The notes: generated from the sequence alone by a model not told the origin. A stretch of DNA of 45,132 nucleotides from an uncultured Bacteroidota bacterium (GCA_903870175.1 CAIQBY010000408.1:1-45132); one strand, 5' to 3'; shown: positions 1 through 45,132, counted from the stretch's first letter. Program-made: numbers and translations.

Positions 1-234
1 GGTTTAAATATTATGAATTTACATAGTCCTGAAAGTGCAATATTATCAGCGGTAATTTTTAATGCTATCATTATCCCTATATTAATTCCATTGGCTTTAC
101 GCGGTGTGGAATACAAACCTATTGGCGCATCTGCATTGCTAAGACGTAATTTATTAATCTATGGATTTGGTGGAATTATATTGCCATTTATCGGAATCAA
201 ATTAATTGATTTAGTGGTTGGAGTATTTTTTTAA
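1..234 (+). CDS. kdpB: Potassium-transporting P-type ATPase subunit B, C-terminal end (partial)
   Basis: This is the last 77 codons of KdpB, the ATP-hydrolysing subunit of the high-affinity K+ pump KdpFABC in the inner membrane. The frame is open from base 1, so the gene begins upstream of the window. The visible protein contains SPQSAIL-like [14 protein letters not shown] and [14 protein letters not shown], which match the last transmembrane helices of KdpB as I know the family. The catalytic DKTGT loop and nucleotide-binding domain lie outside the window. kdpC follows 36 bases later, as in a normal kdpABC operon. The internal ATG at base 13 is not a real start. Confidence 0.95.
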
Positions 235-270
235 TTAACTATTTAACAAAGCATATAAAAACATAATAAA

Positions 271-834
271 ATGAAAACTTATATTTTAACATCATTAAAA
301 CTTACAGCAGTACTGATAATAATCTGTTCGATGCTTTATCCCCTATTAATTGCAGGAATTGCAAAGACAGCTCCCGGAGGCGGAAAAGGAGAAACAATAG
401 AAGTGAACGGAAAAGTGGTTGGTTACGCAAACATTGGTCAGAAATTTACTGCGGATAAATACTTCTGGTCGCGCCCATCTGCAGTAAATTATAATGCAGC
501 TGGCAGCGGAGGAAGCAATAAAGGACCGTCGAACCCTGATTATTTAAAGGATGTTCAGGCTAAAATAGATACATTCATGGTACATAATCCGGGAGTAAAC
601 AAAGCGGATATTCCTGCTGAATTAGTGACTGCATCAGGTAGCGGACTGGATCCAGACCTATCGCCTGAAGGTGCATTGGTGCAGGTTAAACGTGTTGCCA
701 AAACAAGAAACATTTCGGAAGAAAAGGTAAAACAATTAGTAGAAAGCAAAATTGAAAAACCATTATTAGGAATGTTTGGTCCTCCAAAAGTAAACGTATT
801 AAAATTAAATGTTGCCTTAGACAATCTTAAATAA
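271..834 (+). CDS. kdpC: Potassium-transporting ATPase subunit C
   Basis: KdpC is the single-span accessory subunit that stabilises the KdpFABC pump and promotes ATP binding. The 187-residue product has the family's usual length. It has one hydrophobic segment at about residues 8-30 and then a soluble, periplasm-facing domain. Family signatures are visible: FTADKYFWSRPSAVNYNAAGSGGSN at about 57-82 (key residues W66, R68, P69, S70, S78), GPSNPDYL, and PAELVTASGSGLDPDLSP at about 114-131. It lies directly after kdpB and just before a secreted protein of unknown function. No damage is seen. Confidence is high from motif content and position. Confidence 0.96.
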   Translation: MKTYILTSLKLTAVLIIICSMLYPLLIAGIAKTAPGGGKGETIEVNGKVVGYANIGQKFTADKYFWSRPSAVNYNAAGSGGSNKGPSNPDYLKDVQAKIDTFMVHNPGVNKADIPAELVTASGSGLDPDLSPEGALVQVKRVAKTRNISEEKVKQLVESKIEKPLLGMFGPPKVNVLKLNVALDNLK

Positions 835-842
835 TTATAGAT

Positions 843-1424
843 ATGAAAAAACTGTTATTGTTTTTATTAATTCTTGTTATGAAATTTTCTTTTGCACAAA
901 AGCAGGATAGTATTTCATACAGTGGAATCTATATTGATGCGCAGGACTTCAAGGCTGGTAAGCTTTCTTACAGTATGAATTGCGATTTATCTTCAGGGAA
1001 AATAAAACTGAATCATTTTCTCTGCAAGGGCTATATTGATGTTGTTAACGGAAATAAAAAGGTGCAGTTAAACAAAGATAGTATTTTTGGATACAAGGAT
1101 TGTAAACAAAAGGATTTCAGATTTTATAAAGAATGTGATCATGAATATCAGATAGAGGAAAATAAAACGATGGTAATTTATATTGCCGATGTGCCTGTTA
1201 CGCCTTCCAACGGAAAAGCAATTCAGTTGGTTCCTCATTATTACTTTAGTGTAACACTTGATTCGGAAATAATACCTTTGACAATAAAAAACCTTAAGAA
1301 AGCTTTTCCTGATAACCGTAAGTTCCATGATAAACTGGATACAGAGATTAGTTCGGAGAAAGATTTGGTTAGTTATGATGAAGTTCATAAAATGTATAAA
1401 GTAAATTATCTGATTGGTAAATAA
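843..1424 (+). CDS. Secreted protein of unknown function in the kdp locus
   Basis: I do not recognise this family. The 193-residue product starts with a clear Sec signal peptide (hydrophobic residues 3-17, then FAQ, a cleavage-site-like sequence), so it should be periplasmic or outer-membrane associated. The mature part is Lys- and Asp-rich, with four Cys residues at about 48, 61, 87 and 98 that could form disulfides. It has no transmembrane helix after the signal. It begins 8 bases after the kdpC stop codon and is followed after 20 bases by a small membrane protein, so it is very probably co-transcribed with kdpBC. A role in K+ uptake or envelope adaptation is only inferred from position. 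Confidence 0.75.
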   Translation: MKKLLLFLLILVMKFSFAQKQDSISYSGIYIDAQDFKAGKLSYSMNCDLSSGKIKLNHFLCKGYIDVVNGNKKVQLNKDSIFGYKDCKQKDFRFYKECDHEYQIEENKTMVIYIADVPVTPSNGKAIQLVPHYYFSVTLDSEIIPLTIKNLKKAFPDNRKFHDKLDTEISSEKDLVSYDEVHKMYKVNYLIGK

Positions 1425-1444
1425 AGAAGAAAAAAAAGTAAAAG

Positions 1445-1693
1445 ATGAACAAAGGAAACAACAAACAAACAAAAATGATTTCCTTTTGGAGAGCTGTTTT
1501 GGAAATGGGGTTTATCATCTTTCTTTTTTACTCCAACCTTTTGATGGGGGAATTTACCAATTCGGGATTAGGTAATAGTAAAGGTTTGATATGGGCGGTA
1601 CAGGATATTTTTACACTAACAAATTTCACTCTTGCAATAGTTTCATCACTCTTCGGTTATTTAGTTTTTGATTTTTTAAGAAACAGAAAATAG
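1445..1693 (+). CDS. Small two-helix membrane protein, kdp cassette copy 1
   Basis: This 82-residue protein has two predicted transmembrane helices, about residues 18-38 and 55-76, joined by a loop containing LLMGEFTNSGLG. It ends in a short basic tail (RNRK). A second protein of the same family is encoded at 5335-5607 and shares FLFYSNLLMGEFT, an SGLG/SGMG loop, a W.QDIFT/WDIFT segment and a FDFxRNR end. Each copy is followed by an OmpL-like porin and then a kdpA. I know no function for it. Its repeated association with KdpA suggests a Kdp-associated small subunit or regulator, but it is longer than classical KdpF (about 29 residues) and I see no clear similarity to KdpF. Confidence 0.8.
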   Translation: MNKGNNKQTKMISFWRAVLEMGFIIFLFYSNLLMGEFTNSGLGNSKGLIWAVQDIFTLTNFTLAIVSSLFGYLVFDFLRNRK

Positions 1694-1757
1694 AAAGAAA
1701 TAAAGTTAAATCCCAAATATATAATACAATTAAACAATAAATAAAAAACAAAACAAA

Positions 1758-3146
1758 ATGAAAAAACAATTATTACTTGTACCACTTATCTGCTTTGCAA
1801 TAGGTGCTGCAGCACAAAAAGATTCGGTGAAACCGATGAAATCACAGATTCCATTTGAAGGACAGGATGGTACCTGGCAGAATGGCAGCGACAGAAGAGA
1901 TTCTGCAGTATTATCGAATAAATACTTTACCGGCTGTATTATGGTGGATGCCAATTACACTTATTCGAGCAATAACCCGAACGACCATACTGTGGTAGGT
2001 TCTACAGCATTGGCGAGAAATAATGAAATGGAAGTTTCGTGTGCTGCCATTGGCGGTGATTTCTCTTATAACGGCGCTCGCGGAAGAATAATGACACAGT
2101 TCGGAACACGCTCAACTGTGGTTCCGCGTAATGATTACAGTCCGTATCGCGGTCAATATGATTTGGCAAATGTGTATCGTTATATCAGCGAAGCATACGG
2201 CGGTTATCATTTTAATAAAATGCACGGCATCAATGTGGATTTTGGAATGTTTATGTCGTATGTAGGGCTTAATTCCTATTATCAGGTGGAGAACTGGGAA
2301 TATCAGGCTTCTTATACTTCTGATAATACACCGTGGTTTTTTAATGGAATGCGTGTTCAGTTGTTCCCTACTGCTAAATTAAAAATTGAACTTTGGCTGA
2401 TTAATGGTTGGCAGAGTTATGGGATGTTCAATGAAATGCCTGGCATGGGAGGAAATATTACCTGGCAACCAAATGAAAATGTAAAATTATTAACCAATGA
2501 TTATTGGGGAAATGATGCTGCATTGATACCCGGAAGACGTCGTTTCCATTCCGATAACAGTTTGCTTGTACGTTATTTTCATAACAAAGTATCGAAAGGA
2601 ATAAGTCAGGCAGCATTATCGTTGACTGCTGATATTGGTGATGAAAAAGGCGATGGTTCCGCTTATGGTTTGGCAGTAAATGGTTTTAAGAAAGGCGATT
2701 CGTTGCATGGACCTGCGCAATACTTTGCAAGTTGGATGATTTATAACCGTATCTGGTTTTATCATAACAAATTTGCATGGACAATCGGCGGTGGTTATAT
2801 GAATAACCCTGGAAGATATTTGGTATTGTACCCTACGGGAGATGCAAGCCCGTTGCCAAATCCGAATAATCCGACAACTACAGCAGGTACTCACCCTTTC
2901 AGTGCCAACCCCGGTGATATATTTGAAGCTTGGGATGCTTCTACTAATATAGAATGGATGCCAAATCAAAGTGTTTCGTTCAGAGTAGAATTTGTACACA
3001 GGGAGGCAAATGTTCCTTATTTTGCCGGACCCGGAGGTGTTACATCACCAACAGGGTATACAACAACAGGGTTGAATTCAACATGGGTGCCTGACTTGGT
3101 AAAATCTGAAAGCAGGATAATATTTTGTGTGTTGTTTAGGATATAA
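1758..3146 (+). CDS. OmpL-like outer-membrane beta-barrel porin, copy 1
   Basis: This 462-residue protein has a signal peptide (residues 1-19, ending AAAQ) and a mature part with alternating aromatic/polar strands, typical of a Bacteroidota outer-membrane beta-barrel (the bbp2/OmpL-like family). Examples are GRIMTQFGTR, YRYISEAYGGYHF, INVDFGMFMSYVG, LWLINGWQSYGMF and VSFRVEFVHREANVPYF. The C-terminal strand ends IIFCVLFRI, with a terminal aromatic-x-Ile pattern as expected for barrel insertion. The protein therefore looks complete. Porins of this family sit in kdp operons of Bacteroidota, presumably letting K+ or small solutes through the outer membrane. A second family member is at 5644-6972, but the two are quite diverged. 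The next gene is kdpA, beyond a tandem array. Confidence 0.88.
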   Translation: MKKQLLLVPLICFAIGAAAQKDSVKPMKSQIPFEGQDGTWQNGSDRRDSAVLSNKYFTGCIMVDANYTYSSNNPNDHTVVGSTALARNNEMEVSCAAIGGDFSYNGARGRIMTQFGTRSTVVPRNDYSPYRGQYDLANVYRYISEAYGGYHFNKMHGINVDFGMFMSYVGLNSYYQVENWEYQASYTSDNTPWFFNGMRVQLFPTAKLKIELWLINGWQSYGMFNEMPGMGGNITWQPNENVKLLTNDYWGNDAALIPGRRRFHSDNSLLVRYFHNKVSKGISQAALSLTADIGDEKGDGSAYGLAVNGFKKGDSLHGPAQYFASWMIYNRIWFYHNKFAWTIGGGYMNNPGRYLVLYPTGDASPLPNPNNPTTTAGTHPFSANPGDIFEAWDASTNIEWMPNQSVSFRVEFVHREANVPYFAGPGGVTSPTGYTTTGLNSTWVPDLVKSESRIIFCVLFRI

Positions 3147-3245
3147 GGGTTGTAGGATAGTGTTTGTTTAGTTGGAAGCAACCCGATGAGCGAAAGTTCA
3201 AAGGGTTGTTTTTGGTAATACTCACCAACTATTGCTTCAATACAA

Positions 3246-3527
3246 GCAACGGTTGCCCGAACAGGAATAATTATTACTCCTATAGAAGCAACGGTTGCCC
3301 GAACAGGAATAATCATTATCCCGACAGAAGCAACGCTTGCCCGAACAGGAATAATCATTATCCCGACAGAAGCAACGCTTGCCCGAACAGGAATAATCAT
3401 TATTCCAACAGAAGCAACGCTTTCCCGAACAGGAATAACCGTTATTCCTACAGGAGCAACGCTTGCCCGAACAGGAATAACCGTTATTCCTATAGAAGCA
3501 ATGATTGCCCGAACAGGAATAATCATT
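3246..3527 (+). repeat. 42-bp tandem array (7 units) of paired palindromes between porin and kdpA
   Basis: Seven units start at 3246, 3288, 3330, 3372, 3414, 3456 and 3498 with exactly 42-bp spacing; the last is cut short. Each unit is an 11-bp palindrome (GCAACGGTTGC type), CCGAACA, a 17-bp palindrome (GGAATAATCATTATTCC type), and a 7-bp spacer such as GACAGAA. Palindrome centres therefore fall every 21 bp. Units 5 and 6 carry a paired change (GGAATAACCGTTATTCC). Unit 7 carries another (GCAATGATTGC). Both keep the symmetry. The array fills most of the 465-bp gap 3147-3611. The flanks hold no recognisable gene. There are no unique spacers, so it is not CRISPR. Confidence 0.95.
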
Positions 3528-3611
3528 CAACATGAAATTGCGCGCGTTGAATTAATGCGTAAGTTAATTGAAAGGTCAAAGAGTATTTAAAAAATTTATA
3601 CAATAAATCAA

Positions 3612-5321
3612 ATGGAACTATTTACTATCATATTCATTTTTATAGTAAGTGTAGCACTTGCTGTTCCGTTTGGGAAATACATTGCAAAAGTGTATGGCGG
3701 GGAAAAAACAATTCTTGACTCTGTGTTCAATCCCATTGAAAAGATTATTTATCGGTTCCTTGGTATTGATGCGATGAAAGAAATGAACTGGAAGCAGCAT
3801 TTAAAAGCGTTGCTTACAGTTAATATTATCTGGTTTCCGCTAACCATGTTCATTCTTATGAATCAAGATTGGCTTCCTTTAAATCCTGATAAAATTCCGG
3901 CAATGTCGTCCGATCTTGCTTTTCATTCAACCTGTGCTTTTATTACCAACTGTTTCCAGCAACACTATTCTGGCGAATCTGGGATGAGTTATTTGTCACA
4001 AATTGTAATTATGTTCTCACTTTTTTTCTTGACTCCTGCTGTTACTTTGGCAGCAATGGCGGTTGTTTTTAATGCGCTGAAAGAAAGAACTACTGAAGCA
4101 CTGGGAAATTTTTATAACTACTATGTAAAATCAATTACACGAATTTTACTTCCGGTTTCCATTATTACTGCAATAATATTTTTGTTTAATGGTATGCCAA
4201 TGACGTTTGAGGGGACCCATACATTTACAACTTTGCAGGGAGATACTGCTCATGTTGCAAGAGGACAAATTGCTGCATTTGAATCTATAAAAATGTTAGG
4301 ATTGGATGGTGGAGGTTACTTTGGTGCAAACTCTGCACATCCTTTTGAAAATCCTAATTTTTTCACTAAGATTATTGAAAATATCTTTCATATACTTCTT
4401 CCTATAGCCACAGTTTTTGCACTTGGTTTTTACCTTAAACGAAAAAAATTAGCATGGATGATTTTTGGAGTAATGACATTCGGGTTTCTATTATTGCTTA
4501 TCCCGACGGTTTATTATGAGTTAAAAGGAAATCCTGCAATTGCTCAAATGGGAATTGATAATTCCATTGGAAATATGGAAGGAAAGGAAATAAGGTTTGG
4601 AACAGCGGCTTCGGCTTACTGGAGTATTACTGCAACAGCATCAATGAATGGTGCAGTAAATTGTATGCACGATAGCTTTATGCCTTTGCCAGGGGGCATG
4701 CAATTGCTTGGGATTATGGTTAATTCTTTATACGGAGGAGTAGGAACAGGAGTACTTGGGTTTTTTATTATTATCATTTTAGCTGTATTTATAGGGAGTT
4801 TAATGATAGGAAGAACAGGGCAGTTTATTGGCAAAAAAATAGGGATGAGGGAAATAAAAATCGCAATGATCATTACGTTATTGCATCCTTTTTTATCCCT
4901 TGTTGGAACAGCCCTTGCCTGTTCTTTCCCAAGTCTTACAACTCCCACACTTAACAACTCTGGGTTTCATGGTTTCAGTGAAATGATTTACGAATATACT
5001 TCCGCCTCTTCCGCCGATGGAAGTGGCTTTGAAGGGTTGGGTGATAATACGCCGTGGTGGAATATCAGTTGCGGTATTGTAATTCTTCTGGGTCGCTTTT
5101 TGCCAATTATCGGTGCAGTTGCTATTGGTGGGATGTTGGCAGGAAAACAGTATGTAGGAGATAGTGTAGGAACTTTGAAAACAGATAATGCAACTTTTGG
5201 CATGATGGTTTTCAGCCTGATTTTTATTGTAGCAGCATTAGCCTTTTTTCCTGCACTAGTATTGGGACCATTTGCAGAACACTTTTCATTGTTTTCAAAC
5301 TATATACTTATTAATTATTAA
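3612..5321 (+). CDS. kdpA: Potassium-transporting ATPase subunit A, paralogue 1
   Basis: KdpA is the ion-selective, channel-like subunit of the Kdp pump. This copy has 569 residues (E. coli about 557) and about ten hydrophobic helices. All four pore-loop regions are recognisable: TNCFQQHYSGE at 112-122, LGLDGGGYFGANSAHPFENP at 229-248, GAVNCMHDSFMPLPGGM at 347-363 and HGFSEMIYEY at 453-462. From memory the usual first loop is TNTNWQ or TNTNLQ and the second LGTNGGGFF, so loops 1 and 2 are unusual here while loops 3 and 4 look normal. The gene follows a 42-bp repeat array and precedes a small membrane protein. kdpA normally lies upstream of kdpB, so this downstream position is itself odd. It may pair with the KdpBC encoded at the window start. 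Confidence 0.95.
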   Translation: MELFTIIFIFIVSVALAVPFGKYIAKVYGGEKTILDSVFNPIEKIIYRFLGIDAMKEMNWKQHLKALLTVNIIWFPLTMFILMNQDWLPLNPDKIPAMSSDLAFHSTCAFITNCFQQHYSGESGMSYLSQIVIMFSLFFLTPAVTLAAMAVVFNALKERTTEALGNFYNYYVKSITRILLPVSIITAIIFLFNGMPMTFEGTHTFTTLQGDTAHVARGQIAAFESIKMLGLDGGGYFGANSAHPFENPNFFTKIIENIFHILLPIATVFALGFYLKRKKLAWMIFGVMTFGFLLLLIPTVYYELKGNPAIAQMGIDNSIGNMEGKEIRFGTAASAYWSITATASMNGAVNCMHDSFMPLPGGMQLLGIMVNSLYGGVGTGVLGFFIIIILAVFIGSLMIGRTGQFIGKKIGMREIKIAMIITLLHPFLSLVGTALACSFPSLTTPTLNNSGFHGFSEMIYEYTSASSADGSGFEGLGDNTPWWNISCGIVILLGRFLPIIGAVAIGGMLAGKQYVGDSVGTLKTDNATFGMMVFSLIFIVAALAFFPALVLGPFAEHFSLFSNYILINY

Positions 5322-5334
5322 GGGGAGGGAAAAG

Positions 5335-5607
5335 TTGCATCTCCTTCGTAAAAAACCAGAAAAAGTGAAGCAAAAATATCAGAAAAAATTAGGACGTTTT
5401 CAAAGAATAATTCTTGAAGTTGGATTCATCTTGTTTCTTTTCTATTCAAATCTTTTGATGGGAGAATTCACTCATTCGGGTATGGGACAAAGTGAAGGAT
5501 TACCATTGGCTGTGTGGGATATTTTTACAAGTGCCAATTTAATTATAGGCATTGTTTTAGCCCTTATCGGGCATTTGATTTTTGATTTCTTTAGAAACAG
5601 ATTATAA
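5335..5607 (+). CDS. Small two-helix membrane protein, kdp cassette copy 2
   Basis: This is a paralogue of the protein at 1445-1693. It shares FLFYSNLLMGEFT, an SGMGQSEGL loop, a WDIFTSAN segment and the C-terminal FDFFRNR. Two transmembrane helices lie in the second and third thirds, and the N-terminal tail is strongly basic (RKKPEKVKQKYQKK). The frame is open back to an ATG at 5272, but that start would overlap kdpA by 50 bases. I prefer TTG 5335 because an AGGGGAGGG Shine-Dalgarno-like run lies just before it (about 90 residues); GTG 5365 is a second option. It is followed by an OmpL-like porin and a kdpA, exactly as copy 1 is. The function is unknown. Confidence 0.72.
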   Translation: MHLLRKKPEKVKQKYQKKLGRFQRIILEVGFILFLFYSNLLMGEFTHSGMGQSEGLPLAVWDIFTSANLIIGIVLALIGHLIFDFFRNRL

Positions 5608-5643
5608 AATAAATGGTATGTACCAAACATTCTTAATTAAATA

Positions 5644-6972
5644 ATGAAAAATATACAATTAATATTTTTTGCATTGAGTATTTTATTTATCAGCCAAATA
5701 ATAAAAGCTCAGAATGATTCCGTAACTGCATTCTCTACAAGAGTATTGGCAAGCCCCTTGCAATCACCGCCATTTCCTGGTTCGGAATGGGATGGAGCGC
5801 CAATAATCGGACTACCTAACGATGAAACGTATTATCCGTTACAAAAGTTCCTGCACCTTGTTAATAAAAAGAACGGGATAAAATTTTATGGATGGGTAGA
5901 TGGTGGTGGTGATATCAGTTCATCAAAATATTCCAATGCACCTACCGCCTACGACCTTGTTCCAAATAGTGTTCAACTCGACCAGGCTATTTTTCGGATT
6001 GAACGTGAACCGAATACTGTACAGACAGAACATGCAGATTGGGGATTTCTCGTTGATAATATTTATGGAATGGACTACCGATATACCATTGCAAAAGGAA
6101 TTTTCAGCGACCAGTTATTAAAACACAATAATCTTTATGGCTATGATCCTGCACAGGTTTATGCACTGCTTTATATTCCAAAGGTTGCCGAAGGAATGCT
6201 TATTAAAGCAGGGCGTTTTATTTCTCCCTCCGATGTTGAAGCGCAATGGGCACCGGATAATTATTTATATTCCCATTCACTAATGTTCACTGTTGACCCT
6301 TACACTTTCACAGGTGTACAGGCTACCATCAGGCTGAGTAAGTATATTCAGGTTGAGGTAGGAGCGCATGGTGGCAATGATGTTGCCCCTTGGAGTAATT
6401 CTTCAAACCTCAACGGCATGGCAATGCTTCGTTGGGTATCAAAAAATAATAACAATTCGCTGTATGGAGGTATTACTTCAATTGGCAAAGGACATTATAC
6501 TAACGAACATGATAATCTGCAAATGGTAGTAGAAACATGGGGGCACCGCTTCAGTAAGAAAGTTCACATGATGACAGAATTGTATTACATGTGGCAATAT
6601 GATGCCCCAATTGGCGGCACTGTAATTGAAGGTCCGCCGGAATCTTATTTTATGGGAACAGGAATGGGCGCTTTGGTTCCGGGCATATCTTCCGCTGTTG
6701 GATTCGTAAATTATTTTCAAATACTTATATCATCCAAAAATTACATCTCAATTCGGAATGATTTTCTGAACGACACCCAGGGAAACAGAACTGGTTATGC
6801 AACGGCTTATTCAAGTCATACCATAGGATTTGCACATCACTTTAATAATACATTTACAATTCGACCAGAGTTAAGATATGAGACCGCTTATGGTAATGGT
6901 ATAACGCCTTATGATAATGGTACTAAAAAAAACCAATATTCTTTAGCGGCAGATTTAATTGTGCGGTTTTAA
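5644..6972 (+). CDS. OmpL-like outer-membrane beta-barrel porin, copy 2
   Basis: This 442-residue protein has a signal peptide (residues 1-22, ending IKAQ) and a beta-barrel body with features of the bbp2/OmpL-like family: GIKFYGWVDGGGDISSS near residues 79-95, WGFLVDNIYGMDYRYT, LLYIPKVAEGMLIKAGRFISP, and a final strand YSLAADLIVRF ending in Phe. It lies between a small membrane protein and a second kdpA (8-base gap), so it is very likely co-transcribed with them. It occupies the same cassette position as the porin at 1758-3146, yet sequence similarity between the two is low. Either the duplication is old or a different family member was recruited. Its probable role is outer-membrane passage of K+ or other small solutes, inferred from position. 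Confidence 0.88.
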   Translation: MKNIQLIFFALSILFISQIIKAQNDSVTAFSTRVLASPLQSPPFPGSEWDGAPIIGLPNDETYYPLQKFLHLVNKKNGIKFYGWVDGGGDISSSKYSNAPTAYDLVPNSVQLDQAIFRIEREPNTVQTEHADWGFLVDNIYGMDYRYTIAKGIFSDQLLKHNNLYGYDPAQVYALLYIPKVAEGMLIKAGRFISPSDVEAQWAPDNYLYSHSLMFTVDPYTFTGVQATIRLSKYIQVEVGAHGGNDVAPWSNSSNLNGMAMLRWVSKNNNNSLYGGITSIGKGHYTNEHDNLQMVVETWGHRFSKKVHMMTELYYMWQYDAPIGGTVIEGPPESYFMGTGMGALVPGISSAVGFVNYFQILISSKNYISIRNDFLNDTQGNRTGYATAYSSHTIGFAHHFNNTFTIRPELRYETAYGNGITPYDNGTKKNQYSLAADLIVRF

Positions 6973-6980
6973 AAATAATC

Positions 6981-8693
6981 ATGTTTCAAAACACTATCGT
7001 TTGCATATTAATATTTATCGGAGTTATGCTTCTTGCCATACCGATAGGGGCTTACATGAGTAAAGTATATGCAGGCAGTGGCAGCCGTCTTGATTTTATA
7101 AAACCCATTGAAAATTTTATCTTTAAATTTTGCCGCATTAATCCTTTGCAGGAAATGAATTGGAAACAATACCTTGTGGCTATGTTTATAATAAATGCAG
7201 TATGGCTGGTGTACGGTTTTGTGGTGCTGATATTTCAAGGGAGTTTATTTTTGAACCCCGCCAATAATCCTTCTATGGAATGGAGTTTAGCTTTAAACTC
7301 TGCAATAAGTTTCGTAACAAGTACTAATTTGCAGCATTATTCGGGCGAAACAGGCGCTACCTATTTATCGCAGTTAAGCGTATTCATGTTTCTGCAGTTT
7401 GTGAGTGCAGCCACAAGTCTTGCAGTGGCAGTGGCAGTAGTTCGCGGCTTGGTTGCGAAAACAGCAACAAACTTGGGGAATTTTTACAGTGATTTTGTAC
7501 TTTCATTAACACGAATATTGTTGCCATTATGTTTAATAACAGGTATTCTTTTTTTATTCAGTGGTGTACCGATGACTTTTCATGGTCCGCAACAGACTAC
7601 TACGCTTCAGGGAGAAAATACAACTGTGGCAACTGGGCCTGTGGCAGCTTTTTTACCGATAAAAGAACTTGGCTCAAATGGAGGAGGTTTTTTTGGTGCC
7701 AATGATGCGCATCCGTTTGAAAACCCGAACTTCTTTACCTTCATTTTACATAGCATTATTGTATTTTTATTACCGATGGCTTTTATTTTTTTCATTGGTA
7801 ATTATTTGAATGCTAAAAAATTTGCGGTGATGATTTTCGCTGTGATGACAGTTGGATTTCTTTTAATTACAATACCAATCATCCGTCAGGAAGTAAGCGG
7901 CAATCCTAAAATTGCAGCAATGGGTATTATGAACAATGGAAATATGGAAGGGAAAGAGATGAGGTTTGGTGCATTTTATTCGGGATATTATGAAGGGGAA
8001 AATTCAGTAATTCCTGCAGGAACTATAGTTGGAATGAATGACAGTTTTATGCCATTGTCAGGTACCTGTATGCTTATCGGTATGAATATAGATGCCTTCT
8101 TTGGCGGGCTTGGAACTGGCTGGGTAAATATGTTTATCTTCTTAATTATTGCTCTTTTTATTGGTAGTTTAATGATTGGAAGGACTTCAGAAATTTTTGG
8201 AAAAAAAATAGGGATTAAAGAAATGCAGATAACAGTAGGAGTTGCTGTCTGTCAAAGTTTAGTTCCTTTAACTTTAACAGGGATTGCTTGTATCATATAT
8301 ATGAATTATCCCGGCGGTAATAATAGTTTGCAATGGCTGACAAATAAAGACGCGCATGGATTTACAACAATGCTATATGAATTTGTTTCGTCCACGGCAG
8401 GCAACGGTGCGGAGTTTTCAGGATTGGTAAATAATACAGTTTTCTGGAATATAGTAACTTCAATAGCCATGTTATCAGGAAGGTTTATACCTATTATAGG
8501 AGCAGTATGGATTGCAGGATTATTAATTGAAAAAACATATATCCCTCCTTCTTACGGAACAATTAAAATAGAAAACAGTACTTTTGCTATCTTTCTTGTT
8601 GCAGTTATTATTGTGTTAAATGCATTGTCTTTATTTCCAAGTTTAATGCTAGGACCTTTGTCCGAACATTATTTAATAAGTAAAATAAATTGA
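6981..8693 (+). CDS. kdpA: Potassium-transporting ATPase subunit A, paralogue 2
   Basis: This second, complete KdpA-family protein has 570 residues. It shares the family framework with the first copy: an EMNWKQ helix start, YSGE, GGGFFGAN.AHPFENPNFFT, NMEGKE.RFG, FIGSLMIGRT and GRFIPIIGAV. Loop 1 is TSTNLQHYSGE (113-123), close to the usual form. Loop 3, GTIVGMNDSFMPLSGTCM (347-364), departs from the usual AVNxMHDSF...GGM pattern: the His is Asn353 and the GG is GT. Loop 4 is HGFTTMLYEF. It is not a recent copy, because divergence from paralogue 1 runs through the whole protein. It sits 8 bases after a porin and 16 bases before a decayed kdpD fragment. Altered ion specificity or regulation is possible but unproven. 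Confidence 0.95.
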   Translation: MFQNTIVCILIFIGVMLLAIPIGAYMSKVYAGSGSRLDFIKPIENFIFKFCRINPLQEMNWKQYLVAMFIINAVWLVYGFVVLIFQGSLFLNPANNPSMEWSLALNSAISFVTSTNLQHYSGETGATYLSQLSVFMFLQFVSAATSLAVAVAVVRGLVAKTATNLGNFYSDFVLSLTRILLPLCLITGILFLFSGVPMTFHGPQQTTTLQGENTTVATGPVAAFLPIKELGSNGGGFFGANDAHPFENPNFFTFILHSIIVFLLPMAFIFFIGNYLNAKKFAVMIFAVMTVGFLLITIPIIRQEVSGNPKIAAMGIMNNGNMEGKEMRFGAFYSGYYEGENSVIPAGTIVGMNDSFMPLSGTCMLIGMNIDAFFGGLGTGWVNMFIFLIIALFIGSLMIGRTSEIFGKKIGIKEMQITVGVAVCQSLVPLTLTGIACIIYMNYPGGNNSLQWLTNKDAHGFTTMLYEFVSSTAGNGAEFSGLVNNTVFWNIVTSIAMLSGRFIPIIGAVWIAGLLIEKTYIPPSYGTIKIENSTFAIFLVAVIIVLNALSLFPSLMLGPLSEHYLISKIN

Positions 8694-8709
8694 GGAGAGA
8701 AATTTAATT

Positions 8710-8976
8710 ATGTCGGAAGAAGAGAATATAGGAACAACTGGTCAGCATTTTCTTGATTTAATACAAAGGTCGAGAAGGGGAGAAGTTTAAAATTTATATC
8801 GGATGAGTGGCGGTGGTAGAAAACTTATCCAATGTTTCAGGAGGATCGTTCTCTTATTTAAAAATGGGTTTGATGTAAAAATAGAATATATTGAAACTCA
8901 TAACAGGGAGGCAATGCAACAGCTTTTGGAGGGATTGCCAATGATTCCAAGAAGGAAAATTTTTAACAAAGAATAG
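8710..8976 (+). pseudogene. Decayed 5' fragment of kdpD
   Basis: This stretch aligns base by base with the first about 260 bases of the intact kdpD at 10927. Shared words include ATGTCGGAAGA, CAGCATTTTCTTGATTTAAT, TTTAAAATTTATATCGG, ATATTGAAACTCATAAC, TTGGAGGGATTGCC and GAAGGAAAATTTTT. Small insertions and deletions break the frame after about 25 codons (QHFLDLIQRSRRGEV then stop), and the Walker A region is destroyed. It ends where kup begins. With the intact kdpD starting right after kup, the kdpD 5' end flanks kup on both sides. This indicates a duplication or rearrangement in which the upstream copy has decayed. Confidence 0.93.
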
Positions 8977-8990
8977 AAACTGAATTATAA

Positions 8991-10925
8991 ATGGAAAGTA
9001 TCAACTTAAAGAAATTATCGTATGCAGGTTTCCTTGTTTCCATTGGCATTGTGTTTGGCGATATCGGTACTTCGCCACTCTACACTTATAAAGCAATTAT
9101 TGAAGACCGGACAGTTACCGAACTGCTTGCCCTCGGCGGTGTTTCGTGTATTTTCTGGACGCTGGTTTTTCAGACAACAATAAAATATGTGTTTATTACC
9201 TTAAGGGCTGATAACCACGGTGAAGGCGGAATATTTTCACTTTATACTTTAATAAGGCGTTATAAAAAGTGGTTGCTTTTCCCAGCCCTTGCAGGTGGAA
9301 GTTTTTTGTTGGCGGATAGTATTATTACTCCTCCAATTTCTGTTTCGTCGGCTATTGAAGGGTTGAAACCTGCTAATCCAGGGTTGCCGGTTATTCAAAT
9401 TGTACTTGTTATTCTTGTTTTGTTGTTTATTATTCAGCGAGCGGGAACTGAAATAATCGGAAAATTCTTTGGACCTATAATGTTAGTGTGGTTTACAATG
9501 ATTGGTGTTATCGGTATATATTCGGTATGGGCTACACCATCAGTGTTTAAGGCTATTAATCCATATTATGCTTATCGTTTATTGACAGAATATCCGCAGG
9601 GATTCTGGTTGCTGGGTGGAGTATTTCTTTGTACCACTGGGGCAGAAGCATTGTATTCGGATTTGGGACATTGTGGTAGAAGAAACATACAGATAAGCTG
9701 GCTGTACGTTAAAATATGTCTGGTGTTTTGTTATTTCGGACAGGCGGCATGGCTGCTGCAACATCAGGGAAGTGCGTTAAATGAATTGAATCCTTTCTTC
9801 GGATTGGTGCCCCAATGGTTTTTAATTCCATGTATTGTAATAGCTACATTAGCTACTATTATTGCAAGTCAGGCACTTATAAGCGGTTCGTTTACACTTG
9901 TTGCGGAAGCTATACGACTTAACTTGTGGCCAAAATTAAGAGTTCGATTTCCTTCAGATATTCGAGGTCAGATTTATATCCCTGCTATCAATTGGTTGTT
10001 GATGATTGCATGTATCGGTGTTACACTTTACTTTAAAGAATCGAAATATATGGAAGCAGCATTTGGTTTATCTGTAACATTAACAATGTTGATGACAACC
10101 ATTTTGTTGAGCTTTTATTTATATGTAAACCGAACTCCGAAGATATTGGTGCTGCTTCTTTTAGTAGTATTTCTTAGTATCGAATTGTCTTTTCTTGTTG
10201 CAAACCTTCGTAAATTCACGCATGGCGGATGGGTAACAATAATGGTTGGTATTTTTATTTTTTTGGTAATGTATATTTGGCATCGCGGCAGCGTAATAAA
10301 AAGCAAACTTCAAAAATTAAAAGAACTGAAACCATATATTCCTATTTTAAAAGAGTTAAGCAATGATTTGTCTGTGCCAAAGTATGCGACCAATCTGGTT
10401 TATCTTACCTCGTCGGCTAACTCTTCAAAAATAGATGAGCGGATTGTTAATTCCATTTTATATAAACAGCCGAAACGTGCGGACATATATTGGTTTGTGC
10501 ACGTGGAGGTGGTTGATACTCCACATCAAATGTCGTATAAAGTGGAAATTATAGAACCTGAAGAGGTGGTATGGATTACGTTTAAATTAGGTTTTAGAAT
10601 TGAGCCTCGAATAAATTTTCTGCTAAGAAACGTAGTAGAAGAAATGGTGAATAATAAAGAAATAAATATTCAAAGTCGATTTGCTTCACTTGAAAAACAT
10701 AATATTGCCGGAGATTTCAGGTTTGTGGTGATGCAACGGTTTTTAAGTTTTGAAAATGAACTATCTTTGAAGAATGGTTTCATATTAAAAACATATTTCA
10801 TGTTAAAAAAATTTAGTTTGCCTGATGAAAAAGAATTTGGTTTGGATTATGATAATGTTACTATTGAAAAATCACCATTGTTATTGAGTTTGCCAAAGGA
10901 AAATAAAATGATTAGAGAATTATAA
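8991..10925 (+). CDS. kup: Low-affinity potassium uptake protein (KUP family)
   Basis: Kup is a secondary K+ importer, probably K+/H+ symport, in the inner membrane. The 644-residue protein has the family order: GDIGTSPLYT at about 23-32, ADNHGEGGIFSLYTLIRR near 83, SIITPPISVSSAIEGL near 108-125 and GAEALYSDLGHCGR near 217. About twelve hydrophobic helices are followed by a soluble C-terminal domain from about residue 430. The length is close to E. coli Kup (622). The gene is inserted within the Kdp locus, between a decayed kdpD fragment and the intact kdpD, and its stop lies one base before the kdpD start. This arrangement joins a low-affinity and a high-affinity K+ system in one apparent transcript. 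Confidence 0.97.
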   Translation: MESINLKKLSYAGFLVSIGIVFGDIGTSPLYTYKAIIEDRTVTELLALGGVSCIFWTLVFQTTIKYVFITLRADNHGEGGIFSLYTLIRRYKKWLLFPALAGGSFLLADSIITPPISVSSAIEGLKPANPGLPVIQIVLVILVLLFIIQRAGTEIIGKFFGPIMLVWFTMIGVIGIYSVWATPSVFKAINPYYAYRLLTEYPQGFWLLGGVFLCTTGAEALYSDLGHCGRRNIQISWLYVKICLVFCYFGQAAWLLQHQGSALNELNPFFGLVPQWFLIPCIVIATLATIIASQALISGSFTLVAEAIRLNLWPKLRVRFPSDIRGQIYIPAINWLLMIACIGVTLYFKESKYMEAAFGLSVTLTMLMTTILLSFYLYVNRTPKILVLLLLVVFLSIELSFLVANLRKFTHGGWVTIMVGIFIFLVMYIWHRGSVIKSKLQKLKELKPYIPILKELSNDLSVPKYATNLVYLTSSANSSKIDERIVNSILYKQPKRADIYWFVHVEVVDTPHQMSYKVEIIEPEEVVWITFKLGFRIEPRINFLLRNVVEEMVNNKEINIQSRFASLEKHNIAGDFRFVVMQRFLSFENELSLKNGFILKTYFMLKKFSLPDEKEFGLDYDNVTIEKSPLLLSLPKENKMIREL

Positions 10926-10926
10926 A

Positions 10927-12060
10927 ATGTCGGAAGATAGCATCAAAGAAACGAATGTTCAGCATTTTCTTGATTTAATTCAAAGGTCAAGAAGAGGGAA
11001 GTTTAAAATTTATATCGGGATGAGTGCCGGTGTGGGCAAAACGTATCGGATGCTTCAGGAGGCGCGGTCGCTGATTAAAAATGGCATTGATGTAAAAATA
11101 GGTTATATTGAAACTCATAACCGGAAAGAAACGCATGAACTGTTGGAGGGATTGCCTTTGATTCCGAGAAGGAAGATTTTTTATAAAGGAAAAGAGCTGG
11201 AGGAATTGGATGTGCAGGCGGTAATTAATTTGCGTCCGGAAGTGGTGATAGTGGATGAACTGGCGCATACAAATATTGAAGGGAGCAAGAATGAAAAACG
11301 TTGGCAGGATGTGTTGGAAATATTGGAGGCTGGGATAAATGTGATAAGTGCGGTAAATATCCAGCATATTGAAAGCTTGAATGAAGAAGTAAAAAAAATT
11401 ACCGGGATTGAAGTGATGGAACGTGTGCCTGATAAAGTGGTAGCGCTTGCTGATGAGGTGGTAAATATTGATTTGACGGCTGATGAACTGATTGTAAGGT
11501 TGAAAGAAGGGAAGATTTATCAGGCGGAAAAGATTGAAGCTGCATTAAAGAATTTTTTTAAAAGTGAGCATATACTTCAATTGCGTGAGCTTGCACTGAA
11601 AGAAGTTGCAACACAAGTAGAGCGAAAAGTGGAAAAAGAAGTGCCTAGACATGTAGCACTTCGGCACGAACGTTTTTTGGCATGCATCAGCAGCAATGAA
11701 AAAAATTCGAAAGAAATAATCAGAAAAACTGCCCGGCTGGCGAGTTATTATAACAGTAAATGGTATGTGCTGTATGTGCAAACTCCAAAGGAAAGTGGGG
11801 ATAAAATTGCACTTGACAAACAACGACATCTTATAAATAACTTTAAACTTGCAACTGAATTAGGCGCAGAAATAATAAAAAAGGAAGGCAAAAACATTGC
11901 CAAAACTATAGCAGAAGAAGCAGAAGAACGTGAAGTAACTACCATTTGTATTGGCAAACCGACTTTTAATATTTTCACTTTTATTTTGGCTACGAATACT
12001 TTTAACGAATTATTAAAAAAATTAAAATCACTGGATATTGATTTAGTTATACTATCATGA
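10927..12060 (+). CDS. kdpD: KdpD N-terminal sensor/USP-domain protein (Bacteroidota short form)
   Basis: This 377-residue cytoplasmic protein corresponds to the N-terminal half of classical KdpD. The KdpD domain has Walker A GMSAGVGKT at 31-39 and the conserved DELAHTN...KRWQD segment near 105-125. It is followed by a universal-stress-protein-like domain from about residue 245 to the end. It stops before any membrane or kinase domain, and its last codon overlaps the next gene by four bases (ATGA). The next gene supplies HAMP, PAS and kinase domains, so the two should act together as a split K+/turgor sensor, as in other Bacteroidota to my knowledge. No KdpE-like response regulator is seen in the window. 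Confidence 0.93.
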   Translation: MSEDSIKETNVQHFLDLIQRSRRGKFKIYIGMSAGVGKTYRMLQEARSLIKNGIDVKIGYIETHNRKETHELLEGLPLIPRRKIFYKGKELEELDVQAVINLRPEVVIVDELAHTNIEGSKNEKRWQDVLEILEAGINVISAVNIQHIESLNEEVKKITGIEVMERVPDKVVALADEVVNIDLTADELIVRLKEGKIYQAEKIEAALKNFFKSEHILQLRELALKEVATQVERKVEKEVPRHVALRHERFLACISSNEKNSKEIIRKTARLASYYNSKWYVLYVQTPKESGDKIALDKQRHLINNFKLATELGAEIIKKEGKNIAKTIAEEAEEREVTTICIGKPTFNIFTFILATNTFNELLKKLKSLDIDLVILS

Positions 12061-13433
12061 AAATAAAAGTAAGATTAACGCTTGGCGTCGGATTGTTGTT
12101 TATGTTTATTATTCTCCTTGCGGTTTTAGGAACGGTTTACATAAATGCTATTAGTAAGGATACTCAGAATATTCTTGTTGCGAATTATAACACACTTGAT
12201 TATTCTCGCAAAATGCTTATGGCATTGGATGAAGATATTACCTTGCCTGTAAGCGAGAAAAAATTCTCTGATAATCTTCACAATCAGCAAAACAATATTA
12301 CAGAAATAGGTGAGAAAGAGCTTACTGATAAGCTCTCTCAGGACTTTGAAGAAATGAAAAAGGATTCAAAAGACAATCGTATTTATATTTCAATACGAAA
12401 AGATTTGACCGATATCATGTTGATTAATATGGAAGCTATTCAGCGGAAAAGTAATGTGGCAAAACAAACCGCGCACAATGCAACGTGGTGGATTTCTATT
12501 TCCGGCGCACTTTGTTTCCTGATTGCTTTTATTTTATTAATTAATTTACCTGGTAATATTGCAAACCCTATAAAAGAATTAACGGAAAGCATTAAAAATA
12601 TTGCCGCAAAAAAATATTCAGAGCGTGTGCATTTCAAAAGCCATAGCGAGTTTGGTGAAGTCGCAAAATCATTCAATACAATGGCTGAAAAACTGGAAGA
12701 ATACAACAGCAGCAATCTTGCCAAAATAATGATGGAGAAGAAGCGAATAGAAATGCTTATAAATAATATGCACGACCCTGTTATCGGGCTTGACGAAAAC
12801 TTGAAAATTCTTTTTACCAATGAAGAAGCGGCAAGTATTATCGGAATGAAACAGGCGGAATTAATTGGTAAAGCTGCGAAAGACCTCGCAGTAAGTAATG
12901 ATTTAGTCAGGCTGCTTATTCAGGATTTAATGATTGCGGAAAGTTTATCTGCAAAAGAAAAAACAAAGCCTATAAAAATTTATGCTGATGGCAAAGAGAG
13001 TTATTTTGAAAAGGAAACATTGCATATTTCTATTGTTCCCACAGGTGAGCAAAACAAAACACTGATCGGGCATGTTATTATTTTAAGAAATGTAACTGAA
13101 TTCAAAGAGTTGGATTTTGCCAAAACAAACTTTATTGCAACTGTTTCGCATGAGCTGAAAACACCTATATCTTCTATTAAAATGAGCCTGCAGCTCTTGG
13201 AGAACAACCAAGTGGGGAAGTTGAATGAAGAACAAAAAAATCTGACAGAAAGTATTAAGGAAGATGCCAATCGTTTGCTTAAAATCACCGGCGAACTTTT
13301 GAACATGACTCAGGTAGAAAGTGGTAATATTCAGCTTTCAATTATTCCGAATGATCCGAAAGAGATTTTGCTTTATGCTACCAATTCAACCAAAACACAG
13401 GCAGAGCAAAAACAAATAAAATTCGATATTTAA
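12057..13433 (+). CDS. Sensor histidine kinase partner of KdpD, cut by an in-frame stop
   Basis: This 458-residue product overlaps kdpD by four bases. Its order is: transmembrane helix 1 (about 8-29), a periplasmic segment, helix 2 (about 144-164), HAMP (165-217), a PAS-like domain (about 230-350) and HisKA with the phospho-accepting His365 in ATVSHELKTPISS. It ends at TAA 13431-13433, before any ATPase domain. The same frame then continues through a complete ATPase domain to 13790, so the original gene was a normal about 577-codon kinase. A single base change would explain the stop. As written the product can be phosphorylated in principle but cannot bind ATP. Strain-specific loss, read-through or a sequencing error are all possible. 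Confidence 0.9.
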   Translation: MKIKVRLTLGVGLLFMFIILLAVLGTVYINAISKDTQNILVANYNTLDYSRKMLMALDEDITLPVSEKKFSDNLHNQQNNITEIGEKELTDKLSQDFEEMKKDSKDNRIYISIRKDLTDIMLINMEAIQRKSNVAKQTAHNATWWISISGALCFLIAFILLINLPGNIANPIKELTESIKNIAAKKYSERVHFKSHSEFGEVAKSFNTMAEKLEEYNSSNLAKIMMEKKRIEMLINNMHDPVIGLDENLKILFTNEEAASIIGMKQAELIGKAAKDLAVSNDLVRLLIQDLMIAESLSAKEKTKPIKIYADGKESYFEKETLHISIVPTGEQNKTLIGHVIILRNVTEFKELDFAKTNFIATVSHELKTPISSIKMSLQLLENNQVGKLNEEQKNLTESIKEDANRLLKITGELLNMTQVESGNIQLSIIPNDPKEILLYATNSTKTQAEQKQIKFDI

Positions 13434-13790
13434 TACCCTGAAAATTTACCCGAAGTACAGGCAGATAATGAAAAAACAGCGTGGGTACTTACCAATCTCA
13501 TTTCAAATGCCATTCGGTATTCTTACGACAATTCAACCATTTATCTAAGCATTACTTTAGAAAACAATAAAGTAATATTTTCTGTTAAAGATACCGGTCA
13601 AGGCATCGCACCTCAATATAAAGACAAAATATTTGAACGTTATTTCAGAGTTCCCGGAACCAAAAAAGAAGGTACAGGTCTTGGCCTCGCAATAAGCAAG
13701 GAATTTATTGAAGCCCAGGGAGGAACTATAGCTGTAGAAAGCGATTTCGGTACCGGAAGTACTTTTAGTGTATCTCTTAATACTGCATAG
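13434..13790 (+). pseudogene. Detached ATPase (HATPase_c) half of the KdpD-partner kinase
   Basis: The frame continues directly from the kinase stop codon for 118 sense codons with no in-frame ATG. All kinase boxes are intact: N box [11 protein letters not shown]1 DTGQGI, F box IFERYFRV, G2 GTGLGLAIS, and a usual end [11 protein letters not shown]. The intact motifs show that the interruption is recent or not fully inactivating. Without a start codon this part is not expected to be translated on its own, unless the TAA is read through or a non-standard start is used. The stop at 13788-13790 is followed after 42 bases by a strong hairpin. Confidence 0.88.
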
Positions 13791-13832
13791 AATTTAATTT
13801 TTGGTCGCCCAATAAAAAATAACAGGGCATAA

Positions 13833-13867
13833 AAAAGGACAGTTACTTTTACAGTAACTGTCCTTTT
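13833..13867. terminator. Hairpin terminator between the kdp locus and tRNA-Phe
   Basis: A perfect 15-bp inverted repeat (AAAAGGACAGTTACT and its complement) with a 5-base loop TTTAC is flanked by A-rich and T-rich runs on both sides. It can therefore act for the plus-strand kinase transcript and for the convergent tRNA gene. Confidence 0.85.
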
Positions 13868-13878
13868 GGTTTTTCAAG

Positions 13879-13951
13879 TGGTACCCACTGGAATCGAACC
13901 AGTGACACAAGGATTTTCAGTCCTTTGCTCTACCAACTGAGCTAGGGTACC
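13879..13951 (-). tRNA. tRNA-Phe (GAA)
   Basis: This 73-nt cloverleaf lies on the minus strand. The acceptor stem pairs GGTACCC with GGGTACC, with discriminator A. The D arm is GCTC...GAGC, the anticodon stem AAGGA/TCCTT with loop CTGAAAA (anticodon GAA, Phe), and the T arm ACTGG-TTCGATT-CCAGT. CCA is not encoded, since the following bases read CTT. It is convergent to the kdp locus and shares the hairpin at 13833-13867. Confidence 0.97.
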
Positions 13952-14095
13952 CTCATTTATTCGGGGTGCAAATGTATTAAAATATTTTAGATTATAAATA
14001 TTTAATTTTATTTTATACCAACCCCCTGAATACTTTACCAATATTACCTTTCTGTTAAATAATCTTAATTTGGGCATTCTCCCTTTATTATAATA

Positions 14096-14103
14096 TACTT
14101 TTG
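14096..14103 (+). promoter_or_regulatory. Probable -7 box of the RND efflux operon
   Basis: TACTTTTG matches the Bacteroidota -7 consensus TAnnTTTG and lies 30 bases before ATG 14134. A TTTG at 14069-14072 could be the -33 element, though the 23-base spacing is longer than usual. Confidence 0.5.
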
Positions 14104-14133
14104 CATTCAACTTTTTTGGTGTAGATATTAAAA

Positions 14134-14502
14134 ATGAAAGCATATAAAATAAGTTTCTTTATTAGTCTTTTATTATTGATTTGGACAATCAGTTATTGCC
14201 CCAAAAGTACCGTGGCGGAACAAAGCCAGATAAATAATATTCAGCAAAGCCCGCTATCTGATGATCAAACCGATCCCATTAATAAAAATGTATTTGATTA
14301 TGCGGACATTGATTTAGAGGAAAACAACGAGAATAATTTCTTGTTTTCCAACATTAATTTTTTACCCTTGATTTCTTCTGATAATCTTCAACTCAAACCC
14401 GATTGGAATATTTTTTCGTTTTCCTCGATTCATTTCCCTAAATCTCATCCGCATCGATTACAAAATTTAAGTCAAAGTTATCTGAACGTATTTAGAATTT
14501 AG
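14134..14502 (+). CDS. Small exported protein heading the RND efflux operon
   Basis: I do not recognise this 122-residue protein. Residues 5-22 form a signal peptide or single anchor. The mature part is Asn/Asp-rich, then ends in a stretch with three closely spaced His residues (IHFPKSHPHR, about 99-108). It is the first open frame after a good TAnnTTTG box and lies 76 bases before the outer-membrane factor gene, so it is probably the first gene of the efflux operon. A periplasmic metal-binding helper is conceivable from the His cluster and context, but no known metallochaperone motif is visible. Confidence 0.6.
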   Translation: MKAYKISFFISLLLLIWTISYCPKSTVAEQSQINNIQQSPLSDDQTDPINKNVFDYADIDLEENNENNFLFSNINFLPLISSDNLQLKPDWNIFSFSSIHFPKSHPHRLQNLSQSYLNVFRI

Positions 14503-14578
14503 AGAGAATTTTGCCAGTACATAGGCACAAGAACTGTGCTTCCTTTAAACTATTAATTACAAGTATACTATTCTATTT

Positions 14579-15871
14579 ATGAAATTTATTTTGAAATTAA
14601 GTATTTTATACTTTTTATTTCCTGCTTTTTTATATGGTCAGCCAACTGCTGCATCCTTCAAGCCAGATACACTTTCCATCGGTTTGCAGGATGCTGAAAA
14701 CCAGTTTCTGAAAAACAATCTTCGGGTTCTTTCCCAGAAATACAGTATGGATAGCGCCAAGGCAGTTGTTATTTCTGCATGGGTTTATGATAATCCTCAA
14801 TTTAATATAGGTACAGGATTTTATCAACCGGATACTAAAAAGTTTTTTGATTTCAGTAACGACAATCGTGAAATTGCAATTCAGATAAGTCAGTTGGTTA
14901 AAACAGCAGGCAAACGCAACAAAGCAATAAAAGTAGCTCAGGCAGGTGTGCAAATTACAGAGTATGAGTTTTATGATTTGTTGCGGACTCTTCGTTATAC
15001 ATTACGTAATGACTTCTATAATATTTATTATCTGCAGCAATCCGCTAAAGTTTATTCTCAGGAAATCGAGTCACTTCAAAAAACATCAAATGCATTTGAA
15101 GACCAGGTTAAAAAAGGAAATATTTCGCAAAAGGAATATTTGAGAATTCAATCCCAGCTATATACTTTGCAGGCAGAACTTATAAATCTGCAAGGTACAA
15201 TAGATGATGTAAACAGCGAATTCAAGTTATTGATACGTGCAAAAGCAAGTGTTTACATTAAGCCTGTACTTACCATTACAGATGACCAGAAAAATGCGGT
15301 AGCTTCAATTGCCTATCAAACGTTATTGGATAGTGCATATCAAAATAGATATGATTTAAAAATTGCTAAAGCTGTGGTTGCACAAAACGAGCAATATCTG
15401 CGATTGCAAAAAGCAATTGCAATACCCGACCTTACATTCAGTGGCGGTTACGACCGACTTGGAAGTTATGTAAATAATTTTAATAGTCTTGGTGTCGGCT
15501 TCGATATCCCTATTTTTAATCGTAATCAGGGAAATGTAAAACAAGCTAATGCAATGCTTGAAAATAGTAAACTGGAATTGTCCGGTGCTCAGGATGAACT
15601 GGAAAGTCAGGTTGCAAACTGTTATGCGGGCGCTTTAAGAGCAGAGAAATTACTGAACAGTATTGATATAAAATTCGATACTGATTTTAATAAACTGATA
15701 AAAGAAATAGCATCTAATTACGAGAAAAGAAACATTTCTCTTTTAGAGTTTATTGATTTTTATGATTCATATAAACAGAATGTATTACAGTTGAATAACC
15801 TGAAATACAATAGAATTAGTCAGTTGGAACAACTTAACTATACTACAGGAACTAAATTTTTTAATAAATAA
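14579..15871 (+). CDS. TolC/CzcC-like outer-membrane efflux protein
   Basis: This is the outer-membrane channel of a tripartite RND efflux system. The 430-residue protein has a signal peptide (residues 1-20) and two repeats rich in coiled-coil helices, typical of the OEP family: ENQFLKNNLRVLSQKYS near 40, QTLLDSAYQNRYDLKIAKA near 248, and FDIPIFNRNQGNVKQANA near 306-323. The P[IL]F(D/N)R-G motif in the second repeat is a good family marker. It precedes a lipoprotein adaptor (26-base gap) and an inner-membrane pump, the CzcCBA order, so all three should be made together. The substrate is probably a heavy metal cation, judged from the pump rather than this protein. Confidence 0.93.
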   Translation: MKFILKLSILYFLFPAFLYGQPTAASFKPDTLSIGLQDAENQFLKNNLRVLSQKYSMDSAKAVVISAWVYDNPQFNIGTGFYQPDTKKFFDFSNDNREIAIQISQLVKTAGKRNKAIKVAQAGVQITEYEFYDLLRTLRYTLRNDFYNIYYLQQSAKVYSQEIESLQKTSNAFEDQVKKGNISQKEYLRIQSQLYTLQAELINLQGTIDDVNSEFKLLIRAKASVYIKPVLTITDDQKNAVASIAYQTLLDSAYQNRYDLKIAKAVVAQNEQYLRLQKAIAIPDLTFSGGYDRLGSYVNNFNSLGVGFDIPIFNRNQGNVKQANAMLENSKLELSGAQDELESQVANCYAGALRAEKLLNSIDIKFDTDFNKLIKEIASNYEKRNISLLEFIDFYDSYKQNVLQLNNLKYNRISQLEQLNYTTGTKFFNK

Positions 15872-15897
15872 TATTTAAAGAACAAATAAAATCAATT

Positions 15898-17004
15898 ATG
15901 AATAAAATTTCAAAGAACTGTTTTAATTTAATAATTATATCAGGACTATTGTTTAATCTTTTCTCCTGCAAATCAGGAGAAACAAATTCAAATGACAGCC
16001 AGCGTGACCATTATGAAATACCTGATTCACTTTTAAAAACTCTGGTAATTGATACTGTTAAAACTTCCAACTTAACCAACTCTATTAAGTTTACCGGTGT
16101 TGTTGATTTTAATACTGATAAAGTGGCAAATATATTTCCATTAATAAGCGGAGTAGCTCAAAATATAAAAGTACAATTAGGAGATTTTGTAAAAGCCGGT
16201 CAGGAATTAGGTGTGGTAAGAAGTTCTGAAATGGCAAATTATAATGTTGCTTTAATCAATGCCGAAACTAATGTAAACCTTACTGCCAGATTACTATCTC
16301 AGCAAAAAGATTTATTTAAAAGCGGCTTGGCTTCCGAAATTGATGTTACTAATGCAGAAGTGGCAAACCAACAGGCAATTGCATCTAAAGCTGCTGCCGA
16401 AAAAGTATTGAGTATTAATGGAAATAACAGGGATGGCGAATACATTCTTAAATCACCTATTGATGGATTTATTGTGCAGAAGAATATTACCAATGGTATG
16501 TCTATCCGCACTGATAACGCAGCAAATTTATTTACTATTTCCGATTTAAAACAGGTATGGGTGCAGGCTAATGTTTATGAAGGCAACATAAGCAAAGTGA
16601 AAAAAGATGATGAGGTTGATGTAACAACTATTTCATATCCCGATAAAATATTTAAAGGAAAAATAGATAATTTAATGAGTGTACTTGACCCAAGCAGCAA
16701 GGTAATGAAAATGAGAATAGTTCTTGATAATCCAGACTATTTATTGAAACCTCAAATGTTCGCAACAGTAATTGTAAATAATAGTGAAAACAGGCAGGCG
16801 GTTTCTGTATCAACAAATGCAATTGTTTTCGACCATAGCCAATATTATGTTTTGCTTTACAATAATAAAAAAGACGTTCAGATAAGACCGGTTGAATTAT
16901 TAAGTACAAACGGGAATACTGCATTTATTAAAAAAGGCATTGCTCCCGGCGACCGTGTTATCGGCTCACAGGCGATTCTTATTTATGGTGCATTAAACAA
17001 TTAA
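15898..17004 (+). CDS. RND efflux periplasmic adaptor lipoprotein (CzcB/CusB-like)
   Basis: This membrane fusion protein links the inner-membrane pump to the outer-membrane channel. The 368-residue product has a lipoprotein signal with lipobox LFSC (Cys24). A split biotinyl-lipoyl-like domain is visible: FPLISGVAQNIKVQLGDFVKAGQELG near 81-106 and LKSPIDGFIVQKNITNGMSI near 183-202. An alpha-hairpin lies between the halves, followed by a beta-barrel (QVWVQANVYEGNISKVKKDDEV near 219) and a membrane-proximal domain ending KKGIAPGDRVIGSQAIL. No extra His-rich metal-binding extension is seen. It lies between the TolC-like gene and the pump with short gaps. Confidence 0.93.
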   Translation: MNKISKNCFNLIIISGLLFNLFSCKSGETNSNDSQRDHYEIPDSLLKTLVIDTVKTSNLTNSIKFTGVVDFNTDKVANIFPLISGVAQNIKVQLGDFVKAGQELGVVRSSEMANYNVALINAETNVNLTARLLSQQKDLFKSGLASEIDVTNAEVANQQAIASKAAAEKVLSINGNNRDGEYILKSPIDGFIVQKNITNGMSIRTDNAANLFTISDLKQVWVQANVYEGNISKVKKDDEVDVTTISYPDKIFKGKIDNLMSVLDPSSKVMKMRIVLDNPDYLLKPQMFATVIVNNSENRQAVSVSTNAIVFDHSQYYVLLYNNKKDVQIRPVELLSTNGNTAFIKKGIAPGDRVIGSQAILIYGALNN

Positions 17005-17028
17005 TAATAAACCCTAAAATAATATTGT

Positions 17029-20000
17029 ATGATTAATTTTTTGAAAGGCATAATTGGGTTTTCTCTTAAGAACAGGTACTTCATTTTATTTTGTACTCTT
17101 ATTTTGGTTGCCGCAGGTATTATTACATTCAAGAATATGCCTATTGAAGCATTCCCCGATGTTACAAATACTGAAATAAGTATCATTACTCAATGGCCTG
17201 GAAGAAGTGCCGAAGAGGTAGAAAAGTTTATTACCATACCTATTGAGCTTGCAATGAATCCTGTACAGCGTAAGGTTAGCTTGCGTTCTACAAGTATCTT
17301 TGGTTTATCGTATGTAAAATTAATCTTTGATGACGATGTAAAAGACCCTGAGGCAAGGCAACAGGTAATGAATTTGCTTGGAAATGCTAATTTGCCGCCA
17401 AACATTCAACCTTCTGTGCAGCCGCCTACTGGCCCTACCGGTGAAATATTCAGATATACTTTGAGAAGTAAAGTGCGCGATGTACGCGAATTAAAAACAA
17501 TGCAGGATTGGGTAATCGACCGCCAGTTAAGGTCTGTGCCTGGTGTTGGAGACGTTGTTAGTTTTGGCGGCAAAACAAAAACGTATGAAATAAAAGTTGA
17601 CCCGGGTAAACTGACAACTCTTGGAATTACTCCATTGGATGTATTTACTGCTGTGCAGAAAACAAATATCAATATCGGCGGTGATATGATTATTCAGAAT
17701 AATCAGGCATTTGCGGTAAGAGGCATTGGTTTGCTTAATGATATCAATGAAATTAAAAACATTATTATCACAAATAATAATGGTGTACCGGTATTAGTAA
17801 AAGATGTAGCGCAGGTGGAGATTTCTAATTTGCCACGACTCGGTTGGGTGGCACGTGCTGATGGATTGGTAAATAAAAAAACAAAGCAGCGTGAAATAAC
17901 TGAAGAGCCGGATGTGGTGGAAGCAATTGTAGTGATGAGAAAAGGTGCCAATCCTACCGAAGTAATTAATGCCCTCGCAGCCAAGGTTAAGAAACTTAAT
18001 AATTATACATTGCCGGCAGATACCAAGATTGTTTCTTATTACGACAGATCCGATTTGATAGAATATGCAACACATACTGTAATGCATAATCTTATAGAAG
18101 GAATTTTATTTGTAACATTAATTGTATCGCTGTTTATGTTCAACTGGCGTACCACGTTAACAGTTTCAATCATCATTCCGCTGGCACTTTTATTTGCTTT
18201 TATCTGTCTGCATTTAATGGGTATGTCGGCTAATTTATTATCACTTGGTGCTATCGATTTCGGAATTATAATAGATGGAGCCGTCGTCATGGTCGAGGGA
18301 ATATTTGTGATGATGGATACCAAAGCCCATACTATAGGTATGGAACGTTTTAATAAACTCGCTAAAATGAGTATGATTAAAAACAAAGGTGCTGAATTAG
18401 GCAAAGCTATTTTCTTCGCGAAGCTGATAATTATTGCTGCACTGCTCCCCATATTTGCTTTCCAGAAAGTGGAAGGTAAAATGTTTTCGCCTCTGGCTTT
18501 CACACTTGGCTTTGCTTTGCTTGGCGCATTAATTTTCACACTTACACTTGTTCCTGTTTTAATAAGTTTATTGATGAATAAAAATGTAAAGGAAAAACAT
18601 AATCCAATAGTTCATTTCCTTAGCAAGTTTATGATGATGGGATTTACAGGTGCATTTAGGAACAAAAAACTTGTTCTTTCATCAGCATTCATAATAATGG
18701 TACTCGGACTTTATTCATTTAAGTTTTTGGGAAGTGAATTTTTACCTGAGCTTGATGAAGGTTCAATCTGGCTGCGTGTGCAGACTCCTTATAGTATTTC
18801 GCTGGAGAAATCCGTTGAAGTTTCTAAAAAGGTAAGAAGTATTTTAATAAGATTTCCGGAGGTAAAATATGTGGTGTCTCAAACCGGACGACCGGATGAT
18901 GGAACAGATGTGGCGGGCTTTTATAACAATGAGTTTTCTGTGATGCTTTATCCGCGTGAAGATTGGAAATCGAAACTTTCGAAAGATGAATTGATTGATA
19001 AAATGAGCGAACAGCTTTCAGTAATTCCGGGTGCTCAACTTAACTTCTCCCAGCCTATTATGGATAATGTGGAAGAGGCTGTATCGGGTGTTAAAGGCTC
19101 TATCTGCGTGAAAGTATATGGCGATTCGCTTAACTATATGGAGAAAAGCGCCGACAATATATATAACATATTGAAAGATATAAAAGGTGTAGATGATTTG
19201 GGCGCTATACATAATATAGGACAACCGGAACTGGATGTAAATCTTGATCAGCAGAAGATGGCTGTATATGGTGTGGCTACTGCCGATGCTAATGCCGTGC
19301 TTTCGATGGCTATCGGCGGACTGCCTGCATCTACTTTATATGAAGGAATAAAAACATTCGACATCCGTATTCGACTTACTGAGGAATCAAGACGTACTGC
19401 TGATGATATCGGAAACCTGCTGGTACCTACACTTTCCGGCTCCAAAGTACCTATAAAAGAAATAGCAACTATTACTCAACAGACAGGACCGTGTTTGATT
19501 TTCAGAGATGATAATGAACGGTATTCTGCAGTAAAATTCTCAGTTCGCGGACGCGATATGGGAAGTACTGTGGCCGAAGCACAGGCAAAAGTAGATGCCA
19601 AAGTAAAAATGAAAAGAGGATATACTATGGAGTGGCAGGGAGATTTCGAAAATCAGCAGCGTGCTCAAAAACGATTGGCACAAGTGGTTCCGGTGAGTTT
19701 ATTATTGATTTTCCTGTTATTATTTTCGATGCTTGGCAACGCCATAGATGCCGGATTGGTATTCCTGAATGTTCCTTTTGCAATTGTAGGCGGCATAGCA
19801 GCACTATTTATTACCGGCACCAATTTCAGTATCTCTGCAGGCATTGGTTTTATTGCCTTATTTGGTATCTGTATTTTATTCGGAGTACTTATTATTGAAG
19901 AATTCAAGAAGAATATGCTCATCTTCCATAAGGAAAAACATTCGCTTTATAATGCCATTAAACTTGGTGTGAGTACCAAAATACGACCAGTGATGATGAC

Positions 20001-20196
20001 TGCATTGATGGCTGCCATTGGGTTGTTGCCGGCAGCTATGTCGCATGGTATAGGGTCGGAAAGTTCGCGACCGCTGGCACGTGTAGTTATTGGCGGTATA
20101 TTATGTGCTATGATTTTCAGCCTTTGGGTATTCCCATTGATATTTGCCTGGGCTTACCGCAAAAATGAAGTGAAGAATGAAGATGTAATTGAATAA
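17029..20196 (+). CDS. Heavy-metal efflux RND pump (CzcA/CusA family)
   Basis: This inner-membrane proton-driven pump has 1055 residues, the usual length. N-terminal signatures are MPIEAFPDVTN and WPGRSAEEVEKFITIPIE. The HME-RND signature in transmembrane helix 4 is DFGIIIDGAVVMVEG with D410, D416 and E423, matching the acidic proton-relay residues of CzcA as I know the family. The second half repeats the fold (GSEFLPELDEGSIWLR, then DAGLVFLNVPFAIVGG). The complete set of channel, adaptor and pump suggests export of divalent or monovalent metal ions such as Co/Zn/Cd or Cu/Ag; the exact metal cannot be read from the sequence. Two hairpins follow the gene. Confidence 0.96.
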   Translation: MINFLKGIIGFSLKNRYFILFCTLILVAAGIITFKNMPIEAFPDVTNTEISIITQWPGRSAEEVEKFITIPIELAMNPVQRKVSLRSTSIFGLSYVKLIFDDDVKDPEARQQVMNLLGNANLPPNIQPSVQPPTGPTGEIFRYTLRSKVRDVRELKTMQDWVIDRQLRSVPGVGDVVSFGGKTKTYEIKVDPGKLTTLGITPLDVFTAVQKTNINIGGDMIIQNNQAFAVRGIGLLNDINEIKNIIITNNNGVPVLVKDVAQVEISNLPRLGWVARADGLVNKKTKQREITEEPDVVEAIVVMRKGANPTEVINALAAKVKKLNNYTLPADTKIVSYYDRSDLIEYATHTVMHNLIEGILFVTLIVSLFMFNWRTTLTVSIIIPLALLFAFICLHLMGMSANLLSLGAIDFGIIIDGAVVMVEGIFVMMDTKAHTIGMERFNKLAKMSMIKNKGAELGKAIFFAKLIIIAALLPIFAFQKVEGKMFSPLAFTLGFALLGALIFTLTLVPVLISLLMNKNVKEKHNPIVHFLSKFMMMGFTGAFRNKKLVLSSAFIIMVLGLYSFKFLGSEFLPELDEGSIWLRVQTPYSISLEKSVEVSKKVRSILIRFPEVKYVVSQTGRPDDGTDVAGFYNNEFSVMLYPREDWKSKLSKDELIDKMSEQLSVIPGAQLNFSQPIMDNVEEAVSGVKGSICVKVYGDSLNYMEKSADNIYNILKDIKGVDDLGAIHNIGQPELDVNLDQQKMAVYGVATADANAVLSMAIGGLPASTLYEGIKTFDIRIRLTEESRRTADDIGNLLVPTLSGSKVPIKEIATITQQTGPCLIFRDDNERYSAVKFSVRGRDMGSTVAEAQAKVDAKVKMKRGYTMEWQGDFENQQRAQKRLAQVVPVSLLLIFLLLFSMLGNAIDAGLVFLNVPFAIVGGIAALFITGTNFSISAGIGFIALFGICILFGVLIIEEFKKNMLIFHKEKHSLYNAIKLGVSTKIRPVMMTALMAAIGLLPAAMSHGIGSESSRPLARVVIGGILCAMIFSLWVFPLIFAWAYRKNEVKNEDVIE

Positions 20197-20210
20197 TAAA
20201 TAAAAAGATT

Positions 20211-20273
20211 AGAGGCTGTGCGTCAGTGTTTTTCATAGTTTGGTTTGTTTCGCTGGTTTATCAGCCTCTTTTT
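20211..20273 (+). terminator. First hairpin after the RND pump
   Basis: AGAGGCTG (20211-20218) pairs with CAGCCTCT (20262-20269), followed by TTTTT. The loop of 43 bases is long, so this is weaker than the next hairpin. Confidence 0.5.
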
Positions 20274-20305
20274 ACGCCTCGTATTAATCTACGGGGCGTT
20301 TTTTT
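20274..20305 (+). terminator. Rho-independent terminator of the RND operon
   Basis: ACGCCTCGT (20274-20282) pairs with ACGGGGCGT (20291-20299), nine pairs with one G-U, an 8-base loop and a run of seven T. This is a standard intrinsic terminator at the end of the efflux operon. Confidence 0.88.
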
Positions 20306-20632
20306 GTTTGTTTCCGAATGGATTATTTTTTTCAGGCTTTAATAAAATCAGGCAATAGAAATAATAATTGAAGATATATGAATAAGTTATGGTTCAACTT
20401 ATCTAAATTGTTAATGGTAGTTTTGACATTATATAAATGAGTGGACTATGGATTTCATAAATAAATTTAAGACAAATAAAAAATATCTATGTTGAAATAA
20501 TCATTCTTTAATTCTATAATAGTCCTCCCTTCCCCAATTTTAATTTCCTTGCATTTATCAATTATTAAATTTATAAATTTAAGTTACCTTTCATCAATAT
20601 TTCATCACTTATCCTTTTTATTTCCACTTTAC

Positions 20633-20736
20633 TGCCATTATGGCATTTCTTGCCAATAACCATCATTTATCTGCCATAAAGTCCGAATTGCACCTTTTTT
20701 TGACTACCAGGGTGGCAATAAACTAGTTTATTGCCA
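20633..20736. promoter_or_regulatory. Cluster of TGCCA/TGGCA half-sites, possible operator
   Basis: Six copies of the pentamer TGCCA or its complement occur in 104 bases: 20633, 20641, 20651, 20672, 20713 and 20732. They form the dyads TGCCA-TTA-TGGCA, TGGCA-TTTCT-TGCCA and the arms of the 32-bp palindrome. This is what a multi-site operator could look like. The regulator and regulated gene are unknown. Confidence 0.35.
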
Positions 20737-20740
20737 CCCT
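20709..20740. repeat. Perfect 32-bp palindrome
   Basis: AGGGTGGCAATAAACT is followed immediately by its exact reverse complement, giving 16 perfect pairs centred on CTAG. As RNA it would fold into a 14-bp stem with a CUAG loop, but the bases after it are not T-rich. It therefore does not look like a simple terminator. It lies over 400 bases after the RND terminator and about 360 bases before the next gene. Confidence 0.95.
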
Positions 20741-21102
20741 AGATGTATGGAGGGGCATATATTTTTACTTTTTTATACCCCTGGAACATTCCCAACTCCT
20801 CTATTTTTACTTTTTTTATCTCCTCCAATGTTTCAGGAAGGGTATTTTTCAGGAAAACAAAAGCTTCCAATATGGGTTGATTTTGTAATCCAAAAATGAT
20901 TTTTTAAAAAGGAAGTATTAATAAAAAACTTCTGTAAAGAAAAGTCCCAATTTATTTCAAGACTTTTTTTGTTTTAGAAAAACATTGTTTCAGAATAAAT
21001 GATTTTTTTATAACTGTTTTTCAGCAAGAAAAAAAATAATATCCGATAATGTATGATAGAAACAATATCTTTAACTCCATTTTTGAATTTATAACTGCTG
21101 AA

Positions 21103-22032
21103 ATGTACAGAAGTTTTCTTAAAAATATTTTATTGTCAGGCTTCTTATTAATTATAGTAAGTGAAAATAATCTTTGCGCTCAGGAATATTTTGCACCGTC
21201 CGAAAATTATAATCAGAAACGGCTGTTGGGCACCGTTATTACCGAATCAGTAATAAGTACTTCGGTGATGATAGGGTTGAATTATTTGTGGTACAAAAAA
21301 TTTAAACGGAGCAAATTTCATTTCTTTAATGATAATGCAGAGTGGATGCTGATGGATAAAGCCGGGCATTCGTTTTCGGCATTTACTATCTCCTGCATTC
21401 AATCGGATATCATGCAATGGTGCGGCGTTAAATCTAAAAATGCTGCTATAATAGGCTCAGCCACTGCGCTTGGTTATATGTCGATGATAGAAACGTTTGA
21501 CGGATATTCTGACAAATGGGGATTTTCTACAGGTGATATGGCAGCCAATCTTGCAGGCATTGCCTTGTTCGAAGGGCAGCAACTGGGCTGGAAGGAGCAG
21601 CGGGTGAGTATCAAATTTTCATATCATTTTACATTGTTTGCACAATATTATCCGCAGGCTTTGGGCAGCAATGATCAGGAACGGATTATAAAAGATTATA
21701 ACGGGCAAACCTATTGGCTGTCGGCAAATGTAGCTTCTTTTCTGCCGGCGCGCGATGATTTCCCTAATTGGCTGAATGTAAGTTTTGGCTACGGTGCCGA
21801 AGGGATGGTAGGCGCGCGCGATAACCCGAAAGAGATAAATGGTAAAACAGTTCCCGATTTTAAACGATACCGGCAGTTTTATTTATCACTGGATACAGAT
21901 TTATTCAGGATAAATGATTTGTCGGCATCCACGGAAGCAGGATATAAATTGAACAGAATATTAAAAATGCCGGCACCCACTTTGGAATTTAATACCGAAG
22001 GCAAGTTTAAATTTTATCCGTTGTATTATTAA
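21103..22032 (+). CDS. DUF2279-like predicted periplasmic/outer-membrane protein
   Basis: I assign this to the DUF2279 (YfiM-like) family from DKAGHSFSAFTIS, the following helix pair, and the SDKWGFSTGDMAANLAGI segment, which recur in that family as I remember it. The frame is open from ATG 21049, but ATG 21103 puts a clean signal peptide (FLKNILLSGFLLIIVSENNLCAQ, key positions about 4-26) at the N-terminus, so I chose it; the product has 309 residues. The C-terminal half has barrel-like strands (LNVSFGYGAEGMVG, FYLSLDTDLF). The biochemical role is unknown. It is a single gene, followed by the propeller/SpoIIE gene under its own promoter box. Confidence 0.75.
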   Translation: MYRSFLKNILLSGFLLIIVSENNLCAQEYFAPSENYNQKRLLGTVITESVISTSVMIGLNYLWYKKFKRSKFHFFNDNAEWMLMDKAGHSFSAFTISCIQSDIMQWCGVKSKNAAIIGSATALGYMSMIETFDGYSDKWGFSTGDMAANLAGIALFEGQQLGWKEQRVSIKFSYHFTLFAQYYPQALGSNDQERIIKDYNGQTYWLSANVASFLPARDDFPNWLNVSFGYGAEGMVGARDNPKEINGKTVPDFKRYRQFYLSLDTDLFRINDLSASTEAGYKLNRILKMPAPTLEFNTEGKFKFYPLYY

Positions 22033-22126
22033 TCAGAGTATTTAAAATGATAAAGGAAGATTTTGAAAACAGGAAGAAATAAAAATGATTCTTAAATATT
22101 TAATATTTTATAACATCATTTTTTTA

Positions 22127-22134
22127 TATTTTTG
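22127..22134 (+). promoter_or_regulatory. Probable -7 box of the propeller/SpoIIE gene
   Basis: TATTTTTG matches TAnnTTTG exactly. It ends only six bases before ATG 22141, so transcription would begin at or next to the start codon and the mRNA would be nearly leaderless. No clear -33 TTTG is visible. Confidence 0.45.
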
Positions 22135-22140
22135 ACAAAT

Positions 22141-25100
22141 ATGAAATACCGTTTAAAAATAATAGTCTTTATTATTTTGCTTCTCGCAAAGCTTTCATCT
22201 TTTGCGCAAACGTACGACTTCCGGAATTTAAATGTTGAAGATGGTCTTGCTCAATCCATGGTTTTATCGATGTGTCAGGATAGATACGGAAATATCTGGT
22301 TTGGAACCAATGGCGGCGGAGTGAGCAAATATGATGGAAATAAGTTTGTAAACATCACTGAAAATGATGGCTTGGCAAACAATGTTGTTTTTTCGATTAC
22401 TGAACTTACAAATGGAATAATACTTTTTGGGACTAATGGAGGAGTGAGTATTTATGACGGAAAAACATTTTTGAATCTTACCGTGAAAGATAAATTGCCT
22501 GACAACAGGGTATACAAAATAATACAGGATAAAAACGAAAAGATATGGATAGGAACTTCTAAAGGAGCCTGTCTGCTGGAGAATAATAAAATAGTACCTT
22601 TTAAAAAAGACACTTTGCTTAATAAATCAAATGTATGGACTATTTGTTCGGATAAATCAAATAATATATGGTTTGGTACTACCGAGCGGGGAGTGATAAA
22701 GTATAATACAAGCACGGATAAGTTTTCTAATTATGATTTTTCACAGGGATTGCAAAGTAATTTTGTGAGAACAATTTATGAAAAAAATGACGGATATATA
22801 TATGTTGGCACTATAGTAGGAATAAATAAAATAAGCCCACTGGGTAAAGTGGAAGAAGTAGGAATTCCTAAAAATACAAACATAGGTTTCTCCGCCATTG
22901 CTTCTGACAAAAGAAATAATCTATGGCTTACAACCAATGAAGGACTTTATGAATACAATGGTTACATAACACGTAAATTCAGAGAAGAAAACGGCTTGGT
23001 AAATAATTCATTAATTAGTTTATTAATAGACAGGGAAGGTAACTTTTGGTTTGGTACATACGGCTCCGGTGTTGAAAAATTTAATGGAGAAGCTTTTCAT
23101 TATATCACTTCCAGGGAGGGTTTGCAAAACGATTATGTCACAGCAGTATTCCAGGATTCAAAGAAAAATATATGGATAGGATTACAGGATTTTGGAGCGG
23201 TTCAATATCAAAATAAAGTTGTAGAAAGTTTCACAGTTAATCCAAAGAAACCTGAAATTTCATTGCCGGATAGGCAGGTAAATACAATTGCTGAAGACAA
23301 TAACGGAAATATTTATTTTGGAACTCATGAAGGTATTTCAATTTATGATGGGAAGAAAGTTCAGAATTACTTACTTAAAGAAGATGGATTGTTGAAGAAT
23401 ATTATCTATTCAATAATAAAAGATAAAAACGGTCTGATGTGGATAGGGTCAAAAGGTGGATTATCTTATTTTAAAGACGGTAAATTTATATATATTGATG
23501 TCGTTAATTCAATAAAAACCGACAATACATTCACACCAATTTACAGTATATACGAAGATGAGAATAATGATTTATGGCTTGGTACCGAAAAAGGAGTTAT
23601 AAAATATAATCACAAAACAGCGGTACATTATACAAAATCATCTGGATTTACAGATAAAAGAGTATTATCTGTTACCAAGGATAAGTTTAATTATTTATGG
23701 TTTGGAACCGATGAGGGTGTGTTTTATTATGATGATAAATCGTTTAATTCCATAAATCAAAATAGTGGTTTGGCATCCAATAAAATTTATCTGCTGTTAT
23801 CAAATAATAATTATTTATGGGTAGGTACAAATAAAGGATTGGATAGAATTGATTTGCCAAAACTTCATACTCAGCAAAAAATTGAAATAAAGCATTATGG
23901 AAAAGAAGAAGGCTTCAAAGGCTTGGAATGCAATATGAATGCGCAAATGAGGGAGGATGATGGAACTCTTTGGTTTGGGACAATAAAAGGAGCTACATTA
24001 TATAATCCAATGCTGGAAAGGATAAATCAAAAAGAAGCACTGACACGAATTACAGGTATAAGGTTGTTTTTTAAAACTGATACAGCAGAATTAAGAAAAG
24101 ATTCAAAGGGATTTGATACTAAAACTAACCTGCCTTTAAATTTAATATTGCCTTATGATAAAAACCATATAACATTTGATTTTATTGGCGTATGTCTTAC
24201 CAATCCCAGTAAGGTAAAATATCAATTTAAATTAACAGGTGCAGATGCAGATTGGTTTCCTCCAACATCTACAACTGTGGCAACCTATTCATCGTTGCCC
24301 CCGGGAGAATATACTTTCAATTTAAAAGCAATGAATAATGATGGATTATGGAATAAAAATCCGGTAACCTTTCATTTTACAATACTTCCGCCATGGTGGA
24401 AAACCTGGTGGTTTTATACTTTATCAGCAATTTTTATGATAACAAGTATTTATTTATTCATCGTCAACAGGACACGAAATCTTCAAAAGGCAAAAATATT
24501 ATTGGAACAGGAAGTAGAACTGAGAACGCATGAATTGAGGGAAGAAAAAGAAAAAGTTGAACTAATTAACGAGGCTGTACTTGAACAAAAAGCTATCATC
24601 GAAATGAAAAATAATGACATTACTGATAGTATAAAGTATGCGAAAAATATTCAGGAAGCATTGTTGCCGCCAATGGAAAATTTACTTAAAGAAATGAATG
24701 ACGCTTTTGTATTATACTTGCCAAAAGATATTGTGAGTGGTGATTTTTACTGGTTCCATAAAAGAAACAATAAACGATTTATAGCTTCAGTAGATTGTAC
24801 AGGTCATGGTGTACCAGGTGCATTTATGAGCATTATAGGTAATACATTATTAGGTGAAATTGTTTCTGATAAAAATATTATGAAGCCTTCCGAAATTTTA
24901 AATGAATTACACTCTGGAGTTAAAACAGCTCTGAAACAAAGCAACAGTGATAATGAAAGGCGAGATGGAATGGACATTGCATTATGCGCCTTAAATGAAG
25001 ACAGCACATTACTTGAATTTGCAGGGGCCAATAGACCTTTATGGATTTTCAGAAAAAATAAAAAGAATGATAATGCTTTCGAAATGATAAAAGCAAATAA

Positions 25101-25392
25101 ATTCCCAATTGGTGGATTAGAAATGGAAGGTGAAATAAAAAGGGAATTTACCAATCATGAAATAGCACTTGAAAAAGGTGATATAGTTTATCTATTCTCT
25201 GATGGATTTGCTGATCAGTTTGGCGGCCCTAAAGGGAAAAAATTTATGCTTGGAAATTTGCAGAAACTGGTAGCTGGTATTTATGATAAACCGATTAAAG
25301 AACAGGAGAAACTGATATACAAAGCTTTTAATGATTGGAAAGGAGAAATAGAACAGATAGATGATGTACTTGTAATAGGGTTTAGGGTATGA
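22141..25392 (+). CDS. Two-component-regulator propeller protein with SpoIIE phosphatase output
   Basis: This 1083-residue membrane-bound signal transducer starts with a signal peptide (ending SSFAQ). About 13 beta-propeller repeats follow, with WFGTNGGGVSKYDG-type motifs over residues 25-590. Next are a Y_Y_Y domain (PPGEYTFNLKAMNNDG near 720-735), one transmembrane helix (about 755-778), a coiled coil (about 780-835) and a C-terminal SpoIIE/PP2C-type Ser/Thr phosphatase. The phosphatase has metal-binding motifs DIVSGDFYW (863-871) and DCTGHGVPGAFMS (886-898). The extracytoplasmic propeller should sense a ligand and control the cytoplasmic phosphatase, which probably acts on an anti-sigma-factor antagonist or similar partner; no such partner is encoded nearby. 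ATG 22141 is chosen over an upstream TTG because the signal peptide starts there. Confidence 0.93.
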   Translation: MKYRLKIIVFIILLLAKLSSFAQTYDFRNLNVEDGLAQSMVLSMCQDRYGNIWFGTNGGGVSKYDGNKFVNITENDGLANNVVFSITELTNGIILFGTNGGVSIYDGKTFLNLTVKDKLPDNRVYKIIQDKNEKIWIGTSKGACLLENNKIVPFKKDTLLNKSNVWTICSDKSNNIWFGTTERGVIKYNTSTDKFSNYDFSQGLQSNFVRTIYEKNDGYIYVGTIVGINKISPLGKVEEVGIPKNTNIGFSAIASDKRNNLWLTTNEGLYEYNGYITRKFREENGLVNNSLISLLIDREGNFWFGTYGSGVEKFNGEAFHYITSREGLQNDYVTAVFQDSKKNIWIGLQDFGAVQYQNKVVESFTVNPKKPEISLPDRQVNTIAEDNNGNIYFGTHEGISIYDGKKVQNYLLKEDGLLKNIIYSIIKDKNGLMWIGSKGGLSYFKDGKFIYIDVVNSIKTDNTFTPIYSIYEDENNDLWLGTEKGVIKYNHKTAVHYTKSSGFTDKRVLSVTKDKFNYLWFGTDEGVFYYDDKSFNSINQNSGLASNKIYLLLSNNNYLWVGTNKGLDRIDLPKLHTQQKIEIKHYGKEEGFKGLECNMNAQMREDDGTLWFGTIKGATLYNPMLERINQKEALTRITGIRLFFKTDTAELRKDSKGFDTKTNLPLNLILPYDKNHITFDFIGVCLTNPSKVKYQFKLTGADADWFPPTSTTVATYSSLPPGEYTFNLKAMNNDGLWNKNPVTFHFTILPPWWKTWWFYTLSAIFMITSIYLFIVNRTRNLQKAKILLEQEVELRTHELREEKEKVELINEAVLEQKAIIEMKNNDITDSIKYAKNIQEALLPPMENLLKEMNDAFVLYLPKDIVSGDFYWFHKRNNKRFIASVDCTGHGVPGAFMSIIGNTLLGEIVSDKNIMKPSEILNELHSGVKTALKQSNSDNERRDGMDIALCALNEDSTLLEFAGANRPLWIFRKNKKNDNAFEMIKANKFPIGGLEMEGEIKREFTNHEIALEKGDIVYLFSDGFADQFGGPKGKKFMLGNLQKLVAGIYDKPIKEQEKLIYKAFNDWKGEIEQIDDVLVIGFRV

Positions 25393-25424
25393 TACTTCTT
25401 ATTATACGTCAAGCAAATTATTCC

Positions 25425-25432
25425 TACTTTTG
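25425..25432 (+). promoter_or_regulatory. Probable -7 box of rpoN
   Basis: TACTTTTG matches TAnnTTTG and lies 25 bases before the rpoN start at 25458. A GAGGAGAAG purine run, resembling a Shine-Dalgarno site, lies between them. Confidence 0.5.
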
Positions 25433-25457
25433 CAAATAAATATTGAGGAGAAGATTT

Positions 25458-26915
25458 ATGTTAAGGCAGTTACAAACACAACGATTAAGTCAGAAATTAT
25501 CACCACAGCAAATTCAATTAATGAAAATGCTGCAGTTGCCAACCATTGCATTGGAGCAGCGAATAAAAGAGGAAATAGAAATGAATCCTGCCTTGGAAGA
25601 AGGCGTAGATAAAGAGGAAGAACCTAATGCTGATTTGGAAGGTGAAGATTACGAAGACGCTCCATCTGAAGAAGATCACCAACTTGAAGACTTTACGTTG
25701 AGCGATTATATGGATGATGATGAAGGGATATCGTACAAGGAAAAATCAAGCAATAAAAGCCCTGACGAGGAGCGAAAGGAAATACCATTCTCAGTAGGTA
25801 ATTCTTTTCAGGATGTTCTGGAAGAGCAGTTGGGAATGAAAAACCTTACTGAACATCAACATCAGGTGGCTGAATATTTAATAGGTAACTTGGATGATGA
25901 CGGTTATTTGCGAAGGGAGATTTCATCTATTGTTGATGATATTGCATTTACCCAAAACATTACTACTACAGAAGAAGAATTAAAATATCTATTAACTGTT
26001 GTTCAGGATTTTGAGCCAGCAGGCATTGGTGCACGCGATTTACAGGAATGTTTGCTACTTCAATTGAAAAGAAAAGAAGTGCAAACAATGACTGTGGAAC
26101 TTGCAACGGAAGTGGTTGAAAAATATATGGAAGAGTTCTCTCGAAAACATTACGATAAAATAGCAAAGCGTTTGGATTTGAATGATGAGATGCTGAAAGA
26201 AGTAATGCATGAGATTGTTAAATTAAATCCTCGTCCGGGTAATTCAACATCTGACGGACAAAAAAGCCAGCAGCAGGTAGTGCCTGATTTTACTATTACT
26301 AATGAAGACGGCATATTAAACTTAAGTTTGAATGGAAGGAATTATCCTGATTTAAAAGTGAGTAAAGAATATGTGGAGATGCAAAAGGAATATGCAAAAG
26401 AAAAAAGCAAGGCAGCCAAAGAAGCAAAGACTTTTGTAAAACAGAAACTGGATGATGCCCGTTGGTTTATCGACGCCATGCAGCAACGTGCGCAAACATT
26501 GCTTTATACAATGAATGCAATTATGGAATTTCAACGCGAGTATTTTTTGACTGGTGACGAAACAAAATTAAAACCTATGATTCTGAAAGATATTGCTGAA
26601 ACTGTTAATTTGGATATTTCAACTGTATCGCGAGTAGCAAACAGCAAGTATGTGAGTACTCCTTTCGGAACTTTTTTATTAAAAACATTTTTTAGTGAAT
26701 CATTAACAAATGATGAAGGAGAGGAAGTGTCAACAAGGGAAGTGAAAAAGATATTGATGGATTGTGTTGCTGCCGAAAACAAAAAGAAGCCTCTTACTGA
26801 TGATAAGTTAATGGAAATTCTTATAGAAAAAGGATATAACATCGCACGAAGAACAATCGCCAAATACCGCGAACAGTTGGAGATTCCTGTAGCTAGGCTT
26901 AGAAAAGAATTGTAG
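25458..26915 (+). CDS. rpoN: RNA polymerase sigma-54 factor
   Basis: Sigma-54 directs RNA polymerase to -24/-12 promoters that need an AAA+ activator. The 485-residue protein has the Gln/Leu-rich activator-interacting N-terminus (LSPQQIQLMKMLQLP near 12-26), an acidic linker (about 45-110), and the core-binding domain (GNLDDDGYLRREI, FEPAGIGARDLQECLLLQL). The DNA-binding domain follows (KDIAETVNLDISTVSRVANSKYV) with the RpoN box ARRTIAKYREQL near the C-terminus. The ATG at 25458 follows a GAGGAGAAG run and gives the canonical N-terminus; the upstream TTG is rejected. A PAP2-like membrane protein begins immediately after its stop codon, so the two form an operon. No sigma-54 activator is seen in the window. 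Confidence 0.97.
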   Translation: MLRQLQTQRLSQKLSPQQIQLMKMLQLPTIALEQRIKEEIEMNPALEEGVDKEEEPNADLEGEDYEDAPSEEDHQLEDFTLSDYMDDDEGISYKEKSSNKSPDEERKEIPFSVGNSFQDVLEEQLGMKNLTEHQHQVAEYLIGNLDDDGYLRREISSIVDDIAFTQNITTTEEELKYLLTVVQDFEPAGIGARDLQECLLLQLKRKEVQTMTVELATEVVEKYMEEFSRKHYDKIAKRLDLNDEMLKEVMHEIVKLNPRPGNSTSDGQKSQQQVVPDFTITNEDGILNLSLNGRNYPDLKVSKEYVEMQKEYAKEKSKAAKEAKTFVKQKLDDARWFIDAMQQRAQTLLYTMNAIMEFQREYFLTGDETKLKPMILKDIAETVNLDISTVSRVANSKYVSTPFGTFLLKTFFSESLTNDEGEEVSTREVKKILMDCVAAENKKKPLTDDKLMEILIEKGYNIARRTIAKYREQLEIPVARLRKEL

Positions 26916-27563
26916 ATGGAATCTGAAGTTCAGCCCGTTGTTAAAAAATCAGGAGAAGAGAAACTGGCAAAATTTATTTCTTATATATTGCATCCATTAT
27001 TGATGCCTACGTACGGTTTTTCAATAATATTTTTCACAAGAAATTATATTTCCACATTTACTCCGCCAAGAATAAAATTTATTATTATCGGAATTACTTT
27101 CCTATTTACTTTCCTGCTGCCAACTATAAATGCTTTGATTTTATTGAGAATTGGACGTATAAGAAGTTTGGAAATGGAAACTGCTTCGGAAAGAGTGATT
27201 CCTTATGGCAGTACTGTATTATACTATTTCGCATTATTTTATTTGTTTTTCAATGCTGATTTCCCAAGTATATTTAAGATACTTATTCTTGGTGCTGCCA
27301 TTTCCATTTTATTAACTATGCTTATAAATTACAAGTGGAAAATAAGTGCACATACTATTGGAATAGGTGGAATAACAGGCGCTTCTTTAGGGATTATATA
27401 TCGCCTGCAATTGGATATGAACTTAATATTAATGATACTTCTTTTTGTTTCAGGAGTTGTAGGCTATGCACGATTGAAAATGAATTCTCATTCTCCAGCC
27501 CAGATTTATTCAGGCTTTTTGCTTGGATTTTCAATAGAACTTCTATTGATGATTTTTTATTGA
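26916..27563 (+). CDS. PAP2-like integral membrane protein, catalytic motif degenerate
   Basis: This 215-residue protein has about six hydrophobic helices. The C-terminal part resembles the PAP2/lipid phosphatase arrangement: KISAHTIGIGGITG (near 142-155, in place of PSGH) and GYARLKMNSHSPAQIYSGFLLG (near 182-203, in place of SRxxxxxHxxxD). The first motif (KxxxxxxRP) is missing and the final Asp is Gln, so phosphatase activity is doubtful. It starts at the base after the rpoN stop and ends four bases from a convergent gene. I would call it a PAP2-like membrane protein of unknown function; the family call is moderate. Confidence 0.65.
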   Translation: MESEVQPVVKKSGEEKLAKFISYILHPLLMPTYGFSIIFFTRNYISTFTPPRIKFIIIGITFLFTFLLPTINALILLRIGRIRSLEMETASERVIPYGSTVLYYFALFYLFFNADFPSIFKILILGAAISILLTMLINYKWKISAHTIGIGGITGASLGIIYRLQLDMNLILMILLFVSGVVGYARLKMNSHSPAQIYSGFLLGFSIELLLMIFY

Positions 27564-27567
27564 AGAA

Positions 27568-29259
27568 TTACTTTTGAATATATTCTAAAAATTCTTTTGG
27601 CGGAACAATACCTCTTTTTTGTGCCTCTGCGGTATAATACCTTGCTCTTTCAAAATTTTTCAAATCAGCATTTACAAGTGCCAAACTTTGGTAAGCCTCT
27701 TTATACTCAGGGTTTAGGGTAATAGTTTTTTCAAAATACTTTTCTGATACTTCTAAATTGTGCATACTATAATAAGAGTAGGCGAGATTATAATACGATT
27801 TATCAGAAGTGGGAGAAATAGCTATTTCTTTTTGAAAACAAGCAATTGCTTTTTCCCATTCTTTTTTATCCTGAAAAATTATTCCTAAATCATTATTGAC
27901 AAAAGGTTCTGCAGGATTTAATTTTAATGCTATTAAATTCAACTCTTCCGCTTTCTCCAGATTATTGTCTTTATAATAAACACTTGCAGCAATTTTATTA
28001 ACATAAACTGAATTAGGGGAGGTGGCAAGTGCATTGTTCCAAAAATTCATTTTCCCGGAAAAGTTTTTTGAATAAAGAAAATTAATCGGGATAAAACAAA
28101 TTATCAAAACAAGTATCGAACCATTAAAATACTTGCTGGTCTGTTTTGTTGCCTTTAATATTAATTGACCTGACATTATTAGAATGCCCATTAACGGCAA
28201 GTATAATCGTTGTTCATAAAAAAATGCGGACTCTTTTGGAACTATTAAAATCGGGATAATAAATAATATAAACCAGCAACCTCCGAAAATTGCAAGTGAT
28301 GAAAATTTTGTTTTCGATAGTAAGAAAACTGCTGCAATAATTGCAATTGTAATCAACCCATAAATAATAGTTCCATCTGCTATTGTTGGAATAACGGAGA
28401 GATTAAATGGTAAAAGTATTTTACCGAAATATAAAAAGAATGCAGCTAAATTATTCGGTATGTTACTCAAGAACTTTATTGGAGTTGCGCCTTTTGAAGT
28501 TTGTATTGCATGACTTCTTGCAATAAATAATATTATTATCGATGTTATCCAGAGAACCAAATAGTTGATGTTCGCTTTTGAAAATAGTTTTCCTTCACTC
28601 CAGAATTTTATCATTAATAAATAAAGTATCGGAAGAATTATTGCTGTTTCTTTAGTGAATAAAGCCATCAGAAAGAATAAGGAGTGCAAAACAAAATGAA
28701 TTGTTTTGTGGGACTTGATAAAATTCATCAACATAATAAATGATGATAATACAAAAATGGCTAGAAGGGAATCATTTCGTCCTGGAATCCAGGCTACCGC
28801 CTGAACCAGAGCAGGATGAATTATTAAAAATAAGGAAAGCAATAAGGAAGATTCTCTTTTAATTTCAAGTTTTATCAACAACGAAAAAAGTAAACACCCT
28901 GCTAAAACATGAAAAAGAATATTGGAAAAATGATAAACGGCAAAAGACATTTTGCCAAGTGAACCGTCAATAATCAATGAAGTAACAAACAGGGGACGAT
29001 AAAAAGTGCCGCCTTTTTCTTTGAATACATCCAAATGAAACGCTTCAGGGATGCTGGATAATTTAGAGACAAACGCTTTGTCATCGGCAATAAGGGTTTT
29101 ATCATCCATATTGGTATAATCAAATTTTAAAGTGTGGGCATATAACAGGAAGCCGACAATTGCAATGATTATGTAGGGGAAACGGGTAAAAATATTATTG
29201 GTGGAAGTAGCCTCTGGACCTTTCTTAACAGGTATATTTTTGTTTTTTGTGGTTTTCAT
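27568..29259 (-). CDS. Multi-spanning GT-C-like membrane protein with C-terminal TPR repeats
   Basis: This 563-residue protein has about ten transmembrane helices (residues about 25-410). The first extracytoplasmic loop has DYTNMDDKTLI, the Asp-Asp loop seen in GT-C/TMTC-type glycosyltransferases. About four TPR units follow (AASVYYKDNNLEKAEELNLIALKLNP, NDLGIIFQDKKEWEKAIACF and so on; roughly 430-555). The layout resembles eukaryotic TMTC O-mannosyltransferases and bacterial relatives, so protein or lipid-linked glycosylation is possible but unproven. The frame extends to codon 29289, but ATG 29259 gives the usual short basic N-terminus before the first helix. It is convergent with the PAP2-like gene and lies downstream of tRNA-Ala on the same strand. 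Confidence 0.85.
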   Translation of the reverse strand: MKTTKNKNIPVKKGPEATSTNNIFTRFPYIIIAIVGFLLYAHTLKFDYTNMDDKTLIADDKAFVSKLSSIPEAFHLDVFKEKGGTFYRPLFVTSLIIDGSLGKMSFAVYHFSNILFHVLAGCLLFSLLIKLEIKRESSLLLSLFLIIHPALVQAVAWIPGRNDSLLAIFVLSSFIMLMNFIKSHKTIHFVLHSLFFLMALFTKETAIILPILYLLMIKFWSEGKLFSKANINYLVLWITSIIILFIARSHAIQTSKGATPIKFLSNIPNNLAAFFLYFGKILLPFNLSVIPTIADGTIIYGLITIAIIAAVFLLSKTKFSSLAIFGGCWFILFIIPILIVPKESAFFYEQRLYLPLMGILIMSGQLILKATKQTSKYFNGSILVLIICFIPINFLYSKNFSGKMNFWNNALATSPNSVYVNKIAASVYYKDNNLEKAEELNLIALKLNPAEPFVNNDLGIIFQDKKEWEKAIACFQKEIAISPTSDKSYYNLAYSYYSMHNLEVSEKYFEKTITLNPEYKEAYQSLALVNADLKNFERARYYTAEAQKRGIVPPKEFLEYIQK

Positions 29260-29312
29260 AAGCCATAATCTGTTATCCTGAGCTTGCAAACGGACTTAAT
29301 CCTAAAAATTGG

Positions 29313-29386
29313 TGGAGAATACCGGATTCGAACCGGTCACCTCTTGCCTGCCAGGCAAGCGCTCTAGCCAAATGAGCTAATCCCCC
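29313..29386 (-). tRNA. tRNA-Ala (GGC)
   Basis: This 74-nt cloverleaf lies on the minus strand. The acceptor GGGGGAT pairs with ATTCTCC and includes the G3-U70 pair that identifies tRNA-Ala. The D arm is GCTC...GAGC, the anticodon stem CTTGC/GCAAG with loop CTGGCAG (anticodon GGC), and the T arm ACCGG-TTCGAAT-CCGGT. The discriminator is A, and CCA is not fully encoded. Confidence 0.97.
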
Positions 29387-29455
29387 TTGAAATTTGGATT
29401 GCAAATGTAGTTAAATATTATTCACTTGTGCTTTTTGCTGAAAAATGATCAATCA

Positions 29456-29545
29456 AAAAGAAGAATTGGCAGGTAAAAGAAGAATTGCTCAACCAAAAGA
29501 AGAATTTTAATTTCAAAAGAAGAATTTGGGGACAAAAGAAGATTT
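29456..29545 (+). repeat. Short array of AAAAGAAGA boxes, about 20-bp period
   Basis: AAAAGAAGA(ATT) recurs at 29456, 29475, 29495, 29515 and 29534, every 19-20 bases, just upstream of the 21-bp array. An inverted copy (TCTTCTTTTGTC) lies beyond that array at about 29781-29793, so the two arrays are nested between inverted GACAAAAGAAGA sequences. No gene is seen here. Confidence 0.8.
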
Positions 29546-29565
29546 TGGATTCTTCTATTGGCTGT

Positions 29566-29775
29566 GGAAGGTGTCGCGATTGTTCCGGAAGGTGTTACTT
29601 TGGTTCCGGAAGGTGTCAGGATGGTGTCGGAAGGTGTCAGGATGATGGTGGAAGGTGTTACTTTGGTTCCGGAAGGTGTTACTTTGTTGGTGGAAGGTGT
29701 CGCGATTGTGGTAAAAGGTATTACTTTGGTTCCGGAAGGGGTTGGGATGGTTGTGGATGGTCTTCTATTGGAAAA
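29566..29775 (+). repeat. 21-bp tandem array (10 units) upstream of the RidA-like gene
   Basis: GGAAGGTGT-type cores start at 29566 and every 21 bases thereafter to 29755: ten units with no slippage, several containing the palindrome TTCCGGAA. In one frame the units read as heptads such as PEGVTLV, PEGVRMV and VEGVAIV. TCTTCTATTGG occurs at both ends (29551 and 29761), exactly 210 bases apart. All forward frames are open simply because the unit has no stop, so I do not call a gene. With the preceding array it occupies most of the gene-free stretch 29387-29874. Confidence 0.93.
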
Positions 29776-29843
29776 TGATTTTCTTCTTTTGTCAAAAAGA
29801 GGTAAAGCAAAAAATCTTTTAACGAATTACTACCTTATACTAT

Positions 29844-29851
29844 TATATTTG
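29844..29851 (+). promoter_or_regulatory. Probable -7 box of the RidA-like gene
   Basis: TATATTTG matches TAnnTTTG exactly and is followed by C, as is common in Bacteroidota promoters. It ends 23 bases before ATG 29875. Confidence 0.55.
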
Positions 29852-29874
29852 CACTCCTTTAATAGAAAATAAAA

Positions 29875-30291
29875 ATGTCAGAAGATAGAATAAATTCGAG
29901 CAAGGCACCGGAGCCGGTGGGTGCTTATCCGCATGCGCGCAAGGTTGGTAATCTTTTATTTCTTTCGGGAGTGGGACCGAGGGAACGTGGGACGAAGAAA
30001 ATCCCCGGTGTGGAGCTGGATGAAAAAGGAAATATTGTGAGTTATGATATTGAAACGCAATGTAAATCGGTGTTTCAGAATATTAAATACATACTTGAAG
30101 ACGCAGGAAGCAGTTGGGATAATATTGTGGATGTGCAGGTATTTCTGACAAATATGAAGGATGATTTTGCAACATATAATAGAGTGTATGCTGAGTGGTT
30201 TAAGGATAATCAGCCTTGCAGAACTACGATTGAAATTAATTGTTTGCCTACGCCGATTGCGATTGAATTGAAAGTTATTGCTACTATTTAG
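29875..30291 (+). CDS. RidA/YjgF-family protein of the 2-aminomuconate deaminase type
   Basis: This 138-residue enamine/imine deaminase-type protein has the RidA fold signatures LFLSGVGPRERGT (28-40), the helix with LEDAGSSWDNIVDVQVFLTNM (about 74-94), and the catalytic-site Arg116 in PCRTTIEINCLPTPIAIELKVIA. The combination IPGVELDEKGN plus YDIETQ and LPTPIAIE resembles the aminomuconate-deaminase branch rather than canonical RidA. No other kynurenine or aminophenol degradation genes lie nearby, so a general role in removing reactive imines is equally possible. It is apparently a single gene with its own TAnnTTTG promoter. Confidence 0.88.
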   Translation: MSEDRINSSKAPEPVGAYPHARKVGNLLFLSGVGPRERGTKKIPGVELDEKGNIVSYDIETQCKSVFQNIKYILEDAGSSWDNIVDVQVFLTNMKDDFATYNRVYAEWFKDNQPCRTTIEINCLPTPIAIELKVIATI

Positions 30292-30406
30292 GTTGGTAAG
30301 TTATAAGTTCGAATGTTAGCCCCCTTTTGGACTTTCTTACTTTAGACCGTTCTTTTGTATCTATAAATAGTTACCTTCGCTCAATAAACAATTAAATCTT
30401 ATTGAT

Positions 30407-31417
30407 ATGAAAAAAACATTACACAATTTATTTACCGGAATACTAATTGCATCAACCACTATTGTTGCTGCACAGCCTACATTAACCGGAACAGGATGTA
30501 ATCCCGTAGTTGGGGATAACTTCACGCTTTCGACATCCGGATATTTCAGTCAGGGCACTTCGGGAGCAAATCAAACCTGGAACAATTCAACTTTGACACC
30601 AACAGCATCAAGTGGTGAAACATGCGTAACTGTTGCGTCTACAACTAACGGTTCAAGCTTTCCGATTGCTAATACTGCAGTACAGGGCGGAACAACTGTT
30701 TCTTATTACAATGCATCATCTACGGCATCACAAAACTACGGATATGATGCAGGAGGCACTTTGATTATTTATTCAAATCCGGAAGATTTATTGCATTTCC
30801 CATTCAGTTATAATAATACTTATACTGATGGCTGGGCTGCAACATTTGTGAGCGGAGGATATACATATTACCGAAAAGGCACTACCACAATAACAGCTGA
30901 TGCTTACGGAACACTTACCACACCAAATGGAACGTATACCAACGCAATGAGAATTCATATGGTGCAAGCTTATACAGATTCGGTATATGTGGGAGCACCA
31001 ACAGTTATAACCTATAATAATGATGAATATATGTGGTATAAAAATGGGGTTCACAGCGCATTGGCATATACTTATTCAATGGTTGCAAATGGCAGCACTT
31101 CGACAAACGGCGGTTATTTAAGCAGTGCTTTGAGCGTAAATGAGATTGATAATTCGATAAGCATGTTTAATGTTTATCCAAGCCCTGCTAATTCTTTTAT
31201 TAATGTTCAATTTAATTTGACTGAAAGTAAAAAAGCGAGTTATAAAATATATAATACTTTAGGTGCCGAAATGAGTACAACTGCAGTCGAAGATGCATTT
31301 GCAGGAATCAATAATTATAAAATTGATGTAGCTAATCTTCCTGAAGGAATTTATTTTGTACAAATAGTTTTGGAGAATGGAAATGTGGAAACACGTAGAT
31401 TTACTGTGGCGAAATAG
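30407..31417 (+). CDS. T9SS-exported secreted protein of unknown function
   Basis: This 336-residue protein has an N-terminal signal peptide (residues 1-22, ending VAAQ) and a Thr/Ser/Gly-rich beta-type body without a recognisable enzyme motif. Its C-terminal T9SS sorting domain runs from about 254 to 336: MFNVYPSPANSFINVQF, YKIYNTLGAEM, NLPEGIYFVQIVLENG, and a basic end RRFTVAK. The tail should direct export through the type IX system to the cell surface or medium. A strong terminator follows. The catalytic or binding role of the body is unknown; low-complexity T/S runs suggest an adhesin-like or structural protein, which is only an inference. Confidence 0.88.
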   Translation: MKKTLHNLFTGILIASTTIVAAQPTLTGTGCNPVVGDNFTLSTSGYFSQGTSGANQTWNNSTLTPTASSGETCVTVASTTNGSSFPIANTAVQGGTTVSYYNASSTASQNYGYDAGGTLIIYSNPEDLLHFPFSYNNTYTDGWAATFVSGGYTYYRKGTTTITADAYGTLTTPNGTYTNAMRIHMVQAYTDSVYVGAPTVITYNNDEYMWYKNGVHSALAYTYSMVANGSTSTNGGYLSSALSVNEIDNSISMFNVYPSPANSFINVQFNLTESKKASYKIYNTLGAEMSTTAVEDAFAGINNYKIDVANLPEGIYFVQIVLENGNVETRRFTVAK

Positions 31418-31435
31418 GGAATAGTTCTAATTTTA

Positions 31436-31475
31436 AAAAGCCCCTTTTATCTTGTTGGATAAAAGGGGCTTTTTT
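31436..31475 (+). terminator. Strong terminator after the T9SS protein gene
   Basis: AAAAGCCCCTTTTATC (31436-31451) pairs perfectly over 16 bases with GATAAAAGGGGCTTTT (31458-31473), loop TTGTTG, ending in a T run. The ileS promoter box begins two bases later. Confidence 0.92.
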
Positions 31476-31476
31476 C

Positions 31477-31484
31477 TATCTTTG
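31477..31484 (+). promoter_or_regulatory. Probable -7 box of ileS
   Basis: TATCTTTG followed by C matches TAnnTTTG. A TTGG at 31455-31458, inside the terminator loop, lies 18 bases upstream and could serve as the -33 element, so terminator and promoter may overlap. The ATG is at 31519. Confidence 0.6.
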
Positions 31485-31518
31485 CACCCCTGATTTTTAG
31501 GGCATAAGAATAATATAA

Positions 31519-34500
31519 ATGAGTAAAACATATAAAACATATTCGAGTCTTAATCTTTCGCAAACTGCTAAGGATGTGCAAAAGTTATGGGATGAGAATA
31601 ATACTTTTGAAAAATCCGTTACTTCGCGTGAGGGTAAAACTCCTTTTGTTTTTTATGAAGGACCGCCATCTGCCAATGGTTTGCCTGGTATTCATCACGT
31701 TATGTCGCGTTCTATTAAGGATATATTTTGCAGATATAAAACACAGAAAGGATTTCAGGTAAAACGAAAAGCGGGTTGGGATACGCATGGATTGCCAATA
31801 GAATTAAGTGTGGAGAAGGAATTGGGAATTACGAAGGAAGATATTGGCAAGAAAATAACTGTTGAAGAATATAATAAAGCTTGCCGCAAAGATGTATTGA
31901 AATATACTGATGTGTGGGCGGATGTAACAGCAAAAATGGGCTATTGGGTAGATATGGAGCATCCATATATTACGTACGATAACCGTTATATTGAATCGGT
32001 TTGGTGGTTGCTGAATAATTTATACTCTAAAGGAGCGATATATAAAGGGTTTACTATTCAGCCTTATTCGCCGGCAGCTGGAACTGGGCTTTCAACACAT
32101 GAATTAAATCAGCCGGGATGTTATAGAGATGTGAAGGATAGGACGGCGGTGGCGATGTTTAAGGTTTCTAAAGAACAAGATTTAAACCTTCAAGGTTTTA
32201 AATACCTTGAAGGTTTGGAAGGAGATGTTTATTTCCTTGCTTGGACGACTACACCATGGACTTTGCCTTCTAATACTGCACTGGCTGTTGGAAAGAATAT
32301 TGAGTATGTTGTTATAAGAACATACAATCCTAATAATCACAAGCCCATTATAGTAATATTGGCGAAAGAACGAGCTTTAGGATTTTCTATATTTGATGTA
32401 AAATTTAATGACATCTTTATTTATGAAGATGATCATATACCAAACAATTATAAGGCAAATATTTTAAATTGGCTTGAAAAAGGAAAGATTGAAATATCAC
32501 CAGAAGAATTAGGTCTTTATTTAAAACAAGATATAGGGCGTGGCATTGAAATAAAACGCCCAATACCTTTTAAAATCATTTCCACTATTATTGGCTCCGA
32601 TTTAGCTGGAATAAAATACGAACAACTTCTTCGATTTGCACAACCAACTGATGGCGATGCTTTCAAAGTTATTGTTGGAGATTTTGTAACTACAGAAGAT
32701 GGAACTGGAATTGTACATATTGCTCCAAGTTTTGGTGCAGATGATTTTAGAGTTGCAAAACAAAATGGAATTGGCTCGTTAACATTAGTTGATAAGCGTG
32801 GAAAGTTTTTGCCTGAGGTAAAAGATGGAGTGTTTTTGTATGGCGAAGAATATGTGAAAGAAGCGTATTTGACAGATGCAGAAAAGGAAACAGAGTTTCA
32901 GCATCAAAAGAAAATACTTGAAGGGAACGAAAAAATAAAAGAGTTAAAAGCTTATTTAAGTGTTGATGAAAGGATAGTTTTGAAGCTTCAGGAAGAAGGA
33001 AAACTATTTAAAAAAGAAACTTACGAGCATAGTTATCCGCATTGCTGGCGTACCGATAAACCTGTTTTATATTATCCTTTGGATTCGTGGTTTATAAAAA
33101 CTACAGACTACAAAGACCGAATGATTGAGTTGAATAAAACAATCAACTGGAAGCCGGAATCAACAGGTACAGGGCGTTTCGGGAATTGGCTGGAGAATTT
33201 GAATGACTGGAATTTATCACGTTCGAGGTTTTGGGGAATTCCAATTCCTATCTGGACAAGCGAAGATAAAACAGAGCAGATTTGTATTGGTTCGGCGGAG
33301 CAATTAAAAAAGGAAATTGAAAATGCAGTTGCAAAAGGTGTGATGCAAAACAATCCACTTGGTGCATTTACAGTGGGAGATAACAGTGCAGAGAATTATA
33401 ATACATTTGATTTGCATAAACCGTATGCAGATACAATAGTGCTGGAACGTAATGGTAAAAAGCTTTTCCGTGAACCTGACTTAATTGATGTATGGTTTGA
33501 TTCGGGTTCAATGCCATATGCACAGCTGCATTATCCGTTTGAGAACAAAGAATTAATTGATAACAAAAAATATTACCCTGCTGATTTTATTGCTGAAGGC
33601 GTTGATCAGACAAGAGGCTGGTTCTTTACGCTTCATGCAATTGCTACTATGTGCTTTGATTCTGTTGCTTTCAAAAACGTGGTGAGTAATGGTTTGGTGC
33701 TTGATAAGAACGGGCAGAAAATGAGTAAACGATTGGGGAATGGAATCAATCCGTTTGAAACAATTGAGAAATACGGACCCGATGCAACGCGCTGGTATAT
33801 GATAACTAACGCTGCTCCATGGGATAATTTGAAATTTGATTTGGAAGGAATAACAGAAGTGCAACGTAAGTTTTTTGGTACGTTACATAATACCTATTCT
33901 TTCTTTGCGCTTTATGCAAACGTTGATGGATTCAGCTATTCGGAGGCAGAGATACCGATGAAAGAACGTGCAGAAATTGACAGATGGATAATTTCGGAAT
34001 TGAATACGTTGATTAAAAAGGTGGATGAAGCTTATAGTGATTATGAGCCGCATCGTGCAGGAAGATATATAGAATCCTTTGTTGATGAGCATTTGAGCAA
34101 CTGGTATGTTCGTCTGTGCAGAAGACGTTTCTGGAAGGGAGATTACTCTCAGGATAAAATTTCGGCATATCAAACGCTGTATACATGTCTTGAAGTTATT
34201 GCAAAATTATCGGCTCCAATTGCTCCTTTTTTTATGGATAGATTATATACCGATTTGAATGCGGTAACCAATCGTGATAGGTTTGAATCTATTCATTTGA
34301 GTGAGTTTCCGGTATGTGATGAAAAAGTAATTGATAAAAATCTGGAAGAAAGAATGGAGTTGGCACAGAAGATTTCTTCCATGGTTTTATCAATTCGTAA
34401 GAAAGAAAATATAAGAGTGCGTCAGCCTTTAAACAGGATACAAATTCCGGTATTAGATGATTCATATAAGGCAAAGATCGAAGCAGTAAAAGATTTGATT

Positions 34501-35130
34501 TTATCAGAGGTGAATGTAAAACAGTTGGATTTGGTGGATGAATCACAAACGCAAATTGTGAAGAATTTGAAATTGAATTTCAAAACACTTGGTATTAGCT
34601 ATGGAAAATATATGAAATTAATTCAAGCCTATGCAAAAGAAAATGCAGACTTGATAATTAGCGACATTGAAAAAAAGGGGAAACATATATTACCAAAAAT
34701 TGAATCAAATTATTCAGGATTAGCAGGTGATGGCAAAACTTCATTAGAAATATTTTTATTACCTGAAGATGTAGAAATTATTCCAGTAGATATCCCGGGA
34801 TGGAAGGTATCAAATTCGGGGCAATTAACTGTGGCTTTGGATGTAACCATAACTCCGGAATTACGCGAGGAAGGATTGGCAAGAGAGCTTGTAAATCGTA
34901 TTCAAAACCTCAGAAAAGACAGTAATTTGGATGTTACAGATAAAATAGAAGTAAAAATAAAGAGAAATTCTGCTTTAAATACAGCCATAAATAATAATTT
35001 GGACTATATTTGCGCGGAAATTCTGGCATCTTCATTAGAACTAGTTGATAATTTAGAACATTCAAATGGCTCTGAGATTGAATTAGACGAAGAGATAAAG
35101 ACTTTTATTACAATAAATAAACTAAATTAA
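31519..35130 (+). CDS. ileS: Isoleucyl-tRNA synthetase
   Basis: This class I synthetase charges tRNA-Ile in the cytoplasm. The 1203-residue protein has the HIGH-type motif GIHH (57-60, in ANGLPGIHHVMSR), the editing domain (AWTTTPWTLPSNTALAVG near 250; TTEDGTGIVHIAPSFGADD near 392), the KMSKR loop at about 733-737 (QKMSKRLGNG) and an anticodon-binding C-terminal region. It is longer than many family members. Two poorly conserved additions stand out: residues about 217-238, which include an inverted-repeat DNA element, and about 290-350 within the editing domain. Neither breaks the frame. A TAnnTTTG box and terminator precede it, and the DksA-like gene follows after 12 bases. Confidence 0.97.
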   Translation: MSKTYKTYSSLNLSQTAKDVQKLWDENNTFEKSVTSREGKTPFVFYEGPPSANGLPGIHHVMSRSIKDIFCRYKTQKGFQVKRKAGWDTHGLPIELSVEKELGITKEDIGKKITVEEYNKACRKDVLKYTDVWADVTAKMGYWVDMEHPYITYDNRYIESVWWLLNNLYSKGAIYKGFTIQPYSPAAGTGLSTHELNQPGCYRDVKDRTAVAMFKVSKEQDLNLQGFKYLEGLEGDVYFLAWTTTPWTLPSNTALAVGKNIEYVVIRTYNPNNHKPIIVILAKERALGFSIFDVKFNDIFIYEDDHIPNNYKANILNWLEKGKIEISPEELGLYLKQDIGRGIEIKRPIPFKIISTIIGSDLAGIKYEQLLRFAQPTDGDAFKVIVGDFVTTEDGTGIVHIAPSFGADDFRVAKQNGIGSLTLVDKRGKFLPEVKDGVFLYGEEYVKEAYLTDAEKETEFQHQKKILEGNEKIKELKAYLSVDERIVLKLQEEGKLFKKETYEHSYPHCWRTDKPVLYYPLDSWFIKTTDYKDRMIELNKTINWKPESTGTGRFGNWLENLNDWNLSRSRFWGIPIPIWTSEDKTEQICIGSAEQLKKEIENAVAKGVMQNNPLGAFTVGDNSAENYNTFDLHKPYADTIVLERNGKKLFREPDLIDVWFDSGSMPYAQLHYPFENKELIDNKKYYPADFIAEGVDQTRGWFFTLHAIATMCFDSVAFKNVVSNGLVLDKNGQKMSKRLGNGINPFETIEKYGPDATRWYMITNAAPWDNLKFDLEGITEVQRKFFGTLHNTYSFFALYANVDGFSYSEAEIPMKERAEIDRWIISELNTLIKKVDEAYSDYEPHRAGRYIESFVDEHLSNWYVRLCRRRFWKGDYSQDKISAYQTLYTCLEVIAKLSAPIAPFFMDRLYTDLNAVTNRDRFESIHLSEFPVCDEKVIDKNLEERMELAQKISSMVLSIRKKENIRVRQPLNRIQIPVLDDSYKAKIEAVKDLILSEVNVKQLDLVDESQTQIVKNLKLNFKTLGISYGKYMKLIQAYAKENADLIISDIEKKGKHILPKIESNYSGLAGDGKTSLEIFLLPEDVEIIPVDIPGWKVSNSGQLTVALDVTITPELREEGLARELVNRIQNLRKDSNLDVTDKIEVKIKRNSALNTAINNNLDYICAEILASSLELVDNLEHSNGSEIELDEEIKTFITINKLN
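32184..32216 (+). repeat. Palindromic element inside ileS
   Basis: AAACCTTCAAGGT and its exact reverse complement ACCTTGAAGGTTT flank a 7-base loop, giving a 13-bp perfect hairpin within the coding frame. Each arm is itself nearly palindromic (CCTTCAAGG). It encodes part of NLQGFKYLEGLEG just before the editing-domain TTTPWT motif, in a segment that I do not expect in other IleRS proteins. Confidence 0.85.
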
Positions 35131-35142
35131 TACGATTACAAA

Positions 35143-36186
35143 ATGGCTAAAAAAGTACAAAAAGGGAAACCAGCTAAGAAAGCTGTAAAACCTGCAAAAA
35201 AAGCGGTAGCTAAAAAGCCTGCAAAAAAAGCTCCTGCAAAAAAGGTGGTAAAACCAGCTAAAAAAGCAACTCCTAAAAAGGTTGTGAAAAAGGCGGTTGC
35301 TAAAAAAGTAACCAAACCTGCAAAAAAGGCGGTTGCTAAAAAACCGATTAAAAAGGTAGTTGCTAAAAAAGTAGTAGCAAAAAAGGTTACGCCTAAAAAG
35401 GCTGTTAAACCAGCTAAAAAAGTAATTGTAAAAAAAGTGACTAAAAAAGTTGAAGTGAAAAAAATTGTGAAGTCGGTAAAGAAAGTAGTTGCAAAAAAAC
35501 CTGTTAAACAAATAGTTTCAAAGAAGGTTGTGAAACCTCTTAAGAAAGAAATTGTAAAACCAATTGCAAAAAAAGCAGCAAAAGTTGAAGTTAAAAAAGT
35601 TGCAACTGTTAAACCAGTTAAAGTTGAAAAACCTATACCTGTAGCTCCTAAGAAATTGACTGCAGCAGAAAAGAAAAAACAGGCAGCATCTATAGATATG
35701 GATGATGATGAAAGCAGCAATTTTGTTGATGCTCCATTGGTAATTGAGTATAAAACACCGTCAATTCGTAAACCAATGGGCCCTGCTCCAGAACCACATA
35801 TTAATACTGATAAACGTACACGTTATACTGACCCTGAATTAAAAGAGTTCAAGCAATTAATTTTGAAAAAATTGGGAGAAGCTCAAAAGGATTACGAATT
35901 ATTGAAAAGCACGCTTTCCCATAGAGATGACCATGGAACAGATGACACTTCTCCGACTTTTAAATTATTGGAGGATGGTTCAGATGTATTATCAAAAGAA
36001 GAAACAGCTCATTTGGCAAGCCGTCAGGAGAAATTTATTCAGAATTTACAAAACGCACTTATCCGTATCGAAAATAAAACGTATGGTATTTGCCGTGCAA
36101 CTGGTAAATTAATTTCTAAAGAACGATTAAGAAGTGTGCCACATGCAACATTGGCAATTGAAGCAAAACTTGTTCAGAAATCATAG
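35143..36186 (+). CDS. TraR/DksA-like protein with long histone-H1-like Lys-rich N-terminus
   Basis: This 347-residue protein has two parts. Residues 1 to about 170 are Lys/Ala/Val/Pro repeats (KPAKKAV, VAKK, KKVV types), like histone H1 tails and chlamydial HC1/HC2 proteins. Residues about 225-347 match the TraR/DksA-like family common in Bacteroidota: a coiled coil (FKQLILKKLGEAQKDYELLKSTL), then YGICRATGKLISKERLRSVPHATLAIEAK at the end. Only one Cys (317) remains where DksA has four zinc ligands. The likely action is at RNA polymerase and/or DNA; the basic tail should bind DNA non-specifically. It follows ileS by 12 bases and is followed by a terminator-like hairpin before lspA. Confidence 0.88.
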   Translation: MAKKVQKGKPAKKAVKPAKKAVAKKPAKKAPAKKVVKPAKKATPKKVVKKAVAKKVTKPAKKAVAKKPIKKVVAKKVVAKKVTPKKAVKPAKKVIVKKVTKKVEVKKIVKSVKKVVAKKPVKQIVSKKVVKPLKKEIVKPIAKKAAKVEVKKVATVKPVKVEKPIPVAPKKLTAAEKKKQAASIDMDDDESSNFVDAPLVIEYKTPSIRKPMGPAPEPHINTDKRTRYTDPELKEFKQLILKKLGEAQKDYELLKSTLSHRDDHGTDDTSPTFKLLEDGSDVLSKEETAHLASRQEKFIQNLQNALIRIENKTYGICRATGKLISKERLRSVPHATLAIEAKLVQKS

Positions 36187-36209
36187 TCTTATCAAACCCA
36201 TAATTTTAA

Positions 36210-36247
36210 AAGAAAGGTTACCAATTGTGTAGCCTTTCTTTATTTTA
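36210..36247 (+). terminator. Hairpin between the DksA-like gene and lspA
   Basis: AAGAAAGGTTA (36210-36220) pairs with TAGCCTTTCTT (36230-36240) with one G-U, a 9-base loop, and then TATTTTA. It is probably a terminator or attenuator, since lspA begins 25 bases later. Confidence 0.7.
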
Positions 36248-36271
36248 TAATAATATTAAATAATTCCTTCG

Positions 36272-36967
36272 GTGAAGAAGCCTCTACTAATTGTTTTTCT
36301 TGTATTGCTGATTGATCAGCTGATTAAAATTTATATTAAAACACACTTTTATTTAGGTCAGGAAATACACGTTGCCGGACATTGGTTTATTCTACATTTT
36401 ACTGAAAACAATGGAATGGCTTATGGAATGGAATTTGGCGGAAAATTCGGGAAGATATTTTTAAGTGCTTTTCGAATTGTTGCAGTTGCCGGAATAGGCT
36501 GTTATTTATGGACGCTCACCAAAAAGAAAGAAGACAAATTATATATTGTATGTATTGCATTAATATTTGCCGGTGCACTGGGAAACATATTAGATAGTGT
36601 GTTTTATGGAGTATTATTTAGTGACAGTAATTATGATGTTGCTCGTTTTATGCCTGCGGAAGGCGGGTATGAATCATTCCTTCATGGTAAGGTAGTGGAT
36701 ATGTTCTATTTCCCAATTTTGAAGGGGCATTTCCCTTCCTGGTTTCCAATCTGGGGAACTGAAGATTTTGAATTCTTCCGACCAGTATTCAACTTTGCAG
36801 ATGCGTCAATCAGCGTTGGGGTTGGTTTGATAATATTATTTCAGAAAAGGTTTTTCGGGAAGAAACCAAATAATGAAGAACAATCGACTATCGAAATTAG
36901 CGAGAATACAAACTCCGAGGCTGGACAGGTTGCTCAAACAGCATCTGAACAACAGCCAAACTTGTAA
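36272..36967 (+). CDS. lspA: Lipoprotein signal peptidase (signal peptidase II)
   Basis: LspA removes signal peptides from diacylated prolipoproteins in the inner membrane. The 231-residue product starts at GTG 36272. It has the family motifs TENNGMAYGMEF (44-55), AGALGNILDSVFYG (100-113), the first catalytic Asp in GKVVDMFYF (Asp143) and the second in FNFADASISVG (Asp177). There are four membrane helices. The C-terminus has a polar Glu/Asn/Gln-rich extension of about 30 residues, and the insert around 115-137 is typical of Bacteroidota LspA to my knowledge. It ends one base before the convergent asd gene. Lipoprotein substrates in this window include the RND adaptor. Confidence 0.95.
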   Translation: MKKPLLIVFLVLLIDQLIKIYIKTHFYLGQEIHVAGHWFILHFTENNGMAYGMEFGGKFGKIFLSAFRIVAVAGIGCYLWTLTKKKEDKLYIVCIALIFAGALGNILDSVFYGVLFSDSNYDVARFMPAEGGYESFLHGKVVDMFYFPILKGHFPSWFPIWGTEDFEFFRPVFNFADASISVGVGLIILFQKRFFGKKPNNEEQSTIEISENTNSEAGQVAQTASEQQPNL

Positions 36968-36968
36968 A

Positions 36969-37958
36969 CTACACTAATTTATTTTTGATTAAATACTCTG
37001 CAATCTGAACTGCATTTGTTGCAGCACCTTTGCGCAAATTGTCGGAAACGATAAACATATTCAAAGTGTTTGCCTGTGATTCATCTCTGCGTATACGTCC
37101 TACAAACACTTCATCTTTCTCGTGAGCGTCAATTGGCATAGGATATTTTAAATTCTTTACATCATCAGAAACTATAATACCTGATGTGTTTTCGAGCAAA
37201 GCTCTTACATCATTTAAATCAAAATCTTTTTCAAATTCTATATTGATACTTTCCGAATGCCCGCCCATTACAGGAATACGAACAGTTGTTGCAGTAACTC
37301 GGATAGAATTATCACTCATAATCTTTTTCGTTTCGTTCACCATTTTCATCTCCTCTTTAGTGTATCCATTATCGGTAAACAAATCAATATGCGGAATTAC
37401 ATTTAAGTCTATAGTATAAGGATATGCCTTCTCACCTTCAATCCCTTTGCGCTCATCCATCAATTGATTAACAGCTTTAATGCCAGTACCGGTAACCGAT
37501 TGATAAGTAGAAACCACTACTCTTTTTATTTTGTATTTCTGATGCAATGGATTCAAAACTATCACCATTTGTATGGTCGAACAATTAGGGTTGGCAATTA
37601 TTTTATCCTTTGCAGTTAATATATCTGCATTTATTTCGGGTACTATCAATCGCTTAGATTCATCCATTCTCCATGCAGAAGAATTATCAATTACTGTAAT
37701 TCCAGCGGCTGCAAATTTCGGAGCCCATTCCAATGAAGTACTTCCTCCTGCAGAAAATAATGCAATTACGGGTTTCATATCAATGGCAGTTTGCATACCA
37801 ACTACTTTATAGTTATTTCCCTTAAAAGGAATTTCTTTACCAATTGATTTTTCAGAAGCAACGGGAATAAATTCTGTTACAGGAAAATTACGTTCTTCCA
37901 ATATTTGAATCATTTTTGTACCTACTAATCCGGTTGCGCCAACTACTGCTATTTTCAT
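36969..37958 (-). CDS. asd: Aspartate-semialdehyde dehydrogenase
   Basis: This enzyme reduces beta-aspartyl phosphate to aspartate semialdehyde with NADPH, the branch point to lysine/diaminopimelate, threonine and methionine. The 329-residue protein has the NADP-binding VGATGLVGTKM (6-16), the catalytic Cys126 in NPNCSTIQ and the active-site His234 in GGHSESINI. DNSSAWRMD and QSVTGTG are further signatures. The frame opens 21 bases further upstream, but ATG 37958 gives the canonical MKIAVVGATG start and fits a TAATTTTG promoter box about 19 bases before it. It is convergent with lspA and divergent from the lamin-tail protein gene. Confidence 0.96.
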   Translation of the reverse strand: MKIAVVGATGLVGTKMIQILEERNFPVTEFIPVASEKSIGKEIPFKGNNYKVVGMQTAIDMKPVIALFSAGGSTSLEWAPKFAAAGITVIDNSSAWRMDESKRLIVPEINADILTAKDKIIANPNCSTIQMVIVLNPLHQKYKIKRVVVSTYQSVTGTGIKAVNQLMDERKGIEGEKAYPYTIDLNVIPHIDLFTDNGYTKEEMKMVNETKKIMSDNSIRVTATTVRIPVMGGHSESINIEFEKDFDLNDVRALLENTSGIIVSDDVKNLKYPMPIDAHEKDEVFVGRIRRDESQANTLNMFIVSDNLRKGAATNAVQIAEYLIKNKLV

Positions 37959-37976
37959 TTGTTTTTTATAAGTGTG

Positions 37977-37984
37977 CAAAATTA
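37977..37984 (-). promoter_or_regulatory. Probable -7 box of asd
   Basis: Read on the minus strand this is TAATTTTG, matching TAnnTTTG, followed by C. It lies 18 bases before the asd ATG at 37958, so the leader is very short. Confidence 0.55.
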
Positions 37985-38023
37985 TCTAAAAAAACATTAT
38001 TCCAATACTTATTCCAATATTTC

Positions 38024-38031
38024 TATCTTTA
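38024..38031 (+). promoter_or_regulatory. Possible -7 box of the lamin-tail protein gene
   Basis: TATCTTTA differs from TAnnTTTG only in the last base and ends seven bases before ATG 38039. With the asd box it would form a divergent promoter pair within about 80 bases. Confidence 0.35.
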
Positions 38032-38038
38032 CAGAGAA

Positions 38039-41000
38039 ATGTTATTTCAAATTCGGTGGGTTCTTTTATTTTTTTCCTTTATTTCTGCAACAGCTTCGGC
38101 TCAGGTAGTTGATAATTTCAGTGATGGAAACTTCACTGTCAATCCCGTTTGGGCGGGTGATAGCACAGAGTTCAAAGTTAATTCAGCATTTCAGTTACAA
38201 GTAAATAATACAATTGCTGGCGCAAGTTATCTTTCTACGCCAAGTTATACTTCCTCATTAAATAATACCGAATGGAGTTTTTATATCAAACAATATTTCG
38301 CACCATCCTCAAGTAATTATGGAAGAGTTTATTTAGCATCAAATCAAGCAAATTTAGAAGGTGCTTTAAATGGATATTATTTGCAATTTGGTGAAGCATT
38401 AAGTAATGATGCTGTTGAATTATTTCGCCAGACCGGAACAACCAGCACTTCTGTATGTCGCGGCACCAATGGGCAAATAGCCGCTTCGTTTGCCATAAGT
38501 GTTCGAGTAACACGTGATGCTGTGGGTAGCTGGAAATTATATGTTGACCTCGCCGGCGGAACATCATATTCTATGGAAGCTACAGGAACCGACAATACTT
38601 ATACATCATCTAATTATTTTGGTGTTGCCACAGTGTATACAATAAGTAATGCCACTAATTTTTACTTTGATAATTTTTATAATGGACCAATAATAATAGA
38701 TATTACCCCGCCAACTATTGTTTCATCTGCCATTATTTCTTCCACACAACTTGATGTTTTATTTGATGAAGCAGTTGATACAACAACATCTCAAACGCTT
38801 ACCAATTATAGCGCAAACAATAGTCTTGGAAATCCTTCTACAGCAATTCGGGATGCCGTAAATTTTAGACTGGTTCATTTAACATTCGCAATTCCCTTTA
38901 CCAATGGGCTGTTGAATACATTAACGGTTTCCAACATTCAGGATTTATCTGCCAATGTAATGCTAACAGCCGCTACCAATTTCACTTATATAGTTGCTCC
39001 CACCGCAACATATAAAGATATTATCATCAATGAAATTATGGCTGACCCAACACCACAAGTAAATTGTCCTGCGGTTGAATTTATTGAAATATATAATAGA
39101 AGTACAAACAATTATAATTTATCCGGCTGGAAATTTACTGATAATGTTTCCACTGCAACGCTTGGTAATGTTACACTTTCGGCAAATCAATATTTAATAA
39201 TATGTAATACTGCCGATACAGCTTTGTTTATTGGCTACGGAAATTATATGGGAGTAAGTAGTTTTCCTTCTCTCAATAATTCCGGCGACCATCTTTATTT
39301 AAAGGATAATACCCTTGCATACATTGATTCTGTTATCTATTCGGATACGTGGTATCAGGATGCGGTAAAGAAAAATGGCGGCTGGACATTGGAATTAATT
39401 AATCCCAATGCTAATACTAATTGCCCTGCATCAAGTAACTGGATAGCTTCTGTTAATATTAATGGAGGAACTCCGGGTATTCAAAATAGTGTTTATTCAA
39501 TTCTTGCTGATACTGTACACCCTGTTATTACAGGTATTTCAGTAATTGATTCTACTCATATTAATATTTGTTTTTCAAAAGCAATTGATGCTTCTTCCAT
39601 TTCTTCTGCTTCTAATTATGCCATCGATAGCGGCATTGGAGCACCTGTATCAGATACTGTAAATGCAACTTTCACTTGTGTATATCTCACCTTAAATAAT
39701 TCATTAAATAATTCTTCAACTTATATAATTACATTAACCAATATTACTGATTGCGTAGGCAACTCTTTATTAATTGATACTGCACGTTTTTCATTCTATA
39801 AAATTAAACCATTTGATATTGTAATAAATGAAATTATGGCTGACCCTGCACCGCCTGTAAACATATTGCCCAATGATGAATACGTGGAATTATATAACAG
39901 AACATTGTTTCCAATCAATCTTAATAACTGGACATTTACATCAGGAACTACTGCCAGAACTATTGTAAATGCAACCATCGCACCTCACGGATATATAGTA
40001 CTTACAACACCTGTAGCTATACCTTTCTTCTTTTCAAATATAAATATTAATGGTGTTGTCAGCTTCCCGACTTTAAATAATACCGGACAAACACTTGTAT
40101 TAAAATCTGCTGAAGGTGCTGTAATATCAACAGTTTCCTATACTGATAACTGGTATCAGAATACTTATAAAAAGAATGGCGGATGGAGTCTCGAACAAAT
40201 TGACCCGAATAATCCTTGCGGCGGAATGAGCAATTGGCGCGCATCTGTAAGTGCTGCAGGAGGAACACCAGGAACAATAAACTCTGTGAATGCAGTAAAT
40301 ACAGATGATACACCGCCTCAAGTATTACGAGTGTCAGTAATAGCAGTAGATACTATTCTATTGTTTTTTGATGAACCAATTGATAGTGCAACTATGCTGA
40401 ATCCTTTTATTTATTTAATTAATAATAGTATTGGTAATCCTACATCTGTAAAACCTATTGCTCCTGATTTTAGTTCTGTTCAATTAGTATTTTCTACTCC
40501 TTTGCAAGCAGGAATTATTTATACAATTACTGTAATTAATACTGTTACCGATTGCGTTGGAAATATTTTAGGACAAGATAATACTACACGTTTTGCTTTA
40601 CCCGAACCGGCAATGCCAAATGATATTGTAATAAACGAAATACTTGCTGACCCTAATGCTGGTGGTGTTGATTTTGTTGAAATTTATAATCGTTCACAAA
40701 AAGTAATAGATTTAAAAACTATTACTCTTTCAGAATTTGATACTATTAATAATATTACAATCAGCCCTAAAGTGATTACTACGCAAGGATATTTAATGTT
40801 TCCTGCTGATTACTTATTATTAAGTGCAAACGGCAATGCTGTTAAAAGTCAATACAGCACTACCAACCCAAAAGGTTTTGTAGATTTACAAAGTATGATA
40901 ACTATGAACATTGCCAGCGGAACCGTTTGTTTATCTAATGCTTCCGGCATTATCGATAATTTTATTTATAATGTAGATATGCAGTTTGCATTGTTAAATA

Positions 41001-41461
41001 TTACAAAAGGTGTTTCATTGGAACGAATAGATTTTGAACGTGCCACTAAAGACAGAACCAACTGGCATTCGGCAGCGCAGGATATAGGGTTTGGCACACC
41101 CGGTTATAAAAATTCACAATATAATGATGCCGGCGATACCGACAATGCAATTGAAATTACTCCTGAAATATTTTCGCCTGATGATGATGGATACAATGAT
41201 ATTGTAAATATTAATTATCATTTCGACACTCTCGGATTTGTTGCCAATATAAATGTGTACGATAGCAAGGGAAGTTTAATAAAACATTTGATTCAAAATG
41301 AATTATTGGGCATCAAAGGAACATTTAGTTGGGATGGCATTAATGATGAACGCGAGAAATCCCGAATAGGAATTTACATAATTTACTTTGAAGTATTTGA
41401 TTTAACAGGTACTGTAAAGCATTATAAAAAGACTTGTGTACTGGGTGGGAAATTGAAGTGA
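38039..41461 (+). CDS. Large secreted protein with three lamin-tail domains and FlgD-like C-terminus
   Basis: This 1140-residue exported protein has a signal peptide (residues 1-22, ending SASAQ) and an N-terminal laminin-G/concanavalin-like beta domain (about 25-215). Three lamin-tail (LTD) domains begin near 327, 592 and 861, each opening with the motif (D)IxINEIxADP followed by FIEIYNRS, YVELYNRT or FVEIYNRS. Between them lie Ig-like domains starting with DTVHPVITGISVIDSTHI-type or TPPQVLRVSVI-type strands. The C-terminus from about 1041 resembles a FlgD-type Ig fold (FSPDDDGYNDIVNINY, GTFSWDG, GIYIIYFEVFD). It probably acts at the cell surface as a structural, adhesive or nuclease-accessory protein. 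No catalytic motif is visible. ATG 38039 is chosen because the signal peptide starts there. Confidence 0.88.
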   Translation: MLFQIRWVLLFFSFISATASAQVVDNFSDGNFTVNPVWAGDSTEFKVNSAFQLQVNNTIAGASYLSTPSYTSSLNNTEWSFYIKQYFAPSSSNYGRVYLASNQANLEGALNGYYLQFGEALSNDAVELFRQTGTTSTSVCRGTNGQIAASFAISVRVTRDAVGSWKLYVDLAGGTSYSMEATGTDNTYTSSNYFGVATVYTISNATNFYFDNFYNGPIIIDITPPTIVSSAIISSTQLDVLFDEAVDTTTSQTLTNYSANNSLGNPSTAIRDAVNFRLVHLTFAIPFTNGLLNTLTVSNIQDLSANVMLTAATNFTYIVAPTATYKDIIINEIMADPTPQVNCPAVEFIEIYNRSTNNYNLSGWKFTDNVSTATLGNVTLSANQYLIICNTADTALFIGYGNYMGVSSFPSLNNSGDHLYLKDNTLAYIDSVIYSDTWYQDAVKKNGGWTLELINPNANTNCPASSNWIASVNINGGTPGIQNSVYSILADTVHPVITGISVIDSTHINICFSKAIDASSISSASNYAIDSGIGAPVSDTVNATFTCVYLTLNNSLNNSSTYIITLTNITDCVGNSLLIDTARFSFYKIKPFDIVINEIMADPAPPVNILPNDEYVELYNRTLFPINLNNWTFTSGTTARTIVNATIAPHGYIVLTTPVAIPFFFSNININGVVSFPTLNNTGQTLVLKSAEGAVISTVSYTDNWYQNTYKKNGGWSLEQIDPNNPCGGMSNWRASVSAAGGTPGTINSVNAVNTDDTPPQVLRVSVIAVDTILLFFDEPIDSATMLNPFIYLINNSIGNPTSVKPIAPDFSSVQLVFSTPLQAGIIYTITVINTVTDCVGNILGQDNTTRFALPEPAMPNDIVINEILADPNAGGVDFVEIYNRSQKVIDLKTITLSEFDTINNITISPKVITTQGYLMFPADYLLLSANGNAVKSQYSTTNPKGFVDLQSMITMNIASGTVCLSNASGIIDNFIYNVDMQFALLNITKGVSLERIDFERATKDRTNWHSAAQDIGFGTPGYKNSQYNDAGDTDNAIEITPEIFSPDDDGYNDIVNINYHFDTLGFVANINVYDSKGSLIKHLIQNELLGIKGTFSWDGINDEREKSRIGIYIIYFEVFDLTGTVKHYKKTCVLGGKLK

Positions 41462-41564
41462 TGAAGCAGACTCTAACAACAAAAGAAAGAAACCCACTAT
41501 CCTATATAATCCTTGTTTGTTAGGTTTACTATTTTAGAAAGGGCTTATTGGTATATTCAATCAA

Positions 41565-41858
41565 CTAGATACCTTTGCTTTTAATTAAAATACTCTCAAT
41601 TGAAGAATGAGAATAGGAAGTACGAGCAACTTTACCTGCATTTTTCAAACCCCCATTAGTATTATTTACTGGTGCCGGAGCAGGAGTCGAAATTATTTTA
41701 AATATTAATATGTTGCTTTTAATTCCAGATACTGTATCATTGGACTTGGTTTCAATTTCATTAGTAATATCAGTTACAATTACATTATTGCCTGCTTTGG
41801 CTTTCGCTGCAATATTTAAAAGAATTACAAAAAGAAATATTTTAAAAATGTTTTTCAT
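41565..41858 (-). CDS. Small secreted protein of unknown function
   Basis: This 97-residue protein begins with a signal peptide (hydrophobic residues 6-16, then AAKAKAG), so it should leave the cytoplasm. The mature part is Ser/Asn/Thr-rich, with an Ala-Pro run (PAPAPV) in the middle. No domain is recognised. A TACTTTTG box lies 22 bases before its ATG on the minus strand, which supports a real gene. It is convergent with the lamin-tail protein gene, and a terminator separates it from the metalloprotease gene upstream. Confidence 0.6.
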   Translation of the reverse strand: MKNIFKIFLFVILLNIAAKAKAGNNVIVTDITNEIETKSNDTVSGIKSNILIFKIISTPAPAPVNNTNGGLKNAGKVARTSYSHSSIESILIKSKGI

Positions 41859-41880
41859 TTAATAGTTGTTAAATATTTAT

Positions 41881-41888
41881 CAAAAGTA
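41881..41888 (-). promoter_or_regulatory. Probable -7 box of the small secreted protein gene
   Basis: On the minus strand this is TACTTTTG, matching TAnnTTTG, 22 bases before the ATG at 41858. Confidence 0.45.
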
Positions 41889-41940
41889 AAAACAATTTTG
41901 TATAAAAGCAAGATGTCCTTTTAAATTAATATTAGTTAAC

Positions 41941-41973
41941 AAAAAAGTCCCGACTTCTGGTCGGGACTTTTTT
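41941..41973. terminator. Terminator after the metalloprotease gene
   Basis: AAAAAAGTCCCGAC pairs perfectly over 14 bases with GTCGGGACTTTTTT around the loop TTCTG. The A and T runs allow function on both strands; the metalloprotease transcript on the minus strand ends here, 20 bases after its stop codon. Confidence 0.92.
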
Positions 41974-41993
41974 GAGGCTGATTTAAACATATT

Positions 41994-44900
41994 TTATTCG
42001 GTAAAAATAATCTTTTTTGTTACCGAATTATTATCAAAAGAGAACTTCACAAAGTATATTCCATTTTTTAAATTATGATCTTGTTTTGAAATAGAATAAT
42101 TGTAATCACCTTCACTTTGATTATTATTATCAATTTCCATTATTTTTTTACCAAGAACATCCAAAACCTCAATTTTAACATTCCCTTTCGTATTCAGATG
42201 ATAATATACATTAGTTGCATCGTTTGAAGGGTTAGGATATACTGAAAAGCTTGAATTATCTAGTGAATTCTCATTAATGCCAAGCACCCCTGTAACATTA
42301 ATATCATCGATGTAAATATTATTGCTGGCATTTCCGGAAGTATAAGCAAACTTAAATTTAGTATTTCCAACATAATATGAACTAGGAATATTTACTGAAT
42401 GAAGCGACCACTGGCTTTGGGAAGTGGGGATAAAAGAAGTAGCCGAATAACCATTATTGCAAAGGGATGCACCGGAAAGAGTTGTTAAAGACTGCCACGA
42501 TTGTCCACAATCCTTGGATACCCATATTTGTAATTTATCATTTAAATCCGCAGTAGTCAATGCACTTGAAGCACCGGCACATTGGAATGTAATAGCTCCT
42601 CCGGTAAGATAAGTTAAATTGAATCCTGGAGTAATAAAATCATCCAAATCTAAAAAATAATTCCCAAAACCATTCATCACCATGCTGTGAGTACCACTAT
42701 AACCTGCAAAATTAATGAGTCCCCATGTATGCGGATTATTATCATAATTATCAATTATCCAATTACTATAAGATGAAGAAGGGTTCTCGAAAGTTTCAGT
42801 TTGATTTGAAGAATATTGATGCCAACCCGGATCAACGTGTATGTATGATGTTTTAATAATTGAATCGGTTCCTGCACTATTGCTAACAACTAATTTAACT
42901 GCATAATCTCCTGCGACCGTATAGGTAACATTCTGCGCGATTAAAGAAGAGGCGGCAGCATTATAATTAATAAGTGTATCATTTATCGTAACAGTAAGTG
43001 CCGAACCTCCTGGTCCTCCTCCATCGAAAACCCATTTTTTAGTGAAACTGCTTACTGCCGGATTGTGAGTTACATTCATTATATTTCTATAAAAAGTAAC
43101 AGTGCCTCCAACACAAACTTCTTTACGGTTAGAGGAGAAATCCGGCTTAGGAGGACAAGTGGAAACTGGAGGATAAGGTGTTTGAGTACCTGTAGCTATT
43201 AAATTGGAAGTAATAAACAAATTATCTCTGTAAGAAATACTGCTTTCCAATGCTGCTCTCATCCTGTCTTTTTGGCCTCTTGTAAACATTCTTTGTCCCC
43301 AAGGCGAGCAATAAGAATAGTCCATGTAATTATCAAAATTCTCAATAAGTCCGGCTGTGTCAGTAAAGGAAACATTGTCTAAAGTAAAAGAACCAAGAGA
43401 ATCCTCTGCATTCCAACCATAAAAACGGAATTTAATAGGATTATAAAAATTTGTGTAAGAAGTACCTGATAATGCAATGTGGCTTCCACTTTGAAATAAA
43501 TTAGTATCATTGTTGAAGAAAAATTCATTAGTACCTTTGATGCTTAATTGAGCATTGGTTGGGGTAATTGATGCAGTTAGATTAGAAGTAAAATTACTTA
43601 CTGACGAACGAACAGCAAAACTTCTTACTCCGGTTGAATTACGCTTTACATCAAACGAAATTCCAGTAATTGAAATATCATTTGCATATTTTGCACCAAT
43701 TGATACCTCATAATATTTAGTTGTGTCAATAGCACCTGTCATTGCAGAATAAGAAGCAGAATCATTTACACCTCCAAGTGCCCAATTAGTATAGGAAAAA
43801 TTTTCTGACTCAACTGGTCTTGCTGATACACCAGAAGCATGAAACTGACCAATAGTTGCGGCAGTATCAATTTGTAGATTTGTAGGGTCGGTTGTTCCAA
43901 ATCCCGTTGGCGGATATACTCCGGAGAAATTATAAACAATTGTATCCGGATTAGGATTTTTAGTATCGAAATTTACATTACCTATACTGAAAGTACCTGT
44001 TGAATCCACAGCATTCCATCCATAAATACGGAAGGTAATATTTTGTGAAGGCGGTATGGTATAGTTAAAAGTAGAAGGGAGAATAATATGACAACCTGTT
44101 TGAATGGCTAACTGATAACCAGACTTAATTAAAAAAGTATGATTTGCAATTTGTTGTAAGTTGGAATTTGCCGGAAGAATAGTATCTTTAAGATTGTTAG
44201 TAAATCCATCAACACTAGAACGAACTGCAAAAGTTCTTATACCAGTAGAATTTCTTTTTACATTAAAACTAATTCCGTCCAAAGTCATATTATGATAAGC
44301 ATCAGGACCCACGGTTACTTCATAATATTTTGTAGGGTCAATCGTGCCGGAATTACTTTTATATCCCATAACTAAATTTATCTTTAAACCTGTTCCGCTT
44401 CCTGTTATATTTGTTGTTGAACTTCCAGTAAGTGAAGGTGGATCAACAGTATAAATACCTCCGGTAAATGTTACAGTTTGTACACCCATAGCAATAGATA
44501 CCGTTGCGCCAGTTAAACCACCTCCTGTAATCGGTTCTGATGAAATCGAAGTTGGATTAACAGTATAATTACCGGCATTTACTAAAGTCAGTGCACCTGT
44601 TAAATTTCCTGCACCGTTAATTGTTCCTATACAGGTAAATTTTGTTCCTGTTCCTGTTGTTCCAGTAAAAGTAGTACGACCCGGTGTTCCTCCTGTACCG
44701 CCTGACACAACCCTTGGAGTATCGACCACTTGAGTATGAGTTACGGTACATAAAGCAAATGTTCCTGCTCCCCCGTTAGGTTTAAATCTATCGCCTATAT
44801 TATACCCGCCTTTTCCATTAGAATCAATGGATATAGTAGTTACAGTATCTGTAATAATACCGGCGGGCCATTTAGCAAATGAGAAACGGGCAGTATCAGT

Positions 44901-45132
44901 TGTATTTGCTGATACATTATTTGCGGTAAAATGTCCAAGCACCGCAGTAGTATCAGTTGTTGTGGTTGGGTCAGCCTGTCCTTGTGAAAGATGCAATCCA
45001 TTAAAGTTATAAACAATATGGTTTGCAAAACTTCTTGTACAATGAGGAGTAGGAGTACAATCATATAAATGTCCTTTAGTAATTGGTGTGTCATCTACTC
45101 CATCATCACCGCAGGCTACTCCTGCATTATTA
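41994..45132 (-). CDS. T9SS-exported M43-type metalloprotease, C-terminal part, with nested domain insertions (partial)
   Basis: The frame is open from the window edge, so the N-terminus and HExxH zinc motif lie upstream. The first visible residues include CGDDGVDDTPITKGH, the cytophagalysin/pappalysin (M43) segment after the zinc site. The Met-turn and C-terminal part of the same domain, NYMDYSYCS...MFTRGQKDRMRAALESS, appear only about 590 residues later (43325-43250). Between them are two copies of a beta-rich module, each with YNF(N/S)G, (F/H)xAxxVSA, DxTKYYEV, VKRNSTGxRxFAVRSS and FRxYGWNA. The first copy carries an extra Gly/Thr-rich block of about 150 residues. After the protease come a PKD domain, a MAM/jelly-roll-like domain and a T9SS tail (SVYPNPSNDATNV ... 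KKIIFTE). Confidence 0.88.
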   Translation of the reverse strand, partial: NNAGVACGDDGVDDTPITKGHLYDCTPTPHCTRSFANHIVYNFNGLHLSQGQADPTTTTDTTAVLGHFTANNVSANTTDTARFSFAKWPAGIITDTVTTISIDSNGKGGYNIGDRFKPNGGAGTFALCTVTHTQVVDTPRVVSGGTGGTPGRTTFTGTTGTGTKFTCIGTINGAGNLTGALTLVNAGNYTVNPTSISSEPITGGGLTGATVSIAMGVQTVTFTGGIYTVDPPSLTGSSTTNITGSGTGLKINLVMGYKSNSGTIDPTKYYEVTVGPDAYHNMTLDGISFNVKRNSTGIRTFAVRSSVDGFTNNLKDTILPANSNLQQIANHTFLIKSGYQLAIQTGCHIILPSTFNYTIPPSQNITFRIYGWNAVDSTGTFSIGNVNFDTKNPNPDTIVYNFSGVYPPTGFGTTDPTNLQIDTAATIGQFHASGVSARPVESENFSYTNWALGGVNDSASYSAMTGAIDTTKYYEVSIGAKYANDISITGISFDVKRNSTGVRSFAVRSSVSNFTSNLTASITPTNAQLSIKGTNEFFFNNDTNLFQSGSHIALSGTSYTNFYNPIKFRFYGWNAEDSLGSFTLDNVSFTDTAGLIENFDNYMDYSYCSPWGQRMFTRGQKDRMRAALESSISYRDNLFITSNLIATGTQTPYPPVSTCPPKPDFSSNRKEVCVGGTVTFYRNIMNVTHNPAVSSFTKKWVFDGGGPGGSALTVTINDTLINYNAAASSLIAQNVTYTVAGDYAVKLVVSNSAGTDSIIKTSYIHVDPGWHQYSSNQTETFENPSSSYSNWIIDNYDNNPHTWGLINFAGYSGTHSMVMNGFGNYFLDLDDFITPGFNLTYLTGGAITFQCAGASSALTTADLNDKLQIWVSKDCGQSWQSLTTLSGASLCNNGYSATSFIPTSQSQWSLHSVNIPSSYYVGNTKFKFAYTSGNASNNIYIDDINVTGVLGINENSLDNSSFSVYPNPSNDATNVYYHLNTKGNVKIEVLDVLGKKIMEIDNNNQSEGDYNYSISKQDHNLKNGIYFVKFSFDNNSVTKKIIFTE

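Follow-up and report, generated by a model that had tools for sequence, protein, structure and literature searches.

Two rare KdpA subfamilies with rebuilt inner filter rings beside a single KdpB in an uncultured Bacteroidota bacterium

A kdp locus from an uncultured Bacteroidota bacterium encodes, besides a canonical channel subunit (KdpA1 or A1), two further KdpA proteins, A2 and A3. These represent two distinct, rarely found KdpA subfamilies; both are under purifying selection, and the pore of each has been rebuilt in its own way. In total the genome (G000; 3.95 Mb in 423 contigs, 96.6% complete) contains three KdpAs and one KdpB, which is split over two contigs; the locus has one kdpC. The textbook example of a P-type ATPase combined with a channel is KdpFABC, whose filter has, to our knowledge, been probed so far mainly by laboratory mutants. 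No description of kdpA paralogs of the A2 or A3 type was found in the literature searched, mostly papers available without subscription; automatic annotation labels all three genes plain kdpA, so that such cases are overlooked. The core intuition of a preliminary description of this DNA, that the extra KdpAs are kept for a purpose, was right and is sharpened here to two rare rebuilt-filter subfamilies beside a single KdpB.

Results

Organization of the kdp locus

The window, meaning the whole stretch of 45,132 nucleotides that was analysed, is contig C408 of the genome. Its kdp features are, in order:

1-234, + strand: last 77 codons of kdpB; the contig starts within the gene (TIGR01497 positions 603-674)
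271-834, + strand: kdpC (PF02669, 6e-72; 96% identity to sister locus L035)
843-1424, + strand: secreted-like 193-aa protein that matches no Pfam family; present in relatives' kdp loci as well
1445-1693, + strand: sm1, two-TM-like small protein with the motif FYSNLLMGEF (91% identity, equivalent position in L035)
1758-3146, + strand: porin1, BBP2/OmpL-like outer-membrane porin (PF07642, 6e-38; 84% in L035)
3178-3213, + strand: intrinsic terminator past porin1 (-21.2 kcal/mol, z -5.7)
3244-3527: 42-bp tandem repeat between the terminator and kdpA2 (6.8 copies, 91% matches); one frame encodes a repeated ...EATLARTGIIIIP... peptide
3612-5321, + strand: kdpA2, filter-variant paralog (PF03814, 3e-206; ring N-L-M-A; ortholog L185:9670-11367, 82%)
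5335-5607, + strand: sm2, TTG start (62% identity to sm1)
5644-6972, + strand: porin2, BBP2 porin of a subfamily differing from porin1 (PF07642, 2e-32; 81% to the L036 porin2)
6981-8693, + strand: kdpA3, filter-variant paralog (PF03814, 3e-182; ring S-S-P-G; orthologs in L038, L059 and L145, 55-79%, signature kept)
8696-8971, + strand: remnant of the beginning of a kdpD, with a frameshift (DNA 81% identical to the intact kdpD start of the window at 10927)
8991-10925, + strand: kup, secondary K+ transporter (PF02705, 1e-159)
10927-12060, + strand: kdpD sensor domain without kinase (PF02702, 8e-93; NF038185, 1e-107, under the NF038185 cut-off)
12057-13433, + strand: histidine kinase of the kdp locus; the ORF stops in-frame and homologous sequence continues in the same frame to ~13787 (nonsense mutation or sequencing error)

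The 193-aa protein is also encoded in the kdp loci L035, L036, L047, L151 and L193; its gene is a conserved component of Bacteroidota kdp loci that has no name.

The beginning of the operon lies on contig C11 (3443 bases), which carries the canonical kdpA and the first 443 aa of KdpB (TIGR01497 positions 4-433) and breaks off within kdpB. Measured against KdpB of L035, ~160 codons are absent between C11 and C408. Because the sister genomes G012 (L035) and G027 (L039) carry kdpA-kdpB-kdpC uninterrupted, with A1 identities of 98% and 92%, it is most likely that C11 and C408 adjoin each other across this ~160-codon gap. C11 thus holds the conventional kdpA that had been suspected upstream of the window.

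A block placed behind the operon terminator

The order small protein, porin, kdpA does occur twice in succession (1445-5321 and 5335-8693), with every gene where the preliminary description had put it. Its interpretation as a tandem duplicated cassette does not hold: duplication of a single cassette is ruled out by the KdpA clades, the porin subfamilies and the gene orders in relatives. In a KdpA tree, a check that had been named beforehand, A2 and A3 fall into separate clades, which speaks against the cassette and leaves the KdpA paralogs standing. Both porins match PF07642, and to that extent belong to one broad family as proposed, but they are of different subfamilies that have only the Pfam domain in common, and pairwise BLAST of porin1 against porin2 gave no useful similarity (E=0.026). 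The small proteins share 62% identity over 74 aa. Gene orders around kdp differ among L035, L038, L059 and L185, and the triplet twice in a row was absent from all relatives compared.

The closest relative, L035, has the order kdpA-B-C-hyp193-sm1-porin1-terminator-kdpD and a single KdpA in its whole genome. A strong stem-loop followed by T's lies past porin1 in both the window and L035 (-20.9 kcal/mol, z -6.1 in the latter) and is conserved despite changes in both arms; directly beyond it the alignment of the two loci fades. The L035 order, the common terminator and the fading alignment show that the kdp transcription unit natively ends with sm1 and porin1, and that A2-sm2-porin2-A3 is a block inserted between the porin1 terminator and kdpD. 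The first proposed cassette would therefore straddle a terminator. Within the block the intergenic gaps are 13, 36 and 8 bases, so it probably forms a single transcript of its own. The broken kdpD start, 81% identical to that of the window's kdpD, suggests that the block was formerly closed by a kdpD, and the A3-bearing locus L038 likewise ends in kdpD. Lying between kdpA3 and kup, 3 bases past kdpA3, this remnant is a trace of recombination. Porin2 is 81% identical to a porin of L036, whereas the KdpA1 of L036 is just 68% identical. Base composition gave no signal of a foreign origin of the block (GC3 0.28-0.32, compared with 0.277 +/- 0.050 elsewhere in the window). No sigma-54-like sites above chance were detected upstream of kdpA1 or in the gaps, and a sigma-70 scan stayed at chance level.

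The small protein was considered as a dedicated KdpA partner and rejected, the majority of 80 kept homologous loci having no kdp gene nearby. With just two short patterns, at least 175 members of the FYSNLLMGEF family were found, most of them from Acidobacteriota; the family is widespread in Acidobacteriota and Bacteroidota, and fewer than a quarter of the 80 loci lie near any kdp, kup or BBP2 gene. These two-TM-like proteins (e.g., L036:9998-10240 and L070:2905-3135) are very common in Acidobacteriota and their neighbourhoods vary. In the kdp locus L036 the small protein adjoins a Band 7/SPFH gene (L036:10320-11222), and a similar gene occupies the equivalent place in L039 (L039:9038-9940). 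Kdp loci of Bacteroidota commonly include a BBP2 porin, so the association of porin and kdp is ordinary here.

A2 and A3 are rare, intact and conserved

Both KdpAs are full length, stop-free and above the NCBIfam KdpA equivalog cut-off (TIGR00680; 561.5 bits for A2 and 503.6 for A3, against 387.7). They are ~47-48% identical to one another. About 1,600 genomes were searched for extra KdpAs in overlapping searches, which placed A3 in four genomes (the window's, L038, L059/G724 and G376) and A2 in two (the window's and G639, locus L185). In the KdpA tree the A2 and A3 clades are separate; both have 100/100 support, and their stems are long (0.54 and 0.55); owing to this branch length the placement of the A3 stem is uncertain.

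The paralogs occupy different positions in their genomes. L185 reads A1-B-C-A2-porin1-kup-kdpD, and L038 (palsa_967) reads A1-B-C-porin1-A3-sm-kdpD. In L059/G724, A3 lies upstream of the kdp locus, behind an OprB porin and another P-type ATPase; the latter (within L059:2128-8568) has Cation_ATPase_N and _C domains and is not KdpB. In G376, A3 stands alone on its own contig, far from kdpB, and the canonical operon is elsewhere; among 250 genomes of the genus of G376, KdpA occurs in 96 and A3 in G376 only. Between the window and L038 the A3 proteins are 79% identical, against 64% for KdpA1, 63% for KdpC and 68% for KdpD, which points to a spread of A3 by transfer separate from the rest of the operon.

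Orthologs differ little at nonsynonymous sites (dN range 0.11-0.21) and are near saturation at synonymous ones: the A2 pair has a dN of 0.11 with dS saturated, and A3 of the window and L038 a dN of 0.14 with a dS of 2.3. This combination indicates purifying selection on A2 and A3 and bears out the expectation of diverged, long-kept KdpA paralogs. Slow decay of redundant duplicates, or an artefact of assembly, was already disfavoured as an account of the extra copies and is very improbable. The locus does contain real debris (the kdpD remnant at 8696-8971 and the histidine kinase with its in-frame stop), and the assembly is in 423 contigs, but both KdpAs are intact and under selection, their signatures are kept in orthologs of unrelated genomes, and both occur in kdp loci elsewhere. 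In particular, misassembly is unlikely because A2 adjoins kdpC in L185 and A3 lies within the kdp locus of L038.

Each paralog-bearing genome has exactly one KdpB above the cut-off together with a canonical KdpA, and no A2 or A3 was found in a genome lacking a complete kdpABC among the ~1,600 searched. A different arrangement was seen in G179 (L147:3492-18365), where two kdp operons lie near each other; in one of them the kdpA ahead of kdpB is split or decayed, and a long kdpC and then an intact, divergent kdpA (ring NTTN) come after kdpB.

The inner ring of the selectivity filter is rebuilt

Residues were mapped onto E. coli KdpA via its PDB sequence. In that protein Gln116 lies at the filter entrance, Gly232 in the middle, Asn239 and Gly468 at S1, and Glu370 and Arg493 in the vestibule, and Arg400 touches the KdpB P domain (PMC12629597, PMC6255902); the Glu370 position is the tunnel entrance (PMC12629597). 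We defined an inner ring of residues 112/230/343/466, two residues ahead of the glycine-level positions 114, 232, 345 and 468, which would be structurally equivalent to the threonine of TVGYG. Among 107 KdpAs of Bacteroidota and outgroups that are encoded in an operon or as a single copy, 105 have NTSN in this ring and the other 2 NSSN; this regularity, found here, lies outside the curated definition of the KdpA family, and A2 and A3 deviate from it. Both A2 sequences have NLMA, with the additional changes N114F, W/L115Q and N467D. All four A3 sequences have SSPG or, once, SAPG, with Ala at 344 and Asp at the E. coli Glu370 position. Both paralogs keep the filter glycines 232/345/468, Gln116, N239, Arg400 and Arg493.

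Two further extra KdpAs, from other lineages and without a second KdpB, deviate too, with GSSN plus Asp231 and Asp344 in G297 and TTAN in the genome of L110; these also keep the filter glycines, Gln116, Arg400 and Arg493. In each (L148:8696-11539 of G297; L110:3876-7559, an Alphaproteobacteria MAG) a BBP2 porin is followed directly by the second, filter-variant kdpA. With A2, A3, G297 and L110 counted as independent, the ring deviates in 4/4 cases against 2/107 (Fisher p 2.5e-6, relatedness among the 107 ignored). Compared with near-invariant sites elsewhere, filter sites are significantly enriched in changes in A3 (5/15, p=0.018) and not significantly in A2 (4/15, p=0.18). In segment 396-417, A2 has changed 4/12 near-invariant sites (p=0.06 against the rest) and A3 2/12; the A2 changes P402G, E403Q and E410G fall within the KdpB-docking segment around Arg400. 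An AlphaFold2 model of A3 from a 10-row alignment (mean pLDDT 64, filter loops <50) was useless for pore geometry.

The hydrophobic inner ring of A2, together with its changed docking segment, makes a silent or regulatory role possible. We consider it rather improbable that A2, and perhaps A3, are non-conducting regulators that throttle the pump by competing for KdpB-KdpC or by sensing bound K+. Such a role would fit the loss of three of the four polar ring residues in A2 to Leu, Met and Ala, the otherwise intact filter, in which K+ could still bind at S1-S3, and the position of the genes next to kdpD in the window and L038. In A3, however, the ring residues are still small or polar and the tunnel entrance has acquired an acidic one, and we know of no regulatory contact for KdpA.

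Discussion

Proposed alternative channels for one motor

With one KdpB and a canonical KdpA in each paralog-bearing genome, the most parsimonious interpretation has A2 and A3 using the KdpB-KdpC motor on loan. We tentatively favour, at slightly less than even confidence, the idea that they are alternative channel subunits for a shared KdpBC, giving pumps that differ in affinity or selectivity. Exchangeable channel subunits, as imagined in the preliminary description, thus survive as a live hypothesis given diverged KdpAs beside a complete kdpABC with one KdpB; the notion that each had its own small-protein partner does not, since that family lies mostly far from kdp. The fuller model, a P-type ATPase with interchangeable channels in which one KdpB-KdpC pairs with KdpA1, KdpA2 or KdpA3 and the channel made sets affinity and ion selectivity through its S4 ring, is possible and held somewhat more cautiously. 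In such a system A2 and A3 would be expressed under conditions other than, or additional to, those of the main operon and would replace KdpA1 in the complex. An ion would still come in at Gln116, cross the glycine-lined sites S1-S3 and exit by way of the KdpA-KdpB tunnel, meeting at the vestibule side a last ring (S4) that is hydrophobic in A2 (N-L-M-A) and made of small residues in A3 (S-S-P-G). The changed ring would be expected to alter K+ affinity, selectivity among K+, Rb+ and NH4+, or throughput, so that one motor would serve channels tuned to differing ionic conditions.

Work on the E. coli pump is consistent with this model. G232D abolishes selectivity and retains coupling (PMC12629597, PMC6255902). 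Gly232 mutants remain coupled while transporting Rb+ and NH4+, which shows that KdpB accepts whatever the filter passes (PMC12629597), and published filter mutants of E. coli KdpA alter affinity and selectivity with pumping still coupled, KdpB being rather promiscuous (PMC12629597). The case for the proposed assembly with KdpB is strongest for A3; that for A2 is weaker. Several observations count against a shared motor: the hydrophobic inner ring of A2 may block conduction, its docking segment is changed, the lone A3 of G376 lies far from kdpB, and the paralogs are rare.

The lone A3 of G376 raises the prospect of independent working. A2 and A3 might operate without KdpB as passive SKT-type channels for K+ or another cation, similar to TrkH or KtrB and fed by the neighbouring outer-membrane porin; we regard this as unlikely. 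KdpAs outnumber KdpBs in every case, the A3 of G376 has a contig to itself, the extra KdpA of the window, L038, G297 and L110 has a BBP2 porin as its neighbour, and the A3 of L059 sits behind an OprB porin and a P-type ATPase other than KdpB. Set against this, every genome found with A2 or A3 has a complete kdpABC, and Arg400, the contact to the KdpB P domain, is retained in all.

Comparison with known systems

Natural KdpAs with rebuilt filters, retained under selection beside a single motor, would illustrate how evolution can retune pump selectivity, and A2 and A3 would be variants already at hand for finding out which residues of the filter determine affinity and selectivity. Like the subunit of E. 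coli-type KdpFABC, A2 and A3 are full-length members of the KdpA family (PF03814, TIGR00680) with the filter glycines, Gln116, Arg493 and Arg400, in a locus with kdpB, kdpC and kdpD; they differ in that three KdpAs here accompany one KdpB, two of them with a rebuilt inner ring, and in the paralog block past the operon terminator. TrkH and KtrB belong to the same superfamily, and their channel subunits function without a P-type ATPase, whereas the sequences of A2 and A3 are those of KdpAs, and next to their genes no TrkA/KtrA-like partner gene was seen. The E. coli KdpA filter mutants (Q116R, G232D; filter regions III and IV) carry substitutions in the same filter and change affinity and selectivity while staying coupled (PMC12629597). 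Those mutants were made in the laboratory, whereas the changes in A2 and A3 are natural, occur in combination at positions different from those of the mutants (112, 230, 343 and 466), and are kept by selection.
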